From the NCBI RefSeq assembly GCF_013266755.1, contig NZ_JABRWJ010000014.1:1-64000 (forward strand): a DNA stretch of 64,000 nt, in the 5' to 3' direction. Shown one piece after another: positions 1-64,000 of this stretch (position 1 is its first letter; every line of letters begins with the position of its first letter). The notes below the pieces were generated by a model. That model was not told where the DNA came from. It saw only the letters and a list, made by a program, of their open reading frames with translations, and did no database searches. Position numbers and translations under genes: made by a program. This stretch comes from Pseudaquabacterium terrae (GTDB lineage: Bacteria; Pseudomonadota; Gammaproteobacteria; Burkholderiales; Burkholderiaceae_C).

Positions 1-172
1 TCTGAGGCCCTGTACTCGGGGCCGAGTTGTCCGCCCATCCCGCGTCCGCGAGCAGCGCAGGGCAATCGGCCCCCAGGGCCGATCGCGGCCTCCGCCCGGC
101 CAGCGTGCCCGCCGCCGGCTTTGCCGCGCAGACCGTCGCAAGACTGCAGGCCACCGCAGTGGAGCAACTGAC
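1..172. other. phaC upstream region
   Basis: This is the left edge of the window and holds no complete gene. The phaC reading frame stays open to the edge, but its translation upstream of the ATG at 173 is arginine-rich and unlike PhaC, so I do not extend the gene. Another frame, open from 6 to the TGA at 174-176, ends in an alanine- and glutamine-rich helix-like tail that could be the end of a phasin-type gene. That is only a guess. A GGAG lies about 8 bases before the phaC ATG. Confidence 0.3.
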
Positions 173-1720
173 ATGACCACCCCCTCGAACCCTTTCGATC
201 CGAACGCGTGGCTGAGTCTGTGGACCCGCGCGCTGAACCCCGGCGCGGACGCGCCCGCGGATCGCCGCTTCGCCGCTGACGCGTGGCAGAAGGACCCGCG
301 CTTCGCGCCGCTGGCCCAGGGCTACCTGCAACTCAGCGCCTTGATGAACCAGGCACTGGACGCCGCGCCGCTGGACGAGCGCAGCAAGGGGCAATGGAGC
401 TTCGCGCTGCGCCAGGTGGTCGACGCGATGAGCCCGGCGAATTGCCTGGCCACCAACCCCGAGGCGCTGCAGACGGCGCTGGACAGCGGCGGCGCCAGCC
501 TGGTCGAAGGTGCGCGGCTGTTCCTGGCCGACATGAGCCAGGGCCGTATCGCGATGTCGGACGGCGAGGCTTTCGAGGTCGGCCGCAACCTGGCGACCAC
601 GCCGGGCAGCGTGGTGTTCGAGAACGAGCTGATGCAGCTGATCCAGTACACGCCGGTGACGCCGCAGGTGCACCAGCGCCCTCTGCTGATCGTGCCGCCG
701 TGCATCAACAAGTTCTACATCCTCGACCTGCAGCCCGAGAACTCGCTGGTGGCTTACGCCGTCGCGCAGGGCCACACGGTGTTCCTGGTGTCGTGGCGCA
801 ATGTCGGCCCCGAGCTGGGCCACCTGGGCTGGGATGACTACATCGAGCAAGGCGTGCTGCAGGCGGTGACGGTGACCCGCCGCATCAGCCGCGCCGACCG
901 CGTCAATACGCTCGGCTTCTGCATCGGCGGCACCTTGCTGGCCAGCGCGCTGGCGGTGGCCGCCGCGCGTGACGAGCAGCCCGTGGCGAGCCTGACCTTG
1001 CTGACGACGATGCTCGACTTCTCGGACACCGGCGAGCTGGGCCTGATGGTCGACGAGGCGATGGTCGCTGCCCGTGAAGCCAGCATCGGCCAGGGTGGGC
1101 TGCTGCGCGGGCGCGAGCTGGCGCAGGTCTTCGCCGCCCTGCGCGCCAACGACCTGATCTGGCCGTACGTCGTCAACGGCTACCTGAAGGGCCAGGCGCC
1201 GGCGGCCTTCGACCTGCTGTTCTGGAACGGCGACGACACCAACCTGCCCGGCCCGATGTATTGCTGGTACCTGCGCCAGACCTACCTCGAGAACCGGCTG
1301 TGTGAACCCGGCGGCACGGTGCAGTGCGGCGTGCCGGTGGACTTGTCGCTGATCGACGTGCCGGCCTTCGTCTACGCCTCGCGCGAAGACCACATCGTGC
1401 CGTGGCAGACGGCCTACGCCAGCACGCACCTGCTCGGCGGCGACAGCCGTTTCGTGCTCGGCGCCAGCGGCCACATCGCCGGCGTGATCAACCCGCCGGC
1501 CAAGCGCAAGCGCCACCACTGGACGGGTGCGGTGCAGCCCGAGGCATCGGACTGGCTGGAAGCCGCGCAGCAGGTCGACGGCAGCTGGTGGCCGGACTGG
1601 ACCGACTGGCTGCGCCCGCACGCCGGCGCCCTCGTCGCCGCGCCGCGCAAGGCCGGCAACAGTGAATTCCCCGTGATCGAAGCCGCCCCCGGGCGCTACG
1701 TCAAGACCGCGGCAGCCTGA
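173..1720 (+). CDS. phaC: class I poly(3-hydroxyalkanoate) synthase
   Basis: Polymerises (R)-3-hydroxyacyl-CoA into polyhydroxyalkanoate at the granule surface. The lipase-like box GFCIGG carries the nucleophile C250. The other members of the expected triad are D406 (in REDHIVPW) and H434 (in SGHIAG), with spacing close to the C. necator enzyme. The class I signature around residues 170-185 (VPPCINKFYILDLQPENS) is also present. At 515 residues it is about 70 shorter at the N-terminus than the usual class I enzyme (about 590). The missing part is the poorly conserved N-terminal region, so activity is probably retained. It is first in a run with phaA (38 bases downstream) and phaB, which together form the PHB pathway. 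The ATG at 173 is supported by GGAG upstream. Confidence 0.95.
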   Translation: MTTPSNPFDPNAWLSLWTRALNPGADAPADRRFAADAWQKDPRFAPLAQGYLQLSALMNQALDAAPLDERSKGQWSFALRQVVDAMSPANCLATNPEALQTALDSGGASLVEGARLFLADMSQGRIAMSDGEAFEVGRNLATTPGSVVFENELMQLIQYTPVTPQVHQRPLLIVPPCINKFYILDLQPENSLVAYAVAQGHTVFLVSWRNVGPELGHLGWDDYIEQGVLQAVTVTRRISRADRVNTLGFCIGGTLLASALAVAAARDEQPVASLTLLTTMLDFSDTGELGLMVDEAMVAAREASIGQGGLLRGRELAQVFAALRANDLIWPYVVNGYLKGQAPAAFDLLFWNGDDTNLPGPMYCWYLRQTYLENRLCEPGGTVQCGVPVDLSLIDVPAFVYASREDHIVPWQTAYASTHLLGGDSRFVLGASGHIAGVINPPAKRKRHHWTGAVQPEASDWLEAAQQVDGSWWPDWTDWLRPHAGALVAAPRKAGNSEFPVIEAAPGRYVKTAAA

Positions 1721-1758
1721 GCGCCGCTTCCGTGTTCCTAACTTCCAAGGAGAATGAC

Positions 1759-2940
1759 ATGACCGACATCGTGATCGTCGCCGCGCAACGCACGGCAGTA
1801 GGCAAGTTCGGCGGCACGCTGGCCCGCACCCCCGCGCCGGAGCTCGGCGCGCATGTGGTCAAGGGTCTGCTGGCCAAGGCCGGCGTGCCGGTCGACGCCA
1901 TCTCCGAAGTCATCATGGGCCAGGTGCTCGCCGCGGGCTCGGGCCAGAACCCGGCGCGCCAGACGGTCATCAAGGCCGGCCTGCCGCAATCGGTGCCCGG
2001 CCTGACGATCAACAAGGTCTGCGGCTCGGGCCTGAAGGCGGTGATGCTGGCCGCGCAGGCGGTGAAGTGCGGCGATGCCGAGATCGTGATCGCCGGCGGC
2101 CAGGAGAACATGAGCGCGTCGCCGCACGTGCTGCTGAACTCGCGCGAAGGCAACCGCATGGGCGAGTGGAAGCTGGTCGATTCGATGATCACCGACGGCC
2201 TGTGGGACGTCTACAACAAGTACCACATGGGCACCACGGCCGAGAACGTGGCGAAGAAGTACGGCATCAGCCGCGAGACGCAGGATGCGCTGGCGCTGGC
2301 CTCGCAGCAGAAGGCCGCCGCCGCGCAGGAGGCCGGCCGCTTCGCTGACGAGATATTGCCCTTGAGCATCGCGCAGAAGAAGGGTGACCCGATCGTCTTT
2401 GCGGCCGACGAGTTCATCAACAAGAAGACCAGCGCGGAGGCCCTCGCCGGCCTCAAGCCCGCCTTCGACAAGGCCGGCAGCGTGACGGCCGGCAATGCCT
2501 CGGGCCTGAACGACGGCGCGGCTGCCGTGCTGGTGATGTCGGCACAGCGTGTAGCGGCGCTGGGCCTGAAGCCGCTGGCTGTCATCCGCGGTTATGCCAG
2601 CGCCGGTCTGGATCCGACCCTCATGGGCATGGGCCCGGTGCCAGCCTCGCGCCTGTGCCTGCAGAAGGCCGGCTGGAATGCGCAGGACCTGGACCTGATG
2701 GAGATCAACGAGGCCTTCGCGGCGCAGGCCTGCGCGGTGAACCAGGAGATGGGCTGGGACACCAGCAAGATCAACGTCAACGGCGGCGCCATCGCCATCG
2801 GCCACCCGATCGGCGCATCGGGCTGCCGCGTGCTGGTCACGCTGCTGCACGAGATGCGCCGCCGCAATGCGAAGAAGGGCCTGGCCTCGCTGTGCATCGG
2901 CGGCGGCATGGGTGTCGCATTGGCGGTCGAACTCGCGTGA
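1759..2940 (+). CDS. phaA: acetyl-CoA acetyltransferase (beta-ketothiolase)
   Basis: Condenses two acetyl-CoA to acetoacetyl-CoA, the first step of PHB synthesis. It has the biosynthetic thiolase catalytic set: acyl-accepting C88 (in NKVCGSG), H349 (in GHPIGASG) and the base C379 (in LCIGGGMG). Its 393 residues are the normal length. I chose the ATG at 1759 because AAGGAG sits just upstream and the protein then begins MTDIVIVAAQRT as in the family. An in-frame ATG at 1732 would add nine residues across the ribosome-binding site. It follows phaC closely and is separated from phaB by a hairpin-rich repeat. Confidence 0.95.
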   Translation: MTDIVIVAAQRTAVGKFGGTLARTPAPELGAHVVKGLLAKAGVPVDAISEVIMGQVLAAGSGQNPARQTVIKAGLPQSVPGLTINKVCGSGLKAVMLAAQAVKCGDAEIVIAGGQENMSASPHVLLNSREGNRMGEWKLVDSMITDGLWDVYNKYHMGTTAENVAKKYGISRETQDALALASQQKAAAAQEAGRFADEILPLSIAQKKGDPIVFAADEFINKKTSAEALAGLKPAFDKAGSVTAGNASGLNDGAAAVLVMSAQRVAALGLKPLAVIRGYASAGLDPTLMGMGPVPASRLCLQKAGWNAQDLDLMEINEAFAAQACAVNQEMGWDTSKINVNGGAIAIGHPIGASGCRVLVTLLHEMRRRNAKKGLASLCIGGGMGVALAVELA

Positions 2941-2956
2941 TCTCCCACCCCCGTAA

Positions 2957-3023
2957 CGGCCTTCGGCCGCCCCCCCTCAAGGGGGCAACACCAGCGGCCC
3001 GGCAGAGCCGGATCCGCGGTGTT
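2957..3023. repeat. intergenic nested-hairpin repeat, copy 1
   Basis: Between phaA and phaB. Three stem-loops follow each other: CGGCC-ttc-GGCCG (2957-2969), CCCCC-tcaa-GGGGG (2972-2985), and a nested one whose outer arms are AACACC (2987-2992) and GGTGTT (3018-3023), with GCGG/CCGC and GGC/GCC pairs inside. The 11-mer AGCGGCCCGGC (2993-3003) recurs in a second copy at 30400-30410 after modE, where it is again preceded by a C-run/G-run hairpin. It could attenuate or process the phaA-phaB transcript, or be a REP-type element. Confidence 0.6.
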
Positions 3024-3067
3024 CGCTTGGTTTAAGGCATCCGATTTTCATTCAACGGAGTAGAGCA

Positions 3068-3814
3068 ATGAGCAAAGAACGTGTGGTGCTGGTCACCGGT
3101 GGCATGGGCGGCCTGGGCGAGACCATCTCGACCAAGATGGTCGATGCCGGCTACAAGCTGGCGGTGACCTACTCGCCCGGCAACAAGACGCATGGCGAGT
3201 GGCTGCAGCAGATGAAGGCCAAGGGCTACGACATCCTCGCCGTGCCCTGCGACGTGGCCGACTTCGATTCCTGTGCCGAGGCGGTGGCCGTGGTGCAGCA
3301 GAAACTCGGCGCCATCGATGTGCTGGTCAATAACGCAGGTATTACGCGTGACATGACCTTCAAGAAGATGGACAAGATCAACTGGGATGCGGTGCTGCGC
3401 ACCAACCTCGACAGCCTGTTCAACATGAGCAAGCAGGTCGCCGATGCGATGGCCGAGCGCGGCTGGGGCCGCATCATCAACGTCTCGTCGGTCAACGGCT
3501 CCAAGGGCGCGTTCGGCCAGACCAACTACTCGGCCGCCAAGGCCGGCGTGCACGGCTTCACCAAGGCGCTGGCGCTGGAAGTGGCCAAGAAGGGCGTCAC
3601 CGTCAACACCATCTCGCCGGGCTACATCGGCACCAAGATGGTCACGGCGATTCCGAAGGACGTGCTGGACAGCAAGATCCTGCCGCACATCCCGGTCGGC
3701 CGCCTGGGCAAGCCCGAAGAAGTGGCTGGCCTGATCATCTACCTGGCTTCGGAAGAAGCCGCCTTCGTGACGGGCGCCAACATCGCCATCAACGGCGGCC
3801 AGCACATGCAATGA
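3068..3814 (+). CDS. phaB: acetoacetyl-CoA reductase (NADPH)
   Basis: Reduces acetoacetyl-CoA to (R)-3-hydroxybutyryl-CoA, the monomer used by PhaC. It is a 248-residue short-chain dehydrogenase. The glycine-rich nucleotide motif TGGMGGLGE is at residues 12-20, NNAG follows, and the catalytic Y154 and K158 lie in YSAAKAG, with the active-site serine in NVSSVNG. PGYIGTKMV matches the PhaB/FabG-like C-terminal half. The position after phaC and phaA makes PhaB more likely than FabG. A GGAGTAGAGCA ribosome-binding region precedes the ATG. Confidence 0.95.
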   Translation: MSKERVVLVTGGMGGLGETISTKMVDAGYKLAVTYSPGNKTHGEWLQQMKAKGYDILAVPCDVADFDSCAEAVAVVQQKLGAIDVLVNNAGITRDMTFKKMDKINWDAVLRTNLDSLFNMSKQVADAMAERGWGRIINVSSVNGSKGAFGQTNYSAAKAGVHGFTKALALEVAKKGVTVNTISPGYIGTKMVTAIPKDVLDSKILPHIPVGRLGKPEEVAGLIIYLASEEAAFVTGANIAINGGQHMQ

Positions 3815-3824
3815 GGCCGCAAAC

Positions 3825-4511
3825 ATGATCAAGCATGGCATCGATCAGGACGCGCTGATCACCCGGTTCTCGCAGGCCAGCGCCCAGCAGGGCGAAGCCT
3901 TGCGCAAGGCCGTCAACGAGGCCACGTTGAAGGCCTTGCAGGGCCGCGAGCTGACGCTCGCCAACATCAAGCAGGTGCTCGGCACGGTGGCCAAGGCGGC
4001 ATCGACCGGTGCGGCCGGCAGCGCCCTGCCCCCGGCCGACGTGGAGGGCCTGCTGGCCAAGGCCTTCGCCGGCATGGACTCGGCGCTGGCGCAGGCGGTG
4101 CAGGCGCATCGCAAGGCCTTGCAGCAGCTGGTCGACCAGGGCGCGAGCCTGCGCGAGACGCAGCTGAAGAAGGCCGTGTCCGACATCGAGAAGATGGAGG
4201 ACAGTCTCTTCGCCGCGGTGCGCAAGGCCGCGGCGGGCGCTGCGCCGTCGCTCGAAGGGCCGTGGGCCGGCGTGCTGCAGGCGATGCAGGGCAAGGGCAC
4301 CGGCACCGGCGCGCTGGCCAGCGCGACGGTCGAGCAGCTGATGGACGATGCGCAGAAGAGCCTGAAGCATGGCCGCTCGCTGGGCCTGCGGGCCTCGCAG
4401 GCCATGCTCGACGGCTACACCGCGCTCGTCAGCGGCGTGCTGATCGGCCTGTCCGACGCGCTGCAACCGGCAGCCGCCGCGGCGGCCCCGGGTCGATCGC
4501 GCAAGGCCTGA
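3825..4511 (+). CDS. phasin-like helical protein (DUF6781 type)
   Basis: A 228-residue protein starting 10 bases after phaB, so probably in the same transcript. It is almost wholly alpha-helical by composition (alanine, lysine, glutamine, leucine), has no signal peptide or membrane segment, and ends in an alanine-rich tail followed by a basic GRSRKA end. I believe it belongs to the uncharacterised family I know as DUF6781, found beside PHA genes. A role on the PHB granule surface, like a phasin, is inferred from gene order and amphipathic helices rather than from any catalytic motif. Confidence 0.6.
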   Translation: MIKHGIDQDALITRFSQASAQQGEALRKAVNEATLKALQGRELTLANIKQVLGTVAKAASTGAAGSALPPADVEGLLAKAFAGMDSALAQAVQAHRKALQQLVDQGASLRETQLKKAVSDIEKMEDSLFAAVRKAAAGAAPSLEGPWAGVLQAMQGKGTGTGALASATVEQLMDDAQKSLKHGRSLGLRASQAMLDGYTALVSGVLIGLSDALQPAAAAAAPGRSRKA

Positions 4512-4559
4512 CATCACAGCAGCCGCGCGGCCGGAAGCGGCCGCGCAGAGAGCCCATCG

Positions 4560-5966
4560 ATGGACGCCCTGATCCTGGCGCGCGTGCAGTTCGCGGCCAA
4601 CATCACCTTCCACATCCTGTTCCCGACGATCAGCATCGGATTGGGCTGGGTGCTGCTGTTCTTCCGCTGGCGCTGGCTGCGCACGCGGCGCGGCGCCAAC
4701 GCATTGCAGGCGCAGGGCTGGCTGGATGCCTACCGCTTCTGGACCAAGGTGTTCGCGCTGACCTTTGCGCTCGGCGTGGTCAGCGGCATCACGATGAGCT
4801 TCCAGTTCGGCACCAACTGGCCGGGCTTCATGGAGCGCGTGGGCAACATCGCCGGCCCGCTGCTGGGCTACGAGGTGCTGACGGCGTTCTTCCTCGAAGC
4901 CGGCTTCCTCGGCGTGATGCTGTTCGGCCACGGCAAGGTCAGCGAACGGGTGCACCTGATGTCCACCGCCTTCGTCGCCTTCGGCACGACACTGAGCGCG
5001 TTCTGGATCCTGGCGTTGAACTCGTGGATGCAGACCCCCGCCGGTCACGAGATCGTCGACGGCGTCTACCACGTCAAGAGCTGGTTCGACGTGGTCTTCA
5101 ACCCGTCGTTCCCGTACCGCTTCAGCCACATGGTGCTGGCCTCGGCGCTGACCTGCGCCTTCCTGCTGACGGGGCTGTCGGCGTGGCAGGTGCTGTCGGG
5201 CGTCGGCCAGCGCTCGGCGCCGCGCGTGATGCGCGCCGGCCTGACGCTGGCGGCCGTGCTGGTGCCGCTGCAGATCGTCGTCGGCGACCTGCATGGGCTG
5301 AACACGCTGCAGCACCAGCCGGCCAAGATCGCCGCAATGGAAGGCGTGTGGCAGACCGAGCGCGGCGCCCCGCTGCTGCTGTTCGCGATACCCGATCTGG
5401 CGCAGCGCAAGAACCACTACGAGATCGCGGTGCCGAAAGTCGCGAGCCTGATCCTGACGCACAAAGCCGATGGCGAGATCCGCGGCATGAACGACTTCCC
5501 CGGCGCGCACCCGCCGCCGCTGCCGGTGTTCTTCGCCTTCCGGATCATGGTCGGCACGGGGATGTTGATGCTCGGCACCAGCTGGCTGGGCTGGTGGCTG
5601 TACCGGCGCGCCGCGTGGCAACCGGCGCGGCTGCCGCGGCCGCTGCTGTGGCTCTTCGCCGGCATGGCGTTCTCGGGCTGGGTCGCGACGGTGGCCGGCT
5701 GGTACGTCACCGAGATCGGCCGCCAGCCCTACATCGTGCACGGCCTGGTGCTCACGGCCGACGTGGTCTCTGCCGTGCCGCCGTCGATGATCGGGCTCAG
5801 CCTGGCGCTGTATGTCGCGCTGTACCTGGGCCTGATCGTCGCCTACCTGGCGGTGCTGAAGTACATGGCCGAGAAGCCCGAGGAGGTGCTGCAGCGCGAG
5901 GCGGTGGAGCGGGCCGTCACGCCCGCCGGCGCGATCACCGCGCCGCTGGTCGAGGAAGGTGTGTGA
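4560..5966 (+). CDS. cioA: cytochrome bd ubiquinol oxidase subunit I (CIO type)
   Basis: Quinol-oxidising, haem-carrying subunit of a bd-type terminal oxidase in the inner membrane. At 468 residues it is shorter than E. coli CydA (about 520) and lacks the long Q-loop insert, as in CioA-type enzymes. H18 in the first helix is a likely haem ligand. The GWYVTEIGRQP motif near residue 380 is diagnostic, and the hydrophobic helices are regular. The last base of its stop codon is the first base of the cioB start (TGATG). No cydX, cydCD or cydR gene is adjacent. Confidence 0.92.
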   Translation: MDALILARVQFAANITFHILFPTISIGLGWVLLFFRWRWLRTRRGANALQAQGWLDAYRFWTKVFALTFALGVVSGITMSFQFGTNWPGFMERVGNIAGPLLGYEVLTAFFLEAGFLGVMLFGHGKVSERVHLMSTAFVAFGTTLSAFWILALNSWMQTPAGHEIVDGVYHVKSWFDVVFNPSFPYRFSHMVLASALTCAFLLTGLSAWQVLSGVGQRSAPRVMRAGLTLAAVLVPLQIVVGDLHGLNTLQHQPAKIAAMEGVWQTERGAPLLLFAIPDLAQRKNHYEIAVPKVASLILTHKADGEIRGMNDFPGAHPPPLPVFFAFRIMVGTGMLMLGTSWLGWWLYRRAAWQPARLPRPLLWLFAGMAFSGWVATVAGWYVTEIGRQPYIVHGLVLTADVVSAVPPSMIGLSLALYVALYLGLIVAYLAVLKYMAEKPEEVLQREAVERAVTPAGAITAPLVEEGV

Positions 5967-6970
5967 TGAGCGCAATGAGCTTCGACCAAGCCCTGCCGGT
6001 GATCTTCATGGCGCTGATGGGCGCCTCGATGCTGATCTACGTGGTCAGCGACGGCTACGACCTGGGCGTGGGCATGCTGATGCACCGGGCCACCGATGCC
6101 GAGAAGGACATCCTGGTGGCATCCATCGGCCCGTTCTGGGACGCCAACGAGACCTGGCTGGTGCTGGGCGTCGGCATCCTGCTGGTGGCCTTTCCGAAGG
6201 CACATGGCCTGGTGCTGGGCGAGCTGTACCTGCCGGTCGTGCTGATGCTGATCGGGCTGACCTTGCGCGGCGCGGCCTTCGACTTTCGCGTCAAGGCCAA
6301 GGACACGCACAAGCGCACCTGGGACCACCTGTTCTTCGCCGGCTCGACGCTGGCCTCGGTCGCCCAAGGCTGGATGCTGGGGCGCTACGTCAGCGGCTTC
6401 GGCAGCGGCTGGAACTACCCGCTGTTCGCGGGGGCGATCGCGCTGGCGCTGCCGATGGCCTACGTGCTGATGGGGGCCACCTGGCTGGTCATGAAGACCG
6501 ATGGCGAGCTGCAGCAGAAGGCGGTGCACTGGGCGCGCATCGCCTGGGCGCCGATGGTCGGCGGGCTGGTGCTGATCTCGATGGCCACGCCCTGGGTCAG
6601 CGCGACGGTGCGTGAGCGCTGGTTCACGCTGCCCGAGATCATCGCGTTGATGGCGATCCCGCTGACGACGCTGCTGGCGCTGCTGGCGGTGCGTGGCCTG
6701 CTGCACACGCGCTTCGTGCGCGGGCCGCTGTGCTGGATGCCCTTCGTGCTGCTGGTGGTGGTGTTCCTGCTCGGCTTCCTGGGCCTGGCCTACAGCATCT
6801 ACCCCTACGTGGTGATCGACCGCATGACGATCTGGCAGGCCGCCAGCAGCCCGGCGGCGCTGAAGGTGATCCTGGTCGGTGTGTTGATCGCGGTGCCGGC
6901 GATCGCGGGCTATACGATCTTTTCGTACCGCGTGTTCCGTGGCAAGACGGGGGAGCTGAAGTACGCGTGA
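5966..6970 (+). CDS. cioB: cytochrome bd ubiquinol oxidase subunit II
   Basis: Partner subunit of CioA. It is 334 residues with about eight or nine membrane helices, starting with the family pattern around YVVSDGYDLGVGML and containing GPFWDANETWLVL. The ATG at 5966 overlaps the cioA stop by one base, so the pair is almost certainly translationally coupled. The downstream binding-protein gene starts 65 bases later and is probably a separate unit. Confidence 0.92.
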   Translation: MSAMSFDQALPVIFMALMGASMLIYVVSDGYDLGVGMLMHRATDAEKDILVASIGPFWDANETWLVLGVGILLVAFPKAHGLVLGELYLPVVLMLIGLTLRGAAFDFRVKAKDTHKRTWDHLFFAGSTLASVAQGWMLGRYVSGFGSGWNYPLFAGAIALALPMAYVLMGATWLVMKTDGELQQKAVHWARIAWAPMVGGLVLISMATPWVSATVRERWFTLPEIIALMAIPLTTLLALLAVRGLLHTRFVRGPLCWMPFVLLVVVFLLGFLGLAYSIYPYVVIDRMTIWQAASSPAALKVILVGVLIAVPAIAGYTIFSYRVFRGKTGELKYA

Positions 6971-7035
6971 GCAGCCTTCAACGCATGACTCTTCATTCAC
7001 CCACTCGCCGCTTTGATCGGCGTACGGAGACAACG

Positions 7036-7953
7036 ATGGACTTTCGCGTTTGCATTCGTTATGGGGCCGTGGTTCTCGGCCTGCTGGCGATGGGATTCGC
7101 CGTGGCCCAGCCCCGGGCTGTCACCGAGGTCGCACCCTTCACCGGGACGCTGCAGAAGATCTACGAAACGGGCGTCATCCGCATCGGGCACCGCGAGAAC
7201 TCCCCACCGTTCGCGTTTCTCAACGCGCAGCGCCGACCCATCGGCTACTCGCTCGACCTGTGCGACGTGATCGTCGAACAGGTGGGCGAGCTGCTTCACC
7301 GCTCGCCGCGCGTCGAATACGTGCCGGTGAGCCCGAGCAACCGCTTCGACCTGGTCAACTCGGGCGCCGTCGATCTGGAATGCGGCTCGACGACGGCCAG
7401 CGCGGAGCGGCGCACGGTGTTCGACTTTTCGCCCGCCATCTTCATCACCGGTACCAAGCTGCTCGTCAAGCGCGGCAGCGGCATCCGTTCGCTGCGCGAC
7501 CTGCGGGGCAAGACCGTCGTGCTCACCAGCGGTACCGTGCACGCCGACACCGTGCCGCGGCTGGCGCAGCGCCAGAAGGTGGACATCCAGTTCGTGTTCG
7601 CGCCGGATCACGACGCGTCCTTCAAGATCCTGGCCGAAGGCAAGGCGGACGCCTTCGCGAACGACGACATCCAGCTCTACGGCGCGATCGCGCTGCGCAA
7701 TGCCGCCAGCGACTACCGCGTGGTGGGCGACTTCCTCACCTACGCGGACTACGCGCTGATGTTCCGGCGCGGCGATGCCGAGTTCGCCGAGGTGATCAAC
7801 CAGGCCTTCGAGCGCATGGCAGGCACCGGCGAGACCCGCGCGATCTATCGCCGGTGGTTCCAGCAGCGCTTGCCCGACGGTGCGAATCTCAACGTGCCGA
7901 TGAGCGCGCATCTGGAACACGTGTTCAAGCTGCAGGCGCTCTCGTCCGACTGA
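7036..7953 (+). CDS. periplasmic amino-acid-type solute-binding protein
   Basis: A 305-residue protein with an N-terminal signal peptide (about residues 1-25, ending near FAVAQ) and an SBP_bac_3-type body: GVIRIGHRENSPPF, then IGYSLDLCDVI, then DLECGSTTASAERR, then VVLTSGT. The DLECGSTT region resembles glutamate/aspartate binding proteins (GltI). The ATG at 7036 follows ACGGAGA. No permease or ATPase gene is nearby. The next two genes are a DctB-like kinase and a DctD-like regulator, so it may work as a ligand-sensing partner of the kinase rather than as a transporter part. That role is inference. Confidence 0.8.
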   Translation: MDFRVCIRYGAVVLGLLAMGFAVAQPRAVTEVAPFTGTLQKIYETGVIRIGHRENSPPFAFLNAQRRPIGYSLDLCDVIVEQVGELLHRSPRVEYVPVSPSNRFDLVNSGAVDLECGSTTASAERRTVFDFSPAIFITGTKLLVKRGSGIRSLRDLRGKTVVLTSGTVHADTVPRLAQRQKVDIQFVFAPDHDASFKILAEGKADAFANDDIQLYGAIALRNAASDYRVVGDFLTYADYALMFRRGDAEFAEVINQAFERMAGTGETRAIYRRWFQQRLPDGANLNVPMSAHLEHVFKLQALSSD

Positions 7954-7973
7954 CCTCCATAGTGGTCTTACTG

Positions 7974-9800
7974 ATGCCACCGGACCCCGCCCTGTGCGAT
8001 ACCCGTCCGATGACCTCAACGCCACCGGATGCCCGGGCAACCTCCCGGCGCCGCTGGCGCGGCCTGCCGCGCTGGTGCGCCGCGCTCGGCGCGGTGCTGC
8101 TGGCCGCCTGGATCGGCCACCAGGTGGCGCTGCAGACCGGCTTGTCGCGCCTGCGCGAAGCGGCAGCGCATCGGCTCGACATGCTCGCCACCGGGCTCGA
8201 AGCCGACCTGTCGCGTTTCGACTACCTGCCGGCGCTGCTGGAGATAACGCCCGTCATCCCCGCATTGCTGGACGGACCGGCCGACCCCACGCTGCGCGAT
8301 GCCGCCAACCGCACGCTGAACAGCGTCAGCGCCACCGTAGGCGCCGAGATGCTGTACGTGCTCGACGCGGGAGGCACGTCGCTGGCCGCGTCCGACTGGC
8401 AGGACAGCGGCACCACGATCGGCCAGGACCTGTCGTTCCGGCCCTACGTGACCGATGCCATCCGCCAGGGGCGCGGCCGCTTCTACGGCGTGGGCATCAC
8501 CAGCCGCCGGCCCGGCTACTACCTGTCGTATGCCCTGCGGCGCGGCGAGCGGCTGCGCGGCGTGGTCGCCGTCAAGGTCAACATCGAGGACGCTGAACGC
8601 CAGTGGCGCAACCTGCCCGGCGACGTGATGCTGATCGACGAGCGCGGCGTGGTGATCCTGTCGACGCGCGAGGACCTGAAGTACAGGCCGGTGGCGCCGC
8701 TGGAAGCCGGCCAGCGCGCCGAAGTGCAGCGGTCGCGGCCGTATGGCGAAGCGAGCCTGACGCCGCTGGACTGGGCCGCGCTGGAGGCGCCGGCCGCGAA
8801 TGCGCAACAGGTGGCGCTGGACCGCCGGCCGCACCTGGCCTCCACGCGCGCGCTGCAGCGCACGCCGTGGCGCCTGGTGGCGCTGGACGACCTGGCGCCG
8901 GTGCGTGCGGTGGCGCTCTACGCCGCCATCACGGCCGGCCTGGCGATGGCGGTGCTGGTGCTGGCCGGCGTCACGTTGTGGCAGCGCCAGCGCGCGGTGC
9001 GCCAGAAGCTGGCCAGCCAGGCCGCGCTGCAGGCGGCGCACGACAGCCTGGAAGCCACCGTGGTCGCGCGCACCGCCGAGCTGCGCGCGACGCAGGCCGA
9101 CCTGGTCCACGCCGGCAAGCTCGCCGCGCTGGGGCAGATGTCGGCCGGCATGGTGCACGAGCTGAACCAGCCGCTGACGGCGATGCGCACGCTCTCGGAG
9201 AACGCCGCCATCCTGCTCGAACAGGACCGGCGCGCCGACGTGCAGGGCAACCTGCGCCGCATCGCCGGCCTGGTCGACCGCCTGGCCCGGCTGACCTCGC
9301 GCCTGCGAACCTTTGCCCACAAGAGCGAGGCGCCGCCGGCCGCTGTGCCGCTGGCCCGCTGCATTGCCGACGCGCAGGCCCTCGTCGGTGCGGACCTGAA
9401 GTCCCGCGACATCGCCTTCGACAGCGACGTGCAGCCGCCCACACTGCAGGTGCTGGCCGACGAGGCGACGATGAGCAGCCTGCTGATCAACCTGTTCCGC
9501 AACGCCATCGATGCGATGCACGAGGCCCCGCAGCGCCGGCTCGAGGTGCGCGCGCGCGCCAGCGGCGAGCGCGTGCTGCTGACCGTCAGCGACAGCGGCC
9601 CCGGCATCCGCGCCGACATCCTGGCGCGCCTGTTCGAGCCCTTCGTCACCAGCAAGCCCGCGGGTGCGGGGCTGGGCCTGGGGCTCGTCATCTCGGCCCA
9701 GCTGGTGCGCGGCGTCGGCGGTACGCTGCGCGCTGCCAACCGGGCCGAAGGCGGGGCCTGTTTCACCGTCGACCTGCCCGGCGCGGACCCTGAGGAGTGA
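7974..9800 (+). CDS. DctB-family sensor histidine kinase
   Basis: Membrane sensor kinase of about 608 residues. After a basic N-terminus there is a first membrane helix, a roughly 270-residue periplasmic double-PAS (DctB/Cache-like) sensor region with TIGQDLSFRPY and YLSYALR, a second helix, a short coiled coil, then the phosphorylation motif GMVHELNQPLTAM with H395. N box (LINLFRNAIDAM), G1 (DSGPGI) and G2 (GLGLGLVIS) are intact. The start is uncertain: ATG 7974 and ATG 8010 are both in frame with weak ribosome-binding sites. It lies 7 bases before its regulator. DctB proteins sense C4-dicarboxylates; the neighbouring amino-acid-type binding protein suggests an acidic amino acid here. Confidence 0.88.
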   Translation: MPPDPALCDTRPMTSTPPDARATSRRRWRGLPRWCAALGAVLLAAWIGHQVALQTGLSRLREAAAHRLDMLATGLEADLSRFDYLPALLEITPVIPALLDGPADPTLRDAANRTLNSVSATVGAEMLYVLDAGGTSLAASDWQDSGTTIGQDLSFRPYVTDAIRQGRGRFYGVGITSRRPGYYLSYALRRGERLRGVVAVKVNIEDAERQWRNLPGDVMLIDERGVVILSTREDLKYRPVAPLEAGQRAEVQRSRPYGEASLTPLDWAALEAPAANAQQVALDRRPHLASTRALQRTPWRLVALDDLAPVRAVALYAAITAGLAMAVLVLAGVTLWQRQRAVRQKLASQAALQAAHDSLEATVVARTAELRATQADLVHAGKLAALGQMSAGMVHELNQPLTAMRTLSENAAILLEQDRRADVQGNLRRIAGLVDRLARLTSRLRTFAHKSEAPPAAVPLARCIADAQALVGADLKSRDIAFDSDVQPPTLQVLADEATMSSLLINLFRNAIDAMHEAPQRRLEVRARASGERVLLTVSDSGPGIRADILARLFEPFVTSKPAGAGLGLGLVISAQLVRGVGGTLRAANRAEGGACFTVDLPGADPEE

Positions 9801-9807
9801 AGACAAC

Positions 9808-11172
<1,365 letters not shown>

Positions 11173-11274
11173 TCCGGCCGGCGCCTTGCTCGGGTTCCGG
11201 TGGCGCTGCCAGACCGCTCGGCGCCCGAAGGGTCAATTCGCCCGCCAGCAGGCGCGCGACGCACACTGCAACCT

Positions 11275-11694
11275 ATGCGACAGCACCACACCACGCTGCA
11301 CGTGACCACCCACGGCCGCAGCCTGGTCGAGATCACGCGGAGCATCGCCGACTGGCTGCACGGCACCGGCATCGAAGCCGGCGTGCTGACGATCTTCATC
11401 CGCCACACCTCGGCCAGCCTGCTGATCCAGGAGAACGCCGACCCGGACGTGCAGGCCGACCTCGAACGCTTTTTCGCCCGCCTGGTGCCTGATGGCGATC
11501 CGCTGTACGAGCACCGCAGCGAAGGGCCTGACGACATGCCGGCGCATGTGCGCAGTGCGCTGGGGCAGGTGCATTTGGCCGTGCCGGTGCTGCAGGGGCG
11601 GATGGCGCTGGGTGCGTGGCAGGGGGTGTATGTGCATGAGCACCGGCGGCATGGGCAGGTGCGGCAGGTGGTGGTGCAGGTGATGGGGGAGTGA
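11275..11694 (+). CDS. yjbQ: YjbQ family protein (UPF0047)
   Basis: A 139-residue single-domain protein of the YjbQ/UPF0047 family, some members of which have weak thiamin-phosphate synthase activity. Family motifs are visible: FIRHTSASLLIQENADPDV, then a DDMPAHVRS stretch and the C-terminal GTWQGVY-like motif (here GAWQGVYVHEHR). The conserved histidines form a putative metal site. I chose the ATG at 11275 because the upstream in-frame extension is arginine-rich and unlike the family. It ends the tightly packed left part of the window; the next kilobase is non-coding. Confidence 0.88.
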   Translation: MRQHHTTLHVTTHGRSLVEITRSIADWLHGTGIEAGVLTIFIRHTSASLLIQENADPDVQADLERFFARLVPDGDPLYEHRSEGPDDMPAHVRSALGQVHLAVPVLQGRMALGAWQGVYVHEHRRHGQVRQVVVQVMGE

Positions 11695-12750
11695 GGAGAA
11701 GCGCTGGCGGGCATTCCTGTGAGGACTGCCCAGGCCGTAGGCGCTGATCCCATCGAGCCCCGTGCGCATTGCGCTGCGCGGGATGGCAGGATTCGACCTG
11801 CCAATGCCGCCGGCCGGCTGGCTACACGAAGCCAAACGGTGGACGAACGACGTTCCGCTCGACCAGCCGACGCGCCGATCGTCCGCTATGCAGCGTTGTC
11901 GGTCACTCGGGCGCGAAGGCCGAACTCACGCTGACTGCCATCAAGCAGTCGCCGGGCTCGGCGGCCGCGAACGGCACGAAGGTCAGCAGTACGAAGTACA
12001 GCGGTCGCAGGCCTCATGCGTGGCCCTCAGCGCCACACTGCTGACTCCTTCTCTCCGCCCCGAACTCGCGCTGCCGACCCATCAGCGACGCTCGCCACCT
12101 TGGGCTTGTCGCCCCAAAGCCGCCGCTCGCCCGGGTTGTTCGGACTCGTGCAAAGTCACCCGAAGGAAAGGTCATGCCGACTCGCGGTCGTGTGCGCCTG
12201 CATCGTCGCGCATTGAGCTGGTGGCTCCCGCCGACTAGCTTTCCGAGGGCCTTTGGTCAACGACACCGTGGGTGCGGTCGCTGCGCAACTGCTGTACGAC
12301 CTGTTCTCACGAGGCAGGTTGTGCAGACGGCGCTTTGATCAACCTCTCCAGCAAACGAGCTAGACCTATCGACGTCCACACCCAACGTGTAGGAGCGCTA
12401 CGGTCACGATCGGTCTAGCGTCCCGCGCAGTCAGCAGTCAGGCGGCGGGTCGCTGCCCCACGTGGTCGGCCTCTGCCGGTGGCCAAGCCTCGGCGTTCCC
12501 CAGACTTCGGCGCTCGCCTCGCGCAGTTGCGATGCGTCAGTTCGCCGATCGGCGAGACCAGCAACGCGAGCGAAGAGCAGTCGCAAGGAATTGCGGCCGC
12601 GGTCCGACGTCTTCAGGCCGAACGGCCGACGCTTGGTAAGCTATGACATGCTACCCCGGGGCCCAGGCCCGGTCCCGGTTGCCAACGGCTGAGCCGGTAG
12701 CGTGCCTACGGGTCTCGTCGGGTCCGAGCGTTTCTTGGGGTGCTGCCAAC
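11695..12750. other. non-coding stretch at the edge of the accessory zone
   Basis: About 1.05 kb without a credible gene. Open frames here have low-complexity or random translations and no ribosome-binding site. The bases look less G/C-biased and less codon-structured than the flanks, suggesting decayed DNA. The only clear structure is a 13-base inverted repeat at 12359-12419, listed separately. Confidence 0.5.
12359..12419. repeat. 13-base inverted repeat
   Basis: GCTAGACCTATCG (12359-12371) and CGATCGGTCTAGC (12407-12419) are reverse complements with one mismatch and a 35-base loop. It lies in non-coding DNA 330 bases before the TIR gene. It lacks integron attC core motifs, and no T-run follows it, so neither an attC site nor a simple terminator fits well. 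A recombination or regulatory site is possible. Confidence 0.5.
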
Positions 12751-14091
12751 ATGTCCGACAAGCCAGGGGTGTTCATCAGCCACATCCACGAGGACGGCAA
12801 ACTCGCGGTCGCACTTGAGACGTTCGTGCGAAAGACACTACTCGGGGCCGTCGCCGTCTTCAACTCCTCAAACCGTGAATCGATCGCCCCAGGCGATCCG
12901 TGGCGTGACCTGATCGTCCAGCACCTGCGAGCCTGCAAAGTCACGCTTGTCCTCGCCAGCGTCGAGAGCGTGCAGCGCCCCTGGATCAATTTCGAGAGCG
13001 GCGGTGCCTGGATCGCGGGCAACCGCGTGGTGCCCGTGTGCGTGCCTGGGCTCGCGCCCCTGGACTTGCCCGCACCGCTTGTTCACCTGCAGGCGGTCGA
13101 GCTCTCGAGTCAGGAATCGCTGCGGGACCTCATCCGCCAATTCGCAAACGTCTGCGCCCTCGAAGAGCCGCAGAACGTGGACTATGCTGGGGCAGCGCGA
13201 GAGTTCCGGCGCCTAGCGGACGAAGCCCGCGAGCCCAGGAACAAGATGGCGAACGTCTTCACCGAGGAGCGTGGCTACAAGTTCGACGATGCGCTCGCTC
13301 TGCTCAAGCACGCGATGAACGGGCACAACGTTTCCAAGTGGGGTGTGGCCGTTCCTCTGGTCGCAGGAAACTGCGATCTCATGGTCGGTTTTCGTTTCGG
13401 CGACAGTTTCCTTGGGGGACAAGCGCACTTTCTGCCTGGCTACGCGGTCGATGCGCAGAAGATGATCCATGTCCGGGTTCTGTCGGCACGCAGACCGAGG
13501 TCCCGCTTCGGCATGTTGTTCACCGAAGAACTCTGGGGCGCGATGAAGGCCGGCCCGGCCACAGGCGAATTACTGCGTTCTATCGTCAATCAACTCCTGA
13601 AAGACGGACTGCATCCTGACCATCCGATCGATCTGGACGATGTCTGTCGACGACTCAGGCGAACTCTCACCCTGGTCGACGAAGCTCACGTGCCGGGAAG
13701 CGGCTACCGGTCGGACATCGGCACCGTCATCTGCCTGCTGGGCCACGACCTCGTCTTGACGACGGACGGCATTAAGCACATTCGACTCAGAGATTCCGAG
13801 GCGATCCCAATCTACGGTCTCTTTGAAAGAGCTGGACTCGCCCTCAAGCCTGATCGGCTGGCCTCGCGGCATGACTATTTCGCTGTTAGCGAATTCGCCG
13901 GCCACCCTGAACTGGCGCAAGCGGTTGCGGCTGTCCGCCTGCTCTATTCAACAGGGTTCCTGCAGGGGCTGCTCGACGTAGACCTCGAACGCGAAAGCCA
14001 CGCGGGTCCCTTCGCCGGGATCAAGATCGACCGGGTGCGTCGAAGATCGACGAAGAGCAAGCCACGCCCCTCGGGAGGCAAGAGCTCATAG
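12751..14091 (+). CDS. TIR-domain protein with unknown C-terminal region
   Basis: A 446-residue cytoplasmic protein. Residues 5-120 fit a bacterial TIR domain: the start GVFISHIHED matches the first strand. A GDPWRDLIVQHL helix follows, then the strand TLVLASVES, then WINFESGGAW. In the last, W78 and E82 form the WxxxE pattern that carries the catalytic glutamate of TIR NADases. Residues about 165-420 match nothing I recognise. They may be a ligand-sensing or effector region and end in a basic tail. The ATG at 12751 gives a domain start typical of TIR proteins. It converges with a DUF262-HEPN pair. A defence role (NAD depletion or cyclic-ADPR signalling) is inferred. Confidence 0.75.
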   Translation: MSDKPGVFISHIHEDGKLAVALETFVRKTLLGAVAVFNSSNRESIAPGDPWRDLIVQHLRACKVTLVLASVESVQRPWINFESGGAWIAGNRVVPVCVPGLAPLDLPAPLVHLQAVELSSQESLRDLIRQFANVCALEEPQNVDYAGAAREFRRLADEAREPRNKMANVFTEERGYKFDDALALLKHAMNGHNVSKWGVAVPLVAGNCDLMVGFRFGDSFLGGQAHFLPGYAVDAQKMIHVRVLSARRPRSRFGMLFTEELWGAMKAGPATGELLRSIVNQLLKDGLHPDHPIDLDDVCRRLRRTLTLVDEAHVPGSGYRSDIGTVICLLGHDLVLTTDGIKHIRLRDSEAIPIYGLFERAGLALKPDRLASRHDYFAVSEFAGHPELAQAVAAVRLLYSTGFLQGLLDVDLERESHAGPFAGIKIDRVRRRSTKSKPRPSGGKSS

Positions 14092-14437
14092 GGTCTTGTT
14101 GGACGACCACCGCGATTCGACCCGTCGTCTGAACGACGACCTGCCCGTCAGATCACGCGCTCAGCCGCCGCCGACAGCTGTGTTGGACAGCAGTGGGTCG
14201 CGAGCTTGCATCCAGCGCCCGGAAGCAGCTATCGTCGAGCGGCAGGTCATGCCCGCCCATAGTGAGTTGCCCACGGGGCGCAGTTGGATGCCGGACGACT
14301 GCTCCTTGAGGCCGCGGTCGGCCCAACTCGACCAGTAGCAGACTTCGCAATCCGCGGATGCGTTGCGCGAAAGCAGACGCTATAGCAAAGTCGCACAAAG
14401 TCATTGGCCCGGCGAAACCGCAAAACTCACGTCAACG
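14092..14437. other. non-coding gap between convergent genes
   Basis: About 345 bases between the stops of the TIR gene and the HEPN gene. It contains a small perfect hairpin, CGTCGT-ctga-ACGACG (14123-14138), 30 bases after the TIR stop, which could help terminate that transcript although no T-run follows. Nothing else is recognisable. Confidence 0.5.
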
Positions 14438-14905
14438 TCAAGGTTCGACCAGACTTGCTACGTGTTCGATAACCTCGTTGACTACGGCGTAGTGCTTGCG
14501 GATTTGCGAAAGGCTCGTCCCTACAGACTCACCGTGCGCGATCTTGTGTCGGAGCGCGACGAGACTATTCACACTGTCCTTTCGTTCATCAATCAGGTAA
14601 CCCGCCAAGTCATCTCGCCAGCTTTGACTGAAGGCACCGAATAGGTCGATGATCTTTTCCGACTTCGGGTTGGTCCACGGGCCAAGTTGTCTCTCGACAA
14701 AGGACGCAATCTCTGGGGCGCAACGCACCTGCGCGTATGCGAGGAGAAGTGCGCATAGGCAGCTTTCAAGATACCCCGACACGAGAACGCAGAGGTACTT
14801 CGCAAAGTCAGCTTGAAGTTCTATATCTGAGGTCGAGTCCGGCGCTCGTCCAAAGGTTGCGTCTAACCGCGTCCTTAGGCGGTGGACTACATGTCGGCCA
14901 CTCAT
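14438..14905 (-). CDS. HEPN-domain protein, putative RNase
   Basis: A 155-residue all-helical protein. The motif RHKIAH at residues 119-124 is the Rx4-6H signature of HEPN ribonucleases. The arginine and histidine that form the active site are both present, inside the expected C-terminal helix. The segment around FAKYLCVLVSGYLESC is typical of the RiboL-PSP-HEPN branch. Its ATG overlaps the stop of the upstream DUF262 gene (ATGA), so the two are translationally coupled. The likely role is RNA cleavage controlled by the DUF262 partner in an anti-phage or toxin-like system. Family assignment is from motifs; the target RNA is unknown. Confidence 0.75.
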   Translation of the reverse strand: MSGRHVVHRLRTRLDATFGRAPDSTSDIELQADFAKYLCVLVSGYLESCLCALLLAYAQVRCAPEIASFVERQLGPWTNPKSEKIIDLFGAFSQSWRDDLAGYLIDERKDSVNSLVALRHKIAHGESVGTSLSQIRKHYAVVNEVIEHVASLVEP

Positions 14906-16023
14906 TTGACGGCGGAAAAAGCCGCACGCGTCGCATCGAGACGCTTCTTCACAAAATCCTCGTCGGCGGTTGACCGTGTGATCCAGGTGGTGAAGTCGCC
15001 GCTCTTGAAGAGGCCTTCATAGGCTGCGCGCATCCCTGTGGAATCGGAAATGGGGCTGCCGGTGGCTAGGCGATTCGCGACGCCGATCATGATCGAGTCC
15101 ACGAGTGCCGCGTTCACTGTGTTTTTCAAGCGGAACGCGCGCGGGCCAAGATGCTGATGGATAGCCGCAACCGTTGACTCGAAGATGGGGCGCAACTCGT
15201 TGTCACCGTGTTTCTGCAAATCGACGTTTGACGCCATATACCGATTGAGAAACTCCTTCATCGGCCTACGGTACTGTGGCGCGTGGAAGTGCAACGCGAA
15301 GAACCGAAGAATTAGTTCGAGGTCCTTGAGGCGTGCGCTCTTCTTGCCATAGAGAGCACGCCAAGACCCATTTGCGTTTAGATTTCCGAGGAGCGATGCG
15401 AACTTCCCGTGGTACAGGGCGACGCGAATCTCTTGAGGCTGCAAGAAGATGCCGCCGGAGTTTAGGCGCTCAAAGACCAAGTAGATGCTACTTTGATCGT
15501 CCGAAGGTTCATCCTGACGCACTATGGTTGCATGGATGATGCTGTCGTCGAGGCGCCTGCGGTCATCGACGTCTAACGTCTTGTAGCTGCGGTCCTTCCA
15601 CTTCTCTTGGACGTGCTGCAGTAGAAATTCTTTGCCTTGAAAGAGCCCAGAATAGAAGTACTGAAGCGTCTTGAGGCGTTGCTGCCCATCAAGCACAAGA
15701 TGTTTGCCCGAGGCCTCCTTTACAAGAAAGATGCCCGGCACCGGCAGTCCAAGCAGTAGCGACTCGACAAACCGATCGCATTGCGGTTTGGTCCAAACAA
15801 ACTCCCGCTGAAAGCCAACGGTTGACTGACCCGCCTCTGGAGCATTGCTGAACAGCGGCACAGCTATGTCGTTCTGGTCCAGCCTCTTCACCAACCCATC
15901 GACCGGGTAGTCCGCACCGTACGAAGTGATGGAGTAGGCCGTGGGAATGACTTCGTTGATCTCGTCAAGATCCTCGACCTCTACTTCGTCGGTGATGGAG
16001 ATCGGCGTGTCTTCTTCGGCCAT
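14902..16023 (-). CDS. DUF262 (ParB-like) domain protein
   Basis: A 373-residue protein with an acidic N-terminal 30 residues, then a DUF262 domain. Two hallmark motifs are present: FQREFVW (residues 71-77) and DGQQR (112-116), the latter in LVLDGQQRLKTL. DUF262 is the nucleotide-using ParB/sulfiredoxin-fold half of GmrSD type IV restriction proteins. Here the usual DUF1524 HNH nuclease half is absent, and a coupled HEPN protein takes its place. The ATG at 16023 follows AGAGG; an in-frame ATG at 16059 would add 12 residues. The long helical C-terminal part (about 200-373) is unassigned. A two-gene immune module is inferred. Confidence 0.8.
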   Translation of the reverse strand: MAEEDTPISITDEVEVEDLDEINEVIPTAYSITSYGADYPVDGLVKRLDQNDIAVPLFSNAPEAGQSTVGFQREFVWTKPQCDRFVESLLLGLPVPGIFLVKEASGKHLVLDGQQRLKTLQYFYSGLFQGKEFLLQHVQEKWKDRSYKTLDVDDRRRLDDSIIHATIVRQDEPSDDQSSIYLVFERLNSGGIFLQPQEIRVALYHGKFASLLGNLNANGSWRALYGKKSARLKDLELILRFFALHFHAPQYRRPMKEFLNRYMASNVDLQKHGDNELRPIFESTVAAIHQHLGPRAFRLKNTVNAALVDSIMIGVANRLATGSPISDSTGMRAAYEGLFKSGDFTTWITRSTADEDFVKKRLDATRAAFSAVK

Positions 16024-16238
16024 GTTGTGCCTCTGGTTCGTAAGTAGCCGATTGTGCACCGCGCATGCTGAAAGCGGACCTTGAAGACCCCCCGCTCATG
16101 GCCGAGTCCGCAAGTTCGCCTGCCTACTCGGAAGCTGACCTCCGGCGCTCGCCCGACCCGCTGCGTTAGGCTAAATTGGCGCTTGCCCCGGCAACCGAGG
16201 CGCATCCTTGTTGGCCCTCAACTCGATGGGAGACCATC

Positions 16239-16862
16239 ATGGGTGCCGCAAGCAATGCCGTTCGTCGCGAGCCATGGAACAAGGGCAAGCTCGTTGGGCA
16301 GAAGGCGCCGTTCAAGCTCAAGGACATTTGGGCTCTGCGCGTCCGACTGCAGATGGAAGCTCGGGTTCGCGAACTGGCCCTCTTCAACCTCGCCATCGAC
16401 AGCAAGTTGCGCGGATGTGACCTGGTCGGCCTCAAGGTCCGGGACGTGTGCCACGGCGACCAGGTGGCCGCCCGCGCCATCGTCGTCCAGCACAAGACCC
16501 AACGCCCAGGCCAGTTCGAGATCACGCCGGCCGCCCGAGACGCCGTACAAGCGTTGATCAAGCTCGCTGGGCTGAAGCCGGAGGACTTCCTGTTCCCCAG
16601 CCGGCTCCACGACTCGCCTCATCTTGGTACCCGTCAGTACGCCAGGATCCTTGGGCACTGGGTCGACGAACTGGGACTGGACCGTGCCGACTACGGGACG
16701 CACTCGCTGCGACGGACGAAGGCGACGCTGATCTACCGGCGCACCAAGAACCTTCGCGCCGTGCAACTGCTCCTTGGGCACTCCAAGCTGGAGTCGACGG
16801 TGAGGTACCTCGGCATCGAGGTCGATGACGCCCTCGAGATCTCGGAGCAGACAGAAATCTGA
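16239..16862 (+). CDS. minimal tyrosine recombinase/integrase
   Basis: A 207-residue protein that is nearly only the catalytic domain of a tyrosine recombinase. The pentad is complete: R58 (SKLRGCDL), K86 (HKTQRP), H155-x2-R158 (THSLRRT), H181 (LLGHSKLE) and Y190 (VRYLGI). There is no N-terminal SAM-like core-binding domain, only about 50 basic residues (REPWNKGKLVGQ). I recall similar short integrases scattered in many proteobacterial genomes. The ATG at 16239 follows GGGAGA. It transcribes away from the DUF262 gene, 215 bases away, and may have brought in or rearranged the defence-like genes beside it. No att repeats were found. Confidence 0.85.
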   Translation: MGAASNAVRREPWNKGKLVGQKAPFKLKDIWALRVRLQMEARVRELALFNLAIDSKLRGCDLVGLKVRDVCHGDQVAARAIVVQHKTQRPGQFEITPAARDAVQALIKLAGLKPEDFLFPSRLHDSPHLGTRQYARILGHWVDELGLDRADYGTHSLRRTKATLIYRRTKNLRAVQLLLGHSKLESTVRYLGIEVDDALEISEQTEI

Positions 16863-17217
16863 GCTGAGGAGCGCGACCGCGCCCAGCATACTGCCGACGC
16901 GGTCGCCGAACGGCCGCTACATGGCGTCGAGTCGAGTGGAACGTCCCGGCCACAAGCAGTCCGCCGCGCTGGGCTCCAAATTCTGGCCTCAGCGTGCATC
17001 CGAAGGGCAGGTTTCCGGCGACCAGTTTGCACCACTCGGTGGCCCGACTCGGCAATGAACCCACATCGGTCTTGGCGCCCTCTACCTGCCGTTCAAGCTC
17101 GGTTGTCGACCCGGACCTGACATCGGGAATTGCAAACGGACTTCCGCAAAGCGGTCGTGGTTCGGCGCCACGCGTCTTTGCGGCGTTGTCGAGCCCTCAT
17201 CCGAGCCGCGGCGGACC
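16863..17217. other. non-coding gap after the integrase
   Basis: About 355 bases with no gene I can support. Translations are random, and I see no clear hairpin, tRNA or att-like duplication. Confidence 0.5.
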
Positions 17218-18501
17218 TCAGCGTATCGAGAACGGTGCTTGGTAGGGCCGCCCGTACGCCACGCCGCCGGTAATCGTGCCGGCGGGCTTGAGGAAGGCCT
17301 TGCCCTCGCGCCTATTGTTGCGCGTGTCGACGAAGGACACGGCGCCTTCGACCAGTTCCAGGATCGACAGATCAGCCGGCGCGCCGATCTGCAGCGTGCC
17401 GAGCTTTGGTACGCGTGCGATGGCACGCGCCGGCGCCTGCGTGGCCATCGACACGACTTGCGCGAGCGAAAACCCCATGTGCAAGAACTTGCTCATCACC
17501 CATGGCAGGTACGGCATGCCGGGCGTATTGGCCGAGAACACATGCACGTCAGAAGAGATCGTGTCGGGCGGGCAGCCCTGGGCGATGGCGGCCTCGGCAA
17601 CCGTGTAGTCGAAGCTGCCGCCGCCGTGGCCGACGTCAAAGACCACGCCGCGCTGCTTGGCCGCCAACGCTGCCGGCAGCAGCTTGCCGTCCTGAACGAT
17701 GTTGGTGAAGTCGCCTGCGATGTTGGGCGCACCGGAGAAAGCGTGCGTGAGGATGTCGCCCGGCCGCAGCAGGTCGAGGATCTGCGACATCAGTGCGCGA
17801 TCGGCCACGCCGCCGATGTGCACCATCAGCTTGGCCGGCACGCCCGAGGCGACGCAGGCCTGGACGGCGCGCCTCAGCGGCTCGGCGCCGTGGCGGGCGA
17901 TGACGTTCTCGCTCATGCGCACCTTCACGCCCAGCACGATGTCGGCGTTTTCGGCGACGGCGCGCGCCGTGGCATCCACCTGCGCGTAGTCGATGTTGTA
18001 GAGCTCGGGCACCGGAAATCCCGCCAGCCCCGCCACCGCGATGTGCACGAAGGCGAACTGCCGCGTGCGCCCGCCGGGCACTATGAAGCGCCGCCAGGCC
18101 GCGATGTTGTTGGCGCCTGCATCGCCGGCCGAGACGACGGTCGTCGTGCACTGGTGCGACACCAGCTCGTCGGCCGGGATGCCGACGGCGGAGCCAAAAG
18201 GGTAGGTGTGTGCGTGCAGGTCGATGAGGCCCGGAGTAACCAGCTTGCCGCCCGCGTCCATCAGGCGGTTTGCCCGCTCGGGCGCGATGCTGGCGTCGAG
18301 CTCCTCGATGAGGCCGTAGCGGATACCGATGTCGCGTTTGCCCGCCAAGTTCTGGCTCGGATCCAGCACACTCGCGTTGCGCACGAGCAAGTCGAACTTG
18401 TCGTTGGGGCCCATGGCCGCGCGGGCCAGCCCCGGCAGCGCGCCGGCCGCGGCCAGCGCGCTGCTGCCGAACAGGAAATCTCTACGGCCGACGCTCGTCA
18501 T
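17218..18501 (-). CDS. Tat-exported amidohydrolase/deacetylase-family protein
   Basis: A 427-residue metal-dependent hydrolase. The N-terminus carries a twin-arginine signal: RRDFLFG followed by a hydrophobic stretch ending near GLARA (residues 7-29), so it should act in the periplasm. The body is of the amidohydrolase/dihydroorotase superfamily, with a metal motif LIDLHAHTYP, a likely bridging lysine in VKVRMSENV, a later histidine in KLMVHIGG and DVGHGGGSF. It best resembles the amidohydrolase/deacetylase branch that hydrolyses small N-acyl or cyclic amides; the substrate is unknown. The ATG at 18501 follows AGAGGAGA. Export by Tat is unusual for this branch, as I know its members as cytoplasmic. 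It stands alone in low-density DNA. Confidence 0.8.
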   Translation of the reverse strand: MTSVGRRDFLFGSSALAAAGALPGLARAAMGPNDKFDLLVRNASVLDPSQNLAGKRDIGIRYGLIEELDASIAPERANRLMDAGGKLVTPGLIDLHAHTYPFGSAVGIPADELVSHQCTTTVVSAGDAGANNIAAWRRFIVPGGRTRQFAFVHIAVAGLAGFPVPELYNIDYAQVDATARAVAENADIVLGVKVRMSENVIARHGAEPLRRAVQACVASGVPAKLMVHIGGVADRALMSQILDLLRPGDILTHAFSGAPNIAGDFTNIVQDGKLLPAALAAKQRGVVFDVGHGGGSFDYTVAEAAIAQGCPPDTISSDVHVFSANTPGMPYLPWVMSKFLHMGFSLAQVVSMATQAPARAIARVPKLGTLQIGAPADLSILELVEGAVSFVDTRNNRREGKAFLKPAGTITGGVAYGRPYQAPFSIR

Positions 18502-18935
18502 GGCTTGTCTCCTCTGTTGGTCTTCGTTGGAGTCAGCACATTCCAGCACACAGACCCGTCCGCAGCAAATGCGCCCGATAGATCTGAGCGCCTGAACCAG
18601 ACGATCACGAGTACCCGCTGATGGCCGTCCAGGCCCGCTCGCGGGCGACCGGTCTCGACCGCTTCCACGGACCGCTCAGGGTCGAGTCCTCCCAGTCACG
18701 ACAGGCTCCTTCCGCGCCGGCCATCGTGAAAGACCGCTCTGCGGCGATGACCTCGCCAAGGGGGTCGTGTGCCGACACTGACCTGCCTCGCGGTCAGTGC
18801 CATCGAAGTGTATTGATGTGCGCGAGGTCGAGAGCGCGAACGAACTCCGCATAGCTCGCCAGGAGTTGTACAGAGCGTCCTAAATGGGTCGGGGCGAGTA
18901 ATTTCTGATCAATTCGGCGTGAACTTGCTTGCGGC
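18502..18935. other. non-coding gap with one hairpin
   Basis: About 430 bases without a gene, upstream of the amidohydrolase and downstream of the Gre-like gene (both on the minus strand). A perfect hairpin CACTGACC (18776-18783) / GGTCAGTG (18792-18799) with an 8-base loop is the only clear structure; it could terminate the Gre-like transcript. The amidohydrolase promoter must lie near 18520-18600, but I cannot place it. Confidence 0.45.
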
Positions 18936-19418
18936 TCAATGAACCCGCAGCACCTCAAACTGCTGTCGGATTTGAGCGACCTGTATCGACACGTCATCAC
19001 CCTCGCATTTACCCAGCATGGCCCTGCCCAAAGGGGCATCGCTGCTGATGACCTGAACGAGCTGAGCGCTGCTGACCAACTTCATGCTGCCTCCATCCGG
19101 GCCGAGAAAGAGCTGTTGCTGCTTGTCGTCGGAATCGACCAGGCAGACCAGCGCGCCGAGCTGTATACCTTTGCTGGCGTCGTAGGGGCGCGGGCGGAAT
19201 TGGCGCCAATTGGCCATCGCCTGGCGGATGGCTTCGGCGCGACGAGCTTGGCCGGTGGCCAGGTAGGCGGCTTCGAGTCCCAACGTGTCGTACTTGTTTT
19301 CGGCGATGTTTTCTTCGTGAGTCGCCGTTTCATGGGCCGCCCGCATTGCCCGTTCGGCTTGCAGCAGGTCTTCGGCGAGCCGTTCCAGCACCTGCTGCTG
19401 CAGAAAGAATTTATCCAT
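18936..19418 (-). CDS. GreA/GreB-like C-terminal-domain protein
   Basis: A 160-residue protein. Residues 1-70 form a helical, coiled-coil-like N-terminus (LERLAEDLLQAERAMRAAHE). Residues 85-160 match the FKBP-like C-terminal domain of transcript-cleavage factors GreA/GreB (GALVCLVDSDD, then FLGPDGG, then SDAPLGRAMLGKCEGDDV). I cannot pick out the paired acidic tip residues of a true Gre coiled coil, so it may bind RNA polymerase without promoting cleavage. The ATG at 19418 is chosen because upstream in-frame sequence is non-coding in character. It has no operon partners. Confidence 0.7.
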   Translation of the reverse strand: MDKFFLQQQVLERLAEDLLQAERAMRAAHETATHEENIAENKYDTLGLEAAYLATGQARRAEAIRQAMANWRQFRPRPYDASKGIQLGALVCLVDSDDKQQQLFLGPDGGSMKLVSSAQLVQVISSDAPLGRAMLGKCEGDDVSIQVAQIRQQFEVLRVH

Positions 19419-19895
19419 GATGAAAGGTCGGCATCTCGAACAAGCGGGGGTCAGGTTTTGATTATGAAGGGCTCCACCAGCCTTCGACGCTTCTGTTGGC
19501 TGCAGGTTAACTTCAGCTATGGGCGCTGTCCTGTCGCCCATTTCCGTGCATCGAACGGCAGGAACTGGCCGACCGCCAGAGGCCATGAACGGCCGCTTAT
19601 CGGATACGAAACGCGTGGAGCCGAGGCATTTCTGTCGGACAGCTCCGGAGAACCGCGAATGGCAGCTGAGGGTCGTTTGCCGGCCCACTCGAACGACCGC
19701 TGACCGGCATCCGATTCTTGTGGCTCTGGCGCCCAGGAAGCGCCGAGATGCGACCGGCCGCTTCCAGTCTAAACCGGCTATGCAGTAGCCAGCAGCAAAG
19801 GCCGACTTCGCAACGGTCGCGGCCCGTCGACGGCAATCGCCGAATTTGCCGCGCAAACCACATCGCGGTCAGTCAGGCGCTAAACCTGGCCGGAC
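19419..19895. other. non-coding gap
   Basis: About 475 bases downstream of the cyclase gene and upstream of the Gre-like gene. It holds one perfect hairpin, ATGGGCG (19519-19525) / CGCCCAT (19535-19541), with a 9-base loop. No gene, RNA or repeat family could be assigned; the rest looks like decayed DNA. Confidence 0.45.
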
Positions 19896-21140
19896 TCACG
19901 CCAACCGGTAAAGCTCGATCGGCGCCTCTCGGCCCTTCACACGCACTGGCCCGAGCGCCTGTCCTCCGTCCGGCGCTTCACCGGCGGCCGCCAGCACCTC
20001 GCTCGACACCAGGATCTGCGATCCGCGGTCTTTGTTCAGCTGCTCGATGCGCGAAGCGAGGATCACCACGTTGCCGGTGATCGAATACTGCTTGCGCAGC
20101 GCCGAGCCCACGTTGCCGCAGACTGCTTCGCCCGCGTGCAGGCCCACCCCGATCGTGATGGGCGGAATACGCCCGGCTTCCGACAGTCTCCGAATCCCGG
20201 CGACCAGCTCGCGCGCCGCGGCTAGCGCGTTGGCGCAGTCGTGCCCGGTGGCCAGCGGGGCGCCGAAGGTTGCCATGAAGCCGTCGCCGAGGAACTGGTT
20301 GATGATGCCGTGATTGCGGTTGACGATGTCGATCGCCTCGGCAAAGACGACGTTCTGGAAGGCGACGATCTCCTCCGGCGGCTTCTTTTCGACCAGCGGC
20401 GTGAAGTTGCGGATGTCCATGAACATCACGCACACGAACGTACGCTTGCTGGCGATCTCCGTGCCGGCTCCGAGCAGCGCCTCGACAATGGCCGGCGATA
20501 CCTGCTGGCCGAAGGTGCCGACGATGCGCTGCCGCTCCTCCCGTGCGCGGAAGACGTTGCTGACCCGGCGCTGCAACTGGTCGGCAACGAAGCCCGCGGC
20601 GAGCCCCGCGATCAGAAGGATCACCGCCTTGGCCGCGTAGAACGGCGGCGCCTCGAACGGCGTGCTCGCCGCGGCGCGCGCGGCACCTCCGAGCACGCCG
20701 CTCCCCACGCCGATGTAGGTGAACGATAGGGCCACGTACTCCGCCGCCGCGACCAAGCCGGTGAACGCGCACAAGCGGAAGTCCAGCCGCAGCGTCGAGA
20801 GCACGATGAAGACGGCGTAGAGCAGGCCCAGCGGGCTTTGCAGCACGTAGAGAGGATCGATCTCGCGCGACACGAGGACGATCAGGATGCTGGGAACGCT
20901 CGTTTCGACGAGCGCATTCACGTACCGAAGCGCGCCCGGCACACCCTTACCCTGGAGCAACCAGCGGCCGAGCAGGTTGCGGATGGCAAGCTCGTAGCAG
21001 AGCAGCAGGGCGATAACCGCCAGGATGTAGAGGAACACGCCCGGCGTGAGGAAATGGAGCATGGGGACGCTGCGGAACAGCGCGTAGCCCAGGCCGTAGA
21101 AGACGAGCAGCATGCCCAGCAGGCCAGCGAGGAGGGCCAT
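19896..21140 (-). CDS. membrane class III nucleotide cyclase
   Basis: A 414-residue protein with about six membrane helices in residues 1-195, a short linker with coiled-coil character (VSNVFRAREERQRIVG), then a class III adenylate/guanylate cyclase domain (about 230-410). Metal-binding aspartates are in VMFMDIRNF and in FLGDGFMATFG, and the transition-state region is ITGNVVILASRIEQLNK. The product is probably cAMP. In the same frame about 28 codons upstream of the ATG also read like protein, but contain no start codon before a stop, so the gene may have lost a longer N-terminus. No partner gene is adjacent. Confidence 0.85.
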   Translation of the reverse strand: MALLAGLLGMLLVFYGLGYALFRSVPMLHFLTPGVFLYILAVIALLLCYELAIRNLLGRWLLQGKGVPGALRYVNALVETSVPSILIVLVSREIDPLYVLQSPLGLLYAVFIVLSTLRLDFRLCAFTGLVAAAEYVALSFTYIGVGSGVLGGAARAAASTPFEAPPFYAAKAVILLIAGLAAGFVADQLQRRVSNVFRAREERQRIVGTFGQQVSPAIVEALLGAGTEIASKRTFVCVMFMDIRNFTPLVEKKPPEEIVAFQNVVFAEAIDIVNRNHGIINQFLGDGFMATFGAPLATGHDCANALAAARELVAGIRRLSEAGRIPPITIGVGLHAGEAVCGNVGSALRKQYSITGNVVILASRIEQLNKDRGSQILVSSEVLAAAGEAPDGGQALGPVRVKGREAPIELYRLA

Positions 21141-21558
21141 GCGCAGGCGCTCGCTGTGGATGATCTCCCGCGCGAGGTGATCTTTGAAAGATGCGACCGT
21201 TTCCGTCAGGCCAGCCTCAGTTCCTCAACGGCCGGGCGAGTGCCTCGGCGAGGTGCAGCGTGCCGCGCCCGGTTCCCTGCTCGATCTGCTCGCAACACGA
21301 GAACCCGTCGGCGATGCCGAGTGTATCCGCGGCCACTCGCGCGTACGGATGGCCGCTCTTCAACATTCCGGTCGCTCGGCCGTGACGCGCGACCGGCTCG
21401 GTCCAGTCTGAAGCGACCTACCAATCCAATTGACCGTGGCCGACAGTGGGCACTTTCGGCTCGCTTCACATTCCCAACGACATCGCGACGATCCGACATT
21501 GCGGCCGAGAAGTTTGACGCTGGACTCTCGCGCGTCATCGGCGGCGCGCGTCACCGTG
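21141..21558. other. non-coding gap upstream of the cyclase
   Basis: About 418 bases. The last part (21141-21220) continues the cyclase frame without a start codon, possibly the remains of a longer N-terminus. The rest has random translations and no clear repeat or RNA. Confidence 0.45.
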
Positions 21559-22239
21559 TCACGGCTCGCGCAACCGATGGAAGCACACGCGCCCCGACCG
21601 GCTCACCGCCGCACCTTCCACCGGCCAGTGCGCCAGCGCTGCGGACAGAGTGGTGTCGACTACCAGCAACCGCACCGGATGCGCGAACGCCGCCTGCCGT
21701 GCCGACAGCGCCTGGACGGCCTGTCGCAGTGAGGCGTCGGCGAGGCCCGGCGCCACCATCAGCGTCGGCCGCCGCGGCTCGAACCGCACCAGGCGAGCCA
21801 GCGCCGCCGGCTGGTCGCCCAGGTAGCCACTGTCCCAAGGCGCCTCGGCCCCACGGCTTCGCCACCAGCTGCATTCATCCCACTTGACGCGCAGCCGCAT
21901 CAGGCGCTGCGCCCAGCGGCCACCGGCAGCCAGCATCAGCCAGGTGCCGTCGAGCCGCAGCGCCAGATCCTCCACGAGCGCCGCAGTGCCGATCCCCGGC
22001 GGACTGGCAAGTACCGCCAGCGCGAACGGCTGCTCGCCGATGCCCTGCCGACACCACGCCAGCACCCAGCGCTGCACCTCCTCCTGGTGCGGAGACAACG
22101 CCAGTCCGTGCGCGGTAGCCGAATCGGGCGTCACGGGCGGCCGAAGGGCCCGGGAGTCATAACGCGCAATCAACGTGGCGCCGATGCGGCGTGCCATCGC
22201 CCACGGCCCCGCCGCTTCCTGTCGTTCCTGCATTCGCAT
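21559..22239 (-). CDS. unknown protein, possible P-loop ATPase-like
   Basis: A 226-residue protein I do not recognise. Residues about 70-95 read LAVLASPPGIGTAALVEDL, which resembles a Walker A loop but lacks the standard lysine. Later hydrophobic strands (RPTLMVAPGL, VRLLVVDTT) could be Walker B-like. There is no signal peptide or membrane helix. ATGs at 22239 and 22233 are both possible, with weak ribosome-binding sites. It is followed on the same strand by non-coding DNA and preceded by another unknown gene (22320-23264), with 80 bases between. It may be a degenerate RecA/ImuA-like fold, but this is weak. Confidence 0.55.
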   Translation of the reverse strand: MRMQERQEAAGPWAMARRIGATLIARYDSRALRPPVTPDSATAHGLALSPHQEEVQRWVLAWCRQGIGEQPFALAVLASPPGIGTAALVEDLALRLDGTWLMLAAGGRWAQRLMRLRVKWDECSWWRSRGAEAPWDSGYLGDQPAALARLVRFEPRRPTLMVAPGLADASLRQAVQALSARQAAFAHPVRLLVVDTTLSAALAHWPVEGAAVSRSGRVCFHRLREP

Positions 22240-22319
22240 GGCTTGCGTGTGATGCCCCGGGAAAAGCGCGCATTGTGGCGGCCCCGCTGCGCCGCACTGC
22301 GCGCCGCGGAGTCGATCGT

Positions 22320-23264
22320 TCAGACCAACCCGTTCATCCCCCAGATCGGCGGATGCGGCCCGCCGCCCATCGTCCGGTAGTTCCACACCGTCCCCGGGCT
22401 CTCCTTCGCCAGCCAGGTGCTCAACGGCTCCTTGTGCAGCCCCGCAGTGTCGAACTCCATCACCGTCACCACCGGCAGGCTGTAGGCCAGCACCACCACG
22501 ACGCGGCCGGCTGTCCACATCAGCCCCGGCACGACCTTCGGGCTCATGTTCGCGACGATCGCATTGCCGATGGTCGCGAGCGAGGCCGACATCGGCACGA
22601 CATCCGACTTGTGCGCATTGAGGCGCTGCGCCAGCACCTCGCCGAGCGCGACATTGGCGGCCAGCTTCGGCGCCACCGCGTAGAAAGCGAGCCAGAACGT
22701 GAAGCGGTCGAAGCCGCGGTAACTCGCGCTGTCCTCCAGCCGGTCGTCGGGGCGCACGTACCAGGCCTTGGGCAGGCTGGACGGAGGCCCGCCGCCGGGG
22801 TCGGCGCGGTAGTACAGCCGCCGGCCCGCCGGCGGCGCCATGCCCACCGGCACCGGTGCTGGTTGCGGCGTCGCGCAGCCCAGCTGGTATTGGTGCGTCA
22901 GCGGCGCGTGCGGGGCGGTCGGCAGCTGCAGCGGCTGCACGTTGGAGCGCGCGACGTAGGTGGTGTTGTCCGGGCCCAGCGCCAGTGCCTGGCACGGGAT
23001 CGACTGGTCCCAGAGGTTGAACTGCGCGGCGTGGCCCAGGATGCTGGCCAGCAGCACGTTGAAGCCGAGCGCGCCCTTCTCGTCCTGCTTGCCGATCGGC
23101 TGCGCGGTCATGTTGCCGATCAGCAGCACGATCGCCGGCCTGCGCTGCAGCGCCGGGCTGGCACCGGGGCCGGCGCTGACCGCGAAGTGGTAGTTCTTCG
23201 GCAGCGGCACCGGCTGGATCGGCTTGAGGATCAGATGCTCCGGCAGGCTGCCAATGGACGGCAT
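22320..23264 (-). CDS. unknown conserved-looking protein
   Basis: A 314-residue protein with no family I can name. It has proline-rich segments around residues 120-165 and a helical middle (RFTFWLAFYAVAPKLAANVA). A hydrophobic strand-rich C-terminal part ends in an unusual GGGPHPPIWGMNG. No signal peptide is evident. Start support is good: AGGAG lies 8 bases before the ATG at 23264. The neighbours are also unknown, so context gives no function. Confidence 0.65.
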   Translation of the reverse strand: MPSIGSLPEHLILKPIQPVPLPKNYHFAVSAGPGASPALQRRPAIVLLIGNMTAQPIGKQDEKGALGFNVLLASILGHAAQFNLWDQSIPCQALALGPDNTTYVARSNVQPLQLPTAPHAPLTHQYQLGCATPQPAPVPVGMAPPAGRRLYYRADPGGGPPSSLPKAWYVRPDDRLEDSASYRGFDRFTFWLAFYAVAPKLAANVALGEVLAQRLNAHKSDVVPMSASLATIGNAIVANMSPKVVPGLMWTAGRVVVVLAYSLPVVTVMEFDTAGLHKEPLSTWLAKESPGTVWNYRTMGGGPHPPIWGMNGLV

Positions 23265-23388
23265 GGTCGACTCCTGGGGTGGTCAGTGCACGGCCGAAGG
23301 CTAGACCCCCTGCGTTGCAAAGGCGTTTCATCGCTCGGGCCCAGGAATGGCGATTGCCAGTCAGGCACCGTCACTGACGGAGCCATCC

Positions 23389-23637
23389 ATGAAGACCCCC
23401 CGTTCCACGACCCAGCCGACCGACCCGAAGCAGCAGCGCCGCGACCTGCTCGACTCGGAGCGCGAGGCCAACCGCCCCGGCGCACGCAACTTCAAGGACG
23501 ACGCGCTGACCGACAAGGTGGTCAGTGTCGAACCCGACGGCACCGGGCCGACGTCGACCGAAACCTTCGATCCCGATCGCGACCGTGAAGCCGGCTCCGG
23601 CGGGCCGTCGGGTGCCACCGGCGAGGGCAAGCGCTAG
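23389..23637 (+). CDS. small hydrophilic protein of unknown function
   Basis: An 82-residue, very hydrophilic, probably disordered protein rich in Asp, Glu, Arg, Thr and Gly, with no cysteine or membrane segment. A GGAG precedes the ATG at 23389, and it ends 9 bases before the yihY start, so the two may be co-transcribed. It resembles in character the other small charged protein at 24842-25087. Stress-protection peptides of this type are common near such genes, but no function can be assigned. Confidence 0.55.
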   Translation: MKTPRSTTQPTDPKQQRRDLLDSEREANRPGARNFKDDALTDKVVSVEPDGTGPTSTETFDPDRDREAGSGGPSGATGEGKR

Positions 23638-23646
23638 GCGCGTGCC

Positions 23647-24552
23647 GTGAGGCCCGGTGACCTCGTCCGGCTGGTCAAGGGCGCGGTCCAGGCCTGGATC
23701 GACGACCGCGCGCCCAGCATGGGCGCGGCGCTGTCGTACTACACGGTGTTCTCGACCGCGCCGCTGCTGGTGATCGTGATCGCGCTCGTCGGCCTGGTGC
23801 TCGGCGGCGATGCGGCGAAAACCGCGGTCATCGGGCAGCTGCAGGGGCTGCTGGGCGACCAGGTCGGCGACGTCATCGCCGGCATGCTGCAGCACGCCGA
23901 ACGGCCCGGCCGCGGCGTGATCGCGGCAGTGGTCGGCGTGGTGGCGCTGGTCATCGGCGCGACGACGGTCTTCGCCGAGCTGCAGGACGACCTCGACCGC
24001 ATCTTCGAGGCGCCGGACCGGCCGAAGCCGAGCGGCGTGTGGGGCTGGATCCGTGCCCGCATCCTGTCGCTCGGGCTGGTGCTGAGCGCCGGTTTCCTGC
24101 TGCTGGTGTCGCTGGTGATCAGTACCGCGCTGGCGGCGGTCGGCGACTGGTTCGGCACCACCTTCGGCGGCTGGCAGCTGCTGGCCAAGGGGCTGAACTT
24201 CGCGCTCAGCTTCGCGCTGATCACCGTGATGTTCGCGCTGCTGTACCGCTACCTGCCCGAGCGCCGCACCGCCTGGCACGACGTGTGGATCGGCGCCGCC
24301 GCCACCGCGCTGCTGTTCAACCTCGGCAAGGTGCTGATCGGGCTGTACCTCGGCCGCAGCTCGGTGACCTCCGGCTTTGGCGCCGCAGGCTCGCTGGCGG
24401 TGTTCCTGGTGTGGGTCTACTACTCGGCGCAGATCTTCCTGCTCGGCGCCGAGCTGACATGGGTGCATGCGCGCGAATTCGGCTCGCTGCGCGAGCAGGC
24501 GGCGATCGAGCGTGCCGCGGAACCGGCGCTCAGCCCCCTGACGTCGCGCTAA
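23647..24552 (+). CDS. yihY: YihY/BrkB family inner-membrane protein
   Basis: A 301-residue inner-membrane protein with about six helices. Family hallmarks are SMGAALSYYTVFSTAPLLVI near residues 24-43 and SVTSGFGAAGSLAVFLVWVYYSAQIFLLGAE in the C-terminal third. The family was once called ribonuclease BN, but its function is unsettled. The GTG at 23647 is used as start because the conserved N-terminal helix begins a few residues later. It converges with a small gene on the other strand, their ends overlapping by four bases. Confidence 0.88.
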   Translation: MRPGDLVRLVKGAVQAWIDDRAPSMGAALSYYTVFSTAPLLVIVIALVGLVLGGDAAKTAVIGQLQGLLGDQVGDVIAGMLQHAERPGRGVIAAVVGVVALVIGATTVFAELQDDLDRIFEAPDRPKPSGVWGWIRARILSLGLVLSAGFLLLVSLVISTALAAVGDWFGTTFGGWQLLAKGLNFALSFALITVMFALLYRYLPERRTAWHDVWIGAAATALLFNLGKVLIGLYLGRSSVTSGFGAAGSLAVFLVWVYYSAQIFLLGAELTWVHAREFGSLREQAAIERAAEPALSPLTSR

Positions 24553-24797
24553 CCGAAGACGGTGTCGCTCTCGGCGTGCGCGTTGCCGGCGAACAGGCGC
24601 AGGATCGTCGTCGCGCCGTCGTGCTCCCACAGCCGCCCCTGGATCAGGAACTGGCGGCCGCCGACACGCACGACATCCCCCTGCGCCGGCGGCACCGCGT
24701 GGCCTTGCCAGAACTGCGGCACGACGATCTGTTCGCGGCGTATCCAGGCCTGGTCGTCACGGCTGAAGACCAGGACGACGCGCAGGTTCTGGCTCAT
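24549..24797 (-). CDS. small unknown protein
   Basis: An 82-residue protein with a likely beta-rich fold (LRVVLVFSRDDQAWIRREQIVVPQFWQ, trimmed here to show strands and aromatic residues). A strong GGAGGAG lies before the ATG at 24797, so it is very probably expressed. Family not recognised. It overlaps the 3' end of yihY by four bases tail to tail and lies 44 bases downstream of another small gene on the same strand. Confidence 0.6.
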   Translation of the reverse strand: MSQNLRVVLVFSRDDQAWIRREQIVVPQFWQGHAVPPAQGDVVRVGGRQFLIQGRLWEHDGATTILRLFAGNAHAESDTVFG

Positions 24798-24841
24798 GTG
24801 GACTCCTCCCCAGGTCGGGACGCCCGGGCACGGGCCGGAGC

Positions 24842-25087
24842 TTAGCGCCCGAGCGGGCCGCCTTCGAGCTTGTCGCCGCCTTCCGGCGCATGCGAGACGT
24901 TGTCCTGCGGCGCCTCGCTGCCTTCCGGGTCACGCTTGCGCCGCTGCGGCGGTGCCGGTGGCTGCTGCTGCTCGACGGTGCGGCGCTGGCCGCTGGCATC
25001 CGGCGCCTCGGGCTCGGGCTTCTCGCCGCTCTCCGGCGCGTAGTGCGGATCGTCCTTCGGGCGCGAGATCGGCTTGTCGGGGGTCAT
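24842..25087 (-). CDS. small proline- and charge-rich protein
   Basis: An 81-residue disordered protein rich in Pro, Glu, Lys, Arg and Gln. It contains two related segments, HYAPESGEKPE near the start and HAPEGGDKLEGG near the end, suggesting an internal duplication. AGGAG precedes the ATG at 25087. It is divergent from the antiporter gene that starts at 25176, sharing an 88-base intergenic region. Function unknown. Confidence 0.55.
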   Translation of the reverse strand: MTPDKPISRPKDDPHYAPESGEKPEPEAPDASGQRRTVEQQQPPAPPQRRKRDPEGSEAPQDNVSHAPEGGDKLEGGPLGR

Positions 25088-25175
25088 GGCGTGGCTCCTG
25101 GTTGGCGTTCCAACGAACGGCAAGCCGGGTGCCCGGGGCACCGACAATCGCGCGCTGATCATCCTGCCCGTGCCC

Positions 25176-26414
25176 ATGTCGACCACCATCCTGCTGCTGC
25201 AGCTCATCGTCATCCTCGTCACCGCCCGCGGCTGCGGCTGGCTGCTGCGACACATCGGCCAACCCAGCGTCATCGGCGAGATGGCGGCCGGCGTCGTGCT
25301 GGGGCCGGTGGTGATGGGCGCGCTGCTGCCCGAATGGCATGCGCAGCTGTTCTCGAAGGCTTCGCTCGCGGGTCTGTCGTCGCTGTCGACGCTCGGCCTG
25401 GTGCTGTTCATGTTCGTCATCGGGCTCGAGCTGCGTTCGCAGCGCGGCCTGCGCGCGCAGTTCAAGGCGGCCGGCTCGGTCGGGCTGATGAGCATGGCGG
25501 TGCCGGCGCTGCTGGGCCTGGCGATCGCGCCGCTGCTGCAGCCGCTGGCGCCGGCCGGCGTCGGCTTCGTGCCCTTCGCGCTGTTCATCGCCGCGGCGCT
25601 GTCGATCACCGCATTTCCGGTGATGGCGCGCATCCTGAAGGACCGCGGCCTGGCGCTCACGCGCTTCGGCCAGCTGTCGCTGAGCTCGGCCGCGCTGGTC
25701 GACGTGATCGCGTGGATCCTGCTGGCGCTGGTGATCGCGCTGGCCGGCGCCGGCGAGGGTTATGCCGGCGTGCTTCGCATCGGCGGCGGGCTGGTGGTGA
25801 TGCTGCTGCTGGTCTTCGGCGTGCTGAAGCCGGCTTTTGCGTGGCTGCTGCGCACGCATGCGCCCGATGGCGAACCGTCGACCACGGTGCTCGGCGCCTT
25901 GATGATCGGCCTGCTGGTCTGTGCGCTGCTGGCCGAATGGGTGCAGCTGCACGCGGTGTTCGGCGCCTTCGTCTTCGGCCTGTGCCTGCCGCGCGACGAC
26001 CGCCTGCTGCGCTCGCTGGTCGAGCGCATCGAGCCGATCTCGATCGCCGTGCTGATGCCGCTTTTCTTCGCGCTGGCCGGCCTGGGCACGACGGCCGGGG
26101 CCTTCAGCGGCGCGAGCCTGGGCCTGATGGGCCTGGTGATCGCGGTGGCGATTTTCGGCAAGATCGCCGGCGGCGCCACGGGTGCGCGCATGGCCGGCTA
26201 CGGCTGGCGCGACAGCCTGGCCACCGGCGCGCTGATGAACGCGCGCGGGCTGATGGAGCTGATCGTCATCAAGGTCGGCCTCGACGCCGGGCTGATCGGG
26301 CCCGAGCTCTTCACGATGCTGCTGGTGATGGCGCTGGTGACCACCGCGATGACCGGGCCGCTGATCAACCTGTGCCTGGGCCGGCGCGCGCCGGCCGATG
26401 CGCGCGTCGCGTGA
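25176..26414 (+). CDS. Kef/NapA-type cation:proton antiporter
   Basis: A 412-residue integral membrane protein with about 12-13 helices, of the CPA2 (Na+/H+ exchanger) family. Seen motifs are QPSVIGEMAAGVVLGP near residues 29-44 and FALFIAAALSITAFPVMARIL in the middle. There is no C-terminal TrkA-N domain, so it is closer to the NapA/KefB membrane core than to full KefC. GALMNARGLMELIV near residue 355 matches the family. The ATG at 25176 is chosen since the first helix follows at once; longer in-frame starts add non-membrane sequence. It probably exchanges K+ or Na+ for H+. Confidence 0.87.
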   Translation: MSTTILLLQLIVILVTARGCGWLLRHIGQPSVIGEMAAGVVLGPVVMGALLPEWHAQLFSKASLAGLSSLSTLGLVLFMFVIGLELRSQRGLRAQFKAAGSVGLMSMAVPALLGLAIAPLLQPLAPAGVGFVPFALFIAAALSITAFPVMARILKDRGLALTRFGQLSLSSAALVDVIAWILLALVIALAGAGEGYAGVLRIGGGLVVMLLLVFGVLKPAFAWLLRTHAPDGEPSTTVLGALMIGLLVCALLAEWVQLHAVFGAFVFGLCLPRDDRLLRSLVERIEPISIAVLMPLFFALAGLGTTAGAFSGASLGLMGLVIAVAIFGKIAGGATGARMAGYGWRDSLATGALMNARGLMELIVIKVGLDAGLIGPELFTMLLVMALVTTAMTGPLINLCLGRRAPADARVA

Positions 26415-26502
26415 TGGCGGGCGACCTGACGGCGGGCACGCCGGCCGGGCGGCGGGGCACCGTCCTACAGGGTTCGTTGCGACGTGTCGCAACAATGGCT
26501 GC

Positions 26503-26856
26503 ATGAGAAACACAGTCCACCTCCGCGCGGCCGTCTGCGCCGCGCTGCTCGCCGCGGCCGCCTTGCCGGCCGCGCATGCCGAAGGCACCGTGACGCAAAA
26601 GGCGTCGGAGACCGCGACCAAGGTCGGCAACGCCATCGAGCGCGGTGCGCATGCCGCCGCCAGCGGCGTCGCCCGCGGTGTCGACGCGGCCGCCAGTGGC
26701 GTGCGCCGCGGGGCCAAGGCGGTCGAGCGCGGTGTGCACGCCGCGGCCAGCGGTGTCGAGCGCGGCGCGAAGGCCACCGGCCGCGCCATCGACACGGCGG
26801 CGCGCAAGGTCGGCATCGAGCCGTCGGCGCCGGCGTCTGCGCCTTCGCCGGGCTGA
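26503..26856 (+). CDS. secreted protein with amphipathic repeats
   Basis: A 117-residue protein. Residues 1-26 form a signal peptide (LLAAAALPAAHA). The mature part consists of tandem helical units of about 11 residues of the form RG.HAAASGV / RGAKAVE, four or five copies, and then a short proline-rich end. Such 11-residue repeats make long amphipathic helices, as in apolipoprotein-, LEA- and YtxH-like proteins. It is therefore probably periplasmic and membrane- or stress-related. It follows the antiporter by 88 bases. Confidence 0.6.
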   Translation: MRNTVHLRAAVCAALLAAAALPAAHAEGTVTQKASETATKVGNAIERGAHAAASGVARGVDAAASGVRRGAKAVERGVHAAASGVERGAKATGRAIDTAARKVGIEPSAPASAPSPG

Positions 26857-26866
26857 GGTCAGCGCC

Positions 26867-27283
26867 CTACTTCACCATCAGGTACTTGACGATGTCGTGC
26901 GGGTACACCTTGTGCTCGTGCGCGATGCGATAGCCGAGTGACTGGTACAGCCGCGGCGCCTGGAAGCTGAAGGTCTCGAGGTAGAAGATCGAACAGCCGT
27001 GCGTGCGCGCATGGGCTTCGAAGGCCTGGATCAGTTGCGCGCCGAGCCCCTGGCGCCGCCGGGCAGGCTCCACCCACAGCTGCTGCAGCTCGCAGCACGC
27101 GCCCCACCGCCGGCCGACCGCGCCGCCGATCACCCGCCCCGATTCATCACGCACGAAGCACGCGAGCGGCCGCACCTCGTGCAGCGGCGCTGCTGCGTCG
27201 TTGGCCTCGCCGAGGCCGTCGTCGACGAGCGCGGTTTCCTCAGGCGGCAGGTTGTCGTGGGTGCTGAACGAGAGCGTGTTCAT
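26867..27283 (-). CDS. GNAT-family N-acetyltransferase
   Basis: A 138-residue GNAT protein. The acetyl-CoA loop is LWVEPARRRQGLGAQLIQAFE, with the R/Q-x-x-G-x-G/A signature at RRQGLGA. The C-terminal GYRIAHEHKVYPHDIVKYLM is typical of a branch acting on small molecules or proteins; the substrate is unknown. It is divergent from modA with a 75-base shared promoter region that contains the candidate ModE box. Confidence 0.8.
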   Translation of the reverse strand: MNTLSFSTHDNLPPEETALVDDGLGEANDAAAPLHEVRPLACFVRDESGRVIGGAVGRRWGACCELQQLWVEPARRRQGLGAQLIQAFEAHARTHGCSIFYLETFSFQAPRLYQSLGYRIAHEHKVYPHDIVKYLMVK

Positions 27284-27330
27284 CGAAATGTACCTTCGGT
27301 GATGACGGTGTGGCCTCAATGAATGGCGCG

Positions 27331-27358
27331 GCCGAAATATATACTCCTTCATATCGTG
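27331..27358. promoter_or_regulatory. candidate ModE operator upstream of modA
   Basis: The half-sites GCCGAAATATA (27331-27341) and TTCATATCGTG (27348-27358) sit six bases apart. The known ModE consensus is ATCGnTATATA-N6-TATATAnCGAT, so the spacing fits exactly, and roughly 7 of 10 and 6 of 10 fixed bases agree. It is an AT-rich island in otherwise very GC-rich DNA, directly next to the modA start, and the operon encodes its own ModE. Repression of modABC by molybdate-bound ModE is inferred. Confidence 0.6.
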
Positions 27359-28120
27359 ATGACCATCCCCGCCCTGCTCCGCCCCTCCCTGCTGCTGCTC
27401 GCCGCTGTCTTGCTGAGCGGCCCGGCGCGCGCCGCCGAGCTCACCGTCTCCGCCGCCGTCAGCCTGAGCAGCGCCTTCAAGGACCTCGCGCCGCTGTTCG
27501 AGGCCGCGCACCCGGGGCACAAGCTGCAGTTCAACTTCGGCGCGTCGGGGGGGCTGCTGCAGCAGATCAGCCAGGGTGCGCCCGTCGATGTGTTCGCCAG
27601 CGCCGACCAGGAAACGATGGACCAGGCGCATTCGCGCCACCTGATCGACGCGGCGCAGCGCCGCAATGTCGTCTCCAACGCCCTGGTGCTCATCGTGCCC
27701 GCCGAGTCGCCGAAGGCGCCGCAGGCGTTGGCCGAGCTGGCCCAGGCCGGCTATGCGCGCATCGCGATCGGCCTGACGGCCAGCGTGCCGCTGGGCCGCC
27801 ACACGAAGAGCGCGCTCACCGCCGCCCGCCTGTGGACGGCGGTCGAGCCGAAGATGATCGCCGCGCAGAACGCGCGGCAGGCGCTCGACTACGTCGCGCG
27901 GGGCGAGGTCGACGCCGGCTTCGTCTACGCCACCGATGCCGCGCTGCTGCCCGACAAGGTGAAGGTCGTGCTGCGCGTGCCGACGCCGCAGCCGATCCTG
28001 TACCCGGCGGCGCCGGTCGCCGGCAGCGCGAACGCCGAGCTGGCCCGGCGCTTCGTCGCCTTCCTCGCGACAGCGCCGGCGCAGGCGCTGCTCGCGAAAC
28101 ACGGCTTCGGCCCGCCCTGA
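27359..28120 (+). CDS. modA: molybdate-binding periplasmic protein
   Basis: A 253-residue periplasmic binding protein of the molybdate/tungstate ABC importer. The signal peptide is residues 1-25, ending at ARA. The ModA signatures are SAAVSLSSAFKDLAP, FNFGASGGLLQQI and APVDVFASADQ; serines in the first two contact the oxyanion in known structures. DYVARGEVDAGFVYATDA is also typical. An in-frame ATG at 27323 would lie before the ModE box, so 27359 is preferred. It is first of modABC-modE. Confidence 0.93.
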   Translation: MTIPALLRPSLLLLAAVLLSGPARAAELTVSAAVSLSSAFKDLAPLFEAAHPGHKLQFNFGASGGLLQQISQGAPVDVFASADQETMDQAHSRHLIDAAQRRNVVSNALVLIVPAESPKAPQALAELAQAGYARIAIGLTASVPLGRHTKSALTAARLWTAVEPKMIAAQNARQALDYVARGEVDAGFVYATDAALLPDKVKVVLRVPTPQPILYPAAPVAGSANAELARRFVAFLATAPAQALLAKHGFGPP

Positions 28121-28135
28121 GAGGCTGGGGACCCC

Positions 28136-28804
28136 ATGGAAGGCGCATGGGTCGCGCTGGCGCTAACCCTCAAAGTGGCCGGCGTGGCGACGCTGCTGAA
28201 CCTGTTCTTCGGCGTCGGCGTCGGTTATGCGATGGCCCGCTGGCGCTTTCCCGGCCGCGACCTGCTCGATGCGGTGTTCACGCTGCCGATGGTGATGCCG
28301 CCGACGGTGCTGGGCTACTACCTGCTGGTGCTGATCGGCTCGCACGGGCCGATCGGCCGCTGGCTGCTGCAGACCTTCGGCGTGCGGCTGATCTTCACCT
28401 GGCAGGCGGCGGTGATCGCCGCCACGGTGGTCGCTTTTCCGCTGGTCTTCAAGGCGGCGCGCGCGGCCTTCGAGACGGTGGAGCCGCAGCTCGAGGACGC
28501 GGCGCGCACGCTGGGCATCCGCGAGCTGGCGATCTTCTTTCGCATCTCGCTGCCGCTGGCGTGGCGCGGCATCCTCGCCGGCCTGCTGCTGTCGTTCGCG
28601 CGCGCGCTCGGCGAGTTCGGCGCAACGCTGATGGTCGCCGGCAGCATTCCGGGCAAGACGCAGACGCTGTCGATCGCCGTCTACGAAGCGGTGCAGGCGG
28701 GGCAGGACCACACCGCGAACTTTCTCGTTGCCATCACCTCGCTGGTCTGCATCGCGGTACTGCTGGCCGCCGGCCGGCTGCTGCCGGGGCGCGTGGTGCG
28801 ATAG
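28136..28804 (+). CDS. modB: molybdate ABC transporter permease
   Basis: A 222-residue inner-membrane permease with about five helices. It opens with the family pattern ALTLKVAGVATLLN, has the PMVMPPTVLGYYLL loop, and carries the EAA-type ATPase-contact motif DAARTLGIRELAIFFRISLP followed by FARALGEFGATLMVAG. It starts 15 bases after modA and ends 7 bases before modC. Confidence 0.93.
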   Translation: MEGAWVALALTLKVAGVATLLNLFFGVGVGYAMARWRFPGRDLLDAVFTLPMVMPPTVLGYYLLVLIGSHGPIGRWLLQTFGVRLIFTWQAAVIAATVVAFPLVFKAARAAFETVEPQLEDAARTLGIRELAIFFRISLPLAWRGILAGLLLSFARALGEFGATLMVAGSIPGKTQTLSIAVYEAVQAGQDHTANFLVAITSLVCIAVLLAAGRLLPGRVVR

Positions 28805-28811
28805 GACGGCG

Positions 28812-29507
28812 ATGATCTGGGACATCGAGCTCGCCAAGCTGCTGCGGCACGACCACACGCGCTTTCAGCTGGACGTTCACTTTGTGAGTCAGGCGCGGCG
28901 GCTGGCGCTGTTCGGCCCGTCGGGCGCCGGCAAGACGCAGACGCTGAAGATGATCGCCGGCATCGGGCGGCCGGACCGCGGGCGGATCAGCATCGCCGGC
29001 CGCGTGCTCTACGACAGCGCGGCGCGTTTCGCGCTGTCGCCGCAGCAGCGACGGCTCGGCTACGTGTTCCAGGACTACGCGCTGTTCCCGCACCTCACCG
29101 TGCGCCAGAACATCGCCTTCGCGCGGCGCCACGGCTGGCTCAACCCGGCGCCGAAGGGCGAGGATCCGGCGGTCGAGCGCTGGATCGAGGCCTTCCACCT
29201 GCAGGCCATCGCCGGCCACCGCCCGCACCAGATCTCCGGCGGCCAGCGGCAGCGCACCGCGCTGGCCCGCGCGCTGGTCAACGAGCCGACGGCCCTGCTG
29301 CTCGACGAGCCCTTCGCCGCGCTCGACCGCACGCTGCGCGAGCGCCTGCGCGACGAGCTGCACGAGCTGCAGGTCGAACTGCGCATCCCGATGCTGCTGA
29401 TCACGCACGACGACGACGACCTGAAGGCGCTGGCCGACGAGGTGATCGTGATGCGCGCCGGGCGCATCGATCCGCGCGCCGAGCCGACCGTGCTGGTGGA
29501 GACCTGA
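28812..29507 (+). CDS. modC: molybdate ABC transporter ATPase, short form
   Basis: A 231-residue ABC ATPase: Walker A GPSGAGKTQ, Q-loop VFQDYALFP, signature ISGGQRQRTALARAL, Walker B LLLDEPFAALD, and H-loop LLITHDD. Standard ModC has about 350 residues, with a C-terminal TOBE/molybdopterin-binding domain for molybdate sensing. That domain is missing here, while the next gene, modE, has two such domains. The ATG at 28812 is chosen by the match to ModC N-termini. Energises ModAB. Confidence 0.92.
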   Translation: MIWDIELAKLLRHDHTRFQLDVHFVSQARRLALFGPSGAGKTQTLKMIAGIGRPDRGRISIAGRVLYDSAARFALSPQQRRLGYVFQDYALFPHLTVRQNIAFARRHGWLNPAPKGEDPAVERWIEAFHLQAIAGHRPHQISGGQRQRTALARALVNEPTALLLDEPFAALDRTLRERLRDELHELQVELRIPMLLITHDDDDLKALADEVIVMRAGRIDPRAEPTVLVET

Positions 29508-29511
29508 GCCC

Positions 29512-30339
29512 GTGTCGATCCGCCGCCCGCGCAAGGCCCCAGCGCTCGGACTCGACGGTGCCGTCTGGCTGACGATCGGCGGCACGGCGCTCGGTGGGCG
29601 CGAGCGTGTCGAGCTGCTGCGCGCGGTCGCCGAGACGGGCTCGATCACCCGCGCCGCGCAGGCGGTGGGCCTGAGCTACAAGGGCGCCTGGGAGGCGATC
29701 GAGGCGATGAACGGCCTGGCACGCGAGCCGCTGGTCGAGCGGCGCGCGGGAGGCCGCGGCGGCGGCGCGACGCAGCTGACGCCGCACGGTGCGAAGCTCG
29801 TCGAACGCTTCGGGCAGCTCGATGCCGTGCACCGCCGCTTCGTCACGCTGCTGGAGCAGGGGTCGATCGATCTCGACCGCGACTTTTCATTGCTGGGAAT
29901 CCTGAACATGCGGACGAGCGCGCGCAACCAGTTCGTCGGCACGGTCAGCGCGATCCGTGCCGGCGCCGTCAACGACGAGGTCGAGCTGACGCTGCCGGGC
30001 GGCACGCGCATCGTGGCGCAGGTGACGCCGCAGAGCACCGCGGCGCTCGGCCTGCGCACGCAGGCGACGGTGATCGCGCTGCTGAAGTCCTCGGCGGTGC
30101 TGGTCGCCACCGAGCTCGAAGGCGCGCGGCTGTCGGCGCGCAACCAGCTCGCCGGCACGGTGCGCGCGGTGACGCCGGGCGCCGTCAATGCCGAGGTCGA
30201 GATCGAGCTCGACAGCGGCGACGGCCGCATCGTCGCCATCGTCACGCAGCCGAGCGTCGAGGCGCTGGGCCTGGCGCCGGGCGTGCGCGCGACGGCGGTC
30301 TTCGATGTCGCCAACGTGATACTCGCCGTCACCGCCTGA
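29512..30339 (+). CDS. modE: molybdate-responsive regulator ModE
   Basis: A 275-residue transcription factor. Residues 25-115 are a LysR-like winged helix (GSITRAAQAVGLSYKGAWEAI). Residues 135-200 and 205-272 are two TOBE (molbindin) domains, each beginning with the repeat SARNQ(F/L)xGTV. These bind molybdate and trigger DNA binding. The GTG start at 29512 is four bases after the modC stop. Placing the sensor last in its own operon with an operator before modA suggests autorepression, the reverse of the divergent arrangement in E. coli. Confidence 0.92.
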   Translation: MSIRRPRKAPALGLDGAVWLTIGGTALGGRERVELLRAVAETGSITRAAQAVGLSYKGAWEAIEAMNGLAREPLVERRAGGRGGGATQLTPHGAKLVERFGQLDAVHRRFVTLLEQGSIDLDRDFSLLGILNMRTSARNQFVGTVSAIRAGAVNDEVELTLPGGTRIVAQVTPQSTAALGLRTQATVIALLKSSAVLVATELEGARLSARNQLAGTVRAVTPGAVNAEVEIELDSGDGRIVAIVTQPSVEALGLAPGVRATAVFDVANVILAVTA

Positions 30340-30372
30340 GATGTCTGCCCCCAGCTCACTTCGTTCGCGGCC

Positions 30373-30420
30373 CCCGAGGGGCGCTCAGTCGGCTTGGGAG
30401 CGGCCCGGCGCCGACTGAGT
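30373..30420. repeat. intergenic hairpin repeat, copy 2
   Basis: Downstream of modE. A C-run/G-run hairpin (CCCCC-ga-GGGG, near 30372-30382) is followed by a perfect 10-base inverted repeat CTCAGTCGGC (30385-30394) / GCCGACTGAG (30411-30420) with a 16-base loop. The loop contains AGCGGCCCGGC (30400-30410), the same 11-mer as in the phaA-phaB gap. It probably terminates the mod operon and belongs to a repeat family of this genome. Confidence 0.6.
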
Positions 30421-30471
30421 CACACTCGCCGCTTCTTGCGGGGGCGCCCGCGCGCCAGGAGGGCTGTAGCC

Positions 30472-31884
30472 ATGCACCAGACCATCGAAGAAACCCTGCG
30501 CCTGGCACTCGAGCAGCAGCGCGCCGCCTTCGCCGCCGAGCCGATGCCCAGCCTCGCGGTGCGGCGCGACCGGCTGCAGCGCGTGCACCGCATGACGACG
30601 CGCCACGGCGACGAGCTGGCCACGGCGATCGCCAGCGATTTCGGCCACCGCGCGCGCCAGGAAACGCTGCTGGCCGATGTCTTCACCGTGGCCGCCGCCG
30701 CCCGCCAGGCGATGCGCCACCTGCGTGCCTGGTGCAAGCCGCGCCGCGTGCCGACGCAGCTGCACTTCCTGCCGGGCAGCAACCGGCTGATGCGGCAGCC
30801 GCTGGGCGTCGTCGGCGTGGTCGCGCCGTGGAACTATCCGTACAACCTGGCGCTGACGCCGGCGCTGGCCGCGCTGGCGGCGGGCAACCGGGTGATGATC
30901 AAGCCGTCCGAGCTGACGCCGGCGACCTCGGCGATGATGGCGCGTCTGGTGGCCGAGCACTTTGCGCCCGAGGAGATGCAGGTCATCGTCGGCGATGCGC
31001 AGGTCGGCCGCGCCTTCACCGAGCTGCCCTTCGACCACCTGTTCTTCACCGGCTCGACGGCGGTCGGCCGCCTCGTCGCGCAGGCCGCCGCGCGCAACCT
31101 GACGCCGGTGACGCTGGAGCTGGGCGGCAAGTCGCCCGCGCTGATCGACCGCAGCTGCGACTTGAAGCTCACGGCAGAGCGCCTGGCCTTCGGCAAGCTC
31201 TTCAACGCCGGGCAGACCTGCGTCGCGCCGGACTTCGCGCTGGTGCCGCGCGAGCTGGTCGAGCCGCTGGCCCAGGCCGTGGCGCATGCGATGCGCCGCC
31301 AGTACCCGCGCGTGGCCGGCAACCCGGACTACACCAGCATCGTCGCGCCGCGCCATCACCAGCGGCTGCAGGCGCTGCTCGACGATGCCCGTTCACGCGG
31401 CGCGCGCGCCATCGCGACGCACGACGACCGCCCCACCGACGGCCGCTTCGTGCCGCACCTGCTGCTCGACGTGACCGACCAGATGACGGTGATGCGCGAG
31501 GAGATCTTCGGCCCGCTGCTGCCGATCGTGCCCTACGGCGAGGTCGGCGAAGCGCTGGCCTACATCAGCGCGCGCGACCGGCCGCTGGCGCTGTACTGGT
31601 TCGGCCGCGATGCCGCCGTGCAGCGCCGCGTGCTCGACGAGACGCACGCCGGCGGCGTGACGATCAACGACTGCATCTGGCACCTCGGCCAGGAGAACCA
31701 GCCCTTCGGCGGCGTCGGTGCCAGCGGCATCGGCAGTTATCACGGCGAATGGGGCTTCCGCACTTTCAGCAAGGAAAAGCCGGTGTTCGTGCAGTCGCGC
31801 TTCGCCGGCACGAAGCTGTTCATGCCGCCTTACGGAAAGACCTTCGATCGTTTGCTGGGGATGCTGCGGCGGATCGCCGGGTAG
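30472..31884 (+). CDS. coniferyl-aldehyde-type aldehyde dehydrogenase
   Basis: A 470-residue NAD(P)-dependent aldehyde dehydrogenase. Seen are PWNYPYNLAL, the NAD site FTGSTAVG, the glutamate motif LELGGKSPALI, and catalytic cysteine in NAGQTCVAPDF. The overall pattern, including C-terminal SGIGSYHGEWGFRTFSKEK, fits the coniferyl aldehyde dehydrogenase (CalB) branch, which oxidises hydrophobic aldehydes to acids. AGGAGG precedes the ATG at 30472. It stands alone between the mod operon and a convergent binding-protein gene. Confidence 0.88.
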   Translation: MHQTIEETLRLALEQQRAAFAAEPMPSLAVRRDRLQRVHRMTTRHGDELATAIASDFGHRARQETLLADVFTVAAAARQAMRHLRAWCKPRRVPTQLHFLPGSNRLMRQPLGVVGVVAPWNYPYNLALTPALAALAAGNRVMIKPSELTPATSAMMARLVAEHFAPEEMQVIVGDAQVGRAFTELPFDHLFFTGSTAVGRLVAQAAARNLTPVTLELGGKSPALIDRSCDLKLTAERLAFGKLFNAGQTCVAPDFALVPRELVEPLAQAVAHAMRRQYPRVAGNPDYTSIVAPRHHQRLQALLDDARSRGARAIATHDDRPTDGRFVPHLLLDVTDQMTVMREEIFGPLLPIVPYGEVGEALAYISARDRPLALYWFGRDAAVQRRVLDETHAGGVTINDCIWHLGQENQPFGGVGASGIGSYHGEWGFRTFSKEKPVFVQSRFAGTKLFMPPYGKTFDRLLGMLRRIAG

Positions 31885-31909
31885 ATCGTTCGACGTCTCG
31901 CTGGACGCG

Positions 31910-32641
31910 TCATTCGAAGGTAATGACCTTGTTCAGCCGCGCGATCACCTCGTCCGGAACCTGCTTGCTGCACATGATGTAGCGCCGCTCGCCCTTGGGC
32001 ATGTCGGCGAAGCGGATCAGGTGGAACTCGCGCGCGCTGAAGCCGGCTTCCTCGGCCAGGTAGTTGGCTTCTTCCTCGGCCACGAACATGAAATCGGCGC
32101 GGTTGAAGCGCACCATCTCGACCATCGCCGAGTTCTCGCTGGTGGTGTAGACGAGGTTCGGCCGGTACTTCGCCAGCAGGCCGTCGATGTAGGGGCCGTA
32201 CGAGTAGTTGTCCTTGGCCAGCACGCGCAGGCCCTTGATCGCCAGCACGTCTTCGAGGCGTTGGCCCTCGCGCACCTTGAACTCGCGGTTCGCCAGCGCC
32301 ACCGTCGGCAGGTCGCGGTAGATGGGCTTGGTGAACTTGGCGAACTGTTCGCGCTCCGGATTCCTGAACCAGCCGACCGCGCACTCCAGCGCCGCATCCT
32401 TGCGGATGTTCATCAGCTGCCGGTTGGTCGGCACCTTGGCCCAGACCACCGGCACGCCCGCGGCCTTGAACGCCTGGGCCGCCGGCGTGCCGGTCAAGCC
32501 GGTGGCCGAGCCATCGGCCGCGGCCACCAGGTACGGCGGGCGATCGTTGTAGTAGACGGTGATCGGCTCCTGTGCCCGGCTCACCCCGCTGCAGGCGATG
32601 CACAGCACCAGCCCGGCCTGCCAGCTCCAGCGTGCTTTCAT
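31910..32641 (-). CDS. periplasmic solute-binding protein (SBP_bac_3-like)
   Basis: A 243-residue secreted protein: signal peptide residues 1-23, then ITVYYNDRPPYLVAAADG, a typical start of the family-3 binding fold. ALECAVGWFRNPEREQF is the usual ligand loop, and LRVLAKDNYSYGP comes later. No transporter genes are adjacent. It is divergent from chrB with a 98-base gap that carries a palindrome. The ligand is unknown; such orphan proteins often sense or chelate rather than import. Confidence 0.75.
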   Translation of the reverse strand: MKARWSWQAGLVLCIACSGVSRAQEPITVYYNDRPPYLVAAADGSATGLTGTPAAQAFKAAGVPVVWAKVPTNRQLMNIRKDAALECAVGWFRNPEREQFAKFTKPIYRDLPTVALANREFKVREGQRLEDVLAIKGLRVLAKDNYSYGPYIDGLLAKYRPNLVYTTSENSAMVEMVRFNRADFMFVAEEEANYLAEEAGFSAREFHLIRFADMPKGERRYIMCSKQVPDEVIARLNKVITFE

Positions 32642-32697
32642 GATCGGTCCTCGTGACGGCCCTTGTGATCGCGCGTCGATTATTCAGCGATCCGCAT

Positions 32698-32715
32698 TTG
32701 AAATTGCTATTTCAA
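32698..32715. promoter_or_regulatory. palindrome in the divergent chrB promoter region
   Basis: TTGAAAT-tgct-ATTTCAA is a perfect 7-base inverted repeat with a 4-base centre, in an AT-rich pocket between chrB and the divergent binding-protein gene, 25 bases before the chrB ATG. It is a good operator candidate, possibly for ChrB, whose relatives act as chromate-responsive regulators. Which gene it controls is not visible. Confidence 0.55.
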
Positions 32716-32739
32716 CAAGAGCAGTATATATTTCATCGC

Positions 32740-33683
32740 ATGTGGGCCGTCCTGATCGTCACCTTGCCAACGCAGCCGAATGCCGTGCGGCTGCGCGTGT
32801 GGCGCGGCTTGAAAGCCATCGGCAGCGCCGCGCTGCGTGATGGCGCCTATCTCCTGCCGCAGGCGCACGCCGCGCTGTTCGAGCCGCTGGCGGCCGAGGT
32901 GAGCGAGCACGGCGGCAGCGCGATGGTGCTCGACCTGGCGCCGCGCAACGATGCTCAGCGCGCCGAGCTCGCTGCGCTGTTCGACCGCAGCGAGACCTAT
33001 GCGGCGTGGCGCACCGAGGCAGACGAGCTGGCCGGCGCGCTCGGCGCACTCGAAGAGACCGAAGCCCGGCGCCGCCTGCGCGGCATTGGCGAATCGCTGC
33101 AGACGCTGCGCCGCATCGACTACTACCCGGCCCAAGCGGCGGACCAGGCGGAGTCGCACCTGCTGGCGCTGCGCCAGGCGCTCGATGCACGGTTCTCGAA
33201 GGGCGAGCCGCTGGCGCAGGCGCCGCACGGCATCACTCGGCTCGATGCCCGCAAGCACCAGGGCAAGCGCTGGGCGACGCGCGCTCGGCCATGGGTCGAC
33301 CGCCTGGCCTGCGCGTGGCTGATCCGGCGCTTCATCGACCCGCAGGCCACGTTCGTGTGGCTCGACGACCCGGCCCGTGCGCCGCGCGGCGTGCTCGGCT
33401 TCGACTACGACGGCGCGCGTTTCACGCACGTCGGCGCGCGGGTCAGCTTCGAGGTCATCGCTGCCAGCTTCGGCCTCGAGGCCGACGCGAAGCTGCAGCG
33501 CATCGCGCAGGCGGTGCACTACCTCGATGTCGGCGGCATTCCGGTGCCCGAAGCGGCCGGGCTCGAAGCCGTGCTGGCCGGGCTGCGTGCCGTGCACACC
33601 GATGACGACCGGCTCGCGGCCGCGGCTGCCGCGGTCTTCGATGCCTTGTACGCGGCGCCGGCCAGCGTGACCGCGCCTTCCTG

Positions 33684-33684
<1 letters not shown>
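32740..33684 (+). CDS. chrB: ChrB-family chromate resistance regulator
   Basis: A 314-residue protein with the ChrB N-terminal domain ([27 protein letters not shown], quoted in part: [11 protein letters not shown] at residues 17-27) and the C-terminal ChrB domain, which begins near [18 protein letters not shown] and contains [12 protein letters not shown]. ChrB is needed for chromate-dependent expression of chrA in Ochrobactrum-type operons. The ATG at 32740 is chosen because the ChrB motif starts at once. The stop overlaps the chrA start (TGATG), so the two are coupled. Confidence 0.88.
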
Positions 33685-35063
<1,379 letters not shown>

Positions 35064-35080
35064 CAACCTGAGGAGCGCCC

Positions 35081-35992
35081 ATGGACGCACGCATCGTTCC
35101 CCTGCCCTTCGACCCGGCCACGCTGGGTGGCCTGTCCGAGAAGCTCCTCCTCAGCCACCACCAGAACAACTACAGCGGCGCGGTGAAGCGGCTGAACGCC
35201 ATCCGCGGCCAGCTGGCCGCGCTGCCGTTCGCCACGACCCCCGGCTTCCAGCTCAACGGGCTGAAACGCGAGGAGCTGATCGCCACCAACTCGATGCTGC
35301 TGCACGAGCTGTACTTCGCCAGCCTGGGCGGTGACGGCGTGACGATGGAGCCGGCGATGAAGCTGGCGCTGGACGCGAACTTCGGCAGCGTCGAGCGCTG
35401 GCGCGAGGAGTTCGTCGCCTGCGCGAAGGCGCAAGGCGGTGGCTCGGGCTGGATGCTGCTGGCCTTCCAGCCGCGCGAGGGCTCGCTGATCAACCAGTGG
35501 GCAGCCGATCACACCCATGCCGTGGCCGGCGGCGTGCCGATCCTGGCGCTCGACATGTACGAGCATGCCTACCACCTCGACTTCGGCGCCGCGGCAGGTG
35601 CGTATGTCGATGCCTGCATGACCCGCATCGACTGGGCGGCAGTGTATCGGCGCTACCAGGCCGCCGTGCATGCGGCCAGCGAGCCGTTCGCGGCCGGGCC
35701 GGACGACGTGGCCCAGGCCACGCTGCTCGACGTGCGCCGCGCCGGCGTCTTCGAGCAGGCGCCGGCGATGATCCCCGGTGCGCGCTGGTGCAACCCCGCA
35801 ACCGTGGGCGACTGGGCGCCCGAGCTGTCAGCCGGCCAGCCGGTGGTCGTCTACTGCGTCTACGGGCACGAAGTCGGCCGCTCGACCGCGCTGCGCCTGC
35901 GTGCGGCCGGCGTCGATGCACGTTATCTGAGCGGCGGCATCGACGGCTGGAAAGCCGCGGGTCGCCCACTCGTCGACAAGCCCGCGAGGTGA
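35081..35992 (+). CDS. Fe/Mn superoxide dismutase-rhodanese fusion
   Basis: A 303-residue fusion. Residues 1-195 are an iron/manganese superoxide dismutase with candidate metal ligands H26 (in LLSHHQNNYSG), H75, D158 and H162 (LDMYEHAYH). Residues 205-300 are a rhodanese domain, with active-site C259 at the start of the CVYGHEV loop. ChrC in known chr operons is a superoxide dismutase, so this is a ChrC homologue with an added sulfur-transfer or thiol domain. It would remove superoxide made during chromate reduction. The rhodanese partner is unknown. The next gene follows after 5 bases. Confidence 0.88.
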   Translation: MDARIVPLPFDPATLGGLSEKLLLSHHQNNYSGAVKRLNAIRGQLAALPFATTPGFQLNGLKREELIATNSMLLHELYFASLGGDGVTMEPAMKLALDANFGSVERWREEFVACAKAQGGGSGWMLLAFQPREGSLINQWAADHTHAVAGGVPILALDMYEHAYHLDFGAAAGAYVDACMTRIDWAAVYRRYQAAVHAASEPFAAGPDDVAQATLLDVRRAGVFEQAPAMIPGARWCNPATVGDWAPELSAGQPVVVYCVYGHEVGRSTALRLRAAGVDARYLSGGIDGWKAAGRPLVDKPAR

Positions 35993-35997
35993 TCACC

Positions 35998-37044
35998 ATG
36001 GACCCCGCTCGTTCCCCTGCCGTTGCGCTGCTCTACCCCGGTGACCGGACGGCGCGAGATCGTGCCGACCCGGCCGAAAGCCGTTTTGCGGCCCTGTTCG
36101 ACGCCTTGGCGGCGGCCGGGATCGCGGCGGAGCCGGCGATCTATCACGACGACTTCGCCGACGAGGTGGCTGCGCAGCTGAAGCGGATGGCCGTGGTTCT
36201 GGTGTGGTGCAACCCCATCGAAGGCGGCCACCCGCGCCACCGGCTCGATGCATTGCTGCGCGACGTTGCGAAAGCGGGCGTCTTGGTCAGCACCCATCCG
36301 GACACCATTGCACGCCTGGGCACCAAGGACGTGCTGCTGGACACCCGCGACCTGCCGTTCGGCAGCGATGTGCAGCGCATCGGCAGCCTCGAACAACTGC
36401 AGGCCGAGCTGCCGGCGCGGCTGCAGCGCGGGGCGCGCGTGCTCAAGCAGCACCGCGGGCACAGCGGCATTGGCGTCTGGCGCGTCGAGTGGGCGGGCGT
36501 CCAGGGCGCGCAGCCGCTGCTGCGCGTGCGCCACGCGCAACGCGGCAGCGCCGAAGAAGTCATCGACATGCCGGCGCTGCTGCAGCGCCTTGCGCCGTAC
36601 TTCGAGCCCGCCGCCGGTGGCCACATGATCGACCAGGCCTGGCAGCCGCGGCTGGTCGACGGCATGGTGCGCGCCTACCTGGTCGAGGATCGCGTCGCGG
36701 GTTTCGGGCACCAGGCGATCAACGCGCTGTACCCGGCCCTGCGCGGCGAGCCTGCGCCTTCACCCGGACCGCGCCTGTACCACGACGCGGACAAGCCGGA
36801 CTTCCAGCCGCTCAAGCAGTTGCTGGAGTCGCAGTGGATCGATCTGCTGCGCGAGCGGGTGGGCCTGTCGCGCGCACAACTGCCGCTGCTGTGGGATTGC
36901 GACTTCCTGCCCGGCGACGGCGCGGGCCGCCACGTGCTGTGCGAGGTCAACGTCAGCAGCGTCTCACCGTTTCCGCCGTCGGCCATTGCACCGCTGGTCG
37001 CCGCGGTGAAGGCGCGGCTGGCCGACACGTCCCTTCAGCGCTAG
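35998..37044 (+). CDS. Cj0069-like (ATP-grasp-like) protein
   Basis: A 348-residue protein. I assign it tentatively to the Cj0069 family, which resembles ATP-grasp ligases: an N-terminal Rossmann-like part (VALLYPGDRTARD), a central part LKQHRGHSGIGVWRV near residues 148-162, and a C-terminal CEVNVSSVSPFPPSA. In ATP-grasp enzymes the last segment holds Mg-binding Glu/Asn. It starts 5 bases after the SOD fusion and so belongs to the chromate transcript. Its substrate is unknown; a peptide- or thiol-ligating role in stress would fit the context but is speculative. Confidence 0.6.
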   Translation: MDPARSPAVALLYPGDRTARDRADPAESRFAALFDALAAAGIAAEPAIYHDDFADEVAAQLKRMAVVLVWCNPIEGGHPRHRLDALLRDVAKAGVLVSTHPDTIARLGTKDVLLDTRDLPFGSDVQRIGSLEQLQAELPARLQRGARVLKQHRGHSGIGVWRVEWAGVQGAQPLLRVRHAQRGSAEEVIDMPALLQRLAPYFEPAAGGHMIDQAWQPRLVDGMVRAYLVEDRVAGFGHQAINALYPALRGEPAPSPGPRLYHDADKPDFQPLKQLLESQWIDLLRERVGLSRAQLPLLWDCDFLPGDGAGRHVLCEVNVSSVSPFPPSAIAPLVAAVKARLADTSLQR

Positions 37045-37256
37045 GCGTCGATCGGCACGCCACCGCCCCAGCGGCTGACCCATTCGTCCCACAGTTCCTT
37101 CTGCACCGCGGCGAACGCCTGCTGCCAGGCGAACAGCAGGCTGAACTGCGTGCGTTGCAGCTCGAACAGCGCCGCAGTGCCGGCACCGAACCAGGGCAGC
37201 GCCGCGGACAGCACCTCGGCGGAGGGGGCGGCGGTCGGGACGAGGGTTTCGGGCAT
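37041..37256 (-). CDS. small phasin-like helical protein
   Basis: A 71-residue protein with a helical core LFELQRTQFSLLFAWQQAF followed by KELWDEWVSRWGGG. The pattern of Phe, Gln and Trp on one helix face is reminiscent of short phasin-type granule proteins. A GAGGAG lies before the ATG at 37256. Its stop overlaps the convergent ATP-grasp-like gene by four bases. A PHB-granule role would fit the pha operon elsewhere in the window but is unproven. Confidence 0.5.
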   Translation of the reverse strand: MPETLVPTAAPSAEVLSAALPWFGAGTAALFELQRTQFSLLFAWQQAFAAVQKELWDEWVSRWGGGVPIDA

Positions 37257-37394
37257 GGTGAGTTCTCCTCGAAAATGGGCCGAGGCGCGGATCGCGCGGG
37301 CGAACAGGTGTAGGGGCAATCGGCATGCCTGCACATCAGGTACGTTGCCTGCCGAGAAGGATCGCTGAAATCCATCGATCGAAGGAGACTGACG

Positions 37395-37817
37395 ATGCAG
37401 CTCGTCTGCCCCGATTGCCAGACCAAAAACCGCGTCCCCGACGTGCGACTGCACGACGATCCGCGCTGCGGCCGCTGCGGTGCGGCGCTGATGGGGCCCA
37501 CGCCGGTGGCCCTGAGCGACACGTCCTTCGGCCCCTTCATCGAAGGCACCGAGCTGCCGGTGCTGGTCGACTTCTGGGCCGACTGGTGCGGCCCGTGCAA
37601 GATGATGGCGCCGCATTTCGCCGCGGCGGCGCAGCAGCTGCCCGAGGTGCGCTTCGCCAAGCTCGACACCGAAGCCGCGCCGGCGACCGGCGCGCGTCAC
37701 GCGATCCGCAGCATCCCGACGCTGGCACTGTTTCGCGGTGGCCGCGAGATCGCCCGCCGCAGCGGTGCGATGCCGGCGGCGGAGCTGCTGAGCTGGGTGC
37801 GCTCGGCGCTGCGCTGA
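37395..37817 (+). CDS. trxC: thioredoxin 2
   Basis: A 140-residue cytoplasmic thioredoxin with the N-terminal zinc finger typical of TrxC: C5-x2-C8 and C25-x2-C28. The redox site WCGPC is at residues 64-68, and the cis-proline is in SIPTLALF. AAGGAG precedes the ATG. TrxC is usually induced by oxidative stress, which suits the neighbouring chromate and arsenic genes. Confidence 0.95.
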   Translation: MQLVCPDCQTKNRVPDVRLHDDPRCGRCGAALMGPTPVALSDTSFGPFIEGTELPVLVDFWADWCGPCKMMAPHFAAAAQQLPEVRFAKLDTEAAPATGARHAIRSIPTLALFRGGREIARRSGAMPAAELLSWVRSALR

Positions 37818-37842
37818 AGCGCCAGAAGCCCGGCCGCTGCGC

Positions 37843-38139
37843 TCAGCGCTGGCGGCCTTTCCAGTAGCTCGGGCGGCGCCTTTGGTGGGCGATGGCACCG
37901 ATCCGCGTGCCCTCGGCAGTCGAGCGGTACACCAGGAAGTACGGAAATCGCCGCATCGGAAACACGCGGCGACCATTGAGCGTGGGCGTACCGAGCGCCG
38001 GACTCGAATCGATCAATTGCGCGGCGCGAACGAACTCGGCGAGGAAGCGTTCGGCGACGTTGGCACTGCCGTGCTCGAGGTAGTAGGCGAAGGCTCTGGC
38101 GAGCTCGCGCTCGGCTTCCTCGGACAGTGCGTAGGTCAC
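37843..38139 (-). CDS. ParE/RelE-family toxin
   Basis: A 98-residue protein of the ParE/RelE superfamily: an N-terminal helix pair (LSEEAERELARAFAYYLEHG), then FPMRRFPYFLVYRSTAEG and a C-terminal basic end. ParE members inhibit gyrase and RelE members cut mRNA; the RRFPYFLVYR core is nearer ParE. The start is GTG at 38139, overlapping the antitoxin stop (GTGA). It forms a type II toxin-antitoxin pair with the next gene. Confidence 0.82.
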   Translation of the reverse strand: MTYALSEEAERELARAFAYYLEHGSANVAERFLAEFVRAAQLIDSSPALGTPTLNGRRVFPMRRFPYFLVYRSTAEGTRIGAIAHQRRRPSYWKGRQR

Positions 38140-38369
38140 TTCAGTTGGACGCGCAATCGACGCACCGCTTCTTCGCCCGCAATCCAGGTTGCCGTGCCCG
38201 CAGCAATTTCGGCTTCACGCCGGTCAATCTCCGTCGCCCAGGCTTGCTCCCAATCCGGATCCAGCGGATTCGGCTCCAGGCTGGCGAGCAGGCGGTCAAG
38301 CAGCTCCGAACGTTCTTCGGGAGAAAGGCCCAGCGCCTCGGCGGCCAAGACTTCGAGGGGGATGGACAT
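38136..38369 (-). CDS. addiction-module antitoxin (TIGR02574 type)
   Basis: A 77-residue antitoxin of the short addiction-module family. The signature is an N-terminal helix LGLSPEERSELLDRLLASL and the later DPDWEQAWATEIDRREAEI. These proteins wrap the toxin with a helix and are degraded by proteases. I chose the ATG at 38369 by family N-termini; an in-frame ATG at 38381 is possible. It lies upstream of and overlaps the toxin gene. Confidence 0.8.
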   Translation of the reverse strand: MSIPLEVLAAEALGLSPEERSELLDRLLASLEPNPLDPDWEQAWATEIDRREAEIAAGTATWIAGEEAVRRLRVQLK

Positions 38370-38460
38370 GCCGGTCACCATCGTCAGAAGAAACCTTCGT
38401 CATCATAGTCCGGTCGATCCGGACGAAACGGGCGGCGGAGCTGGGTGCGCTCGGCGCTGG

Positions 38461-38775
38461 TCAGCCCACCACCACCTCGCTGATCTGGATCTGCGGCTGC
38501 AGGTCGGTGTAGTTCGGGATGTCGCCCATGATCTCTTTCACGTGCGGCCCGAACGCGGCTTGAAAGGCCTCGGCCGAGTCGCAGTACAGGTGGCACATCG
38601 CGACGTAGGGCGGCGGTGCGCCGGGGCGGCCGCCGGCCAGGCCCTTGTCGATCGTGTAGCGCTTGCAGGCTTCGCCCATCCGCGCCTTGACCAGCGGCAG
38701 GTGCTTGTCGCGGTAGTACTCGTGATCGAAGCGGGCATCGGCGGCGCCGGCGTACATCACGCTGACCTTGATCAT
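38461..38775 (-). CDS. EthD-family protein
   Basis: A 104-residue dimeric alpha/beta-barrel (ferredoxin-like) protein of the EthD family. The start VSVMYAGAADARFDHEYYRDKHLPLV is quoted in part as DHEYYRDKHLPLV (residues 17-29), the family's core motif, and HLYCDSAEAFQAAF follows. EthD was first seen with ethyl tert-butyl ether degradation; most members have unknown roles. It is divergent from the next GNAT gene by 50 bases. Confidence 0.82.
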   Translation of the reverse strand: MIKVSVMYAGAADARFDHEYYRDKHLPLVKARMGEACKRYTIDKGLAGGRPGAPPPYVAMCHLYCDSAEAFQAAFGPHVKEIMGDIPNYTDLQPQIQISEVVVG

Positions 38776-38825
38776 CGGGGGGCTCCCATGGGGTGGCGGG
38801 GGAGCCGCATCGTACAGTCCGCACG

Positions 38826-39434
38826 ATGCCCGGCTTCGACCACCTCGTGCTGCGCACGCCGCGCCTGCTGCTGCGGCCGATGTCGACTGACGACGCGCCG
38901 GCGCTGTTCGCGGTCTTTTCCGATCCGGCCGTGATGCGCTACCGCAGCCTGCCGCCGTGGACCGCGCTCGAGCAGGCGCGCGCGGCGATCGATCGCGACC
39001 TGCTGGCGATGGCCCGCGCCGAGCAGTTGCGCTTGGGCATCGTGCTGGCGTCCGAAGGCCTGCTGATCGGCACCTGCACGCTGTTTCGCCTCGACGAACA
39101 GAGCCGGCGCGCCGAGATCGGCTATGCGCTGGGCTCGCACGCCTGGGGCCGCGGCTTCATGCACGAGGCGCTGACCGCGCTGCTGCGGCACGGCTTCGAA
39201 ACGCTGGGTCTGAACCGCATCGAGGCCGACATCGATCCGGGCAATGCGGCCTCGGCGCGCAGCCTCGAACGGCTGGGCTTCCAGCGCGAAGGCCGGCTGC
39301 GCGAACGCTGGATCGTCAACGGCGAGGTATCGGATGCGGTGATGTACGGGCTGCTGCGTGCCGATTGGGCGCGCCGCGATCACTTGGCCGGCGACGTAGG
39401 ATCGCCGTTCCCGGCAACGAGAGGCGCACCATGA
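38826..39434 (+). CDS. RimJ/RimL-type N-acetyltransferase
   Basis: A 202-residue GNAT of the ribosomal-protein-acetyltransferase-like branch. It begins VLRTPRLLLRPMSTDDAPALF, has the acetyl-CoA loop ALGSHAWGRGFMHEALTALL and the IDPGNAASARSLERLGF motif. The substrate may be a protein N-terminus or a small amine. The ATG at 38826 skips eleven in-frame upstream residues. Its stop overlaps the next gene (ATGA). Confidence 0.82.
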   Translation: MPGFDHLVLRTPRLLLRPMSTDDAPALFAVFSDPAVMRYRSLPPWTALEQARAAIDRDLLAMARAEQLRLGIVLASEGLLIGTCTLFRLDEQSRRAEIGYALGSHAWGRGFMHEALTALLRHGFETLGLNRIEADIDPGNAASARSLERLGFQREGRLRERWIVNGEVSDAVMYGLLRADWARRDHLAGDVGSPFPATRGAP

Positions 39435-39781
39435 TCAAGGGCATGCACGCGATGTTCTATTCGTCGCAGGCCGACGCGCTGCGGGTCTTCCTGCGCGACA
39501 AGCTCGGGCTGGCCGGCACCGACGTCGGCGGCGGCTGGCTGATCTTCAACGCGCCGGAGGCCGACCTCGGCGTGCACCCGACCGAAGCCGGCGAGCCGCC
39601 CTCCGGAACCGCCGACATCTCGTTCTACTGCGACGACATCGCGCAGACCGTGGCCGAGCTGCGCACGCGCGGCGTCGAGTTCACGCAGGAGGTCGAGGAC
39701 CATGGCTACGGCCTCGTCACCTTCTTCAAGGTGCCGGGCGACTTCACCGTCCAGCTGTACCAGGCCAAGTACGCGAAGTAA
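39431..39781 (+). CDS. VOC-superfamily protein
   Basis: A 116-residue glyoxalase/bleomycin-resistance fold protein: a first module MHAMFYSSQADALRVFLRD and a second ISFYCDDIAQTVAELRTRG, ending in FFKVPGDFTVQLYQ. The metal ligands of true glyoxalases are not obvious, so the reaction is unknown. It is coupled to the upstream GNAT by a four-base overlap. Confidence 0.78.
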   Translation: MIKGMHAMFYSSQADALRVFLRDKLGLAGTDVGGGWLIFNAPEADLGVHPTEAGEPPSGTADISFYCDDIAQTVAELRTRGVEFTQEVEDHGYGLVTFFKVPGDFTVQLYQAKYAK

Positions 39782-39787
39782 GCGGCC

Positions 39788-40378
39788 ATGCTGGCACTGC
39801 TGGTCATTGCGCACCCGTCACCGGCGAGCTTCAGCCACGCGATGGCCGAGGTCGCCGAGCGTGTGCTGCGCGAGCGCGGCTACCGCATCGCGCGCCACGA
39901 CCTGTATGCGGAGCGCTTCGATCCGGTGCAGCCGACCGGCGAGAGCGCCAACACGGCGTCGACCGATGCGCTGGTCGAGCAGCATTGCGCCGAGCTCGTG
40001 GGCGCCGACCTGGTGATCGTCTGCCATCCGAACTGGTGGGGCCAGCCGCCGGCGATCCTGAAGGGCTGGATCGACCGCGTGTTCCGACTCGACACCGCCT
40101 ACGGCTACCCGCAGGACACCGGCTTCGACGGCGTGCCGCTCGGCCTGCTGCGGGCCCGCCATGCGCTGGTCTTCAATACCTCGAACACGCCACTCGAGCG
40201 CGAGCAGCAGGTCTTCGGCGATCCGCTGCAATCGATCTGGGCCCGCTGCGTCTTTCCGCTGTGCGGCGTCGAGAGCGTGACCCGGCGCATGTTCGCGCCC
40301 CAGGCCGGCAGCACGCCGGCCCAGCGCGAAGCCTGGCTGGCCGAAGTGGCGCGGCTGGTCGGCGATGCCGCGCGCTGA
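39788..40378 (+). CDS. NAD(P)H quinone oxidoreductase (flavodoxin-like)
   Basis: A 196-residue flavodoxin-fold protein of the NQO1/MdaB/KefF branch. It begins LLVIAHPSPASFSHAM (flavin-phosphate loop) and has CHPNWWGQPPAILKGWIDRVF, which shapes the FMN/FAD site, and FNTSNTP. It probably carries out two-electron reduction of quinones or electrophiles. It starts 6 bases after the VOC gene. Confidence 0.85.
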   Translation: MLALLVIAHPSPASFSHAMAEVAERVLRERGYRIARHDLYAERFDPVQPTGESANTASTDALVEQHCAELVGADLVIVCHPNWWGQPPAILKGWIDRVFRLDTAYGYPQDTGFDGVPLGLLRARHALVFNTSNTPLEREQQVFGDPLQSIWARCVFPLCGVESVTRRMFAPQAGSTPAQREAWLAEVARLVGDAAR

Positions 40379-40394
40379 CGAGGAGAGCCGCCCG

Positions 40395-41051
40395 ATGCAA
40401 CCGCGCCTTGTTTTCCTGCACACCGCGCCGATGCACGTCGCGACCTTCTCGGCGCTGCTGGCCGAGGTCGCGCCGCAGTGCGAAGCTGAGCACGTCGTCG
40501 ACGAGTCACTGCTGGCCGACGCGCAGCGCGTTGGTGCCGATGACCCGGCCCTCGTGGCGCGCGTGCAGGCGGCGATGACGGACGCGGCCGAGCGCGGCGC
40601 GGCGGCCGTGGTCTGCACCTGCTCGACGATCGGCGGCATCGCCGAACGCACGCCGACCGGCGGCCGTTTTGTCGCCTTGCGCATCGACCGCGCGATGGCC
40701 GACCGGGCGGCCTCGGGGGGACCGCGCGTGCTGGTCGTCGCGGCGGTTCAGAGCACGCTCGAACCGACGAGCGCACTGCTGCGCGAATCGGCCGCTGCAT
40801 TGGATCGGGCGATCGAGATCCGCACGGTGCTGGCCGAGGGCGCCTGGGCCCGCTTCGTCGCCGGCGACCGTGCCGGCTACCTCGACACGGTCGTGCGCTG
40901 CGTGCGCGAAGCGGTGGGCGATGCCGATGTGATCGTGCTCGCACAGGCCTCGATGGCGCCCGCGGCCGAGGCCTTGCAGGACCTCGGCGTCGACGTGCTG
41001 TCGAGCCCGCGCCTGGGCGTGCAGTCGATCGCCGCGCGGCTCGCCGCCTGA
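40395..41051 (+). CDS. Asp/Glu racemase-like protein
   Basis: A 218-residue protein of the aspartate/glutamate/hydantoin racemase superfamily. FLHTAPMHVATFSALL opens the fold. VVCTCSTIGG (residues 72-81) holds the first likely catalytic cysteine. The second catalytic cysteine, normally about 110 residues later, seems to be replaced: the matching segment reads IVLAQASMAPAAE, with alanine-glutamine instead of cysteine. It may therefore not be a racemase. It is part of the run of overlapping genes from 38.8 to 42.8 kb. Confidence 0.7.
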   Translation: MQPRLVFLHTAPMHVATFSALLAEVAPQCEAEHVVDESLLADAQRVGADDPALVARVQAAMTDAAERGAAAVVCTCSTIGGIAERTPTGGRFVALRIDRAMADRAASGGPRVLVVAAVQSTLEPTSALLRESAAALDRAIEIRTVLAEGAWARFVAGDRAGYLDTVVRCVREAVGDADVIVLAQASMAPAAEALQDLGVDVLSSPRLGVQSIAARLAA

Positions 41052-41060
41052 GCGTGCGCG

Positions 41061-41531
41061 ATGAGCGGCCGCATCACCATCGAGCCGCTGGCGCAACGCC
41101 CGGACCTGCTGGCGACGATCGAGGCCTGGTTTGAATCCGAATGGCCGGGCTACTACGGGCCGGGCGGGCCGGGTGATGCGCGGCATGACCTGCAGTCGTA
41201 CAGCCGGCATCACGGTTTGCCGCTCGGTCTGGTCGCTGCGCTCGACGGCCATCCTTGCGGCTTCGCGGCGCTGAAGCGCGAAGCCTTTCCGAGCCATCCG
41301 CAATGCACGCCGTGGGCCGGCGCGGCCTACGTGCAGCCGGCGCTGCGCCGCCAGGGCATCGGCCGTGCGCTGCTGCTGGCGCTGGAGGCGCCGGCGCGCG
41401 CGCTCGGGCATGAGCGGCTCTATTGCGCCACCGCCACGTCCGATTCGCTGCTGCTGCGCTGCGGCTGGGGCTTGATCGAGCGCGTGCTGCACGAGGGGCA
41501 GGACATCGGCGTCTACGACAAGGCTCTCTGA
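41061..41531 (+). CDS. GNAT-family N-acetyltransferase
   Basis: A 156-residue GNAT: AYVQPALRRQGIGRALLLALEAPAR carries the RRQGIGRA acetyl-CoA signature (residues 95-102), with LYCATATSDSLLLRCGW after it. An N-terminal part with FESEWPGYYGPGGPGDA is seen in small-molecule acetyltransferases. The substrate is unknown. Its stop overlaps the next ATG (TGATG). Confidence 0.8.
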   Translation: MSGRITIEPLAQRPDLLATIEAWFESEWPGYYGPGGPGDARHDLQSYSRHHGLPLGLVAALDGHPCGFAALKREAFPSHPQCTPWAGAAYVQPALRRQGIGRALLLALEAPARALGHERLYCATATSDSLLLRCGWGLIERVLHEGQDIGVYDKAL

Positions 41532-42367
41532 TGAACGACACCGTCGAAGCCCACCGCGCCTTTTACGCGCAATTCATCGTCCGCAGCGCGGGGTCCGCCG
41601 ACCCGCGCCTGATCGACGCCTTCAACGCGGTGCCGCGCGAGGGCTTCGTCGGCCCGGGGCCGTGGCCGGTGTTCATCGGCGGCGGCCAGTACCTGCCGAC
41701 GATCTCGGACGACCCGCGCCTGCTCTACCAGGACATCCTGATCGGCCTGGCCACCGAGCGCGGCATCAACAACGGCCAGCCGTCGCTGCATGCGCGCTGC
41801 CTGGCCGCCGCCGCGCCGGCCGCCGGCGACAGCGTGGTGCACGTCGGCGCCGGCACCGGCTACTACACGGCGGTGCTCGCACAGCTGGTCGGCTCCGCGG
41901 GCCGGGTGCAGGCCTACGAGATCGAGCCGGACCTGGCGCAGCGCGCCGCGCAGAACCTGCGCGGCCACGCCAACGTCAGCGTGCGCGCCGCGTCGGCCAC
42001 CGAGGGCGCGCTGCCGCCGGCCGACGTCATCTATGTCTGCGCGGGCGCGACGCATCCGCCGGCCGCCTGGCTCGACGCGCTGAAGCCCGGTGGCCGGCTG
42101 GTGCTGCCGCTGACGCCGAACGAAGGCTTCGGCGTGATGCTGCAGATCACGCGGCTCGACGCCCGGCGCTTCGCCGCGACGGCGCTGATGCGCGTGTCGT
42201 TCATTCCATGCATCGGCGCGCGCGACGATGCCACCTCGGCATCACTGGCCGCGGCATTGGAGCGGCAATCGCTGAAGGCGGTGCGCTCGCTGCGCCGCGG
42301 CGACCCGCCGGACAGCAGCGCCTGGTGCGTCGGCCAGGGCTGGTGGATCTCGTCGGAGGCACCATGA
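41531..42367 (+). CDS. protein-L-isoaspartate methyltransferase-like protein
   Basis: A 278-residue SAM-dependent methyltransferase. The SAM motif is VVHVGAGTGYYTAVLAQL (residues 99-116), followed by AYEIEPDLAQRA, and the PCMT-like core has FNAVPREGFVG at the front and LKPGGRLVLPLT. It is longer than Pcm (about 210), with an added C-terminal segment, so repair of isoaspartate is probable but not certain. It is coupled to both neighbours by overlapping stop/start codons. Confidence 0.78.
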   Translation: MNDTVEAHRAFYAQFIVRSAGSADPRLIDAFNAVPREGFVGPGPWPVFIGGGQYLPTISDDPRLLYQDILIGLATERGINNGQPSLHARCLAAAAPAAGDSVVHVGAGTGYYTAVLAQLVGSAGRVQAYEIEPDLAQRAAQNLRGHANVSVRAASATEGALPPADVIYVCAGATHPPAAWLDALKPGGRLVLPLTPNEGFGVMLQITRLDARRFAATALMRVSFIPCIGARDDATSASLAAALERQSLKAVRSLRRGDPPDSSAWCVGQGWWISSEAP

Positions 42368-42792
42368 TCATCCACGGCCGCTGCCACTGCGCCAACATCC
42401 GCTTCGAGCTCGCCTGGGCGCCCGATCCGACGGAGATCCCGGCGCGTGCCTGCAGGTGCTCGTTCTGCGTCAAGCATGGCGGCGTGTGGACCTCGCATCC
42501 GGATGCTGCGCTCGTGGTTCACGTGCGCGACCCGCAGCACGTGTCGATCTACACCTTCGGCACCGCGACCGCCGACTTCCACGTCTGCGCGCGCTGCGGC
42601 GTCGTGCCCGTGGTCACCAGCCGGATCGGCGAGCGGCTGCATGCCGTCGTCAGCGTCAACGCGTTCGACGGCGTCGACCCCGCGCTGCTGCGGCGCGGCA
42701 GTGCCGATTTCGAAGGCGAAGCGATCGGCGACCGGCTGGCGCGGCGCCAGCGCAACTGGATCGCCGACGTGCGGTTCATCGAAGGATCCTGA
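42364..42792 (+). CDS. GFA/CENP-V-domain protein
   Basis: A 142-residue zinc protein of the glutathione-dependent formaldehyde-activating (GFA/CENP-V) fold. Cysteine clusters are GRCHCANI (residues 6-13), CRCSFC (31-36) and CARCG near 79-83, giving two zinc sites. It ends the rightward run. Its stop is 13 bases from the stop of the leftward arsN gene. Formaldehyde or other thiol-adduct chemistry is inferred from the fold. Confidence 0.8.
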   Translation: MIIHGRCHCANIRFELAWAPDPTEIPARACRCSFCVKHGGVWTSHPDAALVVHVRDPQHVSIYTFGTATADFHVCARCGVVPVVTSRIGERLHAVVSVNAFDGVDPALLRRGSADFEGEAIGDRLARRQRNWIADVRFIEGS

Positions 42793-42804
42793 GCACCGTG
42801 ACGA

Positions 42805-43353
42805 TCAGCCCCGCTGGACCTGTTGCAATGGCAGGCGAGGCGGCTCGGGCTTCTGCGCCGGCGGCTGCAGTTCCTTGCTCCACCAGCCCACATCACGCCA
42901 GGCGCCGAACTTGAAGCCCACGTTCTCGTAGACACCCAGCGCTCGGTAGCCCACCGACTCGTGAAGCGCCACGCTCGCGGGATTGGGAAGCGCAATGCCG
43001 GCGAACGCACGGAAGTAGCCCAGGTCGACGAGTTGCCGGTGCAACGCCTGGTACAGCAGCTTGCCGACACCCTGACCTCGCACGTCGTCGCGGACGTAGA
43101 CCGAGGTGTTCACCGACCACTGGTAGCTCGGTGCGTCGCGATGGCCGCCGGCGTATGCGAAGCCGGCGACGGCATCGTTCGCATCCACCGCGACCAGCCA
43201 CGGGTATTTCGCCAAGGTCTTGGCGATGCGCGCCTGCAGCTCGTCGACCGTCGGTGGCACCCATTCGAACGAAATCGTCGTGTCGAGGACGATGGGGCGG
43301 TAAATGGCAGCGATCGCTTCGGCGTCGGCCGCAGTGGCGGTTCGGATCTTCAT
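42805..43353 (-). CDS. arsN1: ArsN1/Pat-type N-acetyltransferase
   Basis: A 182-residue GNAT of the phosphinothricin/methionine sulfoximine acetyltransferase branch: YRPIVLDTTISFEWVPP near residues 18-34, then SVYVRDDVRGQGVGKLLYQAL with the acetyl-CoA loop. Its place as last gene of the arsenic cluster points to ArsN1, which acetylates the amino group of the antibiotic arsinothricin. Without that context it would be called Pat. Its ATG overlaps the MFS stop (ATGA). Confidence 0.8.
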   Translation of the reverse strand: MKIRTATAADAEAIAAIYRPIVLDTTISFEWVPPTVDELQARIAKTLAKYPWLVAVDANDAVAGFAYAGGHRDAPSYQWSVNTSVYVRDDVRGQGVGKLLYQALHRQLVDLGYFRAFAGIALPNPASVALHESVGYRALGVYENVGFKFGAWRDVGWWSKELQPPAQKPEPPRLPLQQVQRG

Positions 43354-44549
43354 GGGCGTGCGGTTTGTGGAGAGGGGACGTCGGTCGACCAGGTCGTCTG
43401 AAGCATGAACAGCGCGAGGAAGGCCAGCGTGCCGACCGCGGCCGACAGGGCCAGGGCCCCGGCGCCCCACCGGTCGAGCGCCAAACCGAAGAGCCACGGC
43501 GCTAGCGCCTGTGCGACGCGTGCCGGCAGCATCAGCCAGCCTTGCCGGTGGCCATAGCCCTGTGGCCCGAACACGACCAGCGGCAAGGTGCCCTTCGCGA
43601 TCGTCAGGATGCCGTTGCCGGCTCCGTGCAGCACGCCGAAGACCGCCGCAGCGGGTGCACCAAAGAGCGCGAGCGCCAGGACGCCCAACGGATGCAAGGC
43701 CGATGCGATGCGCGCCGACAGCAGCGGATGCACCTTGCGCAGCAAGCCGAATTCGAGCAGCCGAGCCCCGACTTGCGACGGACCGATCAGCGCGCCCACG
43801 ACGACCGCCGTGGCCAGCGTTGCCCCGGCGGCCTGCAGCAAGCGCGGCAGGTGAGCGGCCATCGCCGTGGAGATGAACCATGTCGCCGCGAAGACGAAGG
43901 ACAGGACCACGGCGGCACGCCAGGACGGCTGCTGTGCGGGCGTGCCCGCCGCAGGGCCGGGCTCGTTGGCCGACGGCACACGCTGCGCCGGTGGGCGCGG
44001 GAGCAGCGCATTGAGCGGCAGCCCGAGCACCAGGTGCAGGCCGGCCCAGGCGATGCAGGCTTCGCGCCATCCGAACGCAGCTTCGAGCCAGGTTGACAGC
44101 GGCCAACCCACGGTGCTGGCGAAGCCGGCGATCAGCGTGATCCCGGTGATGCTGTTGCGCGAGTCGCGGCCGTACAGGCGGACCAGCGTCGCGAACGCGG
44201 CCTCGTACAGGCCGCCGCCCATGCCGATGCCGATCACGATCCAGGCCGCAAAGAGGCCGACCGGGCCCTGCGCCGACGCCAGGGCGGCGAGCCCGAGCGC
44301 GAAGACCACGTTGGTGGTCATCAGCACCGGCCGGCCGCCCCAGCGGTCGATGGCGGCACCTGAACGCGGACCGAAGAGCGCCGAGACGACGAGCGCGACG
44401 GAGAAGGCCGCGAAGACGGTCGGCATCGACACGCCGAGCTCGCGTGCCATCGGCGCCGCCAGGATCGCCGGCAGATAGTACGTGGACGCCCAGGACAGCG
44501 TCTGCGCCGTTCCGAGCGCGGCCACCGTGCCTGAACGTCCGAGCGGCAT
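43350..44549 (-). CDS. MFS transporter of the arsenic cluster
   Basis: A 399-residue major facilitator with 12 predicted helices. It starts GTAQTLSWASTYYLPAILAAP and has the loop-2 motif DRWGGRPVLM and a mid-loop rich in Pro/Ala (PPAQRVPSANEPGPAAG). Its position between a flavoprotein and arsN suggests efflux of an arsenical, perhaps an oxidised or organic one, as proposed for other ars-linked MFS proteins. The substrate cannot be read from sequence. It starts 5 bases after the flavoprotein stop. Confidence 0.75.
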   Translation of the reverse strand: MPLGRSGTVAALGTAQTLSWASTYYLPAILAAPMARELGVSMPTVFAAFSVALVVSALFGPRSGAAIDRWGGRPVLMTTNVVFALGLAALASAQGPVGLFAAWIVIGIGMGGGLYEAAFATLVRLYGRDSRNSITGITLIAGFASTVGWPLSTWLEAAFGWREACIAWAGLHLVLGLPLNALLPRPPAQRVPSANEPGPAAGTPAQQPSWRAAVVLSFVFAATWFISTAMAAHLPRLLQAAGATLATAVVVGALIGPSQVGARLLEFGLLRKVHPLLSARIASALHPLGVLALALFGAPAAAVFGVLHGAGNGILTIAKGTLPLVVFGPQGYGHRQGWLMLPARVAQALAPWLFGLALDRWGAGALALSAAVGTLAFLALFMLQTTWSTDVPSPQTARP

Positions 44550-44554
44550 GGTCG

Positions 44555-46045
44555 TCAGTTGCCGCACGCTGCTGCAGCGGCCGTGGGCGATGGCCGACCG
44601 CGGGCTGCACGCTTCGCATCGCCGCAACCGCAGCCGGCTTGGCCTGCTGCCTTCTTCTGCTCGTCCAGCACACAACAGGCCGAGCTGTCGGCCTTCGCCG
44701 GACCGCCGCAGCAGGCACCATCGCCAAGGCCTTCGGTCGTGCTCCCCGCGACGCTGCAGACACCGGTCTCGGGCAGGTCCAGCTCCACGCGGTCTGCCGC
44801 CTCGAGGTCGCCGGCGATCGCAGCAACCACCGAGCGCACCTGCTCGAAGCCGGTGGCCATCAGGAAGGTCGGCGCGCGCCCGTAGCTCTTGACCCCGACG
44901 GTGTAGAGGCCAGGCTCCGGATGCGCCAGCTCGCGGTGCCCGTGCGGGCGCACCGTGCCGCAGCTGTGCAGGTTCGGATCGATCAGCGGCCCGAGCGCTT
45001 CGTTCGACTCCAGCCAGGGATCCAGCTTGACGCGCAGCTCGCCGGTCAGCGACAGATCTGGACGCTGGCCCGTCGCGCAGACGATCTGGTCGATGTCCGA
45101 CACGTGCTGTGGCCGACCGTCGGCATCGACGCCCGCGATCAGGAGCTTGCCACCGTCTTCGCGGATCTCGGTGATGCGCAGCCCGGCGCTGAACTCCAGG
45201 CCGCCGGCATCGCGCAGCCGCCGCAGCGACGAACCCAGCGCGCCGCGCGCGGGCAGTGCGTCGGCATCGCCGCCGCCGAACACGCGCGTGAGGACCGGTG
45301 AGCGCACCGACCAGGCCAGCGTGGTCCGAGTCTCCTGCTTGGCCAACTCGGCCAGCGCGAGCAGCGCGTTCGCGGCCGAATGACCGGCGCCGACGACGAG
45401 CGTCTTCTTGCCGGCGTAGCGGCTGCGCTGGGCGCCCAGCACGTCCGGGATGCCGTAGAAGATGCGGTCGCTTGCGGCGCGCTCGCCGACCGCTGCCAGG
45501 CCGCTGGCGCCCACCGGGTTCGGCGTGTTCCAGGTGCCGGTCGCATCGATGACGGCCCTCGCACGCAGCTCCAGGACCTGGCCGTCGCGCTCGGCACGGA
45601 TGACGAAGGGCGCGCGCTCGCGGCCGGCGCTCTTCACCTTGTCGAATCCCTCCCGCGACACGGAGATCACCCGTGTGCGCAGGTGCAGCACGCTGGCCAC
45701 CTGCGGCAGTTCGGCGAAGGGCTGCAGGACCCGGGCCGCCACCTCGCCCGCGAGCGGCAGCGCGTCCGGATCGGGCGCCGTCCAGCCCGTGGGCCCGAGC
45801 AGCCTGGCCATCGTGGGGTCGATGTTGTATTGCCACGGCGAGAACAGGCGCACGTGGCCATAGTCGAGCAGGTTGGCGCCGACGCGATCACCCCCTTCGA
45901 GGATGAAGTACGGCAGCCCGCGCTCGATCAGCTTGGCTGCCGCGGCCAGGCCGACGGGGCCAGCGCCGAGGACCGCGATCGGCAGCGCGTCGATGCCGAG
46001 GGCCAGCGTTTGCTGGCGCGGCGTGGTGGTGGGGTTCAGCGACAT
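44555..46045 (-). CDS. FAD-dependent oxidoreductase with cysteine-rich tail
   Basis: A 496-residue flavoprotein of the NAD(P)-binding monooxygenase type, probably the ArsO kind found in arsenic clusters. FAD motif VLGAGPVGLAAAAKL is near residues 25-39, NAD(P) motif LVVGAGHSAANALLAL is in the middle, and an ATGQRPDLS stretch precedes the end of the FAD domain. Oddity: the last 60 residues form a tail with at least eight cysteines (CCGG, CCVLDE, CGCGD, ACG-N end) that looks made to bind soft metals or metalloids. Its start overlaps the MarR gene by 10 bases. Confidence 0.8.
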   Translation of the reverse strand: MSLNPTTTPRQQTLALGIDALPIAVLGAGPVGLAAAAKLIERGLPYFILEGGDRVGANLLDYGHVRLFSPWQYNIDPTMARLLGPTGWTAPDPDALPLAGEVAARVLQPFAELPQVASVLHLRTRVISVSREGFDKVKSAGRERAPFVIRAERDGQVLELRARAVIDATGTWNTPNPVGASGLAAVGERAASDRIFYGIPDVLGAQRSRYAGKKTLVVGAGHSAANALLALAELAKQETRTTLAWSVRSPVLTRVFGGGDADALPARGALGSSLRRLRDAGGLEFSAGLRITEIREDGGKLLIAGVDADGRPQHVSDIDQIVCATGQRPDLSLTGELRVKLDPWLESNEALGPLIDPNLHSCGTVRPHGHRELAHPEPGLYTVGVKSYGRAPTFLMATGFEQVRSVVAAIAGDLEAADRVELDLPETGVCSVAGSTTEGLGDGACCGGPAKADSSACCVLDEQKKAAGQAGCGCGDAKRAARGRPSPTAAAAACGN

Positions 46046-46524
46046 GTCGCGGTGTCCTTTCTCGGCCCGGTCGGAAGGCAGCAGTTGGCTGCCGTGTCGT
46101 CGCGCAGGGCCTTCATCAACAGCAGGAGGGAGCGCTCGACGTCCGCCCGTTCGCGCGCGTTCAGCGAGCCCAGCAGGTGGTCGGCGTGCTCGTCGAGCGT
46201 CCGATTCAGTTCGAGGATCGTTCGCTCACCTTCGGCGGTGAGCGTCACGAGCCAGCTCCTTGCGTCGGCGGGGTTGGGCTCCTTGGTGACCAGTCCACGC
46301 TCGACCATCGCGTCGACCGCCCGCGACACCCAGCTCTTTTCCAGGCAGACCCGCGTGCCCAGCTCGGACAGCGGCAGCGGGCCGGCGCGGCCGAGCTCGC
46401 TCAGCAGGTGGCATTGCGTATTGGTCGTTCGGCAGCAATCGGCCACCACGCGCTGGGCGCGCGTGTACATGCGGGCCACTTCGCGCAACAGTGCGCCGGC
46501 AGCGGCGGTCGGGGCAGGGGTCAT
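46036..46524 (-). CDS. MarR-family regulator with cysteine cluster
   Basis: A 162-residue winged-helix protein of the MarR family: LPLSELGTRVCLEKSWVSRAVDAMVERG is the recognition helix region (about residues 50-77), with the wing at ARSWLVTLTAEG. Extra cysteines are C30, C31, C38 (CCRTTNTQC) and C60, plus CC near the C-terminus. Such a cluster is not standard in MarR and suggests metalloid or thiol sensing. It is first gene of the second arm (MarR, flavoprotein, MFS, arsN). Two palindromes in front are likely its operators. Confidence 0.8.
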   Translation of the reverse strand: MTPAPTAAAGALLREVARMYTRAQRVVADCCRTTNTQCHLLSELGRAGPLPLSELGTRVCLEKSWVSRAVDAMVERGLVTKEPNPADARSWLVTLTAEGERTILELNRTLDEHADHLLGSLNARERADVERSLLLLMKALRDDTAANCCLPTGPRKDTATCR

Positions 46525-46533
46525 GAGGTTGTG

Positions 46534-46593
46534 GATAGCAACTATCGGCTCGCATTCTGGGTGGCCTCGGTTTAGGTTGTCAATAGCATCTAT
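46534..46593. promoter_or_regulatory. two copies of a palindrome before the MarR gene
   Basis: ATAGCAACTAT (46535-46545) and ATAGCATCTAT (46583-46593) are near-identical ATAG-N3-CTAT palindromes. Each is preceded by TTGT (TTGTGG and TTGTCA), and their starts are 48 bases apart. They lie between the MarR start codon and the aquaporin stop codon, the second one overlapping that stop. Duplicated operators for autoregulation by the MarR protein are the simplest reading. Confidence 0.65.
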
Positions 46594-47258
46594 CTGGACG
46601 CAGAGAACGGGGCCTCGGCCCCGAACACCCGGTCCACGACGACCGCCAGACCGGCACCGGCAAACTGCGCCGCGACGAACGCCGGCACGCTCGCCGGCGC
46701 AATGCCCGCGAAGCTGTCGCTGAACATGCGGCCGAACGCGGCCGCGGGATTGGCGAACGAGGTCGACGCAGTGAACCAGTAGGCGGCGCCGATGTACGCG
46801 GCCACCATGGCCGCCACGCGCGACGCCGGCGCGCGCAGGATGACCAGCAGCAGCCCGAAGGTGGCCACCGCTTCGGCGATCCATTGCCCCCATCCGCTGC
46901 GAACCTTGGCGGACCACTGCAGGATGCCGAGGTCGAACATCGCGTGCGCCAGCCAGGCACCGAGCATCGCGCCCAGCAGCTGCACCAGGACGTAGGGAAT
47001 CAGTGCCGATCGCGGCAGCGCCCCACGCGCGGCCATGACCAGCGACACCGCCGGGTTGAAGTGTGCGCCGCTCAAGGGCCCGAACACCTCGATCAGGATG
47101 TAGAGGCCACCCACCGTGGCCAGCGTGTTGGCCAGCAGCGCGATGGCGACGTTGCCGCCCGCCAGGCGCTCGCCCATGATGCCGGAGCCGATCACGACCG
47201 CCAGCAGCAGCGCCGTGCCGAGCATTTCGGCCAATAGGCGACGCGGCAGATCCAGCAT
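46590..47258 (-). CDS. aqpS: aquaporin-family channel (AqpS-like)
   Basis: A 222-residue MIP-family channel with six helices and both NPA boxes (residues 68-70 in GAHFNPAVS and 170-172 in SFANPAAAFGR, the last giving the conserved pore arginine). It sits 2 bases after arsC. In Sinorhizobium, AqpS lets arsenite made by ArsC leave the cell down its gradient, replacing an active ArsB pump. No arsB or acr3 is present in this cluster, which fits that model. Confidence 0.88.
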   Translation of the reverse strand: MLDLPRRLLAEMLGTALLLAVVIGSGIMGERLAGGNVAIALLANTLATVGGLYILIEVFGPLSGAHFNPAVSLVMAARGALPRSALIPYVLVQLLGAMLGAWLAHAMFDLGILQWSAKVRSGWGQWIAEAVATFGLLLVILRAPASRVAAMVAAYIGAAYWFTASTSFANPAAAFGRMFSDSFAGIAPASVPAFVAAQFAGAGLAVVVDRVFGAEAPFSASR

Positions 47259-47260
47259 GT

Positions 47261-47755
47261 TCAGTTCCGTCCGATCTCGGCGAGCGCGGACTGCAGCTCG
47301 GCATTGCTCATCTGCGCCAGCGGCAGTTGCAGCAGCTGCAGCATGCGGTACCCGATGGCCTGGCGCGTCAGCTCGAACGCCATGCGCTTGGCCTCGTCGC
47401 CACCGGGCGTGTTGGACGGGTCGGGATAGCCCCAGTGCAGCTTGACCGGGCTGCCCGGCCAGTGCGGGCACTGCTCGGCGGCCGCGCTGTCGCACACCGT
47501 GATCACGATGCGCATCTCGGGCGCATCCTTTGCGGTGAACGTGTCCCAGCTCTTGCTGCGGTAGCCCTGGGTGTCGACACCGGCCTGCTCGAGCGCCTCG
47601 AGTGCGAAGGGATTGAGCCGACCACTCGGGGCACTGCCGGCGCTGTGGGCCCGAACGTCCTTGCCCAGGCGCGCTGCCCAGTGGTTCAGCATGCCTTCGC
47701 TCAGCACGCTGCGCGCGGAGTTGTGGGTGCAGAGGATGAGAACGTTGGTCGTCAT
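47261..47755 (-). CDS. arsC: arsenate reductase, low-molecular-weight PTPase type
   Basis: A 164-residue reductase converting arsenate to arsenite. The phosphatase-like loop C9-THNSA-R15 is at the N-terminus, with D111 in the DP motif (YPDPSN). C88 and C96 (VCDSAAAEQC) are candidate resolving cysteines, so thioredoxin is the probable donor. It is followed closely by the aquaporin gene and preceded by the membrane hydroxylase gene with 2 bases between. Confidence 0.92.
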   Translation of the reverse strand: MTTNVLILCTHNSARSVLSEGMLNHWAARLGKDVRAHSAGSAPSGRLNPFALEALEQAGVDTQGYRSKSWDTFTAKDAPEMRIVITVCDSAAAEQCPHWPGSPVKLHWGYPDPSNTPGGDEAKRMAFELTRQAIGYRMLQLLQLPLAQMSNAELQSALAEIGRN

Positions 47756-47757
47756 GG

Positions 47758-48633
47758 TCAGGCGCGGCAGCAGGCCGGTTGCCAGGCGCCGATCAGTTGG
47801 CGCCAATAGGAGGCACGGGCCGGGAAGCCGTGGCCCTCGCCGAAGAGGCCGATGCGCTCGGGCCGGCCGCGGCCGCTCGGACCGCGGTAGGTGCCGAACA
47901 CGTGGTCCCACAGCACCAGCGCGCTGCCGTAGTTCGCGTTGGCCTCGTGCGGCTGCGTGGAGTGGTGCCAGCGATGAACTTCGTTGGTGCTCAGGATCCC
48001 ATTGAGCCAGCCGCTCTTCAGATCGATGTTGGCGTGCTGCAGCATCAGCAACGGCTGCGTCAACGCGGTGGCGCCCAGCAGCACGACCTCCGGCGCACCG
48101 GCCAGCCACAGCGGCAGCAGACTGACCACGGTGTTGAGCACGTGGTTCAGCGGATGGAGACGGAAGTTGTTGAGCCAGTACAGCCGCTCGCTGCCATGGT
48201 GCAGCGCATGCAGCTGCCACAGCACCGGATGCTCGTGGTGCGCGCGGTGCATCCAGTACTTCGCGAACTCGATCCACAGGACCGCGGCCGTGATCTGCAG
48301 CGCCAGGGGCCAGTCGCCCAAAGCCCAGGGCGTCGCGCGCTCGCCCAGCAGCGCGATGGCAGCGATCGGCAAAACGGCCTTCAGCAGCGGATCGACCGCG
48401 CCGATCAGCAGCGCGGCGCTGGTGGCGTCGGTGGCGGTGTCGCCGCGCGCCCTGCTCCATCCGGCATCGAAGGGTGCCAGGCGCTCCAGCGCGATGCCGG
48501 CGGCCAGGATGGCCAGGCTCCAGCCCAGCACCACGGCTTCGAGCGGCCAACCCAGCAGGTGCCCCAGAGCGAACGAGATACCGCCGCCGGCGACGGCCAG
48601 CAGGTAGAGGTGGCGGGTCAGGAAGCGGACCAT
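47758..48633 (-). CDS. sterol desaturase/fatty acid hydroxylase-family protein
   Basis: A 291-residue membrane di-iron protein. Histidine clusters HRAHH, HALHHGS and HRWHH are the metal-binding signature of the family, between about four helices. The protein ends in CC, like several others in this cluster. The ATG at 48633 is used; an in-frame GTG at 48642 is possible. What a lipid or alkyl hydroxylase does in an arsenic operon is unknown: it could act on arsenolipids or arsenosugar precursors, or on membrane lipids. It lies between arsI and arsC. Confidence 0.82.
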   Translation of the reverse strand: MVRFLTRHLYLLAVAGGGISFALGHLLGWPLEAVVLGWSLAILAAGIALERLAPFDAGWSRARGDTATDATSAALLIGAVDPLLKAVLPIAAIALLGERATPWALGDWPLALQITAAVLWIEFAKYWMHRAHHEHPVLWQLHALHHGSERLYWLNNFRLHPLNHVLNTVVSLLPLWLAGAPEVVLLGATALTQPLLMLQHANIDLKSGWLNGILSTNEVHRWHHSTQPHEANANYGSALVLWDHVFGTYRGPSGRGRPERIGLFGEGHGFPARASYWRQLIGAWQPACCRA

Positions 48634-48643
48634 GGCAAGCACT

Positions 48644-49156
48644 TCAGCAGCAAGACGAACCGCTCTGCGCAGCGTTGACGGCGATGCCGATCGGCTTGCC
48701 GCGGGTTACCGGCCCGGTGGCAGGCGCGCAGCAGGCGTTGGCCTCGGACGCGAGCGGTGCCGCGGCCGCCGCGCCGCCCTTCTCGCTGAAGACCGGGATG
48801 TTGCCCAGCGTATGGAAGTGCTCCCAGGCAATGCCTTGCGGATCGGTGACCCAGTGCTTCTCGCTGCGCGCGTAGCAGCAGGTGGTCTCACCCTCGTCCT
48901 CGAGCGCGATCTGCGCCGCAGCGGCGCGCGCCTTCAGCTCGGCCAGTTCCTCGGCCGTGTCGGTCTGGATGCCGAGGTGGTCGACACCGAGCGCACCCCC
49001 TCTCGTCGAGATGGCGAAGTTGATGCGTGGATCCTCGAGCATCCACTTCGCGTAGTCGGCTTCGACGCGAGTGGGCTCGGTGCCGAAGAGCTGCGAGTAG
49101 AAGCCGATGCTCGCGGCGAGATCCTGAACATGCGCGTGGACATGGAAGCGCTTCAT
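48644..49156 (-). CDS. arsI: ArsI/CadI-type VOC protein
   Basis: A 170-residue VOC-fold protein. ArsI is a C-As lyase that demethylates trivalent methylarsenicals. The expected residues are visible: H5/H7, H60 and E112 for iron, and the vicinal pair C93-C94 (ETTCCYAR) that binds the arsenical. The C-terminal tail has further cysteines (NACCAP, SSCC end). The CadI name applies to close relatives induced by cadmium, so the substrate is not fully certain. It is second gene after arsR, 37 bases away. Confidence 0.85.
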   Translation of the reverse strand: MKRFHVHAHVQDLAASIGFYSQLFGTEPTRVEADYAKWMLEDPRINFAISTRGGALGVDHLGIQTDTAEELAELKARAAAAQIALEDEGETTCCYARSEKHWVTDPQGIAWEHFHTLGNIPVFSEKGGAAAAAPLASEANACCAPATGPVTRGKPIGIAVNAAQSGSSCC

Positions 49157-49193
49157 GCGGTGCTCCGTTGGTTGATCGGGTCGAGGGGGGGAG

Positions 49194-49523
49194 TCAGCAG
49201 CAGGACGACCGGGTCGCGGTACGTTCCACCGCACAAGCTGCGCCCTGGCAGCAGTTCTCGGTGAGGTAGCGCAGCAGCGCGTTCATCTGGTCATAGGCCG
49301 CGCGGTAGATGATGTGGCGGCTGGCACGTTCCTGCGTCACCAGGCCTGCGTTGCTCAATTCCTTCAGGTGGAATGACAGCGAGTTCTGGGGCACGCCGAG
49401 GGCCTCGGCCATCGTGCCGGGCGTCAGCCCTTCGTCGCCGGCGACGACGAGGGCGCGGAAGACCTGCAGACGCACCGGTTGCGCCAGGGCGGCGAGCGCA
49501 CGAACGACAATGTGTTCATCCAT
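49194..49523 (-). CDS. arsR: ArsR-family arsenite-responsive repressor
   Basis: A 109-residue winged-helix repressor. The DNA-binding region includes LGVPQNSLSFHLKELSNAGLV. The arsenite site is probably C91, C92 and C97 (ENCCQGAAC) near the C-terminus, as in the Acidithiobacillus-type ArsR rather than the CxC form of E. coli. It ends in another CC pair. First gene of the cluster, with a strong palindrome right at its start. Confidence 0.92.
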   Translation of the reverse strand: MDEHIVVRALAALAQPVRLQVFRALVVAGDEGLTPGTMAEALGVPQNSLSFHLKELSNAGLVTQERASRHIIYRAAYDQMNALLRYLTENCCQGAACAVERTATRSSCC

Positions 49524-49543
49524 AGTTCAAGAATACTCGAACT
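49524..49543. promoter_or_regulatory. candidate ArsR operator
   Basis: AGTTCAAG-aata-CTCGAACT is an inverted repeat with 8-base arms and one mismatch, directly upstream of the arsR start codon. Size, position and near-symmetry are typical of ArsR operators, and it would control the leftward arsR-arsI-hydroxylase-arsC-aquaporin transcript. Confidence 0.7.
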
Positions 49544-49623
49544 GTTGGCTGAATGCAAGTCGCGTCGAGCGCCGGGCGCGACGCTCCTGGTGCGTGCCAC
49601 GAACGGCGACTTCGTCGGGCCCC

Positions 49624-49647
49624 AGCCGGCGGGAATTGAACCCGGCT
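49624..49647 (-). terminator. hairpin after the WCSxEPPP protein gene
   Basis: AGCCGG and CCGGCT arms with a GGG/CCC extension around AATTGAA lie about 19 bases after the stop of the leftward repeat-protein gene. No T-run follows, so termination is only possible. On the minus strand it also reads like a tRNA or tmRNA T-arm (GGGTTCAATTCCC), but no complete RNA fits around it. Confidence 0.35.
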
Positions 49648-49665
49648 GCAGGGGCTTCCGCCGGT

Positions 49666-50307
49666 TCAGTGCAATTCAGCGATCGCGCGGGCCTCATTGG
49701 CCGCACCCTGCGGCGGCGGCTCGAACGAGCACCAGGCCGCGGCGCTCCGCGGCGGCGGCTCGACGGAACACCAGGCGGCGCTCTTCGGCGGCGGCTCGAC
49801 GGAGCACCAGGCCGCGGCCTGCGGCGGCGGCTCGAAGGAGCACCATGCCGCTTTCAGCTGCGGCGGCGGCTCCACCGAGCACCACGCCGCATCGCGCTTG
49901 GCGGCGCCCATCGGCTCGCCGAACTCCTTCAGGTGCAGCTGCTGCATCTTCTCGAAGGCGTCCTGCAGCACCTGCTCGTCACCGTCCCCGCGCAGGCCGA
50001 GGTACGGGAAGTGGTGCAGGAAGTAGCCGAAGATCACTTCGCAATCGTCCGCGTACTTGCGCGTGTCGAGGATGTGCATGTGCCAGAAGCGGTCGACGTC
50101 CTGCTCCGGCGCCAGCTGCATGTCGGGGTATTTCGCGTGCAGGATCAGGTAGCGCTTGTAGGCCACTTCCATCTGGTCGGCATACGCCTCGGACCAGCCA
50201 TAGCCGTCGTCGCCGCGCGTGGCCTTGAACTTGATCATGCTCAGGTCCAGCGCCTGGATCGCAGCGACCGTCTGTTCCGGCGTTCTGCCGGGGGATGAGA
50301 GTGTCAT
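49666..50307 (-). CDS. GRDP-like protein with five WCSxEPPP repeats
   Basis: A 213-residue protein. Residues 1-135 resemble the glycine-rich-domain-containing-protein-like family: MIKFKATRGDDGYGW, then QDVDRFWHMHILDTRKYADD and FGYFLHHFPYLG, with several His/Asp that could hold a metal. Residues 139-201 are five tandem copies of AWCS(V/F)EPPP(Q/K/R) spaced by 2-4 residues. Each copy has one Trp, one Cys, one Glu and three Pro. No signal peptide is present. AGGAG precedes the ATG at 50307. The tail could be a multi-core peptide precursor, a metal-binding tail or a binding array. No modifying enzyme gene is adjacent. Function unknown. Confidence 0.75.
   Translation of the reverse strand: MTLSSPGRTPEQTVAAIQALDLSMIKFKATRGDDGYGWSEAYADQMEVAYKRYLILHAKYPDMQLAPEQDVDRFWHMHILDTRKYADDCEVIFGYFLHHFPYLGLRGDGDEQVLQDAFEKMQQLHLKEFGEPMGAAKRDAAWCSVEPPPQLKAAWCSFEPPPQAAAWCSVEPPPKSAAWCSVEPPPRSAAAWCSFEPPPQGAANEARAIAELH
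49705..49890 (-). repeat. tandem repeat coding for WCSxEPPP units
   Basis: About 186 bases made of five units of roughly 36-39 bases, each with the core GGCGGCGGCTCG on the plus strand, inside the preceding gene. Unit length varies by whole codons (2 to 4 spacer residues), and the variants keep Trp, Cys, Glu and Pro while changing Val/Phe and Gln/Lys/Arg. That pattern suggests selection on the peptide rather than recent copying alone. Confidence 0.8.
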
Positions 50308-50378
50308 GAACGAATGCTCCTGGGTGTTGCGGAAGGGCCCTTTTGGGACCCGGGACATGCCAAGGGATCGCCGCCGCT

Positions 50379-53300
50379 CTAGGCGGCGATCGGCGCGGCA
50401 ATCTGGTGGTGGAGGTAGCCCCCGACGAAGCGGCACAGCTCCTCGGCGGGCAGCGGGCGGGACAGCAGGTAGCCCTGGATCACGTCGCAGCCGCGGCTGC
50501 GCAGGTGATCGAGCTGGGTCATCGTCTCGACGCCTTCGGCGACCACCTGCATGCGCAGCCCGTGGGCCAGCGTGATGATGCTGTCGGTCAGCGCCTGCGC
50601 GTCGGTGTCTTCGGACAGGTCGTGGATGAACGAGCGGTCGATCTTCACCGTCGACAGCGGAAAGCGCCGCAGGTACGACAGTGACGAATAGCCGGTGCCG
50701 AAGTCGTCGATCGCCAGCCCGATGCCCATGCCGCGGATCGTCTCGAGCACCGTGACCGCCTGCTCGGCGTTCTTCATCACTGCGCCTTCGGTGATCTCCA
50801 GCTCGAGCAGCTCGGGCTCGAGGCCCGACTCGTCGAGGATGGTCGCGATCTCGCTGATCAGCGTGCGGCTGCCGAGCTGCCGCGGCGACAGGTTGACGCT
50901 CATCTGCAGCGCCGGCAGCCCCTGACGACGCCAGGCGACCGCATCGCTGCAGGCCTGGCGCAGCGCCCATTGGCCCATCGCCTCGATCAGGCCGGTTTCC
51001 TCGGCGATCGGGATGAACTGCGCCGGCGAGATCATGCCCAGCGTCGGATGGCGCCAGCGCATCAGCGCCTCGACGCCGACGATGCGCTGCGTTTTCAGGT
51101 CCAGCTTCGGCTGGTAGTGCAGCAGCAGTTCTTCGCGCACCAGCGCGCGGCGCAGGCCGCTTTCGAGGATCAGCCGCTCGGCGCTCTGCGCATTCATCTG
51201 CGCGGCGTAGAAGCGGTAGGTGCCGCGACCCTTGTCCTTGGCCTGGTACATCGCCGTGTCGGCGTTCTTCACCAGCGTCTCGGCGTCGGCGCCGTCTTCC
51301 GGGTAGACGCTGATGCCGATGCTGGCGCTGATGTGCAGCTCATGGCCTTCGATCGCGAAGGGCTCGGCGAAGCAGCCCAGCGCCTTCTTCGCCAGCACCG
51401 CCGCATCCCCCGCATCGGACAGGTTCTCCAGCAGCAGCACGAACTCGTCGCCGCCGAAGCGCGCGACGGTGTCGTCCTCGCGCAGCAGCGTCGTCAGCCG
51501 CTCGCCGCAGACGCGGATCATCATGTCGCCGACGCCGTGGCCGAGCGTGTCGTTGATGTGCTTGAAGCGGTCGAGGTCGATGAACATCACCGCGAAGCGC
51601 TTGCGATGGCGGTTGCTGCGCTTGATCGCGCGGGCCAGCTCGCGCTGCAGCGAGGCGCGGTTGTGCAGCCCTGTCAGCGCGTCGTGGTTGGCGACGTAGC
51701 GCAGCCGCTGCTCGGCATGCTTGCGGTGCTCGTACTGCGCGATCTGCAGCGCGACGGTGCGCAGCGTCTCCAGCGCGTCGGCGTCGCCGGCGCGGGGGTC
51801 GCGGCTGAAGAATTCCAGCGCCGTCATCGTGCCGGCAGCGACGATCGGCACCACCAGGCCGACCACCAGCCCGGCGCGGCCAGCCAGCGCATCGCGCGTG
51901 AAGTCTTCGCGGCCGACCAGGCCGTCGACACGCACTGCCTCGCCCTGGCCCCAAGCGCGGCCGAGCGAGCCTTCGTCGGCCTGGTATTCGAGCGTGCGGC
52001 TGATGCGCACGAACTCGTCGAGCGCGGCCGAGCCCGGGCCGTGCCAGGACGCCAGGCAGCGCGCCTTGGCATCCTCGCGCACGCGCCACAGCGCGCCGCA
52101 ATCCCAGCGGAAGTGCTGGCACACGACCTCGAGCGCACGCGCGATCACGACCTTCGGCTCGCCGTCGGTCAGCAGCAGGCCGGCGATCTCGTGCTCGAGC
52201 TTCAGCCGCAGCGCGCTCTTCAGCCGCTGCGTGTCGTCGCGCACGACGCCGCGCAGCAGCGTGTGCTCGCCCTCCTGCGTCGGCTCGACGATGACGTGCA
52301 GCCAGCGTTCCGAGCCGTCGGCCAGGCCGAGGTGGTGCTCGAACTCGGTGCGCTGGCTGGTCGACGAGGCCTCGGCGATCTTCAGCTCGACGCCGGCGCG
52401 TTCGGCGGCCGGGATGCGCGCGAGCAGGCTGCGCAGGTCGGCGGGCACACCGTCGTCGAGGCCGAGGATCGTGCGCGCCTGGTCCGAGCACTGCAGTGCG
52501 CCGGTGCGCGTTTCGAGGATCCAGCTGCCCAGGTTGGCCAGGCGCTGCGCCTCTTCCAATTGCCGCTCGCTCGAGCGCAGGTGTTGCGTCATCGCCGTCG
52601 CCAGCGCCTGGGCGCGGCCGCGTGCGGTGGCCAGCGAGAAGACGATGCCGGCGAGCAAGGCGCTGATCACGCTGCCGGCGGCGATCAGCAGCCACCAGAT
52701 CGCGCGGTCGATGCGGCCGACGATCACACGCGGGTCGTCGCTGACCTCGACCAGCCACGAATGGCCGCCGAGCTCGAAGCGCAGCGTGCGCTCGATGCGG
52801 TGCGGATCGACCGCCGCGACGGCGGCAGTGCCCGCCGATGCCGCGACGGCGGCCGCGCCCGCCGATGCCGCGGCGGCGGCAGGCGGCGGCGCCGGATGGC
52901 TGTCGAACAGCAGCTGGCGCTGGTCGGCCGGATTGGCGCTGACGAAACGGCTTTCGCTGCGCGTGCCGATCGGGCCCGGGCCCGGGCCCGCATCGATCAG
53001 CCGCAGCCGGCGCGTGGCCGGGGCGCCGTGGCCCATCACGTCACGCATCATCGTCGCGACGCAGAAGCCGGCACCGACCGATCCTTGGTACGCGGAGCGC
53101 CGCTGCTCGACGTCGTTCAGCGGCAGGTTCGGCCGGTACACCGGCAGCCGCATCGCCAGCCCGATGTCGGCATCGCGGTTGCCGATGCGGATGCGGCGGC
53201 CCGAGGACGCCAGGCCGCCGGTATCGCGCGACTGCTCGAGCGCGTTGCCGCGGTTCGGCATCGCGCCGAGGTCACGGCCGACCAGGTGCTCGTTGCCGGC

Positions 53301-53672
53301 CAGCGGCTCGATGAAGGTCAGCATGTACCGGTCGGCCGGCGGGCCGCGCCGGTAGGCGGCGAAATTGACCGCCTGGAAGCCGGGATAGGTCTTGTCGAGC
53401 TTCAGCCCGGCGACGTAGTCGCGGAAGTCCTCGCGGCTGATCTCGTGCTCGGTGTTGAAGCGCGCCTGCAAGCCGCGCAGCACGGCGGTGTAGTCGTCGA
53501 AGCGGCCCTCGACCTTGCGCGCCAGGTCCATCGCCACGGCGTCGAACCGTTCGTTCGCCCCGCGTTCGATTTCCTGCTGCGCCGCGATGCCGATGAACAG
53601 CGACAGCGCGATGCCGGTAACCAGGACGATGAGCGGGAGGGCGACGCGGCCCAAGCGTGGCGGTGGGTGCAT
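50379..53672 (-). CDS. CHASE-PAS-GAF-GGDEF-EAL protein
   Basis: A 1097-residue membrane protein making and breaking c-di-GMP. In order: membrane helix (about 10-30), periplasmic CHASE domain (to about 320), second helix (near 330-350), PAS (about 375-490), GAF (about 500-650), GGDEF (active GGDEF at 740-744, with DLDRFKHIND before it), EAL (EALMR at 868-872, with later DDFGTGYSSLSYL). Both catalytic motifs look intact. Oddity: an alanine-rich low-complexity insert near residues 264-292 in the sensor domain. It precedes the WCSxEPPP gene on the same strand, with 71 bases between. Confidence 0.9.
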   Translation of the reverse strand: MHPPPRLGRVALPLIVLVTGIALSLFIGIAAQQEIERGANERFDAVAMDLARKVEGRFDDYTAVLRGLQARFNTEHEISREDFRDYVAGLKLDKTYPGFQAVNFAAYRRGPPADRYMLTFIEPLAGNEHLVGRDLGAMPNRGNALEQSRDTGGLASSGRRIRIGNRDADIGLAMRLPVYRPNLPLNDVEQRRSAYQGSVGAGFCVATMMRDVMGHGAPATRRLRLIDAGPGPGPIGTRSESRFVSANPADQRQLLFDSHPAPPPAAAAASAGAAAVAASAGTAAVAAVDPHRIERTLRFELGGHSWLVEVSDDPRVIVGRIDRAIWWLLIAAGSVISALLAGIVFSLATARGRAQALATAMTQHLRSSERQLEEAQRLANLGSWILETRTGALQCSDQARTILGLDDGVPADLRSLLARIPAAERAGVELKIAEASSTSQRTEFEHHLGLADGSERWLHVIVEPTQEGEHTLLRGVVRDDTQRLKSALRLKLEHEIAGLLLTDGEPKVVIARALEVVCQHFRWDCGALWRVREDAKARCLASWHGPGSAALDEFVRISRTLEYQADEGSLGRAWGQGEAVRVDGLVGREDFTRDALAGRAGLVVGLVVPIVAAGTMTALEFFSRDPRAGDADALETLRTVALQIAQYEHRKHAEQRLRYVANHDALTGLHNRASLQRELARAIKRSNRHRKRFAVMFIDLDRFKHINDTLGHGVGDMMIRVCGERLTTLLREDDTVARFGGDEFVLLLENLSDAGDAAVLAKKALGCFAEPFAIEGHELHISASIGISVYPEDGADAETLVKNADTAMYQAKDKGRGTYRFYAAQMNAQSAERLILESGLRRALVREELLLHYQPKLDLKTQRIVGVEALMRWRHPTLGMISPAQFIPIAEETGLIEAMGQWALRQACSDAVAWRRQGLPALQMSVNLSPRQLGSRTLISEIATILDESGLEPELLELEITEGAVMKNAEQAVTVLETIRGMGIGLAIDDFGTGYSSLSYLRRFPLSTVKIDRSFIHDLSEDTDAQALTDSIITLAHGLRMQVVAEGVETMTQLDHLRSRGCDVIQGYLLSRPLPAEELCRFVGGYLHHQIAAPIAA

Positions 53673-53813
53673 GTTGAGCTGTTTTCGCCCGCGCCCCGCC
53701 TGGGTTGATGGTTAGAAAGTGATAAATCTATAAGTTTCGATGCAATATGCAACGTTTTGGGGTGCCAAGCGCTCGCCCCCCGACGGGCGCCGGCGGGCGA
53801 GACGGGTTGGGGC

Positions 53814-54155
53814 CTATTGAGGCTTGGAGGCGGCGCGCTGGGCGAATGCGCGGCGGAAGCTGTCGTTGCCGGTCGGCTCGCCGGGCTGGAATACGCGCGG
53901 TCCGGCGCTGTGTTCGACGAAACCGGGGCGGACCGTGGGTGTCGTGGCGGCGTTGCGGGCAGCAACCGGGCTGACGGCCGCTGCGCTGGCCGGTGCTGCC
54001 ACGGCCGGCGGCGCGAGCGCTTGCGGCATCGGCGCTGGTGCGGTCTGCGGCGCGCGCGGCGCCGCAATGAGCTTCACCGGTTCATGCTTCGGATCGCCGC
54101 AACCCGCCATCGCCGTGATGGCCGCGGCGGCCACGAGCAGCGCGCCGGTGCGCAT
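53814..54155 (-). CDS. small putative lipoprotein
   Basis: A 113-residue protein with a signal peptide ending in the lipobox AMAGC (cysteine near residue 19), so likely lipid-anchored. The mature part is Ala/Pro-rich and unstructured (PQTAPAPMPQALAPP). Its ATG overlaps the stop of the upstream secreted-protein gene by one base, so both are probably translated together. No family recognised. Confidence 0.65.
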   Translation of the reverse strand: MRTGALLVAAAAITAMAGCGDPKHEPVKLIAAPRAPQTAPAPMPQALAPPAVAAPASAAAVSPVAARNAATTPTVRPGFVEHSAGPRVFQPGEPTGNDSFRRAFAQRAASKPQ

Positions 54156-54559
54156 CACTGCAGCGTGATCTGCCCGCTGCCGCGCGACACCCCGTTGGCG
54201 TCGAAGACCGTGCAGCTGCCGGAGAAGTTGACGACGCGCGGGCAGGCGACCGTGTAGCCGGCGATCAGCATCGTGATGCTCAGCGAGTCGTCGACGGCGG
54301 TGTACAGGCTGCCGGTCATGCCGTAGGCGCCGGTGGCGCAGTTCAAGGCACCGTAGACCACCAGCGAGCCGCTGTTTTGGTAGTCGCCGGTGGCGTCGAA
54401 GACGAGCTGGTTGCAGTTCGTCAACCCGGAAGCGGTGAAGCTCGCGCTCCAGACCAGGTTGGTGTAGGTCGTCGGTGTGCTGACGCCGATGGCGGCAGCC
54501 GGAAGAACACTGCCGGCGAGTGCCGCGGCGGCGGCGATGGAGGCGAGAAGCGTGCGCAT
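54155..54559 (-). CDS. small secreted beta-rich protein
   Basis: A 134-residue secreted protein: signal peptide about residues 1-24 (SVLPAAA), then a Thr/Ser/Gly/Tyr-rich beta-type body with four cysteines (LTNCNQL, ALNCATG, VACPRV, GSCTVF) that may form two disulfides. The ATG at 54559 begins the signal peptide; an in-frame upstream ATG lacks sense. It is coupled to the lipoprotein gene. Function unknown, cell surface or periplasm likely. Confidence 0.65.
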   Translation of the reverse strand: MRTLLASIAAAAALAGSVLPAAAIGVSTPTTYTNLVWSASFTASGLTNCNQLVFDATGDYQNSGSLVVYGALNCATGAYGMTGSLYTAVDDSLSITMLIAGYTVACPRVVNFSGSCTVFDANGVSRGSGQITLQ

Positions 54560-54625
54560 GGTGGCCCCTTGTGGTGTGCCGACGCTCGGCAATTTCGGGG
54601 CCTGCAAATTTGATCGACCCGGCGC

Positions 54626-56995
54626 TCAGCTGCTGCCCGGCTCGCGCGGCTTGGCGCCGCGCTCGCGCTCCTGCCTGCGCTCGAACGCCGCGCGCGCATC
54701 GCTGCCGCGTTCGGCTGCCGGCGGCGCGCGGCGGGCGGCGGCTGGCGGCGCGGCTTCGGCGCGCTCGGCGCGTGGTGGCTCGCGGCCCTGCCGTTCCGCG
54801 CGGGCGGATGGCGCAGGCGTCGCGTCGCGTTGCGGCGGCGGGGCCGCGGCGGTCTCACGCGGCTTCGGCGGGCCGGACGCGGCCGCTGGCGGACGGGCGG
54901 CAATGGCCGGCGGCCGTGCATCGGGCGGAGGCGCGCTGCGCGCGGCGGCCGCTGGCGGTTGCCGCGCATCGACCGCGTTAGGCGGCACAGCCGCAGGCGG
55001 ACGTGCCGGCGGCACGACCACGGCCTGGCGAGCCGGCGGTGCTGCCTCCGGTGCTGTCGGTGCGGCCACCGAAGCGGGACGCGCCGGCGGGAAGCCGCGC
55101 GGCGGACGCGCGGGTGGCGTCGCATCTGCCTGACGAGCCGGCGGCGGGGTGGCCTCTGCCTGACGAGCCGGCGGCGTGTTGTCTGCCTGGCGAGCGGGCG
55201 GCGCGGCCGGCGCCGGGCGAGCCGGCGGCGGGGCAACTTCCGCCTGCCGGGCCGGTGGCGCCGCTTCCGGCGCGCGCGCGGGCGGCAGCGATGGCGGCTG
55301 GCGGACGCCGGCCGGCGGCGGTGTCACCTCGGCCTGCCTTGCCGGCGGGACGACGGACGGGCGGCCACCCGGCGGCACCGCCTCGGGCGGCGTCGCCGCC
55401 GGCGGCAGCGCGGCGCGGCGTTCGGCAGCCGTCGCGCGATCGACGGTCGCTTGCGGCGGCATCGCGGCGGCGCGCGTCGTGACGACGCGAACCTGCGGTG
55501 CCGGCGCAGCCGCGGTCGGCCGTTGCGGCCCGGCGGGCGCGCGCGGCGCCGCAGTGGGTGCGCGCGGCTGGTCGGGCTGCGCAGCCGGGGCGCGGGCAAT
55601 CATCGGCGCCGGCGGCGCGATGCGCGCGATCACCGGCCGGTTCAGCGCGGCGGCCGGCGGCAGGCGTTGTGCCGAGGGCGCGGCACCGGCGACGCTGGTC
55701 GCTTGCGGCGCAACCGGCGCGGCGCGGGCGATCGGCGCGCGCAGCACCGCTTCATGCGGCACGCGCAGCGCGGCCTGGGCGACCGGGCGCGCCTGCACGA
55801 AGGCCGTCGCCGGCACGGCCACGACACCGTCGGCGCGCCGGTTGATGAAGACGTTGGTCACCGGCGCGTTGATGATGTTGACGATGTTCGTCGTGTGGAT
55901 CACCGTGTTGCTGGTGTTCACCGCCTGCAGGTAGCGCGGGCTGGCCTGGTACGGCGGGCGATAGACCTCGCGCGGCGCCAGCGCGATCCAGGCGACCGCG
56001 GCAATGCCGCCGATCATGAAGCTGTCGCGCGTGCTGGTCCCGCCGATGAATTGCACGACCGCCGGTGCATACACCGGACGCGCGCGCTGCGGTGGCGGCA
56101 CCCAGGCCCAGGACTGGTCGACCCGTGTCCAGCGCCCATAGTGCGACGGCGCGAAGCCCCACGGCGCGTCGTCGATCCAGGTCCAGCCCCAAGGCTGGAT
56201 CCAGGCCCAGTGGCCGTCGCGGTAAGGCGTCCAGCCGGAAGGCACGCGATGCGGCGTCCAGACCGGCCCGTACTCGGCGACGACGCGCCATTGGCCATGC
56301 TCGTCGAGGTCTTCATAACCCACCAGGTCCGGCGCGACGTAGCGCGCGGAGGCCGAGCGCTCCCAGCGCCGGTCGCGCGTGTCGGACCAGCGGTCGAACT
56401 CATCGGGGCGGGCGAGCGCATAACGCTCGTGCCGGCGCAGGTCGGTGCCGTAGAAGCGGTACGACAGGCCGGGGTTCAGCACGAAGGCGCGGCCGTCGCC
56501 GAAGGCCTCGCCGAGGCCGCTGCGCTGCGTGATCTCGGTCCAGCCGCCGGCCGGGTCGACGTCGACGCGGACGCTGCCGGGGCGCACGACGCGGAACGCG
56601 AGGTTCGGCGTGTCGATCTCCACCGGCATGTCTCGCGTGACCTGCCGCGCGCTGACGTTGATCGAGCCCTGCGTCAGTTGCAGCTGCGCGATGCGGTCGA
56701 CGACGTTCAGCAGCATCACGCTGGTGTTCTCGCCCATGCGCAGCGCGGTGCTGCCGAAGCGCAGTTCGGCGCGCGAGCCGTCGTCGCTCCACAGGCGATC
56801 GCCGGCGACCAGCGGGCGATTGATCGGCGCTCCGACCCAGTCGTCGCTGCCCGCGGGCAGGAAGCTGACGGCGCCCCCGGCATGGGCCAGGCGCATCACG
56901 CGCGTCGGTGGATCGGCCTGGGCCGACGTGCCGACGGCGAGCGTCGAGACGGCGAACAGCAGGGTGGCGAGGCAACGGTACAGCATGGGCTTCAT
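54626..56995 (-). CDS. FecR/DUF6600 secreted protein with PPARQAE-type repeats
   Basis: A 789-residue exported protein. Signal peptide about residues 1-27. A FecR-like beta domain follows (RVMRLAHAGGAVSFLPAGSDDW, shown by VGGxxFLxxG-type spacing, to about 190), then a DUF6600-type Trp-rich region (GHWAWIQPWGWTWIDDAPWG, near residues 255-275). From about residue 420 on there is a long Pro/Ala tail with many degenerate PPARQAE units. DUF6600 proteins are common in betaproteobacteria and their role is unsettled. The tail may span the cell wall or bind partners. Confidence 0.75.
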   Translation of the reverse strand: MKPMLYRCLATLLFAVSTLAVGTSAQADPPTRVMRLAHAGGAVSFLPAGSDDWVGAPINRPLVAGDRLWSDDGSRAELRFGSTALRMGENTSVMLLNVVDRIAQLQLTQGSINVSARQVTRDMPVEIDTPNLAFRVVRPGSVRVDVDPAGGWTEITQRSGLGEAFGDGRAFVLNPGLSYRFYGTDLRRHERYALARPDEFDRWSDTRDRRWERSASARYVAPDLVGYEDLDEHGQWRVVAEYGPVWTPHRVPSGWTPYRDGHWAWIQPWGWTWIDDAPWGFAPSHYGRWTRVDQSWAWVPPPQRARPVYAPAVVQFIGGTSTRDSFMIGGIAAVAWIALAPREVYRPPYQASPRYLQAVNTSNTVIHTTNIVNIINAPVTNVFINRRADGVVAVPATAFVQARPVAQAALRVPHEAVLRAPIARAAPVAPQATSVAGAAPSAQRLPPAAALNRPVIARIAPPAPMIARAPAAQPDQPRAPTAAPRAPAGPQRPTAAAPAPQVRVVTTRAAAMPPQATVDRATAAERRAALPPAATPPEAVPPGGRPSVVPPARQAEVTPPPAGVRQPPSLPPARAPEAAPPARQAEVAPPPARPAPAAPPARQADNTPPARQAEATPPPARQADATPPARPPRGFPPARPASVAAPTAPEAAPPARQAVVVPPARPPAAVPPNAVDARQPPAAAARSAPPPDARPPAIAARPPAAASGPPKPRETAAAPPPQRDATPAPSARAERQGREPPRAERAEAAPPAAARRAPPAAERGSDARAAFERRQERERGAKPREPGSS

Positions 56996-57087
56996 GGTCG
57001 CATCGTGGGCGCCGCGCGCGAGCGCGCAGCGCAGGAGTGCGCCGCGTTGCGATGTCGGCCCTGTCCGACGGGCCGACCAACGCCTGG

Positions 57088-57921
57088 TTACTGGCGCAGC
57101 GGCAAGGCGCGGTTGCGCGTCAGCCAAGCCTCCATCACCGGATCGCTGACCACGAATCGCTTGCCGCCGGTTTGACCGTAGTCGCGCGCGACCAGGCCCT
57201 TGCCCTCCAGCGCCTCCATTGCCCTCGTGATGCTCGAGGCCTGAACCTTGGTCTCGCCGAGCGCACGCGCGGCCCACTCCAGGCTATCGGCCGAGGTCGG
57301 CGCGCGGCCTTCGAACAGCAGGCGCAGCGCAGCGCGCTGCAGATCGGTCAGTGTGAACCAGTTGATCGTCCACTTGTTGCGCACCGCCGGGTCGAGCATC
57401 GCATCGAGCCCCTGCTCGAGCGTCCACTTCGGATTGCTCATCGTGTTGGCGACCGCATTGAGAAACGGCTCCGGCTGGCGGCCGAGCAGGTCGAATACGC
57501 GCAGCGCCTCGACCTGGTTCAGTTCGCGTCCGCCGGTGGCGAGGCGGTACTTCTGCGCGACGTGGCCAATGAAATCCTCGCCGAGCAACGGATAGGGCTC
57601 GGGATTGGCGAAGCCGTACAGCGGCGCCTTGGCGCGCGAGAAGGTCTGCAGCAGCAGCGTCTCCGACGAGCCGCTGAAGATCGCGCCGACGCGCGTGGTG
57701 GTCTGCGCCAGCGCGGCGCGCAGTGCAGCCGACGAGGGCTCGGCTTCGGGGCCGGTGCCGACGGCCTGGAACTCGTCGAAGACCAGCAGCACATCCTGAC
57801 GCGTTTCTTCGAGCAACTGCGTCAGCAGCGCATCGAACAGCAGGAACTTGCTCTGCGGCAGCCGGCGCGCCGGCTGTTCGCCAAGCGCAGCAGTTTGCGT
57901 CAGGACGCGTAGCTGCGAATT
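57088..57921 (-). pseudogene. 5'-truncated AAA-type ATPase gene
   Basis: An open frame of about 277 codons bounded by a stop at 57922-57924 and lacking an ATG or GTG near its start. The protein-like part begins immediately after that stop. Walker B is clear (DVLLVFDEFQAV), followed by sensor-like GAIFSGSSETLL and a C-terminal winged-helix-type end (VQASSITRAMEALEGKGLV). The Walker A part that should precede it by roughly 60-100 residues is absent. A TTG at 57816 could start a shorter product, but that would still lack Walker A. It ends beside a 16-base perfect palindrome. It probably lost its 5' part by deletion or recombination. Confidence 0.65.
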
Positions 57922-57922
57922 T

Positions 57923-57938
57923 TACGCATCGATGCGTA
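57923..57938. repeat. 16-base perfect palindrome
   Basis: TACGCATCGATGCGTA is a perfect palindrome at the point where the truncated ATPase frame begins. It could be an operator, or a junction left by the event that removed the start of the gene. A 16-base exact palindrome is unlikely by chance in one short gap. Confidence 0.55.
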
Positions 57939-58004
57939 TCCGCGCAAAGACGCGCCGGTATTCCCACTGCCGGGTCGGCCAGGCGCTTCATCGGCGCGCT
58001 GCCG

Positions 58005-58781
58005 CTACTTCAGCACCACCCACGCCGGCGCGTGGTCGCTCGGCTTGTCGCGGCCACGTACTTCGCGGTCTATGCCGGCGCTCGCCAGCTGCTTCGCCGC
58101 GGCGGCATTGAGCAGCAGGTGGTCGATGCGCAGCCCGGCATTGCGCGACCAGCGGTTGCGGAAGTAGTCCCAGAAGGTGTACATCGGCACGCCCGGGTGC
58201 AGCGTGGCGATCGCGTCGGTCCAGCCCTGTGCCAGCAGGCGCCGCCAGGCGTCGCGGCTCTCGGGCTGCAGCAGCGCGTCGTCGAGCCAGGACTTGGGCG
58301 AATAGATGTCGCCGACCTCGTTGCTCGGCACCACGTTGTAGTCGCCGACCAGCACCACCGGCTCGCGGGCCTCGCACAAGGCGGCGGCATGCTGGATCAG
58401 GCGCTCGAACCAGGCCAGCTTGTAGTCGAACTTCGGCCCCGGCTGCGGGTTGCCGTTGGGCAGGTAGATCGACGCGACGGTCAGCCCGTGGACCTGCGCT
58501 TCGAGGTAGCGGCTGTGCGTGTCGTCCGGGTCGCCGGGCAGGCCGCGGCGGATCTCCACCGGCTGCGCGCCGCGCGCCAGCACCGCGACGCCATTGAAAC
58601 CCTTCTGCCCGTGCCACACCGCGCCGTACCCGGCCGCTTCGATGGCCTGCAGCGGGAAGGTGGCGTCCGAGGTCTTCAGTTCCTGCAGGCAGGCGATGTC
58701 GGGCTGCGATTCGTCCAGCCACTCGAGCAGGCGCTGCAGGCGGCTGGTGATGCCGTTGACATTGAACGTGGCGATCTTCAT
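58005..58781 (-). CDS. xthA: exodeoxyribonuclease III / AP endonuclease
   Basis: A 258-residue DNA repair enzyme of the ExoIII family. Motifs: MKIATFNVNGI, then LQELK (metal Glu), IYLPNG, GDYNVVPS (Asp/Asn), and the C-terminal RIDHLL and SDHAPAW (catalytic His in SDHAP). It cuts at abasic sites and trims 3' ends. Its start codon overlaps the stop of the upstream zinc-finger gene (ATGA). Confidence 0.94.
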   Translation of the reverse strand: MKIATFNVNGITSRLQRLLEWLDESQPDIACLQELKTSDATFPLQAIEAAGYGAVWHGQKGFNGVAVLARGAQPVEIRRGLPGDPDDTHSRYLEAQVHGLTVASIYLPNGNPQPGPKFDYKLAWFERLIQHAAALCEAREPVVLVGDYNVVPSNEVGDIYSPKSWLDDALLQPESRDAWRRLLAQGWTDAIATLHPGVPMYTFWDYFRNRWSRNAGLRIDHLLLNAAAAKQLASAGIDREVRGRDKPSDHAPAWVVLK

Positions 58782-59179
58782 GCGCCTGGATCGTAGCGAT
58801 TCGGCGCGTGGCTGCCTTTGCGCTCGGCGATCTCCTGGCACGGTGCGCAGCGGGCGCTCGATGGTTGCACGTCGAGCCGGGCTACCGGGATGTCGCGGCC
58901 GCAATCGATGCAGACGCCATAGTGGCCGTGCGCCATGCGCGCGCGCGCCGCCTCGATGTGCCGCAGCTCGTCGATGTCGCGCTCGCGCTCGGCGTAGCGC
59001 ACCTCTTCGCGCCGTTGCTGCTCACTTTGCTCGCCGGCATCCTCGACCTGGTTGCGCGGGCTCTTGCTCGGCGCGTCGTCGTCGGCATCGCCTTCGCGCA
59101 CCTCGCGCTGCAGTTCGGCCTCGCGCGCGTCGAGCTGGCGGCGCAGCCGTTCGATCTGGGTGGTGTCGAGCGCAGACAT
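58778..59179 (-). CDS. TraR/DksA-family zinc-finger protein
   Basis: A 133-residue protein: a long N-terminal coiled coil (IERLRRQLDAREAELQ) and a C-terminal C4 zinc finger (GVCIDCG and ARCAPC). DksA-type proteins enter the RNA polymerase secondary channel. The C4 finger and coiled coil fit, although it is shorter than DksA (about 150). It is coupled to xthA, suggesting a link between transcription and DNA repair. Confidence 0.85.
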   Translation of the reverse strand: MSALDTTQIERLRRQLDAREAELQREVREGDADDDAPSKSPRNQVEDAGEQSEQQRREEVRYAERERDIDELRHIEAARARMAHGHYGVCIDCGRDIPVARLDVQPSSARCAPCQEIAERKGSHAPNRYDPGA

Positions 59180-59234
59180 GGCAATCCCTTTGAGTCGAAC
59201 AAAGCGCGGCAAGGCACGTGCCCGCGCCATCACA

Positions 59235-60173
59235 ATGCCGCCGATGCCCGACCCCTTCGGCACGCCCGATCCACCCGCCGCGCCGGCCACGCCGGTGGAT
59301 TGCCCGAACTGCGCACGGCCGATGCGGCTCTTCACGCTGCAGGGGCATTACGGGCGGCAGGTGGTGGTCGACCTGTGCGAGCCCTGCCGGCTGGTGTGGT
59401 TCGACACGCTGGAGTCGGTCAACCTCGCCGGCCGCGGCTGGATCGAGCTGCTGCGCCGACTGCAGCAGGCCGCCGCGGCCGAGGCGCCCTGGCTCGGCCA
59501 GGCGCTCGGCTGCCCGCTGTGCCGCGCGCCGCTGCAGCCGGTGCACAACCTGACGCGCTTCGGACGCTGTGCGGCGCTGGAATGCAGGCAGGGTCATGGC
59601 CACCTGCAAAGCTTCGCGCTGCTGCTCGCCGAGCGCGGCCTGGTGCGGCCGCTGCTGCCGCCCGAACGGGCGCAACTGGCCGATGCGCAACGCAGCCTCG
59701 CCTGCCTGAACTGCGGCGCGTCGCTGCAGGGCAGCGACGGCGAGGCCTGCACGCATTGCGCGAGCCCGCTGGTGATGATCGACCTGCCGCGGCTGGCCGC
59801 CGCGCTGCGCGTGCGCCCGGGCGAGCCGCTGCCGACACCGGATGGCCGCCTCGCCGCCTGGCACTGCGCCGGCTGCGGCCAGGCCATCGAGCCGACCCGG
59901 CGCAACGACTGCGACCGCTGCGGCCAGCTGATCGTCGTGCCGAGCATGGCCGCGCTGGGGCCTCTGCTCGACGTCTGCGAGGCCGAGTGGTGGAAGCATC
60001 AGCAGGCGCCGGCGGCACGGCCCGCCTACAAGCGCCGTGCCCCCGACCCCGAGCCGTGGCGCGCCACCAGCTTCGCGCGCCTGCTCGGCAACTTCGGGCC
60101 GCGCGCGCAGACGCTCGGCGGCTGGATCGCGGCCGGCACCGCCGCGCTGCTGGTCTGGCTGTGGCTGCGTTAG
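59235..60173 (+). CDS. multi-zinc-ribbon membrane-anchored protein
   Basis: A 312-residue protein with at least four CxxC pairs in order: CPNC and CEPC (near residues 23 and 49), CPLC, CLNC with CTHC, and CAGC with CDRC. These should make two to four zinc ribbons. A single hydrophobic C-terminal segment (AAGTAALLVWLWLR) may anchor it in the membrane. The first 20 residues are Pro-rich. An alternative ATG lies at 59244. It is divergent from the DksA-like gene by 55 bases. No known family. Confidence 0.65.
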   Translation: MPPMPDPFGTPDPPAAPATPVDCPNCARPMRLFTLQGHYGRQVVVDLCEPCRLVWFDTLESVNLAGRGWIELLRRLQQAAAAEAPWLGQALGCPLCRAPLQPVHNLTRFGRCAALECRQGHGHLQSFALLLAERGLVRPLLPPERAQLADAQRSLACLNCGASLQGSDGEACTHCASPLVMIDLPRLAAALRVRPGEPLPTPDGRLAAWHCAGCGQAIEPTRRNDCDRCGQLIVVPSMAALGPLLDVCEAEWWKHQQAPAARPAYKRRAPDPEPWRATSFARLLGNFGPRAQTLGGWIAAGTAALLVWLWLR

Positions 60174-60188
60174 CGGGGCCGCGCCAGC

Positions 60189-60656
60189 TCAGCCGCCCAT
60201 CTTTCCCATGCCCTCGGCGATCTGCTCGGGCGTCAGGTCGCGCACATGCGTGGCCACCGACCAGCTGTGGCCGAACGGGTCCTTCAGCGTGCCAAAACGA
60301 TCGCCCCAGAACATCTCGGTCACCGGCATCGTGAGCTCGGCACCGGCGGCCACGGCCTGCGCGACCGTGGCATCGACGTCAGGCACGTAGAGGTGGATCG
60401 TCACCGGCGAGCCCTGCGTCTTCTTCGGCCCGACCGCGCCCATCTCCGGGAACTCGTCGACCAGCATCAGCGCCGAGTCGCCGATGCGCACCTGGGCGTG
60501 GGCCAGCCGGCCGTCGGGGGTCGCCATGCGCGCCTCTTCGACGGCACCGAAGGCCTTCTTGTAGAACTCGATCGCCGCCGCGGCGCCGTCGCACACCAGG
60601 TGCGGCGTCAGGCTGCGCATGCCTTCGGGAATGGGTTTGACGGTCGGTGCAGGCAT
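60189..60656 (-). CDS. PhnB-type VOC protein
   Basis: A 155-residue glyoxalase-fold protein of the PhnB-like group: MRSLTPHLVCDGAAAAIEFYKKAFGA, then LMLVDEFPEMG, VPDVDATVAQAVAAGA and the end LKDPFGHSWSVATH. The FGHSW histidine motif is typical. The reaction is unknown. It is divergent from the TIR-module gene with a 225-base gap that shows no obvious palindrome. Confidence 0.8.
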   Translation of the reverse strand: MPAPTVKPIPEGMRSLTPHLVCDGAAAAIEFYKKAFGAVEEARMATPDGRLAHAQVRIGDSALMLVDEFPEMGAVGPKKTQGSPVTIHLYVPDVDATVAQAVAAGAELTMPVTEMFWGDRFGTLKDPFGHSWSVATHVRDLTPEQIAEGMGKMGG

Positions 60657-60881
60657 CGGGGACTCCGGTGTTGGGGGTTGAAGCAGTTCGGGCGCTGCGT
60701 GGTGGCGCGGCGCCAGCCCTTCCTACACGACGAACGGTGCGCGCGTTTGTCGACAAACTGGAAGTTGGTGCAAACCCTGGCAAGGCATGCGCCCAGGCGC
60801 TGGCCTGACAGCGCCGGCGCTGCGTGCGCTTCCGTCGAACAGCGGATGCCGGGGCGCACGCGCAGTGCTAAACCACTGCCC

Positions 60882-62354
60882 ATGCCTCAACAGGTATTCA
60901 TCAGCTACAGCCACGTCGATGACCAGCCCTACGGCCCCAAGGCCCAGCGCTGGGTCCAGACCTTCGAGCAGGCCCTCACCGAAACCTTGACCCAGCGTGT
61001 CGGCCGAGGGCGCATCGCCCTGTGGCGCGACAAGCGGCGCATGGACGGCGCCACGCTTTTCGACGAGCTGATCCAGATCGAACTGCGCAAGTCCGATGTG
61101 CTGATCACCGTGCTGTCGCAGGGCTACCTTGATTCGGACTACTGCCGCGACGAACTGGTGTGGTTCGGCAGGGACCGCCTGGCACACGGCGGATTGCAGG
61201 CCGGGCAGCGCAGCCGGATCGTCAAGGTCTACCGCGCGGCAGTGGACCGGGCGGAACTTCGCCACAGGTTCGACGCCACGCCCGAGTTGGCCGGCTTCTT
61301 CGACAGCACCGAGGGCTTCAAGCTGTTCTGCGTCGAGGGCGACATCGATCGCGATGCGCTGCTGCATCCCGATGGCATGGCGCTGGTGTGGCAGCGTGCC
61401 GACGACCTGGCGATCACGCTCAAGCGGATCATCGACGACGGCCTGTCCGAGGCGCGTGTGCCGGCGGCCCCTGGCGGCCCGGTGGTCTATCTCGCACGCA
61501 CGGCGAGCGACATGGCCAATACGCGGGACCTGATTCGCCGCGAGCTGGAGGACCGCCAATGCCTGGTGCTGCCGGCGGGCGATCCGCCGCAGGATGCGGC
61601 CGACCACGCCGATGCGGTGCGCCGCGACCTCGCGTCGGCGCAGCTGTCGATCCACTTGCTGGGTCAGCGGTATGGGTCCATTCCCGAAGGCAGCCAGGAG
61701 TCGGGCGTCGCATTGCAGGTGCGGCTGGCACTGCAGGCCGCGCATGCGCCCTTCACGACGCTGCTGTGGACGCCCGAAGGAAGCGCGCCGCCCGAGGCGC
61801 CCCTGGCCGCCTTGCTCGAGGACTTGAGCGCCCACTGGACGCATCCGCCGGCGCGCGCCGAGCGCCTGCACGGCACGCAGGACCTGCTGAAGGCGCAGAC
61901 GATCGCGCGCCTCGGCTCGCTGGCAGCGGCTGCTGCTACGCCGGTGCCGGCGGCAGCGGCGGCCGATCAAGCCAAGCTCGTCTATCTGATCTGCGACGCG
62001 GTCGACCACGAGCACACCAAGGCGCTGAAGCAGGCCCTCGAAACGCTCGGCTTCGAGGTGACGCGTCCGTTGCGCGAAGGCACGCCCGACGAGATCCTGG
62101 ACGAGCACAAACGCTGCCTGGTCGCGTGCGATGTCGCCGTCATCCTTTGGGGCAGCGTGCGCGAGCCCTGGGTGCGCGCGAAGCTGCGCGACCTGCAGCA
62201 GTCGGTCGGCTGGGGCCGCGCGTCGCCGCCACGCGTTCGGTTGGTGCTGGTGGGCCCGCCCGATAGCGATTCCAAGCGCGACTTCGACGTTCCGGCTGGC
62301 GTGAAGGTCCTGGCAGCCACCGAGCTCTCGGCCCTCGGGCCCTTGCTGACATAA
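60882..62354 (+). CDS. protein with three TIR/DUF4062-like modules
   Basis: A 490-residue cytoplasmic protein built of three Rossmann-like modules. Module 1 (about 1-165) is a TIR domain: QQVFISYSHVDD, then RRMDGATLFDELIQIELRKSDV and SQGYLDSDYCRDEL, whose C-terminal glutamate is the expected catalytic site. Module 2 (about 195-340) resembles DUF4062 or TIR: VVYLARTASDMANTRDLIRREL and LIHLLGQRYGSIP-like IHLLGQRYGSIP. Module 3 (about 360-490) resembles a TIR without the helix loop: LVYLICDAVDHEHTKALK and VILWGS. The ATG at 60882 starts the first strand. It is followed 7 bases later by an nSTAND NTPase. Confidence 0.75.
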   Translation: MPQQVFISYSHVDDQPYGPKAQRWVQTFEQALTETLTQRVGRGRIALWRDKRRMDGATLFDELIQIELRKSDVLITVLSQGYLDSDYCRDELVWFGRDRLAHGGLQAGQRSRIVKVYRAAVDRAELRHRFDATPELAGFFDSTEGFKLFCVEGDIDRDALLHPDGMALVWQRADDLAITLKRIIDDGLSEARVPAAPGGPVVYLARTASDMANTRDLIRRELEDRQCLVLPAGDPPQDAADHADAVRRDLASAQLSIHLLGQRYGSIPEGSQESGVALQVRLALQAAHAPFTTLLWTPEGSAPPEAPLAALLEDLSAHWTHPPARAERLHGTQDLLKAQTIARLGSLAAAAATPVPAAAAADQAKLVYLICDAVDHEHTKALKQALETLGFEVTRPLREGTPDEILDEHKRCLVACDVAVILWGSVREPWVRAKLRDLQQSVGWGRASPPRVRLVLVGPPDSDSKRDFDVPAGVKVLAATELSALGPLLT

Positions 62355-62361
62355 GCGACCG

Positions 62362-64000
62362 ATGAGCGACCGCCCGGCCAACCCGTTCCCCGGTCTGCGG
62401 CCCTTCGAGGCCGGCGACACGCACCTGTATTTCGGATGCGACGGTCAGAGCGTGGCCATCATCGCCTTGCTGGCGCGTACGCGCTTCGTCGGCGTCGTCG
62501 GCAGCTCGGGCAGCGGCAAGTCCTCGCTCGTGCGCGCTGGCCTGCTGCCTCAGCTCGAGGGCGGACTGATGGCCAGTGCCGGTCCCAATTGGCGCATTGC
62601 CGTGTTCACCCCGGGCGAAACGCCGATTCGCCAGCTGGCGCAAGAGCTGGCGAGTCCGTCGGCGCTGGGCGAGGAAGGCGTCGACATATCGCTTCGCGCG
62701 GCGCAGATCGAAACCGTCCTGCGGCGCGGCAGTCTCGGACTGATCGAGGTGATCACCCAGGCGCGGCTGCCGCCGGGCGACAACCTGCTCGTGGTGGTGG
62801 ATCAGTTCGAGGAGCTGTTCCGCATGGCGCGTCCGATGGCCGCCGACGGCCGGGATGACGCGGCCGCCTTCGTCGCGCTGTTGCTCGAAGCGCGCCAGTC
62901 CACATTGCCGATCCATGTCGTGCTGACGATGCGCTCGGACTACCTGGGCGACTGCGCGCAGTTCCGCGGCTTGGCCGAAGCGCTCAACGACGGCCAGTAC
63001 CTGGTGCCGCGCATGACGCGCGACCAGCGCCGGCAGGCGATCGAGGGGCCGGTGGCGGTGGGCGGCGCCACGATCGCCCCGCGCCTCGTCCAGCAGATGC
63101 TCAACGATGTCGGCGACAAGGTCGACCTGCTTCCGGTGCTGCAGCATGCGCTGATGCGGACCTGGGAGGCCTGGGCCGACGATCGCCGGCCCGAGTCGCT
63201 GATCGATCTGGAGCACTATCGGCGTATCGGCACGCTCGACAAGGCCTTGTCAGAGCACGCCGAAGAGGTCCTGCAGGAGCTCAGCGCAGCCCAGCGTGCC
63301 ATCGCGCGCAAGGTGTTCCAGCGGCTTTGCGACCGATCGGCCGACTACCGGGAAGCGCGGCGGCGCACGGTGCTCAGCGAACTGGCCGAAGTCGCCGAAG
63401 CCGACGAGGCGGCCGTCGCCGAGGTCATCGATCGGTTCCGGCGACCCGGACGGGCCTTCCTGCTGCCGGCCAAGCATCGGCGACCGAAGCTGGTCGGCTC
63501 CACCGTCATCGACATCAGCCACGAGTCGCTGATCCGGCTGTGGGACACGCTGCGCGGATGGGTCGACGAGGAGGCGAACGCGGCCAAGCAGTATCGACGC
63601 CTGGCCGAGGACGCCGAACGTTATGACGACGGCGAATTGGCGAAGTGGGTCGACCCGCAGTTGCGCGCCGCGCAGTTGTGGCGCGTGGCCTGGCGCCCCA
63701 CCGAAGCCTGGGCTCGACGCTACCATCCCGGGTTCGCCTCGGCGATGCGCTTCCTCGATGCGAGCGTGGCGGCGCGCAATCGCGCGCGCATCGGGTGGGT
63801 CGTGCTGCTGGCCGGGTTGCCGCTTGCGCTGGTCGGTGCGTTGGCATTCTGGAAATACGATGTCGACCGGGCCGAAGCCGGCCGATTGCTGGCGCAGAAG
63901 AACACCGAGCTGGCGCAGAAGAATGACGAGCTCGAGGCGCGGACCAAGGATCTCGGTGCCCTCGCCCACCGGTACAGCGTCCAGGCGGTGACCTTGGCTG
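62362..64000 (+). CDS. nSTAND1-type NTPase (runs off the window)
   Basis: Partial gene, at least 546 codons. It starts MSDRPANPFPGLRPFE, the entry motif of nSTAND1 proteins. Walker A is GSSGSGKSS (residues 47-55, K53) and Walker B is VVVDQFEE (144-151). Helical winged-helix parts follow, with DISHESLIRLWDTLR near residue 390, then a membrane-type helix (VVLLAGLPLALVGALAF) near residue 485 and a coiled coil of NTELAQKNDELEA units. The C-terminus, which usually holds WD40 or TPR repeats that sense the trigger, lies outside the window. Probably co-transcribed with the TIR-array protein, as its effector-and-switch partner. Confidence 0.85.
   Translation, partial: MSDRPANPFPGLRPFEAGDTHLYFGCDGQSVAIIALLARTRFVGVVGSSGSGKSSLVRAGLLPQLEGGLMASAGPNWRIAVFTPGETPIRQLAQELASPSALGEEGVDISLRAAQIETVLRRGSLGLIEVITQARLPPGDNLLVVVDQFEELFRMARPMAADGRDDAAAFVALLLEARQSTLPIHVVLTMRSDYLGDCAQFRGLAEALNDGQYLVPRMTRDQRRQAIEGPVAVGGATIAPRLVQQMLNDVGDKVDLLPVLQHALMRTWEAWADDRRPESLIDLEHYRRIGTLDKALSEHAEEVLQELSAAQRAIARKVFQRLCDRSADYREARRRTVLSELAEVAEADEAAVAEVIDRFRRPGRAFLLPAKHRRPKLVGSTVIDISHESLIRLWDTLRGWVDEEANAAKQYRRLAEDAERYDDGELAKWVDPQLRAAQLWRVAWRPTEAWARRYHPGFASAMRFLDASVAARNRARIGWVVLLAGLPLALVGALAFWKYDVDRAEAGRLLAQKNTELAQKNDELEARTKDLGALAHRYSVQAVTLA

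Follow-up and report, generated by a model that had tools for sequence, protein, structure and literature searches.

A DUF262 gene followed directly by a HEPN gene is the make-up of PD-T4-2, whose deletion from E. coli ECOR65 greatly increased plaquing of T4 and which defends in K-12 as well, as reported in PMC9519451. The system has been entered under both DUF262 and the HEPN family PF18735 (PMC10952713). That it is a DUF262-HEPN pair also follows from the PADLOC models, because PD-T4-2_A and PD-T4-2_B fall on adjacent genes at locus L036 (6.3e-159 and 1.3e-62) and in E. coli MDR_56 (2.3e-162 and 7.9e-64), and because the second gene of MDR_56, where the pair adjoins an integrase and ssrA, lies above the PF18735 cut-off. 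An operon of the same type appears in Table 1 of the 2013 HEPN survey, where the Ribo L-PSP-HEPN family carries the remark "operon with ParB" (PMC3710099). HEPN family and partner type (ParB-like/DUF262) are those of the locus described below, but the table entry is a genomic observation to which neither a system name nor a test is attached there. In GmrSD, BrxU, SspE and GrwAB, as described in PMC10952713 and PMC12137116, a DUF262 domain with the QR, DGQQR and FxxxN motifs, the motifs named for DUF262 in the latter source, goes together with a DUF1524 nuclease acting on DNA. Menshen (PMC10952713) and ptuXYZ (PMC11980606) are presented as systems in which a DUF262 protein lacking DUF1524 is coupled to other effector genes, one for an OLD or P-loop ATPase among them; the ptuXYZ operon is stated to join its DUF262 protein to a protein of RNase fold. 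Among the papers listed in searches of the openly licensed literature, none on the biochemistry of a DUF262-HEPN pair was found.

The window, i.e. the whole stretch of 64,000 nucleotides of Pseudaquabacterium terrae DNA analysed here, carries such a pair between a TIR gene and a recombinase gene. An earlier note on this DNA had listed the four genes, and open reading frames together with Pfam searches place all of them where it had put them:

12643 to 14091 (frame; likely ATG start at 12751), + strand: TIR protein, 446 aa; TIR_2 PF13676 at 1.3e-10, above the Pfam cut-off
14438 to 14905, − strand: HEPN protein, a predicted RNase, 155 aa; PF18735 at 5.8e-16; RHKIAH
14902 to 16023, − strand: DUF262 protein, a predicted NTP-dependent sensor or switch, 373 aa from its ATG; GmrSD_N PF03235 at 7.3e-26
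16239 to 16862, + strand: tyrosine recombinase, 207 aa (the start holds if that annotated in two plasmid relatives applies); PF00589 at 4.9e-17

The features singled out in that note were borne out as well. The TIR protein has an intact WxxxE motif (WINFE), the stop of the DUF262 gene overlaps the start of the HEPN gene by 4 bases, the RHKIAH motif is complete at residues 119 to 124, the recombinase gene stands next to the pair, and the flanking DNA is of low coding density in that no frame at approx. 11.7 to 12.6 kb passes the codon-composition filter. The GC content amounts to 54.7% in the HEPN gene, 55.4% in the DUF262 gene, 61.7% in the TIR gene and 63.8% in the recombinase gene, as compared with 69.2% in the window. 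Since the pair lies far below the window average, it is foreign in composition, which fits its gain from elsewhere and is consistent with the acquisition proposed before. The surroundings, judged from their frames and from seven proteins scanned against Pfam, look like ordinary chromosomal genes with no evident defence island. A genome of the same genus matches the left flank at 92% from position 5662 to 11177, where the match ends within the 19-kb stretch compared; the UPF0047 gene, a 208-base stretch and the recombinase are all present on another contig of that genome. Synteny gave no clean empty site in this genome, because other open frames separate the 208-base stretch from the recombinase there. 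The recombinase family is common on plasmids (1337 matching records), with approx. 85% identity among the best full-length plasmid matches listed and with unrelated neighbours at the two plasmid loci opened, and we judge the gene to be a neighbour and not a part of the pair. Rfam gave no match between 10.5 and 18.0 kb. A promoter scan yielded one hit versus a shuffled mean of 0.9 and a terminator scan eight versus 3.7, and we draw no conclusion from either.

All three motifs named for DUF262 are intact in the window protein (FQREFVW, DGQQR and FERLN). DUF1524 was found neither in this protein, for which Pfam returned PF03235 only, nor in its neighbour, which matches HEPN families; GmrSD type IV restriction was rejected on account of this lack of a fused or adjacent DUF1524 domain. 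A HEPN protein thus stands where GmrSD, BrxU, SspE and GrwAB have their nuclease, and likewise where Menshen and ptuXYZ have an ATPase with further genes. In a sequence search against solved structures, the DUF262 profile matched 7p9k and 7p9m at 1.2e-10, the latter named BrxU, and SspE at 0.0016, and matches of the HEPN profile were weak (best 0.098). An AlphaFold model of the DUF262 protein on five sequences had a low mean pLDDT of 51.9 and supports no claim; a PDB fold search with it gave no hit with an E value of 0.001 or lower, and BrxU ranked 22nd (E 3.4).

Comparison with PD-T4-2 revealed the same arrangement, i.e. a DUF262 gene followed directly by a PF18735 HEPN gene with an RxxxxH motif, in a divergent form. 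The PD-T4-2_A model matches the window DUF262 protein at 5.8e-45 (152 bits) over positions 58 to 362 of 363, i.e. most of its length, whereas identity to PD-T4-2_A of E. coli is 28%. The HEPN protein has 155 residues versus 167 and is unmatched by the PD-T4-2_B models of PADLOC at E values up to 0.1. The same was seen for the HEPN proteins of loci L002 and L041 (E up to 0.01) and L070 (E up to 0.1). A HEPN protein from plasmid locus L071, on the same side of the tree as the window, does match a PD-T4-2_B model at 4.4e-4, and comparison of a window-type with a PD-T4-2_B-type HEPN profile gave a probability of 82.8% at an E value of 9.3e-6. Judged by sequence, the pair in the window is related to PD-T4-2 but divergent from it; because its second gene fails the PD-T4-2_B models, it is of the same kind and not PD-T4-2 in the narrow sense. 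The suggestion that it represents a likely defence module is strengthened by this kinship, as the kind includes a tested system. For the same reason the statement that no such system has been described does not hold for the pair. That the pair belongs to the DUF262-HEPN class even though PADLOC misses its second gene is of modest value in itself.

The pairing is conserved. The closest DUF262 relatives, from Aquariibacter albus, a Burkholderiales MAG, Burkholderia turbans and a Spirochaetia MAG (best segments 56 to 81% identical), all share the gene order and the 4-base overlap with a HEPN gene, which in the Spirochaetia MAG is broken before the motif. R119 and H124 are invariant in a close alignment of 11 HEPN rows. 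The pair recurs on plasmids as well: nine were opened, and in eight of them (hosts Arthrobacter, Rhodococcus, Kocuria, Hymenobacter, E. coli (two), Exiguobacterium and Phaeobacter) the gene immediately downstream of DUF262 is annotated as HEPN, while the ninth, pAB1 (L073), has at this position a HEPN-like frame that is unannotated and lacks the motif pattern given below. In a larger set of 102 DUF262 relatives, the next gene downstream is HEPN-like in 81. The rows were chosen by DUF262 similarity, but this share leans upwards because the viral search was seeded with an alignment of HEPN-partnered rows. This set comprises 139 loci minus four copies of the window locus, eight viral near-copies and 25 loci matching weaker than 1e-40. 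The partners are 36 short HEPN proteins, 41 longer ones, four that are HEPN-like by motif only, ten AAA/NsnB proteins and eight others, with three loci at an edge; labels were given at a cut-off of 20 bits with HEPN profiles derived from partners belonging to the same 102 rows, and some of the longer HEPN proteins come close to this cut-off (26 to 35 bits). When 19 partners were run against Pfam together, 18 proved to contain PF18735. Counting against the reading are the eight partners of other type and seven of the 77 HEPN-labelled ones (L005, L015, L073, L104, L128, L152 and L156), which lack R[NHS]xx[AVI]H, a pattern narrower than RxxxxH; L015 carries RGLLAH, and the HEPN match of L005 continues in another frame in its second part. 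The view of the earlier note that DUF262 and HEPN form one unit, with HEPN in place of the DUF1524 nuclease, agrees with these counts.

In a quick tree of the 102 DUF262 proteins, the window groups with L002 to L004 (99, starred) within a group of 12 rows (97, starred), eleven of which have a HEPN partner and one of which lies at an edge. PD-T4-2 falls on the window's side of the tree in a group of 39 rows with an SH-aLRT value of only 91, not starred, and on a long branch (1.46), which weakens this placement. Partner types cluster, with 14 label changes on the tree versus a shuffled mean of 49.8. DUF262-HEPN pairs form a broad class that spans several phyla in this analysis and has PD-T4-2 as its tested member.

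We consider it probable that the two genes are a mobile anti-phage module of the PD-T4-2 kind and that the TIR gene is separate. HEPN RNases are dimeric and work by metal-independent catalysis. We infer by analogy that the DUF262 protein would bind and hydrolyse NTPs and detect that a phage has infected the cell, the signal being most likely modified phage DNA, the case known from GmrSD, BrxU and GrwAB; it might then release or activate the HEPN protein, a predicted dimeric, metal-independent RNase, and the resulting cleavage of RNA would stop phage production. The window copy may protect its host in this way. If the mechanism is true, DUF262 acts as a general infection switch that is coupled to the cutting of RNA besides that of DNA.

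The most serious alternative, though an unlikely one, is a toxin-antitoxin or addiction module, in which DUF262 would keep a toxic HEPN RNase in check and the pair would serve mainly to maintain the mobile DNA carrying it. The overlap of the two genes and the predicted RNase in second place are what one would expect of such a module, and the plasmid occurrence points in the same direction: DUF262 relatives are present on 103 plasmid records, and the pair is found on an E. coli plasmid of only 3.9 kb. However, the DUF262 protein is large and has conserved NTP-handling motifs, unlike a small antitoxin, and the related PD-T4-2 pair protects against T4 according to PMC9519451. The two roles are not exclusive and can coexist.

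The TIR gene was taken by the earlier note as a second effector of the module. A single system of TIR, DUF262 and HEPN proteins, with TIR as second effector or signal maker, is suggested by the position of a TIR gene with intact WxxxE beside the pair and by locus L163, where a TIR gene lies directly upstream of a DUF262-HEPN pair on the same strand, the only hint of a TIR link. Against it, a TIR profile built from relatives of the window TIR domain, which may miss distant TIR groups and was applied to many loci with short flanks, found no TIR gene in the 8-kb flanks of the four closest pairs, at the nine plasmid loci and at 19 of 20 wider DUF262 loci; it was also negative at the loci from phages, from E. 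coli and from viral sequences, so that L163 was the sole positive. The 20 wider regions, several cut by contig ends, comprise 18 with a HEPN-like partner and two with another one. In L163, moreover, the TIR domain occupies residues 94 to 196 and the HEPN protein is of the longer type, just under the PF18735 cut-off. In the window, the TIR gene is convergent with the pair and differs from it by 6 to 7 points in GC content. Because no TIR gene was detected next to relatives of the pair other than L163, and because base composition differs, the TIR gene is probably not part of the pair, and the proposed effector role is not upheld. Co-occurrence of homologues, the check put forward with that proposal, holds for DUF262 and HEPN and almost never for the set of three, for which L163 is the single case among the loci examined. 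We thus regard a three-gene system as very improbable, and equally doubtful is cooperation of the TIR protein with the pair as an NAD-directed effector alongside an RNase under one infection sensor. If it did occur, the order TIR-DUF262-HEPN in the distant L163 would be a second, independent instance of this combination.

On the preferred reading of a mobile defence pair, the TIR gene would be a separate gene that shares the acquired stretch by chance. Matches to the TIR protein were found in ten of 399 genomes of the order, the own genome included, and except for the own locus these are confined to residues 1 to 148. Elsewhere, the domain matches four plasmid records, three phages and one of the viral contigs. 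The C-terminal part (residues 161 to 446) was found in the own genome only among 398 genomes of the phylum. The best match in the sequence search of solved structures was 0.048, and an AlphaFold model computed without alignment is of low confidence (mean pLDDT 34.7) and supports no claim. Thoeris was considered and rejected: ThsB models match the TIR protein weakly (best 3.3e-5) and Pfam scans of six further proteins, encoded between 11.2 and 19.9 kb, showed none that resembles ThsA. The locus is ordinary in kind and is well explained by a mobile defence pair to which the adjacent TIR gene is unrelated.

A reduced Menshen system, consisting of NsnA (which we take to be the Menshen protein) without NsnB and NsnC, is hardly credible: among the PADLOC models NsnA scores highest for the DUF262 protein of the window (1.2e-57, 194 bits, ahead of PD-T4-2_A), but the NsnB ATPase gene expected after NsnA is absent, the downstream gene being HEPN and not an AAA ATPase matching NsnB, and the DUF262 proteins with AAA partners form a tree group of their own (96, starred). 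Related DUF262 proteins are found with three types of partner, an AAA ATPase and HEPN proteins of two groups. The AAA partner agrees with Menshen as described in PMC10952713.

Among the loci profiled, a search of the DUF262 loci with a TIR profile revealed a single TIR neighbour of a DUF262-HEPN pair besides that in the window, namely at locus L163 of genome G420:

L163:4401-7086, minus strand, TIR, DUF262 and HEPN genes

Here, the genes follow one another on one strand in the order TIR, DUF262 and HEPN, with the TIR gene directly upstream and a HEPN product of 223 aa. Searches of 397 other genomes of the phylum detected nothing related to the C-terminal part of the window's TIR protein (encoded by 13231-14091), and neither Pfam nor PHROGs gave a match to it. 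The genome of the window holds two more weak TIR matches beyond this gene:

G000:C4:23658-23927 (L088) and G000:C3:29570-29911 (L089), weak TIR matches, 25-28% identity to the window's TIR domain

DUF262 relatives were also found in 20 phage records, three of which were inspected. A downstream partner was present in Peduovirus P24B2 and in Vibrio phage 10N.286.55.A5_PE003 (loci L092 and L093), the partner in the latter being annotated as RiboL-PSP-HEPN. In E. coli, the DUF262 part of the query was matched in 17 of 5426 genomes, and the surroundings were viewed in MDR_56 alone:

L090:3931-6808, PD-T4-2 pair of E. coli MDR_56

On one side, this pair is flanked by P4-like genes, whose annotations are phage polarity suppression and ogr/Delta-like, and on the other side by an integrase adjoining ssrA.

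The window remains syntenic with a same-genus genome, at 92% identity, as far as 11177, just past a response-regulator gene, where the synteny ends. Further downstream lies a repeated stretch:

11874-12081, approx. 208 bases without a convincing gene

The window's own genome carries an 83% copy of this stretch on contig C13. The same-genus genome contains an 86% match; a recombinase relative lies approx. 4 kb away from it, with other open frames separating the two.
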